From a virus, in the IMG/VR virus record IMGVR_UViG_3300046481_000003, positions 1 through 23,232 of that record: DNA of 23,232 bases; one strand, 5' to 3'. The translations under genes and the position numbers were made by a program. Below, piece by piece: positions 1 to 23,232 of the stretch (position 1 is its first letter; every line of letters starts with the position of its first letter). The notes under the pieces were generated by a model. That model ran no database searches, was not told where the DNA came from, and saw only the letters and a list, made by a program, of their open reading frames with translations.

Positions 1-3
1 CTA

Positions 4-558
4 TTAACCCAGCCATGATAAAAATTCCTCCAATGTTTTTCTGCCTTTTTGGGAATTACATTTGCAACATGAAATCCCCAAATTAGTATATTCGTTAGTT
101 CCGCCCCTCGATACCGGCGTTTTATGTTCAAGGTGATCTTCCTTGATGGCAATCGGCTTTAAGCAAAGATAACAGGTCAGTGTGCCAAATCTTTTTATAT
201 TGTCTTCATATACCGCTTTAACCGTTGCGGGCGATAAAATGCCTCCGCTTGCTTCGCTTACTCTTCGCCGATGTTTTGCTGCCTTGGTCATTTCAGGGTT
301 TTTACGCCTCCATTTTTTAGTTGCTTCGCTATGCTTTTTTACATTTTCTGTATTGTATTTTTTTGCGCGGGCTTTTACCTTTTCGGTATTTGCCGCATAA
401 TGTTTTTCCCATAATTCTTTCTGTTTTCCGGGGTATTTCTTTTCTCTTTTTTTCTCTTGCCTTTCGTGAAATTTTTTATAATATGACTTCAATAGGTCTT
501 TATGAGCTAACCGCCATTCTTTTTTCTCTTCTTTTGTCCAAGACTTTGGAAGCGCCAT
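4..558 (-). CDS. HNH homing-type endonuclease, free-standing
   Basis: A 184-residue protein. Residues 1-100 are very rich in Lys, Arg and Glu and contain loosely repeated basic segments, typical of the DNA-contacting part of phage HNH proteins. The C-terminal part is an HNH/McrA-type nuclease: a CYLC zinc pair (129-132), the core D141-H142 followed by E144-H145, N155/N159, and a second CCKC pair (164-167) followed by N168. The start ATG at 558 lies 9 bases after the stop of the upstream gene, and those 9 bases hold a GGGAGG ribosome binding site. The stop is three bases from the window edge, so the downstream gene cannot be seen. I see no group I intron core around it. Function as a mobile DNA endonuclease is inferred from the family. 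Confidence 0.85.
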   Translation of the reverse strand: MALPKSWTKEEKKEWRLAHKDLLKSYYKKFHERQEKKREKKYPGKQKELWEKHYAANTEKVKARAKKYNTENVKKHSEATKKWRRKNPEMTKAAKHRRRVSEASGGILSPATVKAVYEDNIKRFGTLTCYLCLKPIAIKEDHLEHKTPVSRGGTNEYTNLGISCCKCNSQKGRKTLEEFLSWLG

Positions 559-567
559 GCAACCTCC

Positions 568-1050
568 CTATTGTGCTGCTTTCGCTATATTAGGATTAGG
601 CGTCGATCCCATTAAGATTTGTTCGTCAAGCTGCCGGACATTTGATCTTGCCGAATTCTCCGCGCCTGCCGTCGCCAATCCCTGATTTACGTTCATCATC
701 CTCTGTGTTGATTTATTCTGCTGTGCCGTTGGCTCAATCCCCAAAGAACGATTTTGACGCTCCAACATTCCAGGGATTGAACTATAAGCGCTATCGACAC
801 CTGCCTTTGCCTCGTCTAATGCTCCGGGCAATACCGCTGAATTATTCAAAGATACCTGATTTAATGCCTGCAATTCAATCGGCTTGAAAGTCTTCTCCCA
901 ATCGGCAAATTGTTCCTGGAGTAGTTCCGCCGTTTTTGCGCTCGTTGGATTGCCTTGCGGCGCGTCAGGTCTGCTGTTATTTGCGTAGATCAAACTTCCC
1001 GCTGTGCCAGCCAACGCCACTCCCCCAACCGCTACTGCTGCCCAAGTCAT
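568..1050 (-). CDS. small internal virion-like protein with N-terminal hydrophobic segment
   Basis: A 160-residue protein starting at ATG 1050, whose ATG overlaps the TGA of the cupin gene (ATGA). A GTG at 1059 would add MCF in front of MTWAAVAV; I prefer ATG because the AGGAG sequence is too close to the GTG. However, an MC- start also occurs in T7 gp14-like proteins and in the gene at 1542-2132, so the GTG cannot be excluded. Residues 1-23 are hydrophobic and Ala/Gly rich (membrane segment). The remainder is polar, Gln/Asn/Ala rich and probably helical, with LLQEQFADWEK and a C-terminal stretch of Asn, Gln and Arg. No enzyme motif is visible. Position at the end of the virion module suggests an ejected internal protein; this is inference. 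Confidence 0.6.
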   Translation of the reverse strand: MTWAAVAVGGVALAGTAGSLIYANNSRPDAPQGNPTSAKTAELLQEQFADWEKTFKPIELQALNQVSLNNSAVLPGALDEAKAGVDSAYSSIPGMLERQNRSLGIEPTAQQNKSTQRMMNVNQGLATAGAENSARSNVRQLDEQILMGSTPNPNIAKAAQ

Positions 1051-1529
1051 AAAGCACACTCCTCTAGCAATGGTCTTTCTTCACTATTAGCCTCAATTAC
1101 ATTATCGAGGTCGTCAAAGTCTTTCGCTATGATCTCTTCTTCAATTTCATCCAGATTTGTTTTGTCTGTCTTATGAACCGTAATCCAAACAGTTTCTTCG
1201 TGGCAATAAAGAAGTCTTTTTGTTCCGGCAGGCGTTATGCCTGCAAAAGGCGCTTTTATTCTAACGGCGCCTTCTTCTGTCATCACGGAAACATCACCTT
1301 TTAATATAAAATACGGATGCTCTATTTTATGTATTTTGCTTGTCAACAACGCACCCTTCGGCATTGTAATTTCTCTTATATACATTCCGGGGACAAACGT
1401 ATGCTTTAAAGGGAAGCAATCGCCTATCATAGCATCGGGAAGATTTCTGATAGCATTCTCCACGGCCACAATATTCTCGCGAATGGTTATGTTCTTATCA
1501 TTTTTTATGGTTACGGCTTCGTTGCCCAC
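1047..1529 (-). CDS. cupin-fold protein
   Basis: A 160-residue protein using a GTG start at 1529 with AAAGAGG eight bases upstream; the nearby ATG at 1534 is out of frame. Residues 50-120 follow the short cupin pattern seen in phage-encoded cupins: a strand with PGMYIREI, KIHKIEHPYFILKGDVSV with His residues that could bind metal, then APFAGITPAGTKRLLYCHEE and WITVHKT. After it comes an acidic helical tail (EIEEEIIAKDFDDLDN). The family fold is a small beta barrel; some members are isomerases or binding proteins, but nothing here fixes a substrate. The gene lies between two internal virion-like proteins and its stop overlaps the next start, so it is co-expressed with them. Confidence 0.75.
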   Translation of the reverse strand: MGNEAVTIKNDKNITIRENIVAVENAIRNLPDAMIGDCFPLKHTFVPGMYIREITMPKGALLTSKIHKIEHPYFILKGDVSVMTEEGAVRIKAPFAGITPAGTKRLLYCHEETVWITVHKTDKTNLDEIEEEIIAKDFDDLDNVIEANSEERPLLEECAL

Positions 1530-1541
1530 AACATTACCTCT

Positions 1542-2132
1542 TTACGGTTGATAATTTAACGATCCCATTCCGGTGTATTCCAGTTCCGGATTAGATAGCG
1601 TTTTGGGCTTCGTGGCTCCTTTCGCCCCAAAAGCCACTGCCGCGCCCGCCGCCGATCCCAGAGCATTTTCTTCCATTCCCGATACTTGATCTTCTCTTGC
1701 TTGATCCTTAATGGCTTTATCGACGGACATTGAAGCCATTTCATCCATGCCCGCCATTGCTTTCGTTGTCTGCCCTCTTCCGATATTGACGATATTCTGC
1801 TCTTCTCCTGCTTGACGAGAGTCAACTCCGGCTTTCGCATCCTCGGTTCCCGCAGCTTTAACATCCGCTGCCGTCATAAGATTTTTCGCGTTCACCGCCG
1901 AATTTGATACTGATTGCGGTCTGACAGATTTCATTACGTCGGCATTTACCTGACCGGCAACTTTGTTTTTCTCGGCCACTGTTGTTTTGGGATCAGTCCT
2001 TGACGCTATGTATTTATCCAGCGCTGGCTTGTAATTCTTCTGATAATAGTCCCACATCTTGGTATTGATTTCAGCCTGGGCCACTTGATCCGCTGTTGGT
2101 CCCTGTTGTTGAGCTCCGCCGCCTAGACACAT
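1542..2132 (-). CDS. internal virion-like protein, Ala/Gln-rich
   Basis: A 196-residue protein. I place the start at ATG 2132 (MCLGGGAQQQ), eight bases after an AAAAGGGG sequence; a GTG at 2141 would add three residues and overlap the stop of the upstream gene. The MC-plus-Gly/Gln start, low complexity and high Ala, Lys, Gln and Met content resemble short internal or ejection proteins of podophages. Residues 60-160 look helical and coiled-coil-like; around residues 155-170 there is a small GSAAGAAVAFGA segment that could insert in a membrane. No catalytic motif is seen. The role is inferred from composition and neighbours only. Confidence 0.6.
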   Translation of the reverse strand: MCLGGGAQQQGPTADQVAQAEINTKMWDYYQKNYKPALDKYIASRTDPKTTVAEKNKVAGQVNADVMKSVRPQSVSNSAVNAKNLMTAADVKAAGTEDAKAGVDSRQAGEEQNIVNIGRGQTTKAMAGMDEMASMSVDKAIKDQAREDQVSGMEENALGSAAGAAVAFGAKGATKPKTLSNPELEYTGMGSLNYQP

Positions 2133-2137
2133 AATAA

Positions 2138-2578
2138 TCACCCCTTTTTAACGTATTTATCAATAAATCCGTCTGTTCCAATAAGCTCAAATCCTAGGCT
2201 TTGAAACCAATTATAATCGCTATCGCCGGTTGTTTCAAGTTCAATTATTCCTTTTTCGCCGGAATATTCGTTTACTATTTTATCGCTTACCTTCCGGAGA
2301 AACTTTGTCAAGGAAAACCAGTTATTTTTAAACCCTTCTTCGGTCGCCGCGAACTGAGTTTTCCAGGTCATTTCGCCAATAGTATCCATGATGATCAGGG
2401 CAATGCACTCTTCGCCTTGATAAAAGGCAGTGGACCACGGCTTGCCTACCATAGATTTGAACTTAGCGCGGGATTTCTCGGGAGATGAACCGAATATCAG
2501 GATCTCTTCTCTCCCCTGCTGCCAGAGGTTATCAATCACCTTGTCCACACTTTCTTTTGTTAAATGTCTGGTGTTCAT
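2138..2578 (-). CDS. GNAT acetyltransferase-like phage virion protein
   Basis: A 146-residue protein starting at ATG 2578 (MNTRHLTKESVDKVIDNL), whose ATG overlaps the TGA of the upstream HNH gene. The open frame extends further upstream to 2680 but that part lies inside the HNH gene and is a shadow. Pattern: an N-terminal helix after MNTRHLTKES, a strand with CIALIIMDTIGEMTWKTQF, a long helix, then IIELETTGDSDYNWFQSLGF followed by ELIGTDG, which matches the last part of the GNAT fold (F-x-S-L-G-F-E). Similar small GNAT-like proteins (DUF2833 and relatives) occur in podophage virion regions. The canonical acetyl-CoA loop (Q/RxxGxG/A) is not evident, so it may be structural rather than enzymatic. 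Confidence 0.6.
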   Translation of the reverse strand: MNTRHLTKESVDKVIDNLWQQGREEILIFGSSPEKSRAKFKSMVGKPWSTAFYQGEECIALIIMDTIGEMTWKTQFAATEEGFKNNWFSLTKFLRKVSDKIVNEYSGEKGIIELETTGDSDYNWFQSLGFELIGTDGFIDKYVKKG

Positions 2579-3300
2579 ACCGCGAGCCTCAATGATGGTT
2601 GGAAAGGTTTGTCGAGCTTGTTGTACTTCTTGATGTTGTCTGTTGCCCAAAGGGGTTGTAGGTTTTTTAATGCCCAACACTTCTTAAAATCTATGTCCTC
2701 CGGCTTCTCATAATTAAAAGCTGATCTAGGTATCTTGTGATCAATATGCCACATACCCATATTATCCCAACTCATACCGGGAAGGAACAGCGACTCAAGA
2801 TGGGCGCTTAATTGACCAACTGTATAGCCAACCAAATCTTCCCAATGCTGACCAGCCTTGAAATTCTTTAAAGAGTGCCACATCACAGAACTAACCCTAT
2901 TACTTAAAAGTCCGGCAGGGGTGCTTAACCTCTTTCTATTGTTCTCGGTGTATCTTTTCTTGATTCGATCCGGATGAGCTAACCTATATTTCGTCTCCTT
3001 AGCTTTTATTTTATCGGGATTTTCTTTAGCCCACTTCGTTTGATAAACACTTATTTTCTGTTGGTTGTTTTTTCGATATTTTTTACAAACAGAGAGGTAG
3101 TGAACCTTATTATTTTTATATCTTTCCTTAGACATAGCATTTTGTTCATCTTTATTATTTGAATAAAACTTACGAGACTCTTTGTTGCAACAGGGAATAC
3201 ACGTCGGGCGTAGCTTTTCGCTTGATTGGTTGTATCTATAATATTCAGTTATCGGTTTTTCCTGCTTGCACTTCGTGCAGGCTTTTTTGGCTATTTCCAT
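2575..3300 (-). CDS. HNH endonuclease, free-standing, with N-terminal zinc module
   Basis: A 241-residue protein. The N-terminus has a four-Cys zinc module (C8, C11, C34, C37) in the arrangement CxxC-x(22)-CxxC, followed by a Lys-rich region with repeated W/Y-x-K-E-N-P-like segments (about 60-125). The C-terminal HNH core has H185-I-D187-H188, N213 in LKNLQPLWATDN and a following KK pair. This is the McrA-like HNH type without the second Cys pair seen in the other copies. The stop TGA overlaps the ATG of the GNAT-like gene, and GAGG in its last codons lies eight bases before that ATG, so the insert supplies the next gene's ribosome binding site. No clear binding site precedes its own ATG. No intron core was found around it. 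Confidence 0.85.
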   Translation of the reverse strand: MEIAKKACTKCKQEKPITEYYRYNQSSEKLRPTCIPCCNKESRKFYSNNKDEQNAMSKERYKNNKVHYLSVCKKYRKNNQQKISVYQTKWAKENPDKIKAKETKYRLAHPDRIKKRYTENNRKRLSTPAGLLSNRVSSVMWHSLKNFKAGQHWEDLVGYTVGQLSAHLESLFLPGMSWDNMGMWHIDHKIPRSAFNYEKPEDIDFKKCWALKNLQPLWATDNIKKYNKLDKPFQPSLRLAV

Positions 3301-3324
3301 AATTTTATTATACTCTAATATTTT

Positions 3325-3987
3325 TCACAAATCCACCAGCTTTTGATGAAGTATTTGCAGTTCCGGATCGATCCATATTTTAAAGCCCGCCTGCTTCGCC
3401 CTGTGGCAGAATCCCGCGTCGTCTGTTTCGATATCAGCCATTTGAATCCCATTTTCTTCCCATTCCATCGTCCATGCGGTAAACCACGGATACGTCAAGG
3501 CTTCAAAGACTCCACGCTTGACCACCATGCAACCTAGCCCCGCGTAATCGACTTCAACCAACCCTTTTTCGTTTCGTTCTAAATTAGGCATATCCTTAAC
3601 CCTGAATGCTTCCGTCCCTCGTCCGCAAGCGACTTTATTGTCAACGCTGAGGTCGCCTTTGGAATACTGTCGATACCATGCGGCAACAATATCAACATCA
3701 TGATCGATAAGTTTCTGTACGACTTCGGCGTTGATCAAATTATCAGAGTCAACCCATATTATCCGGTCGTAATCGTCATAAATTCCCTCAAAGGGTTTCT
3801 GATCTTTGCGGCTACTGCCGTCAGATAGACATCCATTCCGGGCAACATAAATATTACAGCTTTTCCCTGCTTTTAGGCCAATAAGCTTCCCTTGCTGCAT
3901 AAAATTAATCATAGTCATCTGAACACTTAACGATTGTTCCATGCTTTTCGGATCACCTGTAAGCGCGAAGCAATAATCGATTTTCAT
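3325..3987 (-). CDS. glycosyltransferase-like protein (GT-A, family 2-like)
   Basis: A 220-residue protein. A Rossmann-like first strand (IDYCFALTGD) and a central strand ending in IIWVDSDNLI give a DxD motif (D80-S-D82), the usual site for metal and nucleotide-sugar binding in GT-A enzymes. Later motifs are VDYAGLGCMVVKRGVFE (147-162), typical of the acceptor loop, and ETDDAGFCHRAKQAGF (187-202), the catalytic ED/DD region, then H214. Length is near the minimal catalytic domain. No membrane anchor is visible. It lies downstream of the tail genes; modification of a virion protein, or of host surface sugar, is possible but not shown. Start ATG 3987 follows an AGGAGG sequence. Confidence 0.8.
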   Translation of the reverse strand: MKIDYCFALTGDPKSMEQSLSVQMTMINFMQQGKLIGLKAGKSCNIYVARNGCLSDGSSRKDQKPFEGIYDDYDRIIWVDSDNLINAEVVQKLIDHDVDIVAAWYRQYSKGDLSVDNKVACGRGTEAFRVKDMPNLERNEKGLVEVDYAGLGCMVVKRGVFEALTYPWFTAWTMEWEENGIQMADIETDDAGFCHRAKQAGFKIWIDPELQILHQKLVDL

Positions 3988-4000
3988 TCCTTGAATCCTC

Positions 4001-4252
4001 CTATTTATAATATCCTCTTATATTTTCCAGAGCCCTTTGAATGTCCTGGAATGATCTTACTTGTCCAATTACCGGCGGTTTATCTACCGACTTGAAATAC
4101 CCTCTTATGTTCTCAAAACACCTCTGAGCGTCTTTCATTGATCTGACCTGCCCTATCACCGGAGCCGCCCCTGTAAATGAGCCCCTGACGTTCTCCAGCG
4201 ACCTCTGAACATCTTTAAAATCTCTTATCTGTCCTATGACCGGCTTTGTCAT
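4001..4252 (-). CDS. 83-residue protein of three tandem 24-residue repeats
   Basis: Nearly the whole protein is one unit repeated three times, at residues 4-27, 31-54 and 60-83. The unit reads PVIGQ(I/V)R(D/S)(F/M)(K/Q)D, then (V/A/I)QR(S/C/A)(L/F)EN(V/I)RG, ending in (S/Y)(F/Y)(T/K). Linkers are 3 and 5 residues. Each unit looks like a short strand (PVIGQVR) followed by an amphipathic helix (DAQRALENIRG). The ATG overlaps the TGA of the LamG/Big2 tail gene (ATGA), so it is translationally coupled to it. I do not recognise the family. Coupling to the tail protein suggests a chaperone, a capping subunit or a virion component; all are inference. The codons of the three units differ, so the repeat is old and kept by selection on protein. 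Confidence 0.75.
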   Translation of the reverse strand: MTKPVIGQIRDFKDVQRSLENVRGSFTGAAPVIGQVRSMKDAQRCFENIRGYFKSVDKPPVIGQVRSFQDIQRALENIRGYYK

Positions 4253-5961
4253 ATATTCAATTCCGCAATGTTCGACGCTAAGAATACCGCACTTACTTCC
4301 TCTGCCGGATTAATTCTTACCTCAACCGCTTCCGATAAAAATGCTTTTACCCTCTGAGGTCTCTTGCTGACTACTATAACGGATACAGTATAAGGTATAT
4401 CAGGGAAAATCAAGTCTATCATCACCGGATATTTAGAGGCTAGAACCTTAATTACTCCGATACTATTAAGCTTGTACTCGAAACGCCTTGATAGGTGTGT
4501 TGCATTTCGATAAGTATTGCCATCCGCAAAGGCGACAATTCCGTTCTGAGGGATAACCGTTGATCTTACGGGAAGGATGGCCAGCGTGTAATTTGTGGTC
4601 ACTCCTGCAATGGTAGCTGTAATTATGGTTAATCCCGTCGCTATACCGGTCACAAGGCCAGCACTGTCTATGGTGGCCAGTTCCGTATGAGACGAAACAA
4701 ATTGACAGTATGACGTGACGTTCTGCACCGAACCGTCAGAGAAAAGCCCCATAACGGTGACTTGTTCTTGCTGTCCTACGATAACCGGACTTGACTGAAT
4801 AGTCAGCGTGAGCAAGGTTATTTTAACCGGATCCGCCATTGAATCGGTAAGTGTCAAGTCATCACTAAATGACCGGTTAAACGTACTCGCCCAGGATATT
4901 TCATCAGCCAAAGTCATTGCATCAGCCAACGGAAGATCAATTTGTTTTGAAATTGCGTCTACAAGGGAAAGCGTTTCGCTGAATGAAAGAAAGTATTCCC
5001 CTGGCTTTGTTATATTGAAATTATCGGACAGGGAGACGCCATCAGCAAAAGCTCTATTGTAAGAAGCCACCTTTGATAAAACATCTGCCAGAGTAACGGA
5101 ATCATCCGTATTTTTCTGATACAGTTTGCTGATAACGTCAGTTACGGTAATAGAATCGGCAAACGATCTCTGAAAATCAGCGACGCGGGAAAAAGTATCA
5201 ACAATCGTCATGGAATCAGATTTAGGCAGTTGGATATTTTTAGCTATGGCGTCGGAAAGGGTGACGGAGTCGGCGAAAGAAAGCTCCCATGTGTAAATGC
5301 TATATGCTGCGGTAGGTGGAGTAAAATAAGTAGTATGTCTTGCTATTCCTTTGGAAACACGTAGTTCATCGATATACCCCTTTAGGAAATAGGAATATGC
5401 AGTGTCTTTCCCTATTTGCAATGTCGTGCTTAAAAAATCTGGTACGGAATTTGAGGCAATCGCTGTGACCTCTGTCTTATTCATAATGTCACCATCCATG
5501 AACATATTCATGGTAGTTCCATGTCTATTCAGTTCTAAATGATGCCATAGACCAGCATATGAATAAGAAGCAAAGGCATATGATGCTTTCGTTACCCCGC
5601 CAACTACTAAAACAAAATAGTGACCATAGCCACCCCATCCCCACGCCCAATAATTAGATGAGTCCTTATATCGCGAAACAAAACCGTTTCCTTGCGTGGC
5701 ATCTATTTTAACCCGACAATCAATAGTAAAATCTGCTGTGCCAAAAAACCAATCGCTTGAATAAGGGGCGGTAAGATAATCTGTGCTCCCGTTAAATAGA
5801 ATTGACCCCGTCCCGAACTTCGGCGGAATCGTGGAAATCTGCGCGGTGCTAACTGCCGTAACTGTTTTAGTGGGTGCAAGTTCGCTATCCGTTATGGTTT
5901 GGCTCCCGTTAGTGCCATCCCCATGTAACAGCAATTTTACATATGAGTCTATGCCAGCCAT
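4249..5961 (-). CDS. tail or surface protein: LamG domain, eight short repeats, Big2 domain
   Basis: A 570-residue protein. Residues 1-215 look like a LamG/concanavalin-type jelly roll: TADFTIDCRVKID, W137-type core strands LWHHLELNR, FMDGDIM, and GYIDELRVSKGIAR near 195-208, a common signature of phage and bacterial LamG_3 domains that often bind carbohydrate. Residues 228-378 carry eight units of about 19 residues with the core FADSVTLSDAISK. Residues 383-465 form a bacterial Ig-like (Big2) domain (TIDSAGLVTGIATGLTIITA). The last 105 residues are beta rich and unassigned. The start overlaps the stop of the upstream gene by one base (TAATG). A tail fibre, receptor-binding or decoration role is likely; no signal peptide is present, which favours a virion rather than a secreted protein. 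Confidence 0.8.
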   Translation of the reverse strand: MAGIDSYVKLLLHGDGTNGSQTITDSELAPTKTVTAVSTAQISTIPPKFGTGSILFNGSTDYLTAPYSSDWFFGTADFTIDCRVKIDATQGNGFVSRYKDSSNYWAWGWGGYGHYFVLVVGGVTKASYAFASYSYAGLWHHLELNRHGTTMNMFMDGDIMNKTEVTAIASNSVPDFLSTTLQIGKDTAYSYFLKGYIDELRVSKGIARHTTYFTPPTAAYSIYTWELSFADSVTLSDAIAKNIQLPKSDSMTIVDTFSRVADFQRSFADSITVTDVISKLYQKNTDDSVTLADVLSKVASYNRAFADGVSLSDNFNITKPGEYFLSFSETLSLVDAISKQIDLPLADAMTLADEISWASTFNRSFSDDLTLTDSMADPVKITLLTLTIQSSPVIVGQQEQVTVMGLFSDGSVQNVTSYCQFVSSHTELATIDSAGLVTGIATGLTIITATIAGVTTNYTLAILPVRSTVIPQNGIVAFADGNTYRNATHLSRRFEYKLNSIGVIKVLASKYPVMIDLIFPDIPYTVSVIVVSKRPQRVKAFLSEAVEVRINPAEEVSAVFLASNIAELNI

Positions 5962-6395
5962 TAAAATTCCATCCTTACGCCCGCACTAAAATTACTTACG
6001 TCTTGATAACCTTCTGCCCCAATCCAAACACATTGCCATATCCGCCGTGGATTTATTTCATACTTAAACACCTTTGCTTTATCCGGCAGAGCCATTGCAA
6101 TAATGGTATGTACTATGATCACTACAGGGAAATAGGTGTCAACATCTTTCGTGCTCGGATGCCTCCCCAAAAGGGGATTTGTCTCTTCGTGATTTTTCCC
6201 GTCCCACTGCCAATTCTGTTTTGCCATCCAGCGAGTTTGAGCCCAATCAACGGACATCAATGAAACCGCTGTGGCCTGATAAGCGGTATCAGTCCACGTC
6301 CAATTCTGCGCAAACCTATACTCTGCCTGCGCCGGATAAGCAAGAAGCAATAAACAAATTATTAAGATAAGTTGTCCGTAAGTTATTAATTTCAT
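5961..6395 (-). CDS. small secreted or periplasmic protein, unknown function
   Basis: A 144-residue protein with an N-terminal signal peptide: MKLITYG, a hydrophobic core ILIICLLLLAY, and a likely cleavage site after PAQA (about residue 24). The mature part begins with aromatic EYRFAQNWTWTDTAYQ and contains a conserved-looking block NPLLGRHPSTKDVDTYF (93-109 region), a second hydrophobic helix VVIIVHTIIAMALP and a C-terminal beta-like GYQDVSNFSAGVRMEF. I have seen this general pattern in small phage-encoded proteins but know no function. An export signal inside a structural operon is unusual; envelope modification in the infected cell, or part of lysis, are possibilities. ATG 6395 lies one codon after the stop of the upstream gene. 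Confidence 0.65.
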   Translation of the reverse strand: MKLITYGQLILIICLLLLAYPAQAEYRFAQNWTWTDTAYQATAVSLMSVDWAQTRWMAKQNWQWDGKNHEETNPLLGRHPSTKDVDTYFPVVIIVHTIIAMALPDKAKVFKYEINPRRIWQCVWIGAEGYQDVSNFSAGVRMEF

Positions 6396-6398
6396 TAC

Positions 6399-6902
6399 TC
6401 AATTCTGGGTTAAAGTCCACGAAACAACAAGGCTGTCGGTGCTCAACTTATTAACGACGGCATAACTTGCTGACATCCACATATTCGCTGTATTCTGAGT
6501 CACGACATCGAAGATACCGGCCTCAGTCAATGCTCCGGTGCCTATGCCCGCTGCGAATGTGCAGACCATCGTCACGACATTACTTGCGCGGGTTTTAGAA
6601 TCTAAAGCAGTTCTCGATCCTGAAACGTAAGCGCCGAGTAATGTTGCTCCTGGCGTACTCGTGCCAAGCTCCATCCAGCCGGGTTTCGCCGTCAGCGTCG
6701 GAGAAGTCAATATCTGATCCATAATGCCGTATTTCGCGGCATTAGTCACAGTATTAAAGACTTCCCTCAAAGCCTTTCGCCGGCCGTCTTTATCAACCAA
6801 CATCAACTTCATGTGGCTTTTTATTTTGATCTGTTCGCCAATGTTCTTGCCGACTCCCAAAGAAATCTGGTCTGTAACTCTGATCTGCTCTTTCTGTTCC
6901 AT
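6399..6902 (-). CDS. tail-associated structural protein, unknown
   Basis: A 167-residue protein. I chose ATG 6902 because GGAGG lies five bases upstream; a TTG at 6914 overlaps that site. The sequence has an N-terminal strand-rich region (HMKLMLVDKDGRRKALREV), then NTVTNAAKYGIMDQI, PGWMELGTSTPGATLLGAYVSGSRTAL, and a Thr/Ala-rich beta C-terminus with GTGALTEAGIFD. This order (fluctuating small residues, GTSTPGAT, then AGIFD) is widespread in small phage structural proteins found near tail hubs. No enzyme motif. The Gly/Ala/Thr-rich repeats suggest a virion surface beta-sandwich; precise role unknown. Confidence 0.65.
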   Translation of the reverse strand: MEQKEQIRVTDQISLGVGKNIGEQIKIKSHMKLMLVDKDGRRKALREVFNTVTNAAKYGIMDQILTSPTLTAKPGWMELGTSTPGATLLGAYVSGSRTALDSKTRASNVVTMVCTFAAGIGTGALTEAGIFDVVTQNTANMWMSASYAVVNKLSTDSLVVSWTLTQN

Positions 6903-6918
6903 GATATCCTCCAATTAA

Positions 6919-8469
6919 TTATTCGCCTAATGATAAAAATAATGTTCCGCTATCGGGATCCCTGAATCCCGCTGCCGCATAAAAAGGTAAATCGCTTAAA
7001 TCCTTACTTTTTAAATCAAACATAAATCCAGCCGATATTCCGGCATTGTTTTGATAAAATCCGATATATTTTCCCTGCCAATAATAAGCGTCTAATGTTT
7101 CAGGCTTGTATAAATTAATCCATTCCTGCCGTGTCATAACGCCATCTGTGATGATTTCCCTTACTCCTTGGCCTATTGCGGCCAGTCCTTCCGGGCAGGG
7201 ATAAACGACGATATCCCCGGCCTTAACAATTCCCCTCTTGGACATACAGGAAAAGCCCAGGTCCATGTCTTCCATAACTATATTGGAAGGATCATTACCA
7301 ACGGCCAAATAAGGCGTTCCCGAGGTCATAACGGCAACGCTGGCTCCGAAAGCGCCCAGCCCTACAATGGGATAGTCGGTTGTCTTCTGGTAACGCACCG
7401 GCCAGGCATGAGGATAATAAGGAACTGAAAAGCAAAGAAGGTTTTCAACAAATCCGCACAATGATCCATTCGGCAAAGAAATTATCCCCCTTAATCCCAC
7501 CGGCGGAGCATCCCATTCCAACGTCTGTAAGGTTTCTCCCAGCCCTGAATCAAGAACGGTATCAACATAAGTGCTTGTCGCTAAATCAATTTCCTCAACG
7601 AACTGATACACTGCACCGGTAGAGCTCTGGTTTATCCGGTAAATCCGTTTTTTAGTAATATTATATTTTTGCGTTGCCGTATCTGGAGATACAGCATCCA
7701 TCCCTGATAAATTAACAGTGTCGCCATCAAAAACGTCTATCAAGTTTGATACATACGACGGCGGGCCTTCAGCTCCGTACCCATTGACAAAAGTATAAAC
7801 GTATCCTCTTGTTTCCTGAAGGGTTCTGTCTTCAACTCCGGTTGCGGTAATTACGCCGTCTCCGGTTTGAGTGCTTACGGTTGGATTGCTTGTATAATAT
7901 CCACCGTTCGTCAAATTTACAGCAGCAATTACATTATTGGCAACGGTATAAGTACCCGCGCCACCTGACCCCCCTCCACCGGAAAAAACTAAATTATAAG
8001 TGCCGTTGTTCTCAAGGCAGGAATTCGACGATATGTTCAGAAGTGTCACCGCACTGGGCGGAACTGTAACATCCACTGCGGCTATCGGGCCACTCGGTGC
8101 TGGGGGGCAAGGATTATACCACTTCATAGGGTATTCATTGCCACCGTCTTTATATAGATATTTGTCGGTTACTTTGAATTCGCCGTTTTCTGTATAATAA
8201 ATTCTTCCGTATTCGTCTCCAGGGTTAGGAGATTCGCAAACGTCAACATCAGATAACCATGTCAAAAAGTTTCCGTCTTCATATCTGTAAATTGTTTTTA
8301 AAAGTCCTGATTTAACTTGCTCCGCAACAAATAAATCATTCTGGATAGCAGTAAGGCCACCACGATCAAAGCGGCAGTTGATAGCCTGCTGTGATCTATT
8401 GGCGGGAAGAAGAGCAGGGTCGATGATCTGCGGCGCGCGGCCCCCAAACTGTAATACGGAAAGTAACAT
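6919..8469 (-). CDS. tail hub or head-closure-type protein (P22 gp10-like position)
   Basis: A 516-residue protein, beta rich throughout. It begins LLSVLQFGGRAPQIIDPALLPANRSQQAINCRF, a start shared by podophage tail-hub or stabilisation proteins that assemble below the adaptors. Residues 145-195 hold a Gly-rich insertion (GGGGSGGAGTYTV) with tail-fibre-like low complexity. Later segments include GYVYTFVNGYGAEGPPS, typical of fibronectin-like or propeller blades, and a C-terminal region with several Trp/Tyr strands. Gene order (portal, scaffold, capsid, adaptors, this gene) matches gp10 of P22-type phages, but I cannot confirm homology by eye. ATG 8469 follows AAAGGAC, two bases after the upstream stop. 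Confidence 0.65.
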   Translation of the reverse strand: MLLSVLQFGGRAPQIIDPALLPANRSQQAINCRFDRGGLTAIQNDLFVAEQVKSGLLKTIYRYEDGNFLTWLSDVDVCESPNPGDEYGRIYYTENGEFKVTDKYLYKDGGNEYPMKWYNPCPPAPSGPIAAVDVTVPPSAVTLLNISSNSCLENNGTYNLVFSGGGGSGGAGTYTVANNVIAAVNLTNGGYYTSNPTVSTQTGDGVITATGVEDRTLQETRGYVYTFVNGYGAEGPPSYVSNLIDVFDGDTVNLSGMDAVSPDTATQKYNITKKRIYRINQSSTGAVYQFVEEIDLATSTYVDTVLDSGLGETLQTLEWDAPPVGLRGIISLPNGSLCGFVENLLCFSVPYYPHAWPVRYQKTTDYPIVGLGAFGASVAVMTSGTPYLAVGNDPSNIVMEDMDLGFSCMSKRGIVKAGDIVVYPCPEGLAAIGQGVREIITDGVMTRQEWINLYKPETLDAYYWQGKYIGFYQNNAGISAGFMFDLKSKDLSDLPFYAAAGFRDPDSGTLFLSLGE

Positions 8470-8471
8470 CG

Positions 8472-9179
8472 TTAGTCCTTTGCATCAACTGATTTTTCAA
8501 CATTCCCCTTTAACCCTAAATCTTGCATGAACTTATTGAAGAATACCTGAGCTTTTGCCTGCGCATTGGGGATTGTCGTTTCCTCGATCAAACATCGATA
8601 GATTACGTAATCTATACAGGCGGGCTTGTAAGAGTCATCAAATGGCAATTCCGTTGTGTCTGTGGTAATCGCCGGTGGTGCTTGACTGACTAATAGCTTG
8701 ACCTTCCCCGTCCCATCGTTTGGCGGATAAACATAGAATACCTGAGGATTACTTTCGTCTTTGACAATAAAATTGACCAATACCGCGGGCGTATATGCCG
8801 GCCATCCGGGAAGAGCGTAATCCATGGCCTTTTTCTTGACTATTGTCAGAGTCGGAGCGATTATCGCTTCTGTCGTGCCGCTACCCGTGATATTATAAAG
8901 AGAGTCAAGCAAATCAATATCAGACGCTCCGAGTGCTTGCCTGTGCCCTAACACTAAACTAATCGTTTCTTCTACGGGATAGGCTTCTGGTTTGAGATTA
9001 ATCGTCTCCAGTAAGAATAGATTGAGATATGGGACCATTTTTGACGGTGGCCAGTTCAATCCGAATTCATCCTGCAACTGTTCGGAGATTAAAAGACAAA
9101 GTTCGCCCAATGCTCCGGAAAGAGATGTCTCGTCGCCTTGTGGAGTCCCGCCATCAATATTTGAAGATATGTCTACCAT
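8472..9179 (-). CDS. head-tail adaptor-like protein (DUF6682-like)
   Basis: A 235-residue protein. The pattern is an N-terminal helical part (LGELCLLISEQLQDE, MVPYLNLFLLETINLKPEAYPVEETISL) followed by a beta sandwich containing QVFYVYPPNDGTGKVKLLVS and a C-terminal helix KPACIDYVIYRCLIEETT. VFYVYPP plus the final Ala/Tyr-rich helix is the signature I associate with the DUF6682 phage adaptor family, which forms the ring between portal and tail. The start ATG 9179 has TAGGTGG upstream. Its place just after another adaptor-like gene fits the two-ring connector of short-tailed phages. Assignment is by motif memory, not by search. Confidence 0.7.
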   Translation of the reverse strand: MVDISSNIDGGTPQGDETSLSGALGELCLLISEQLQDEFGLNWPPSKMVPYLNLFLLETINLKPEAYPVEETISLVLGHRQALGASDIDLLDSLYNITGSGTTEAIIAPTLTIVKKKAMDYALPGWPAYTPAVLVNFIVKDESNPQVFYVYPPNDGTGKVKLLVSQAPPAITTDTTELPFDDSYKPACIDYVIYRCLIEETTIPNAQAKAQVFFNKFMQDLGLKGNVEKSVDAKD

Positions 9180-9187
9180 TTAACCAC

Positions 9188-10129
9188 CTACATATAATTG
9201 CTTCGGTGTAGCCGCTTATTTTGAGGTATAAGCCTCGCCCTGGAATTCATTATAGTATCAAATTCGGTACCAAAAAAGGCCATGAACGGCGCATCTGCTT
9301 CAGGTAGCGCTATCCCACTTAAAATTATCCTCACGACGCCCTCTTTGAATATTTCATCAAACTTCCCCTGCCAAGGGATTGTGTTGGCTGGCAAAGTTAA
9401 CGCCGGAGGGATTTGGTTGTATCTACCTTTAAGTAATATATCTACGGTAGGCTTCGGTCTTATGTAGACGGTTGAACCGATGATCTTAAAGGTTCGAGGT
9501 TTGTGAAAAGGTACATCCCAAACACCGTAAAAGCCGTACCATTCCCAAAAGGGGTCATTCTCTTGATCGTCTCCCAGATAATTAGGCTCAAGTATCCGGC
9601 GTTGCCCTTCCCATCCATTCGGAGATACCGCAGAGGATAAGATAAGATATTGACCAACTTGAAGATTTAATCCTGCCTGAGTTGTCAATGTCTTGCTTCC
9701 CGTGCCGCAGGTTAGAGATGTTACCGAATTGGCAACATTCGCCGATGGGCTTCCGGGTGTCGGTCCAAGTGCGATATCCCAATACGATAGAACGTCCGTT
9801 CCATTGGCTATATGTGAATTGACAACCAGAGATCCGGTCGTATTGTTATAAGAAGTAACCGTCCCCGCCATCCAATCATCCATTAATTCTTCGGTTCTTA
9901 GTCGTTCTGCGGGAGACAGGAAATCTTCTGGCAGTATTGCGGAATAACCAAAAGCGGGAATTGATAAATTCAGGTCTCCCGAGGCTAAGAGATCTGATTT
10001 GCTGGCCAATAGCTTCTTATAAAGGAGGGATTGAATGGAATTAGCCGCGCCGATAATAGATATCCCGCTGTTTTTTTCGGTTCTTCCTACCCGTGGCAAT
10101 ACTGCCAGAATGAGTTCGCTAACTAACAT
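9188..10129 (-). CDS. head-tail adaptor-like protein with beta insertion
   Basis: A 313-residue protein. N-terminal helices (LILAVLPRVGRTEKNSG, AANSIQSLLYKKLL) and C-terminal strands plus helix (TFKIIGSTVYIRPKPT, LLKGRYNQIPPAL, FDEIFKEGVVRIIL) resemble an adaptor with the same layout as its downstream neighbour. Between them, about residues 88-170, sits a Thr/Ser/Gly-rich segment (GTVTSYNNTTGSLVVN, SLTCGTGSKTLTT, VGQYLILSS) of the type common in phage fibres. The gene ends 8 bases before the next start. No strong ribosome binding site precedes ATG 10129, only four bases from the previous stop, so coupling to the upstream gene is likely. Confidence 0.65.
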   Translation of the reverse strand: MLVSELILAVLPRVGRTEKNSGISIIGAANSIQSLLYKKLLASKSDLLASGDLNLSIPAFGYSAILPEDFLSPAERLRTEELMDDWMAGTVTSYNNTTGSLVVNSHIANGTDVLSYWDIALGPTPGSPSANVANSVTSLTCGTGSKTLTTQAGLNLQVGQYLILSSAVSPNGWEGQRRILEPNYLGDDQENDPFWEWYGFYGVWDVPFHKPRTFKIIGSTVYIRPKPTVDILLKGRYNQIPPALTLPANTIPWQGKFDEIFKEGVVRIILSGIALPEADAPFMAFFGTEFDTIMNSRARLIPQNKRLHRSNYM

Positions 10130-10132
10130 ATT

Positions 10133-10690
10133 TTAAACCTTTGCCGCTTTTTTCTTGGCGGGCACTGCATCAGTTTCTTGCTCTTCGGTTGATACGTTTT
10201 CCGCTTCTTCTTTCAGAAAAGTAAACGCCTCTATTTCTGATTTGAAGGGTACAATCTTTGACCCTTTCGGCGCCCAAATCATATCTTCTCCAGCGTAAAG
10301 AGTTTCTTTCTTTTTCTTACTTACTGCCACATAACCAGCTTCGGAATACTTTTCAACTCCAAACCCAGCCATGGGGTCTTTTATTCCTGCCGCCTCTTTC
10401 TTTTCCTGATCGATCTTGTCTTGATCGTATTCTTCATACATTGACAGTTGAAGCAGGTGGCTACAGTGCTCCTCGTTTGCAATATCACAAACTGACGTTG
10501 ATTCTTCCGGCACACTCACTTCCTTCCATATTTTTTCTTTCGTGTATTCCCCGTTCGGGCCTCTCTTAAAATCGTATCTTTTCTCCTTGTGATACTTTGT
10601 CCCTGGTATTGGCATGAACAAATATTTCGTATTTTCCAATGTTACCGTTGTTGGCCCCACTCTCCTAATCTTGCAATGGATCTGTGACAT
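10133..10690 (-). CDS. charged virion-module protein, unknown
   Basis: A 185-residue protein. The N-terminal half is strand rich (IHCKIRRVGPTTVTLENTKY, YLFMPIPGTKYH), then a region with C68 and C76 (VCDIANEEHCSHLL), and a highly charged C-terminal half with KKKKE and a Glu/Ala/Lys-rich tail ending PAKKKAAKV. I do not recognise the family. ATG 10690 follows AAGGAGGACGAAGG. Its place directly after the capsid-region genes and before the adaptors suggests a small head or head-completion protein. The acidic-then-basic tail could be disordered. Role unassigned. Confidence 0.6.
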   Translation of the reverse strand: MSQIHCKIRRVGPTTVTLENTKYLFMPIPGTKYHKEKRYDFKRGPNGEYTKEKIWKEVSVPEESTSVCDIANEEHCSHLLQLSMYEEYDQDKIDQEKKEAAGIKDPMAGFGVEKYSEAGYVAVSKKKKETLYAGEDMIWAPKGSKIVPFKSEIEAFTFLKEEAENVSTEEQETDAVPAKKKAAKV

Positions 10691-10715
10691 AATCCTTCGT
10701 CCTCCTTAAGGGTTT

Positions 10716-10737
10716 TGGCCGGTTATAGCCCCGGCCA
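10716..10737. repeat. GC-rich perfect inverted repeat between virion genes
   Basis: TGGCCGG at 10716-10722 and CCGGCCA at 10731-10737 form a 7-base-pair stem with an 8-base loop. In the minus-strand transcript it lies in the 61-base gap before the gene at 10133-10690. No U-run follows, so it is not a standard intrinsic terminator; RNA processing or partial attenuation is possible. Confidence 0.45.
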
Positions 10738-10751
10738 TGGCTTTTAATTGT

Positions 10752-11309
10752 TTACGGTTCGTCGATCATCAAGCCTAGTGACACTTTTCCGGCTGCGGCG
10801 ATTGCAGGCAATGCGGGGAACTGAATCGCGATAATACGGTCATATTTCGCATCAATCCCGATTGCGTTACTGAACGCCAGAGGGAATGTATCTACCCTGC
10901 CGCCAGTACGAGCAATTGTCGAGGCGGTAAGAATATTTTGACCCGATACCAGCTGCGGATCGGCGTCAGTTGCCGTCTGCCCACCAGAACTGTAGGCTGC
11001 CGCTGACTGGACACTTCCGATGGTAAACTTAATTCCCGTTGTTCCGGCCGGTGATTCGTTATAATAGGTATTCAAAACGCCTACCGTAATGGTGATTGTG
11101 GTTGTCGTATGGGAATCCAAGGATTCTGATTCCAAACACCCACCCATTAACCGATGTCCTGCCGGTAAAATACCCAGTGCCACAAGTTGTGTGGTCACAA
11201 GGTCAGTGGTCAATAAAGAAATCTGCCGATAATCCCAACGAGCCCCGGGAATCCCGGTTTTGGGCGGGTTAATGTAAAGATCGGGAGCTATTTTCAAAGT
11301 GTTACTCAT
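10752..11309 (-). CDS. capsid-associated structural protein, possible decoration protein
   Basis: A 185-residue protein directly downstream of the major capsid gene. It is beta rich: DYRQISLLTTDLVTTQLVALG, a run of Thr (HTTTTITITVGVLNTYY), GIKFTIGSVQSAAAY, and a final strand pair KYDRIIAIQFPALPAIAAAG. The layout (short N-terminal arm, LMGGCLESE, then beta sandwich ending in SLGLMIDEP) is seen in small proteins encoded just after phage capsid genes. ATG 11309 has GGAGGT upstream. I infer a head decoration or minor capsid role from position and composition; there is no diagnostic motif. Confidence 0.6.
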   Translation of the reverse strand: MSNTLKIAPDLYINPPKTGIPGARWDYRQISLLTTDLVTTQLVALGILPAGHRLMGGCLESESLDSHTTTTITITVGVLNTYYNESPAGTTGIKFTIGSVQSAAAYSSGGQTATDADPQLVSGQNILTASTIARTGGRVDTFPLAFSNAIGIDAKYDRIIAIQFPALPAIAAAGKVSLGLMIDEP

Positions 11310-11343
11310 AACTTTTTACCTCCTTATAGGTATTGTTTAAAAA

Positions 11344-12253
11344 TTACGGTCTGGTTGCTGCCGTATCTATCGCCATCACACCGAAATCATTACCGTTAAA
11401 GGTAACTTTCTTGAATCCCCAAATGGTATGGGTTGTGATGATGACTTTGTTTCCATTGTCGCGCTCTTCTTCGTGCCAGCCAAAACGCAAATCCTGCCCT
11501 GGTGAACCAAACGCAACAACGCCCGCCTGCATACCGCAGAACAGAGCACGGGAGGCACTTACATTAGAGCCTGAACCGTAATCGGTGAAGCGGATGATGT
11601 TCGGGTGCGAATGAATAACTACACCATTCCACATACCGACTCCACCCTTAATAAACGGGGTTTCTTTGCCCACTGCGGTTGCGATTGCTTTCTGAATATC
11701 CGCCCAATCGTTCGCAGTGGTATTCCTTCTTAGGTCGAATTTCTGGTACGGATCGATTACCATCAGGAAAACTTCTTCTCCGTCCACTTCGCATTTCTGA
11801 ATCTGCGGGATTTCAGAATAAGCAGGACCGCCGCCGCCCATCATTTCCGCGTAAGCTACTGCGCGGTCAATAGGAAGTGTAGACAGTTTGTCGGTTACCA
11901 GCAAGGAAGCCTTGGATGTTGCAACGCCGCCGTAGACGATGTGATTCGTGTCGGGGGATGTAAGGCTGTTGTTGGCATAACCCGAATAGGTCGTAGGAAA
12001 TACGAATTCGGTATTGGTTCCACGCGCGCCGGCGAGATACATCATAATGATCTCGTCGAATACTCTTGCCCACCAGTCGATGGACCTTGCTCTTGCAATC
12101 TTGCGAAGATCGTGAAGAGTTCTTTTGCGGGTCATTCTTCCGCCGCAATCTGCGCCACCGCGCATCTGATCAATGTAAACATTGTCAGTGTAGAAGGACA
12201 ATCCCTCTTCTTTACCGTGTAACTCTGTGTCACCTTCGATAGGCTGCATGTTA
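11344..12253 (-). CDS. major capsid protein, exon 2 (N4-gp56 family)
   Basis: Second exon of a split capsid gene; with exon 1 (13127-13329) it gives 1113 bases, 370 codons plus stop. The exon begins at T12253 so that the split codon reads CT|T and the protein continues L-N-MQPIEGDTELHGKEEGL. Conserved family blocks follow: FYTDNVYIDQMRGG, GRMTRKRTLHDLRKIARAR and DWWARVFDEIIMMYLAGARG, which are the hallmark of N4-gp56/DUF4043 capsid proteins. The C-terminus has GVMAIDTAATRP. ATG 12249 inside this exon makes the frame look like a separate 301-residue gene, but it would lack the N-terminal arm. The family forms HK97-like shells of podophages. Its mRNA must be spliced to give the full protein. 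Confidence 0.9.
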
Positions 12254-13126
12254 CCTAAGTCTTCGGAATGATTAGCTTTTTATCATTCCCGCCTATTGTT
12301 TCTAGGCTGCCTTACCTTTTAGTAAGGGGGAGACCATATCTTCACCCGTCGTTACGGGGATGAGTGCTTCGCTCCGCTTGGAGCTACTCCCTTGCGGGAT
12401 GGCCGTTGAACCTTCTTGATGAGGGCATACGCCATTATTGCGTCGTTTCCCTTGATTGCAATTCCAACATAATAATTGAAATCTATCAGGGAATCCTTCG
12501 CGGATAACGCGCCCGTAGAGATTACCTTGAGAAAATGCTTTCCTCTCGATATGACCATCGTTGTTAACGTGATCAAGTGTAAGGAATAAAGGTTCGGTTT
12601 CTCCGCAACACGCACATTTATTGCCGTAAGCTTCATAAACTTTTGTTCGTGCATTAATGCGTGTCTTTTTAGCCCACTCATTTTCTCTTGCGCGAACCAA
12701 GTCTGGTTGCTCTATGCGTTTCTGTCTTGCTGTTGCGTTGAACCGTTCCTTATCGTCAGCAAAATATTTGCTATGGTATTTAGCCGTACAAGCAATACAT
12801 CTTTTGCTACGATACACTTTATTTCGGTTTTTGTAGAGACGAAACTCTTTAATTAATTTTTCATCTCCACATACTCTACAGGTTGCTTTTTCCTCGACCT
12901 TGCTCGGCTGCTGATTGTCCATTTTGCCGCTCCTTAAAATGTATTCATTCATATTAACTACATTATCACAAATACAGTTTAATTTGCAAGCGCATTCGTG
13001 GCTTTTTTTAACTTTCACGTTTAAATTTTCATTTTGCGTTGTAGTAGCCATGACTTTAGGAGTTCCCAGCAATTCTCTCATTAGTTTACAGTCGCTTGCG
13101 CGAACTGGCAGCCTAACGTATTGCAA
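12254..13126 (-). ncRNA. group I self-splicing intron in the major capsid gene
   Basis: An 873-base intron. The last 5' exon base is U13127 and the last intron base is G12254. Exon GCAGCU (13132-13127) pairs with internal guide GGCUGC (13113-13108), giving six pairs with the classic U-G pair at the splice site. Guide GUUA (13117-13114), just 5' of it, pairs with UAAC starting exon 2 (12253-12250), forming P10. P4: UGCUG (13071-13067) with CAGCA (12913-12909). P7: GGCCAU (12404-12399) with AUGGUC (12337-12332). P8: UCCC-GCAA-GGGA (12399-12388). Three hairpins before the 3' end are CCUUAC/GUAAGG, GCCUA/UAGGC and GGAAUGAU/AUCAUUCC. Core sequences (GACAAUCAGCAGCC, GGUUCAACGGCCAUCC, AAGAUAUGGUCU) resemble phage subgroup IA. 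Splicing restores the reading frame exactly. Confidence 0.92.
12302..12922 (-). CDS. intron-encoded HNH homing endonuclease
   Basis: A 206-residue protein. I start it at ATG 12922 because AAGGAG lies seven bases upstream (12935-12930); the open frame continues to 13126 but that part is intron structure and exon. It has an N-terminal zinc module (C15, C18, C42, C45), a basic linker, then CACC (103-106), LTLDHVNNDG with D117-H118 and N120/N121, and LLCWNCNQGKR with C152, C155 and N156, followed by C166-P-H168. The first codons encode the P4 3' strand of the intron, and the last 40 or so residues (after CPH) are the P7, P8 and P9 region read as protein, so that tail is probably not functional. 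Its role is presumed to be cutting intronless capsid alleles to spread the intron. Confidence 0.9.
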   Translation of the reverse strand: MDNQQPSKVEEKATCRVCGDEKLIKEFRLYKNRNKVYRSKRCIACTAKYHSKYFADDKERFNATARQKRIEQPDLVRARENEWAKKTRINARTKVYEAYGNKCACCGETEPLFLTLDHVNNDGHIERKAFSQGNLYGRVIREGFPDRFQLLCWNCNQGKRRNNGVCPHQEGSTAIPQGSSSKRSEALIPVTTGEDMVSPLLKGKAA

Positions 13127-13132
13127 AGCTGC
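13108..13132 (-). other. 5' splice site and internal guide sequence (P1/P10)
   Basis: Exon bases 13132-13127 and the guide 13113-13108 form P1. Bases 13117-13114 are complementary to the first four bases of exon 2, forming P10. A guide touching both exons side by side is diagnostic for group I introns and fixes both splice sites without reference to protein homology. Confidence 0.9.
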
Positions 13133-13329
13133 ATACTTAAATCGTAAGTGATCTGTTCTCCGGCATCCGATTCCAAATCGGTTATCTGCCAGATGGGCCG
13201 GGTAGGTACTTCACCCTTGCCCATAAACTTCCGTGTCCAATAGCCTTTTCTGCCGACGTCTACCGCAAGGTTTCCTGAGAATCTCTTGACGGCCTTAGCG
13301 TCGTTCAGACCAATAATCGTCTGTCCCAT
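13127..13329 (-). CDS. major capsid protein, exon 1 (N4-gp56 family)
   Basis: The first exon encodes residues 1-67 plus two bases of codon 68. ATG 13329 has GGGAGG eight bases upstream. The sequence is MGQTIIGLNDAKAVKRFSG, GRKGYWTRKFMGKGE, and DAGEQITYDLSMQ, the N-terminal arm and first strand of N4-gp56-type capsid proteins; in that family it runs straight into the MQP-GD-L-GKEE block found in exon 2. Without splicing, translation continues 15 codons into the intron and stops at 13081, giving an 82-residue product that could not build a capsid. This truncated frame is easily misannotated as a hypothetical gene. Confidence 0.9.
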
Positions 13330-13379
13330 AATTGTTACCTCCCTTTAAGAGTAGTTAAGACCGTCCTGGCCAATTATTT

Positions 13380-13393
13380 AGGGCTTTTGCCCT
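13380..13393 (-). other. small stem-loop before the capsid gene
   Basis: AGGGC-AAAA-GCCCU in the minus-strand RNA: five pairs with a four-base loop, overlapping the stop of the small gene at 13392-13571 and followed by UAAAUAAUU. The U content after it is weak, so this is at best a leaky terminator or a processing/stability hairpin shaping capsid mRNA levels. Confidence 0.4.
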
Positions 13394-13571
13394 ACACTTT
13401 TTGCTGTTTAAAATGCTGAATCTCTATAAACTTTGCTGCGGTTATTTTTAAAACCGCGTTCCTCCCTGCCTTTTCAGTCAAAAAGACTGACACCTCGTAA
13501 GGTTTGTCTGAAGCTGGTACTTTAAAAAGCAATTCATCACCAACTTTAATGACTTTTATTAAGCATCCCAC
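13392..13571 (-). CDS. 59-residue beta-strand protein between scaffold and capsid
   Basis: A short open frame with GTG start at 13571, a few bases after the scaffold stop; AGGAAGG lies at the scaffold end as a possible binding site. The translation is VGCLIKVIKVGDELLFKV, then PASDKPYEVSVFLTEKAGRN, then AVLKITAAKFIEIQHFKQQKV. The alternating hydrophobic pattern, the VGDEL turn and LKITAAKFIEI near the end resemble the five-strand layout of CsrA/Com-type RNA-binding proteins, but the similarity is slight and the N-terminal Arg patch of CsrA is missing. It fills an otherwise empty 247-base gap. Function unknown. Confidence 0.6.
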   Translation of the reverse strand: MGCLIKVIKVGDELLFKVPASDKPYEVSVFLTEKAGRNAVLKITAAKFIEIQHFKQQKV

Positions 13572-13576
13572 AGTAG

Positions 13577-14632
13577 TTACCTTCCTGCCCGGGATAAATA
13601 AGCCTCCCTTGTTTTGTCGGACATCCGTTCAAGAGCATTTTCATATGCTTCGCCTGTCAGTTTATCAATTAGAGCGAATGAATCATCAATCCCCTCCTGG
13701 TTTGTCGCCGCTTGAGGAACATTCCCCAATGTTTTGACATCCGGTTTCTTCGCCGGTGGTTTATTTGTTTTAGCGTCCGATACTTTTTTCTCCGGCGGCT
13801 TAAATCCAAAGGCTTTTTTTACTTCCTTGTCTGCTTTTACCAATACTTCCATACCTGATAACTTCGCATTGACAGGGTCGGAAGTGATTGATTTAACCAT
13901 TTCGTTCAAGGCACCGAATAAGGCATTGCTTTTGACCTTTCCATCGGAATCAACCGCTTTTGACGATAAATATTCCGGCCTTGAGTTCAGAAAATGAATC
14001 TGCTCTTTTTTCCATAACAAATCGCTTTTCTTCTCGACAACAGCGGCATCAGCCTCGCTTTGCAAAGTCATGTTGTGCTTGATGATCTGCCTTTGAAGCT
14101 TGTCCCTGCCATTCTGGTATTCGTCAGCGGTTAAATCTCCATCGTCAAATTTCGTCTTAAGTTCATCCAATTTTGTTTGAACTTCTACAGGAATAACCTC
14201 ATCCAATTCGTCAACTTTTAAGGAAGCTTCTTCCTCTTTGGTCAATGTAGGCCGGAACTTCAAAAGAGTTTCGTCTGTTGCTTCCGGTACTTCTGCTTCC
14301 TTCGCTTTATCGGCTTCCTCAATAGCGGCCAACTCTTCAGGTGCTTTGCCCTTGTTTTCTTCGGCCAACTTAGCCGCTTCTTCCTCAGCCGCTATTTCAT
14401 CGTCTGTTTTCCCTTCGTTGGCAACTGCAGTCAGAGCGTCTTTCTCTTCCTGACTCAATTCTGCCTCCGGCTCTTCTTCGCCCTCTGGCGCGCGGATGCT
14501 ATCCAGAATTCCCGCCTTCTCTGCGTCAGATAAATCACTCCATTCGTCCAGAGTGTACCCTTCGGGCGGCTGATCAGCATCATCAGGAATTTTAATGTCT
14601 TCCGGTTTCACTTCTTCTTCTACCTTTTTCAT
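13577..14632 (-). CDS. head scaffolding protein
   Basis: A 351-residue, strongly acidic protein. Residues 1-120 are Glu/Asp/Ala-rich (EEEVKPEDIKIPDDADQPPE, LSQEEKDALTAVANEG) and probably disordered or helical. The middle (130-250) is helical with charged coiled-coil character (VEKKSDLLWKKEQIHFLNSRPEY). The C-terminus turns basic (KKAFGFKPPEKK, KTNKPPAKKPD) and ends DKTREAYLSRAGR, which could bind the capsid shell. Acidic N-terminus, coiled coil and basic end together with position between portal and capsid are the usual scaffold pattern. ATG 14632 has AGGAGG upstream. No protease motif is seen, so this is not an evident protease-scaffold fusion. Confidence 0.8.
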   Translation of the reverse strand: MKKVEEEVKPEDIKIPDDADQPPEGYTLDEWSDLSDAEKAGILDSIRAPEGEEEPEAELSQEEKDALTAVANEGKTDDEIAAEEEAAKLAEENKGKAPEELAAIEEADKAKEAEVPEATDETLLKFRPTLTKEEEASLKVDELDEVIPVEVQTKLDELKTKFDDGDLTADEYQNGRDKLQRQIIKHNMTLQSEADAAVVEKKSDLLWKKEQIHFLNSRPEYLSSKAVDSDGKVKSNALFGALNEMVKSITSDPVNAKLSGMEVLVKADKEVKKAFGFKPPEKKVSDAKTNKPPAKKPDVKTLGNVPQAATNQEGIDDSFALIDKLTGEAYENALERMSDKTREAYLSRAGR

Positions 14633-14660
14633 GTCCTATGACCTCCTTAAATTTCTATTT

Positions 14661-15035
14661 TTAACCCACAGTATATTTAAAAATATTCCCGTTATTTGTG
14701 GCTATTTTGAGATTTGTTGAATTGAGCGCCATTGCTACAATACCGATTCCAAGGTCAAGAGAAACCCCTTCATACGCCATACTTGACAGCGTAAAAGACA
14801 GGACGTGCCCTCTGTTTGTAGCAATCAATAAATGCGTTGAGTAAACCAGCATTGCGGTTATCTTGCCACTGATCATACCAACTACACTGACAAAAGCACC
14901 TGTGGAATTTGTGTATTTTAGTATTTGTCCGTTGGTCATTCCTACCCATGTATTCGTTCCGTCATCGTACATCGCCGCTGAGACGCCATTGTCCAGATTC
15001 CAAACTACTTGTGTCGCGATTGTTGCTGCTGCCAT
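14661..15035 (-). CDS. small beta-propeller-like protein in the head module
   Basis: A 124-residue protein. ATG 15035 is supported by GGAGG nearby; an upstream TTG at 15050 overlaps that site. After MAAATIATQVVWNL the sequence contains repeated blade-like pieces: AAMYDDGTNTWVGMTNGQILKY, ITAMLVYSTHLLIATNRGHVLSF and IVAMALNSTNLKIATNNGNIFKY (each written here in part), with the repeated core L-(K/L)-I-A-T-N-x-G-x-(V/I)-(L/F). Such repeats build a beta propeller; three units are too few for a closed ring alone, so oligomerisation or a partial fold is needed. It sits between a charged small protein and the scaffold. Function unknown; head decoration or portal accessory are guesses. Confidence 0.65.
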   Translation of the reverse strand: MAAATIATQVVWNLDNGVSAAMYDDGTNTWVGMTNGQILKYTNSTGAFVSVVGMISGKITAMLVYSTHLLIATNRGHVLSFTLSSMAYEGVSLDLGIGIVAMALNSTNLKIATNNGNIFKYTVG

Positions 15036-15063
15036 GATATTTTCCTCCAATTACTTTAAATTG

Positions 15064-15306
15064 TTAATTGTCGCCGCTTTTGCTTCCAAGCTTTATAGCG
15101 TGTTTCGCCTCAGCCATTTTTCCCTTGTTTTCATCAAGCTTCCGTGCTGCGAGTTCGTGAACGCGCTTCATCCTCTCCGAATCTTTTTTTATCGCATGAT
15201 GACGAACCACGGCGTCTAAGTCTTGATGAGTTTCGTAATCGTCCATGTCGGCTACTTGCTCCGTCGCCACATGATGTTTCCTGCCTGATTTCTTTTTCTC
15301 GTACAT
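15064..15306 (-). CDS. small charged protein downstream of portal, unknown
   Basis: An 80-residue, very hydrophilic protein (MYEKKKSGRKHHVATEQV, MDDYETHQDLDAVVRHHAIK, then RMKRVHELAARKLDENKGKM and AEAKHAIKLGSKSGDN). It is predicted helical in the second half and has many His and Lys residues. ATG 15306 has GCGAGG upstream, and it starts 15 bases after the portal stop. I do not recognise it. Small charged proteins in this place of other phages are often assembly factors; that is inference only. Confidence 0.6.
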   Translation of the reverse strand: MYEKKKSGRKHHVATEQVADMDDYETHQDLDAVVRHHAIKKDSERMKRVHELAARKLDENKGKMAEAKHAIKLGSKSGDN

Positions 15307-15320
15307 AATTACCTCGCATA

Positions 15321-17537
15321 TTAATTTCGTTGTTGTGCTTGGTCTCCAGGTTGCGTCTGCCCTTCAATCGGAGCCTTCGCCGCTTCCATGAAAATATTAT
15401 CCGCTGCGGCCGCTAAAGATGGATTCATTTTGAGAATTCCGGCTACGTCAAGAGCCTTAATAAATCCATCAAGTTTTGACATGGCCGCGTCTATTTCATC
15501 CTTTGTCGCTTTGTTTTTCAGTCCTAGCGCCTTATTCTGTTCGATTGCCAACTTGGTCTGAATCAAAGCATTTTGAATTTGAGATTCCTCTTCCTGCTTC
15601 TGCTGTAATTCCTGTTTCTGCTTTTGGGCGGCTTGCTTCTCTTCCGGCGTCATTTCGTCTTCCGGCGCCTGCTGCCCGTTAATCTTCCGGATTCTCGCTA
15701 CAACTTCATCCTTAACAGATAATTCATCCATCAGTTCAAAGGCCAGGTCAAGCAACGCCAGCGCAACATTCGGCATGGCCTTAGAGAAATTGGTTATTAT
15801 TTCCATGAAGGACGCCAACATTGACTGCCTGATGCTGTCCTTAAAACTCTGCTTACTGATAATAAAATCAGCCTTGCTTTCAGTGATATTGTTAAGGATT
15901 TTACCATCCTTTTTCTCATTGATTTTTATGAAGTCGTCTTTATTTTCGTTACCGGTAATCCGATATTCCTTTTCTTCGTCATAGAACTGTTCAATCAAAG
16001 AGAGTCGCGTTTCGCCCTCTAACTGTAAAGCAAGGTAATAATTATCAAAAGGCACCGCGCTTGTCGTGTGTCCCTGTTCCTGAATGTTTTGAATTGCTTT
16101 CCCTGATAGGTCACGTTTCAACGTCCCTTTGTTTTCCGGCGTGACTCCTGAAATACTTTCGATAAACCTTTCGTCATCACGGGCCATCTCAACATGGGAA
16201 TTCGCTAAAGCTTGCTCTTCCTGAATTTTGAACTTGTCCATTTTACCGGCTTTGATTTCTACCCATCCATCAGGCCGGTTGACTTCTTCAAATGCCTCTT
16301 TCTTGTCATTGACGGCACCTTCCTCGGCAATAACTCTATTGCTGGTCAATAAGACAAGGGCTCTTGATCGTCTCTTGTTTAAATCGCTCTGTGGGTCTCT
16401 CAGGTCACGTATGACGCCGTAGGGCATATTATCTCGCTGCCGGCGGTAACAAAACATCGGTGTTAGAGGGAAGCGATTGTGATTGTATGGCGTTAGGTCG
16501 TCTTGTAGATACGTTCCGCCTGCCCATATCGCCTGCCTGACTGTTAAAATTCTGGCGTCAGTCAATGAAAAATAACCACCGCGCACAAGATATTGGTGGT
16601 CTGCCAATGTCGGCCTGAAGATAGCTCCATGGAGTGATCCATAGGGAGTGTCCTCGTCTTGCATCTTAAGAATTTTTACATTATCTGGAACTCGATACCA
16701 CATTTCAATCAGTTTTAAGCGTTCTCTCGCACCATCGTACTGACCGCCAAAGAGGGCGTCAAGATCGCTCTCAAGATCAAATTCTGACGCTACATCGGTA
16801 ATGACAGAATCATCCGGAAGATACGGGTAAAGAGAATTCACCCCTTCGGCAACGACTTTGAGGCGGTCTTCTCGCTCTGGAAACATCCCGATAGCAATAT
16901 CAAGATCAACCCATTTTTCTCTTATCTGGAATCTCCAATCTGAACCATCAAGGGAAAGGCCTAGATGATCATACCAAACATTACGCCATCTTTCTTGGCG
17001 GATAAAAATGGGTTCATCGTCGTTTCCTCTGACTCCGTTTTCCAGCCAGCCGACACCTGCCTTTATACTCGATTCAAATGCCTGGGATTTCTCGTACTCA
17101 CCCCTAGACGCATCTGACGTGTATTTCATTAGTTTTGTTTTGGTTTTTGCTGATTCCGATCCAGACTTTTTACGGGGGAGGACGCGGCTGTCAATTCTCG
17201 ATGTTCTTTCGGTCCCCAGCATCCAATTGATTGTATTTTTTATTACATTAAAAACCATTGGCGGCTGGTTGCGGTCATTGAGGATATGAAGGTCTTCCGG
17301 CTCAAGTTGAATTCCATCATAGAAGTCTTCATCAATCGCCATTTCCATACGGTTATCAGATTGAGCAACGCGAGCTTGCCTTCTCCAATTCATTAATTTA
17401 CGCAATCGGTCTTGATATGGTTGAGTCTCTAGGTGGTGTGTTTTGGATGGAGCGTAGAAATCCGGTGCCTTCTTGTCTTTAAGAAGGTCCCGTGGGACGC
17501 CCGTTTGAAGTGTTGCTCCTCGTGTTATTTCATCCAA
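15321..17537 (-). CDS. portal protein (P22-like, long form)
   Basis: A 738-residue protein, close to the roughly 725 residues of P22-type portals. It reads from a TTG at 17537 (DEITRGATLQTGV); the ATG at 17533 is in another frame and the next in-frame Met is about residue 50. Typical segments: DFYDGIQLEPEDLHILNDRN, PPMVFNVIKNTINWMLGTE, NVWYDHLGLSLDGSDWRFQ, and FPLTPMFCYRRQRDNMPYGV with IRDLRDPQSDLNKRRSRALV, the core-stem signature of P22 portals. The C-terminal 120 residues are Gln/Lys/Glu rich (KQAAQKQKQELQQKQEEES), matching a barrel-forming helix. It forms the dodecameric DNA channel at one capsid vertex. Preceded by a 106-base intergenic region with tandem repeats. Confidence 0.9.
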   Translation of the reverse strand: MDEITRGATLQTGVPRDLLKDKKAPDFYAPSKTHHLETQPYQDRLRKLMNWRRQARVAQSDNRMEMAIDEDFYDGIQLEPEDLHILNDRNQPPMVFNVIKNTINWMLGTERTSRIDSRVLPRKKSGSESAKTKTKLMKYTSDASRGEYEKSQAFESSIKAGVGWLENGVRGNDDEPIFIRQERWRNVWYDHLGLSLDGSDWRFQIREKWVDLDIAIGMFPEREDRLKVVAEGVNSLYPYLPDDSVITDVASEFDLESDLDALFGGQYDGARERLKLIEMWYRVPDNVKILKMQDEDTPYGSLHGAIFRPTLADHQYLVRGGYFSLTDARILTVRQAIWAGGTYLQDDLTPYNHNRFPLTPMFCYRRQRDNMPYGVIRDLRDPQSDLNKRRSRALVLLTSNRVIAEEGAVNDKKEAFEEVNRPDGWVEIKAGKMDKFKIQEEQALANSHVEMARDDERFIESISGVTPENKGTLKRDLSGKAIQNIQEQGHTTSAVPFDNYYLALQLEGETRLSLIEQFYDEEKEYRITGNENKDDFIKINEKKDGKILNNITESKADFIISKQSFKDSIRQSMLASFMEIITNFSKAMPNVALALLDLAFELMDELSVKDEVVARIRKINGQQAPEDEMTPEEKQAAQKQKQELQQKQEEESQIQNALIQTKLAIEQNKALGLKNKATKDEIDAAMSKLDGFIKALDVAGILKMNPSLAAAADNIFMEAAKAPIEGQTQPGDQAQQRN

Positions 17538-17643
17538 TTAACCCACCGTGAAGTAGAAACCTATTTAAAATATTGTCTTAACTCGATGGGCTGATTTTAC
17601 CACAATCTTTTATTTTGGGAGTGTAAACAAGGGTAAACAATTG
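17538..17643 (-). promoter_or_regulatory. intergenic region with tandem 10-base repeats upstream of portal
   Basis: The longest gene-free gap in the right half. On the plus strand GTGTAAACAA (17621-17630) is followed at once by GGGTAAACAA (17631-17640). The minus strand reads TTGTTTAC twice in tandem, then an A/T-rich tract with TAAAAT at 17599-17594. TTTACA and TAAAAT are 22 bases apart, too wide for a normal sigma-70 promoter. It could be an operator or a promoter for a non-standard factor; I cannot decide. Confidence 0.35.
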
Positions 17644-17880
17644 CTAACTATGGATAATGTCGTTAATTGATACAGTTCTGCCATTTTTGAGTTCGTATTC
17701 TATGACTTCGTTGATGTCAATCATAGGCTTTTCCGTTTTACTGGTGCCGATACGATTAAGAGGAAAATTGTTACGTTTGGCATATTTCAACACGCCTGGC
17801 CAGGTAGCTATGCCATAGAGCTTTTCAAAGACGTTCTGAATTTCAGTTCTGCCGATCAGCCTGGTCTTGTCGATGGTCAT
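17644..17880 (-). CDS. small helix-turn-helix-like protein
   Basis: A 78-residue protein from ATG 17880, which overlaps the TGA of the glycosyltransferase gene (TGATG); a TTG at 17883 would add one residue. The sequence TRLIGRTEIQNVFEKLYGI followed by ATWPGVLKYAKRNNFPLNRI, then KPMIDINEVIEYELKNG, follows the winged-helix pattern of excisionase/AlpA-type and terminase small-subunit N-terminal domains (helix, turn, recognition helix, then a wing and an ID-EVIEYE segment). It may bind DNA near the packaging or portal region. No other domain. Function is inferred from the fold pattern. Confidence 0.6.
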   Translation of the reverse strand: MTIDKTRLIGRTEIQNVFEKLYGIATWPGVLKYAKRNNFPLNRIGTSKTEKPMIDINEVIEYELKNGRTVSINDIIHS

Positions 17881-18653
17881 CAATCCACCCTCCTAAAATT
17901 AGTTAATCCGTCATTGATTTCTATGAGTTTATTACAGTAATGCTTGTGTTTGTTTCCGGAAGTCCGGCTATCAATAGCCATGGCAAGTTTCAGAGCGTCT
18001 ATTTTCCGCTGCCCTTCCAGCAGGCAATAGCAGGCACCGTCATGATCAGCATTATCAGTGAGCGCCTTTTCGTACACTCTTTTGCCGTTGATTAATTTGT
18101 AGTGGTTATGCTCAAAAACTATATCTTCCCGGTAAATTATCCGGTCATGGCCCAGTCTGCGTAGGATATCGTAGGTGTGGTGAATATGATCATCGACGCG
18201 ATAATACTGATAGGCCGGGTGAACATCATAACCAACAATCTCAACTGCCCGCCGTGACAGAATTGGAATTGTAAAGAGTGAAGATTTAAACATCAGGTCA
18301 TTAACACCCACTAATGCGATCATGTCCGGGATACCCGCATAAATCTCTTTGATTTTAGTGTCCCAACCTTTTGTGTGGATAATGAAATCATCTAATATGC
18401 CGGAAAGGATTTCTCCGGAGGTATGGTCCAAGATGAATTTTCTTTTCGTTGCGGACGTATGGCTTTCATCAAATACAAACGTCTTAATCTTTAATCGTGG
18501 ATGGTCAAAATTATGGCTTGCCGGATCGTCCTTGTGAACCTGAATAACAATTTCCAAGTCTTCCGGATTGTCGGCAGTGTCAACAATGTTCTGCAGAACG
18601 ACAGGCATCCGCTCTGGGTGATAGCCTGTTTGAATGCCAAAGGTTATTTTCAT
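17880..18653 (-). CDS. glycosyltransferase-like protein (GT-A, family 2-like)
   Basis: A 257-residue protein. The start MKITFGIQTGYHPERM gives the first Rossmann strand and nucleotide loop; EIVIQVHKDDP follows as the second strand. SGILDDFIIHTKGWD (84-98) carries the D88-D89 pair corresponding to the DxD site, and RVDDHIHHTYDILRRLGH (152-169) with REDIVFEHNHY (175-185) corresponds to the acceptor and catalytic loops. No membrane segment. The ATG overlaps the stop of the upstream gene (TAATG), and the stop overlaps the next start, so it is tightly coupled within a packaging operon. Substrate unknown; not closely similar by eye to the other glycosyltransferase at 3325-3987. Confidence 0.75.
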   Translation of the reverse strand: MKITFGIQTGYHPERMPVVLQNIVDTADNPEDLEIVIQVHKDDPASHNFDHPRLKIKTFVFDESHTSATKRKFILDHTSGEILSGILDDFIIHTKGWDTKIKEIYAGIPDMIALVGVNDLMFKSSLFTIPILSRRAVEIVGYDVHPAYQYYRVDDHIHHTYDILRRLGHDRIIYREDIVFEHNHYKLINGKRVYEKALTDNADHDGACYCLLEGQRKIDALKLAMAIDSRTSGNKHKHYCNKLIEINDGLTNFRRVD

Positions 18654-19243
18654 TATTCTCCAGTTATAAGATCAGTTTCATTCAGCGTTAGTTCTTTTGT
18701 TATCTTTGTCCCGTCGATGATCATGGTAACCTCTCCGCATGACACCGTGCTTTCAGGTATTTCCACCGGCAAATCTTTCAGGTCATTAAGCCCGTCCTGA
18801 ATCCACAACAGAAGTTGGATTGCCGCCTGCGGCTGGGGATCAATACCAAATATATGCAGGCACTTTCCTAAATTATACCCGGTGCAGAACATTATCCTTA
18901 GCGTCTTGTTGAGTGCGATTGAAAACGAAATACAGAGAGCGTCCTCAACTATCCTTGCCTTGACTATCTCTGAAAGCCGAACCGTTTTAGATAGCTTCTG
19001 CGCCGCCTGATTGCGCATAAGGATCTGATTGAACTCTCTTACGTCTGACTCTATCGTCTTACGCTCCATGTTGTCGCACGGGTCTATGTATTTCCAAATC
19101 GCCTCTTCCGTGATGCAGAACGAAACGCCGGGGAGCCCCTCTTTGTAAATCACCATTGCGCCCTTATACTCCTCCGCCTCGTCGTTTCCTATTACCTTAA
19201 TGTGGTCATATCTTCGTTTAAGGTCGCCAATATACTTAATCAT
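18653..19243 (-). CDS. unrecognised 196-residue protein; target gene of the upstream HNH insertion
   Basis: The start MIKYIGDLKRRYDHIKVIG is duplicated in decayed form upstream of the HNH gene (19836-19893). The rest contains KGAMVIYKEGLPGVSFCITEEAIWKY, a helical middle (REFNQILMRNQAAQKLSKTV), SEIVKARIVEDALCISFSIA, and a C-terminal domain with IQLLLWIQDGLNDLKDLP and SCGEVTMIIDGTKITKELTL. I recognise no family or catalytic residues. The ATG overlaps the end of the HNH gene by 8 bases, and a GGAGG inside the last HNH codons is its ribosome binding site. Its own stop overlaps the glycosyltransferase start. The open frame is intact, so the gene is probably functional despite the insertion. Confidence 0.7.
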   Translation of the reverse strand: MIKYIGDLKRRYDHIKVIGNDEAEEYKGAMVIYKEGLPGVSFCITEEAIWKYIDPCDNMERKTIESDVREFNQILMRNQAAQKLSKTVRLSEIVKARIVEDALCISFSIALNKTLRIMFCTGYNLGKCLHIFGIDPQPQAAIQLLLWIQDGLNDLKDLPVEIPESTVSCGEVTMIIDGTKITKELTLNETDLITGE

Positions 19244-19778
19244 TTCGTTCCTCCGGTGTCAGTTTATGGGGGCATCTACCATAATATTTCTTTCCAACAT
19301 TACAATTCCAACACAATACTTGGAAGCCTTCTGGAAAATTGTTTTTTATCAACCACGGATAAAGCTGTCTAGCTTTAGGCTCTTCTTTTCGATGCTTATT
19401 TCCATCGTTATTAATATGGTCAATAGTAAGAAACGTAAGTTCTGTTTCCCCACAACAAGCGCATACCGGTTGGCCTTTGCTGTAATGTGACATTGCATTT
19501 ATTTTTACCTTTCTTCTTCCTCGCGCCACTACCAACCTAATCTTTTCTTTATTCTCTTTTGCATATTTAGCGTGATTTTCCTTGGCTTCGCAAGGGTGCA
19601 TACTTACCCACTTTCTTGCCTCTTCTTTAGCGTATTCTTTATTCTTTTGATACCATTTGTTTTGCAATATTCTTTGTTTTTCTTTATTTTCCGGCTTAGA
19701 ATAATATTTACGGCTCGCCTTTCTACGTTGCTCTAATCTTTTTTCCCTTGGCATTGCCGTCCCTTTTATTCCTCTCAT
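19236..19778 (-). CDS. HNH endonuclease, free-standing, relative of the intron enzyme
   Basis: A 180-residue protein from ATG 19778, with AAAGGAG six bases upstream. Residues 1-95 are Lys/Arg/Glu rich (REKRLEQRRKASRKYYSK, NKWYQKNKEYAKEEARKW). The nuclease core is CACCGETELTFLTIDHINND with D120-H121 and N123/N124, then FQVLCWNCNVGKK with C156, C159 and N160, then CPH. This core closely matches the intron endonuclease at 12302-12922, including FQ-LCWNCN-GK and the closing CPH; unlike that protein it has no extra C-terminal tail and no N-terminal Cys module. It lies between genes, without any group I core that I can find, and its last codons provide the binding site and overlap for the next gene. 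Confidence 0.87.
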   Translation of the reverse strand: MRGIKGTAMPREKRLEQRRKASRKYYSKPENKEKQRILQNKWYQKNKEYAKEEARKWVSMHPCEAKENHAKYAKENKEKIRLVVARGRRKVKINAMSHYSKGQPVCACCGETELTFLTIDHINNDGNKHRKEEPKARQLYPWLIKNNFPEGFQVLCWNCNVGKKYYGRCPHKLTPEERND

Positions 19779-19835
19779 TTTGCTCTCCTTTGGTTATTAT
19801 GGCGACAGCATAGCATAATACTTTATATGATTAAA

Positions 19836-19893
19836 GCTATTTTATCTTGATATGATCGAAACGGCGCTTTAAATCTGAAATGTATTTAATCAC
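19836..19893 (-). pseudogene. frameshifted remnant of the start of the 18653-19243 gene
   Basis: GTG at 19893 overlaps the TAA of the upstream gene and reads VIKYISDLKRRF; after removal of one extra T at the run near 19860 it continues DHIKIK and stops. The intact gene reads MIKYIGDLKRRYDHIKV. About 15 of 17 residues match or are conservative, while most differences between the DNA copies are at third positions, so this is an old or foreign allele remnant, not a recent duplicate. It has lost its downstream body to the HNH insertion. Confidence 0.75.
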
Positions 19894-20242
19894 TTTCAAA
19901 AACTCCTTTACCAATGTATTTATATTTCCTTAATTTTTCTTCATGTTCGTCAAGGATATTTGCTATCGTGTTTATTTTAATTGCAAGAGACGTATAAGCG
20001 CTACCTTCTTCCAGTGTAGCTACTTCTTGGAAGCTCGAACTATCTTTATAAATCCGCTGAGAAGGAGTTTTCTTTTCGTCTTGTATAATTTCCCATTCGT
20101 CTGGATTACTAACGTGATAAGTCCTTACCGCCGTTACGCTTGTTCCGTAATTGGCGTCTACAACTATACTTTCGCCATCCCACGACGTTTTATGCCGTAT
20201 TATGTCGCCCCTTTTAAGCCCTTTAAAATCTTCCTGATTCAT
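19886..20242 (-). CDS. unrecognised small protein with SH3-like N-terminus
   Basis: A 118-residue protein. The first 55 residues look like a small beta barrel: FKGLKRGDIIRHKTSWDGES, IVVDANYGTSVTAVRTYHVS, NPDEWEII. Similar GD-I-RH-x(n)-VVxANYG-x-AVRT patterns occur in short phage proteins of unknown role. The C-terminal part is helical (YTSLAIKINTIANILDEHEE) and ends in KYKYIGKGVFESD. ATG 20242 overlaps the TGA of the upstream gene. Its stop overlaps the GTG of the decayed gene fragment, showing that before the HNH insertion these two genes were directly coupled. Confidence 0.6.
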   Translation of the reverse strand: MNQEDFKGLKRGDIIRHKTSWDGESIVVDANYGTSVTAVRTYHVSNPDEWEIIQDEKKTPSQRIYKDSSSFQEVATLEEGSAYTSLAIKINTIANILDEHEEKLRKYKYIGKGVFESD

Positions 20243-20448
20243 CCTTCGCCCTCATTTAAAATCTCCTCCACAGTATCACCTTCTAATAATTGCAGCGCCG
20301 CTATCCGGGCTTCAGTTGCTAGTGAGTTTCTTTCCTCGACTGTGCATAGCAACACTTCATCAATAATCTGCTGGTCTGTCTTGCCGGTATTATTTTGGAA
20401 ATAATTAACATCAATATCCAGCGTGATTGACATTTCAAGAATCGGCAC
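20239..20448 (-). CDS. unrecognised 69-residue acidic protein
   Basis: GTG start at 20448 with AGGAGG six bases upstream, which decides it over the internal ATG at 20433. Sequence: VPILEMSITLDIDVNYFQNN, then an acidic helical remainder (TDQQIIDEVLLCTVEERNSL, ATEARIAALQLLEGDTVEEI). One strand followed by two helices is suggested. The stop overlaps the ATG of the next gene (ATGA). No function can be given. Confidence 0.6.
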   Translation of the reverse strand: MPILEMSITLDIDVNYFQNNTGKTDQQIIDEVLLCTVEERNSLATEARIAALQLLEGDTVEEILNEGEG

Positions 20449-20527
20449 CCTCGTCCTCCTTCACCTTCTTACAGTCGTAATTATCCCGGTATTTATCCGT
20501 CGCCGGTGGCGTCCTGATATCATTCAT
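20435..20527 (-). CDS. candidate 30-residue micro-protein
   Basis: ATG 20527 overlaps the TGA of the gene at 20524 (ATGA), the coupling used throughout this operon. The translation is MNDIRTPPATDKYRDNYDCK followed by KVKEDEGADS; its end overlaps the next gene by 14 bases and its codons carry that gene's AGGAGG. It fills a gap between two genes exactly, but is too short to support by composition. Confidence 0.45.
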   Translation of the reverse strand: MNDIRTPPATDKYRDNYDCKKVKEDEGADS

Positions 20528-20727
20528 AAAGGCCGCTCCATCATTAATTCCATATTAAACTCTTCATTGTTGTAAGGTGTTATGTAGTGGTCTCCATCCA
20601 TTCCTTTTGCGTCAAACAATACTTTACCCTTATTTCTCACAAGACTCCGACATTTTTCTTCAAGCTCCCCGACGCATTGTTCAAGAAATTTAATCTCGTC
20701 TTTCCTCTTTTGATAACTACTTCCCAT
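20524..20727 (-). CDS. unrecognised small coiled-coil protein
   Basis: A 67-residue protein from ATG 20727 (MGSSYQKRKDEIKFLEQCVG); a TTG at 20733 would add two residues. The first 40 residues form a charged helix with heptad-like spacing (EIKFLEQCVGELEEKCRSLV), the rest is acidic with DAKGMDGDHYITPYNNEEF. It overlaps the end of the upstream gene by 11 bases. No family recognised. Confidence 0.55.
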   Translation of the reverse strand: MGSSYQKRKDEIKFLEQCVGELEEKCRSLVRNKGKVLFDAKGMDGDHYITPYNNEEFNMELMMERPL

Positions 20728-20944
20728 ATTCAATATACCCTTTCGCTATGAAGTCTTTTTCCACCTTCTCGGCAAATAGTTTGAGATTCTTTAAGAATTT
20801 ATCCGCAGGCTGGCCGATAGAAATGGTGAAGCCTGTCTGCTCATACTCGTCGTTGTCGTTCTTAAAGTAAAATCCGAAAAAGATTTTCTCTTTCCCGTCA
20901 TCACTCTTCAAAGCTGCGTCAAATAGGACGCCTGCTATTTTCAT
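20717..20944 (-). CDS. unrecognised 75-residue protein after terminase
   Basis: ATG 20944 overlaps the terminase stop (TAATG), with GGAGGAGCAGG upstream in the terminase end; a TTG at 20959 would extend it into the terminase gene and is less likely. Sequence: MKIAGVLFDAALKSDDGKEK, then IFFGFYFKNDNDEYEQTGFT, then a C-terminal amphipathic helix (ADKFLKNLKLFAEKVEKDF). A small alpha/beta fold is suggested. Its role next to terminase is unknown. Confidence 0.6.
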   Translation of the reverse strand: MKIAGVLFDAALKSDDGKEKIFFGFYFKNDNDEYEQTGFTISIGQPADKFLKNLKLFAEKVEKDFIAKGYIEYGK

Positions 20945-22284
20945 TACCTGCTCCTCCAAGTTCCGCGATTCGGGCGGAAATTTGTTTGCGGCTTAATTAC
21001 TGTAGGCACATACCCGCTGGCAAATGTCCTAAAAGCATCGGCCCCGTGACTCTCCCAACTGTGCTCAGGATGATTGGCCAATGTCTTTTTATTGGCGTCG
21101 TATTCTGCCCTATATCCCTCAAGGGCCGATATACCCTGCCAGCATTTTGTCTTGTCGAACCAGCAGCGGGATAAGATGTTTCTGGCGGCATTGATGCCGG
21201 TCATAACCGCCTGGCTATCCCTTGCCCTTTGAACGATGGTTATTGGCTTAATACCCAAATCCTCCGCTACTTCTTGGCGTGATCTGGCGAATTCCCCGGA
21301 TGAAAGCTCCCTTACGGCCGCATCGTGCGGCATATAGTGATCCCCATAAACATAATGCTTGCTTTGTAATACCTTCGCATAGTGTTCAAGCCCGTATCCG
21401 GTATTTTCATAATAATCTATAATTCTAATTTGTAGGCCGCTTTGTTGTATAAACCAGATTGTTGTTGAGTCATCTACGCCAAGGTCCCAATAAGTATTAA
21501 CAGTAAGACTGCTGGTCCATGGCACGTCGGTTATCCGGCCATCTTTCCGGGCTGATGCCATTGCCTTTGCGTAGTAGGACCCCGGCAGAGCACCTTCAAA
21601 TGAGCAAAAATATTCTTGATTATATAAAGCTTCGCCTAGGTCCTCGCCAAAGGTCCCTATCATTTCAAGTTTGATTGCTTCGAGTTGTTTTGTCGTAAAA
21701 ACAGGCGACTTATCCGCAGGTAGTAATTCAGTAAACCAGATTGGGTTTGATGAGGCATAATCATATAGTCGCTTCAAGTGGTTGTTTCCCCTGGACGTTG
21801 TAATAAAGATCGCCCACCCGCCGTTTTCTTCTAGAATAGGGGATAAATATGCCCACGCCTGTGGGTCCGCCAGGGCATACTCTGAAAAAATAATTCCTAC
21901 CGGCGGCGAACCCAATAATGCGTTATAATTATCCGAGCCGACTAACTGCCAGATTGAACCACTTTTAAATTCAATCAGCATTTCTGTCTGGTTTGTTCTC
22001 TTCCTGATTGCCTCGGGGAACGCCTCGTCGATTCTCTTTTTCCCCGTATGCGGATTAACAGCCTCCCATATGGCTTTTCGGCATTGATTAAACTGTGGGA
22101 GCATATGCCAGTAATTGCCAATACGTTGCTGTGTCGCTGTTGCGGTAAAGTGAAGCGCAACATCATCCTTGCCCCAGCGCCTATGTGCCACTTCACATAC
22201 GCGGAGTCCGCCGTTTTCCAAGTAAGACCATAGAGGCATCTGGTCAGGGCGCGGCTCCCAATTATTCGGAAGGATTATTTCCAT
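20944..22284 (-). CDS. terL: large terminase subunit (packaging ATPase and nuclease)
   Basis: A 446-residue protein. ATPase: Walker A-type HRRWGKDD (34-41), Walker B GIIFSEYA with the catalytic Glu at 135, and the coupling motif ITTSRG (161-166). Nuclease: Asp 267 in YWDLGVDDST, PHDAA (319-323) with Asp 321, and HGADAFRT with Asp 416 form the RNase H-like acidic cluster. Length is normal for this class. It pumps DNA into the prohead through the portal and cuts the concatemer. ATG 22284 overlaps the small subunit by 23 bases, with AGGAAG nine bases upstream. The whole ATPase and nuclease are intact, and I see no intron in it. Confidence 0.93.
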   Translation of the reverse strand: MEIILPNNWEPRPDQMPLWSYLENGGLRVCEVAHRRWGKDDVALHFTATATQQRIGNYWHMLPQFNQCRKAIWEAVNPHTGKKRIDEAFPEAIRKRTNQTEMLIEFKSGSIWQLVGSDNYNALLGSPPVGIIFSEYALADPQAWAYLSPILEENGGWAIFITTSRGNNHLKRLYDYASSNPIWFTELLPADKSPVFTTKQLEAIKLEMIGTFGEDLGEALYNQEYFCSFEGALPGSYYAKAMASARKDGRITDVPWTSSLTVNTYWDLGVDDSTTIWFIQQSGLQIRIIDYYENTGYGLEHYAKVLQSKHYVYGDHYMPHDAAVRELSSGEFARSRQEVAEDLGIKPITIVQRARDSQAVMTGINAARNILSRCWFDKTKCWQGISALEGYRAEYDANKKTLANHPEHSWESHGADAFRTFASGYVPTVIKPQTNFRPNRGTWRSR

Positions 22285-22774
22285 TTGTGAACTTCCTAAC
22301 GACTACGGTTATTGGCAGAGTTAGATTAACATCGTGCTTATCCGACAAATGGCCTTTTAATTTTGAAATAGAATCGGCTGCTTTCAACTGAACAGCGCAA
22401 TCGTCAACCTCAACAAAATCCCTCGTCATTGAATTTGCGTCTTTCATACCTTCGCCATTAGGAGCTATCACCATTGCAGAAATACATTTTTTAGAGTTGA
22501 GTAATTCTTTATATTTTACGGATAATTCAGAGTCGGGGATGGCGTTGTCTAATAACTTTTGGAATTCGCTGCGAACTTTAGGTTCAGAAAGGATTTGAGA
22601 TACTTGAGATTCCGCTGTTTTTGGTGATAGGCCAGCTTTAATGCCAGCCTCTTTTCGCGTCTTTCCGTCGGTAATTGCTTTAATAATCTTTTTACGACGC
22701 AAGGCCACCGCTGGTTTAGACTTTCCGGCGTGTTTCTTGGGTTGATTTTGTTTTCTCTTTACCTTCTCAGCCAT
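22262..22774 (-). CDS. terS: small terminase subunit
   Basis: A 170-residue protein. Residues 1-30 are basic (MAEKVKRKQNQPKKHAGKSK, ALRRKKIIKAI), followed by a helix-turn-helix: DGKTRKEAGIKAGLSPKTAE, SQVSQILSEPKVRSEF, a common small-terminase DNA-binding pattern. The middle is helical (oligomerisation) and the C-terminus ends in beta strands NLTLPITVVVRKF, likely contacting the large subunit. It recognises the packaging site and activates the large subunit. Overlap with the large subunit gene supports the pair. Confidence 0.85.
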   Translation of the reverse strand: MAEKVKRKQNQPKKHAGKSKPAVALRRKKIIKAITDGKTRKEAGIKAGLSPKTAESQVSQILSEPKVRSEFQKLLDNAIPDSELSVKYKELLNSKKCISAMVIAPNGEGMKDANSMTRDFVEVDDCAVQLKAADSISKLKGHLSDKHDVNLTLPITVVVRKFTNGNNPSE

Positions 22775-22780
22775 ATCAAT

Positions 22781-22861
22781 TCACATTATTAACTCTGCCG
22801 CACTAAGGCACTGATGGTCCCGGTACTTCTTTTTGAGTTTTTCTTTGAGCCAGTTAAGCAT
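22781..22861 (-). CDS. candidate 26-residue micro-protein
   Basis: ATG 22861 begins one base after the stop of the zinc-ribbon gene. The translation is MLNWLKEKLKKKYRDHQCLS followed by AAELIM, an amphipathic basic helix. It ends 7 bases before the small terminase start. Too short for composition statistics; supported only by tight fit in the operon. Confidence 0.4.
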   Translation of the reverse strand: MLNWLKEKLKKKYRDHQCLSAAELIM

Positions 22862-22862
22862 A

Positions 22863-23210
22863 TTAAGATTCCTTCTCAAATTTTTCTTCCAGCCAGGCTT
22901 TTGGGTTTGCCGGCGGAGCCTGTGGTAAACTTAAGATCGCCTCCATGATCCGCGCCGTGTCGTCTCCCTGCTTTATATGTGATTTAACAAAAACTGTCAA
23001 TGGAATTAAACTAGCGTAAGAAGAATATATCCCGGAGTGGATCACTCTTATAATATCCTTTCCCCGCGGTGAGTTCCAATATGGAGTCTTACATTTCGGA
23101 CAAACTATCGGAAGTTTAAAATCCTTTGTTTCTTGATGGATTAATACTTCCGGAGCCCACTCGTGTCCACACCGATAACAAGAGAACCCAATGATATTAA
23201 TTACCGGCAT
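22863..23210 (-). CDS. zinc-ribbon protein, unknown
   Basis: A 115-residue protein. I choose ATG 23210 (MPVINIIGFSCYRCGHEWAP) with a GGGGTGG nearby; the frame also stays open to the window edge from a TTG. Two Cys pairs, CYRC (11-14) and CPKC (about 36-39), form a rubredoxin-like zinc ribbon. The rest is beta and helix (DIIRVIHSGIYSSYASLIPL, ILSLPQAPPANPKAWLEEKF). It lies immediately upstream of the terminase genes. Small zinc ribbons in phages can be nucleic-acid-binding or recombination accessory proteins; no specific role is evident. Confidence 0.6.
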   Translation of the reverse strand: MPVINIIGFSCYRCGHEWAPEVLIHQETKDFKLPIVCPKCKTPYWNSPRGKDIIRVIHSGIYSSYASLIPLTVFVKSHIKQGDDTARIMEAILSLPQAPPANPKAWLEEKFEKES

Positions 23211-23232
23211 TAACCACCCCTTTTGCCTCAAT

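Follow-up and report, generated by a model that had tools for sequence, protein, structure and literature searches.

The viral contig analysed here (23.2 kb in all, called the window) carries a tailed-phage major capsid gene split by an 873-nt insert. Taken as a whole, our data are best explained by a mobile, td-like group I intron that bears an HNH endonuclease gene, belongs to a lineage that settles mainly in capsid genes and would be spliced from the capsid precursor, and we regard this explanation as very nearly certain.

An insert splits the major capsid gene

The minus strand of the window holds a block of head and structural genes, and within this block positions 12254-13126 (minus strand, 873 nt) interrupt a major capsid gene of the Phage_capsid_3 (N4-gp56) type. 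Exon 1 (13127-13329, minus strand, 203 nt) begins with an ATG at 13329, and its frame enters the insert for 46 nt before reaching a TAA at 13081-13083 on the same strand. Exon 2 (11344-12253, minus strand) includes the stop codon. When the exons are joined they encode an uninterrupted capsid protein with the junction ...SMQ-L-N-MQP, and exactly this junction is found in the uninterrupted genes of relatives (L003, L004, L005, L006, L009, L014 and L018), where the codons read ATGCAR-CTN-AAY-ATG or ATGCAG-TTR-AAY-ATG. The capsid gene was continuous in most of the first 51 loci. The junction of these empty-site relatives places the insert to the base at the coordinates of the original prediction, which had also named the L-N junction and the open joined frame correctly.

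The proposal that the two halves form an N4-gp56-type capsid protein agreed with our family comparison. The halves match adjacent stretches of phrog_334 'major head protein' (1-66 and 68-380), and Pfam PF13252 aligns to them at 4-61, with an E of 0.0098 that falls short of its cut-off, and at 64-374 (2e-43), giving a family match over the full length of the protein once the exons are joined.

The insert contains a covarying ribozyme core

The exon base preceding the insert is a U (13127) and the last base of the insert is a G (12254). On the minus strand, as for all elements below, a guide strand GGCUGC (13108-13113) pairs with exon GCAGCU (13127-13132) as a 6-bp P1 with a U.G at the splice site, and the contiguous GUUA (13114-13117) forms a 4-bp P10 with UAAC, the first four bases of exon 2 (12250-12253). 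Fold and sequence place a P2 hairpin at 13089-13107. The covariation alignment locates P3 (13076-13081 with ACUCAU, 12360-12365), P4 (UUGCUG, 13067-13072, with CAGCAG, 12908-12913) and P7 (GGCCAU, 12399-12404, with AUGGUC, 12332-12337), all of which form in the window bar one terminal P3 pair. Hairpins P7.1 and P7.2 (12371-12398) lie between P7 and the P3 3' strand, together with P8 (12345-12358) and three P9 hairpins, P9 (12310-12327), P9.1 (12291-12307) and P9.2 (12266-12290). Every element read from the letters beforehand (P1, P10, P4, P7, P8 and three P9-type hairpins) was thus recovered, and P3, P7.1, P7.2 and the terminal G were added. P7.1/P7.2 and the three P9 hairpins are what we take to be marks of subgroup IA2, and from these hairpin features we call the intron td-like (IA-type). 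With the same hairpins and an ORF inside the P6 region, it presumably resembles the T4 td intron in structure. IA2 is a subgroup in use for phage introns (PMC11835236, PMC11878797) and is heterogeneous (PMC11878797).

To compare the core across the lineage, we placed the splice sites of 21 capsid introns with uninterrupted genes as guides. An exon U and a final G were present in all 21 placements, and this rule served as a search constraint for less similar relatives. P1 is only 2-4 bp long in several relatives, and their splice-site placements are less certain than that of the window. A first splice site for L019 was dropped for poor P1 pairing; the site GAT/GTAGTATAC, common to the second intron of L016, restored both frame and P1.

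Across 20 distinct introns, the P3, P4 and P7 pairings held in 96.1% of cells, with double changes in 12 of 18 pairs. None of 500 shuffles was equally good on pairing and double changes, and pairings that had been slid along were only 29-52% paired. In the 3' domain, compensatory changes occurred in 20 of 25 predicted pairs. We also built a covariance model from 19 introns, leaving out the window and its same-site relative. This held-out model matched the window intron over its full length (94.6 bits, E 6e-23) and matched nowhere else in the window.

The Rfam check that accompanied the original prediction fell short: at gathering Rfam had no match in the window, and RF00028 run on a 1.1 kb stretch scored 19.5 bits (E 0.024) against a gathering score of 50. 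We therefore gathered introns from relatives. The weak score is best explained by the 206-codon HNH ORF between the core halves, which breaks up the match to the model. Introns of the lineage that lack an ORF score 52-89 bits with RF00028, above gathering, and for these reasons we did not count the miss against group I. The class of the insert is settled by the covariation, the held-out model and the RF00028 scores of the ORF-less relatives. Our data support a major capsid gene interrupted by a group I intron as the only reading that fits the empty-site junctions, the covarying core and the held-out match together. On those lines the interpretation originally given stands for the intron; splicing itself we infer.

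The intron encodes a predicted HNH endonuclease

The original prediction made no mention of a 206-codon ORF inside the insert (12302-12922, minus strand), which starts with an ATG at 12922 behind a well-placed AAGGAG. This HNH-type homing endonuclease ORF is located between Q and R, in the P6 region, with its final codons overlapping the 3' ribozyme core in frame. Its product has CxxC pairs and LDH...CWNCN...CPH residues, of which CxxC, DH, CxNCN and CPH are invariant over seven sequences (the window and six relatives), and the window protein keeps all alignment-invariant residues. Among profiles, phrog_2255 'HNH endonuclease' (2.5e-16) comes closest; the Pfam HNH models had no match to the ORF and NCBIfam gave no name for it. 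We conclude that the ORF encodes a predicted HNH homing endonuclease. A weak candidate promoter, TTGCAA-16-GATAAT with a TG (12962-12989, minus strand), may precede the ORF; in a promoter scan such sites were no commoner than chance, and an internal promoter is at most plausible.

Three further, free-standing HNH-like ORFs occur in the window, all on the minus strand (4-558, 2575-3300 and 19236-19778), and the last of these has a CACCGE...FLTIDHINNDG...CWNCN motif in common with the intron HNH. The loop upstream of the intron HNH (about 12970-13050, minus strand) contains a short conserved frame, M(N/A/S)TTTQNENLNVKVKK, that appears at the same place in L012, L001, L015, L019 and L016 and is in frame with the HNH in some introns and out of frame in others.

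Sporadic presence and site-specific lineages

Presence of the intron is sporadic. Among the nearest relatives, the site is empty in L003 and filled in L012, and other sites are filled in the near relatives L001, L002, L016, L017 and L131. The window and L012 share 80-82% identity at their intron ends but only 70% in exon 2, so that in this pair the intron looks younger than the genes, a pattern that would fit transfer between phages.

Within the Phage_capsid_3 family we mapped at least eight intron sites, at codons 63/64, 66, 68, 73/74, 85/86, 91/92, 110/111 and about 270, and further, less precisely placed sites near codons 8, 31, 130, 228 and 329. A single capsid gene holds three introns in L016 and in L017, and six more genes apparently hold two. 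The HNH tree tracks insertion site, requiring 9 changes against a minimum of 8 and a shuffled mean of 18, which makes these site-specific lineages. The codons at which insertion occurs are more conserved than average (0.849 vs 0.745, p about 0.0006). In L016, one intron (L016_B, 1298-2094) has the ribozyme ends of an L001 intron (L001_B) with a minus-strand LAGLIDADG-like ORF (IIDGEGCIY) in place of the HNH, and we read this pair as an endonuclease swap inside one ribozyme.

In 19 of 20 introns the capsid frame reaches a stop 9-46 nt inside the intron, ahead of the P element; a chance frame stays open across 15-16 codons about half the time. These early in-frame stops suggest that ribosomes are kept off the core.

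Together these observations lead us to propose the following life cycle. The intron occupies a highly conserved stretch of the tailed-phage major capsid gene, and the capsid message would first be made as a precursor. A ribosome on exon 1 would meet its stop after 46 nt of intron, ahead of the P4 strand, and this translational stop would protect most of the core and leave it free to fold. P1 and P10 would bring the exon ends together, and guanosine attack at P7 would begin self-splicing, yielding a joined mRNA and from it the full capsid protein. Homing would then depend on the endonuclease, which may cut or nick intron-free capsid alleles of co-infecting relatives, with repair of the cut allele copying the intron in.

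The lineage settles mainly in major capsid genes

Searches with a capsid profile put intact genes on top and hid interrupted ones, and for that reason we used the HNH, and then the ribozyme pattern, as the query. The HNH search, which is blind to the host gene, returned introns whose hosts were for the most part capsid genes. Phage_capsid_3 genes accounted for about 30 loci, with several duplicates among them, P22-type coat genes for most of the rest and a tail sheath gene for one. The sheath gene, in L139 (2630-2775), has an intron of the same lineage.

We then scanned IMG/VR with the ribozyme pattern only, confirmed the loci with the covariance model and named the host genes via the downstream exon and profiles built in the analysis. 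Among the matches listed, major head genes host 67 of 80 ribozyme-pattern loci, and 32 of 43 after dereplication into 90% identity clusters; because capsid introns supplied the pattern, the preference applies to this ribozyme lineage and not to phage introns generally, and IMG/VR contigs may be enriched for hallmark genes. The head-gene families hit were phrog_267, 334, 3437, 1328, 422, 14242, 1357 and 283 and a weak Phage_capsid_4 group whose five members are based on a sub-threshold match. Non-head hosts among the matches listed include terminase, an RNA polymerase subunit and a tape-measure gene. For a sister intron type with a different P4 (CAATCCGCAG), the same profiles found capsid hosts in 6 or 7 of 55, a control that represents one motif and whose capsid count used profiles from the host genes of the window lineage. 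Hosts of the sister type are DNA polymerase, Sak4-like, helicase and terminase genes.

On three contigs of 60-94 kb all ribozyme copies lie inside the capsid-gene locus, the capsid assignment of L198, on the 94-kb contig, being putative. An HNH scan of genome contigs returned mostly distant HNHs, with a strong ribozyme match at only two loci, both in capsid genes. These two loci are on bacterial MAG contigs (L213 and L225) binned as Pseudomonadota and Xanthobacteraceae, a possible hint at host groups.

The original prediction had stated that phage introns sit more often in DNA-metabolism genes. This matches two published accounts (PMC11878797, PMC12350094), and it is the reverse of what we see for the lineage of the window. 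The lineage to which the window intron belongs is found chiefly in major capsid genes, where its members occupy many different sites across several capsid families. The stronger claim, that this is a mobile group I lineage with tailed-phage major capsid genes as its speciality, reaching across families that share little or no sequence similarity, with up to three copies per gene, strikes us as somewhat better than an even bet.

Alternative explanations

The intron might instead be a regulatory device that times or tunes late capsid production, its capsid location having been selected for the benefit of the phage. Repeated settlement of major capsid genes would be expected on this view, and the early in-frame stops would couple splicing to translation. 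However, most near relatives lack the intron, and its sporadic presence and an HNH tree that follows insertion site are as for a selfish element, and we consider a regulatory role unlikely.

We find it very improbable that the intron has decayed, with splicing lost and the capsid gene either broken or replaced by another copy. Endonuclease genes of such introns can be lost, as the LAGLIDADG-like ORF standing in the HNH place of L016_B illustrates, but the window keeps P1, P10, P3, P4, P7 to P9.2 and the terminal G intact. Its two exons have open frames, and purifying selection acts on exon 2 (third-position changes 0.32 vs 0.04-0.07). Moreover, no second capsid gene is present among the ORFs of the 23 kb window.

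The two halves lie in different frames around an insert with a long ORF, as might be expected if an intein, a programmed frameshift or ribosomal bypassing united them at the level of protein or translation. Such a reading is extremely improbable, since the exon 1 frame runs into a stop within the insert, searches of Pfam, NCBIfam and phrog profiles found no intein domain, and the insert is conserved like an RNA, with covarying core helices. At 873 nt it is also, to our knowledge, far longer than any known ribosomal bypass.

Mis-assembly of two genes, a concern with any metagenomic contig such as this one, can be set aside given an independent contig with the same intron at the same base (L012), a site-B intron in two contigs (L001 and L002), a three-intron gene in two (L016 and L017) and a related capsid intron in a circular GenBank genome (MW202512.1).

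Relation to known introns and significance

The td intron of phage T4 sits in the thymidylate synthase gene and encodes a GIY-YIG endonuclease, whereas the window lineage combines mainly capsid genes with an HNH. The I-HmuI and I-BasI introns of SPO1-like phages encode HNH endonucleases in DNA polymerase genes. They resemble the window in pairing an HNH with a phage group I intron and differ in their DNA polymerase host (PMC11878797 and general background), and the intron HNHs in PMC11878797 fall in PHROG 59, 559 and 2081 whereas that of the window is closest to phrog_2255.

Capsid introns themselves are already known, both singly and in numbers. In the cluster J mycobacteriophage LittleE, RT-PCR together with N-terminal sequencing proved the splicing of a capsid intron; that paper also points to lactococcal phage Tuc2009 as a capsid-intron case (PMC3706429). 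As in the window, a likely group I intron (about 820 bp in LittleE) with an endonuclease ORF lies in the major capsid gene, with an exon U and a terminal G (PMC3706429). In ORF type and strand the two differ: the LittleE ORF is LAGLIDADG-like and on the bottom strand (PMC3706429), whereas the window has a same-strand HNH between the ribozyme halves. In crAss-like phages, group I introns occupy MCP genes, one of which is in five fragments, and also PolB, primase and other core genes (PMC7886860); the hosts of the window lineage, in contrast, are mostly capsid genes, drawn from several families. The new part is the capsid-preferring lineage, of which we found no report in the open-access papers that we searched.

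The anticipated mis-annotation of such genes does exist. In MW202512.1 a capsid gene with an intron of this lineage is entered as two products, a truncated 'major capsid protein' and an 'icea protein'; this complete GenBank phage genome (L208) has a second ORF, 'hnhc', upstream. Phages annotated in this way, with a truncated capsid, may escape surveys that rely on the capsid.

An endonuclease carried in a phage intron can be detrimental to a competitor phage (PMC11620839), and we speculate that the capsid would be a strong target for endonuclease-borne competition. Why phage introns favour DNA-metabolism and nucleotide genes is described as unexplained in two papers from 2025 (PMC11878797, PMC12350094). 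With its preference for a highly expressed structural gene, the lineage of the window is a direct counter-example, and a specialised capsid lineage, if true, would contradict the view that phage introns depend on DNA-metabolism genes. The lineage lets one ask whether preference is set by endonuclease specificity, expression timing or essentiality.
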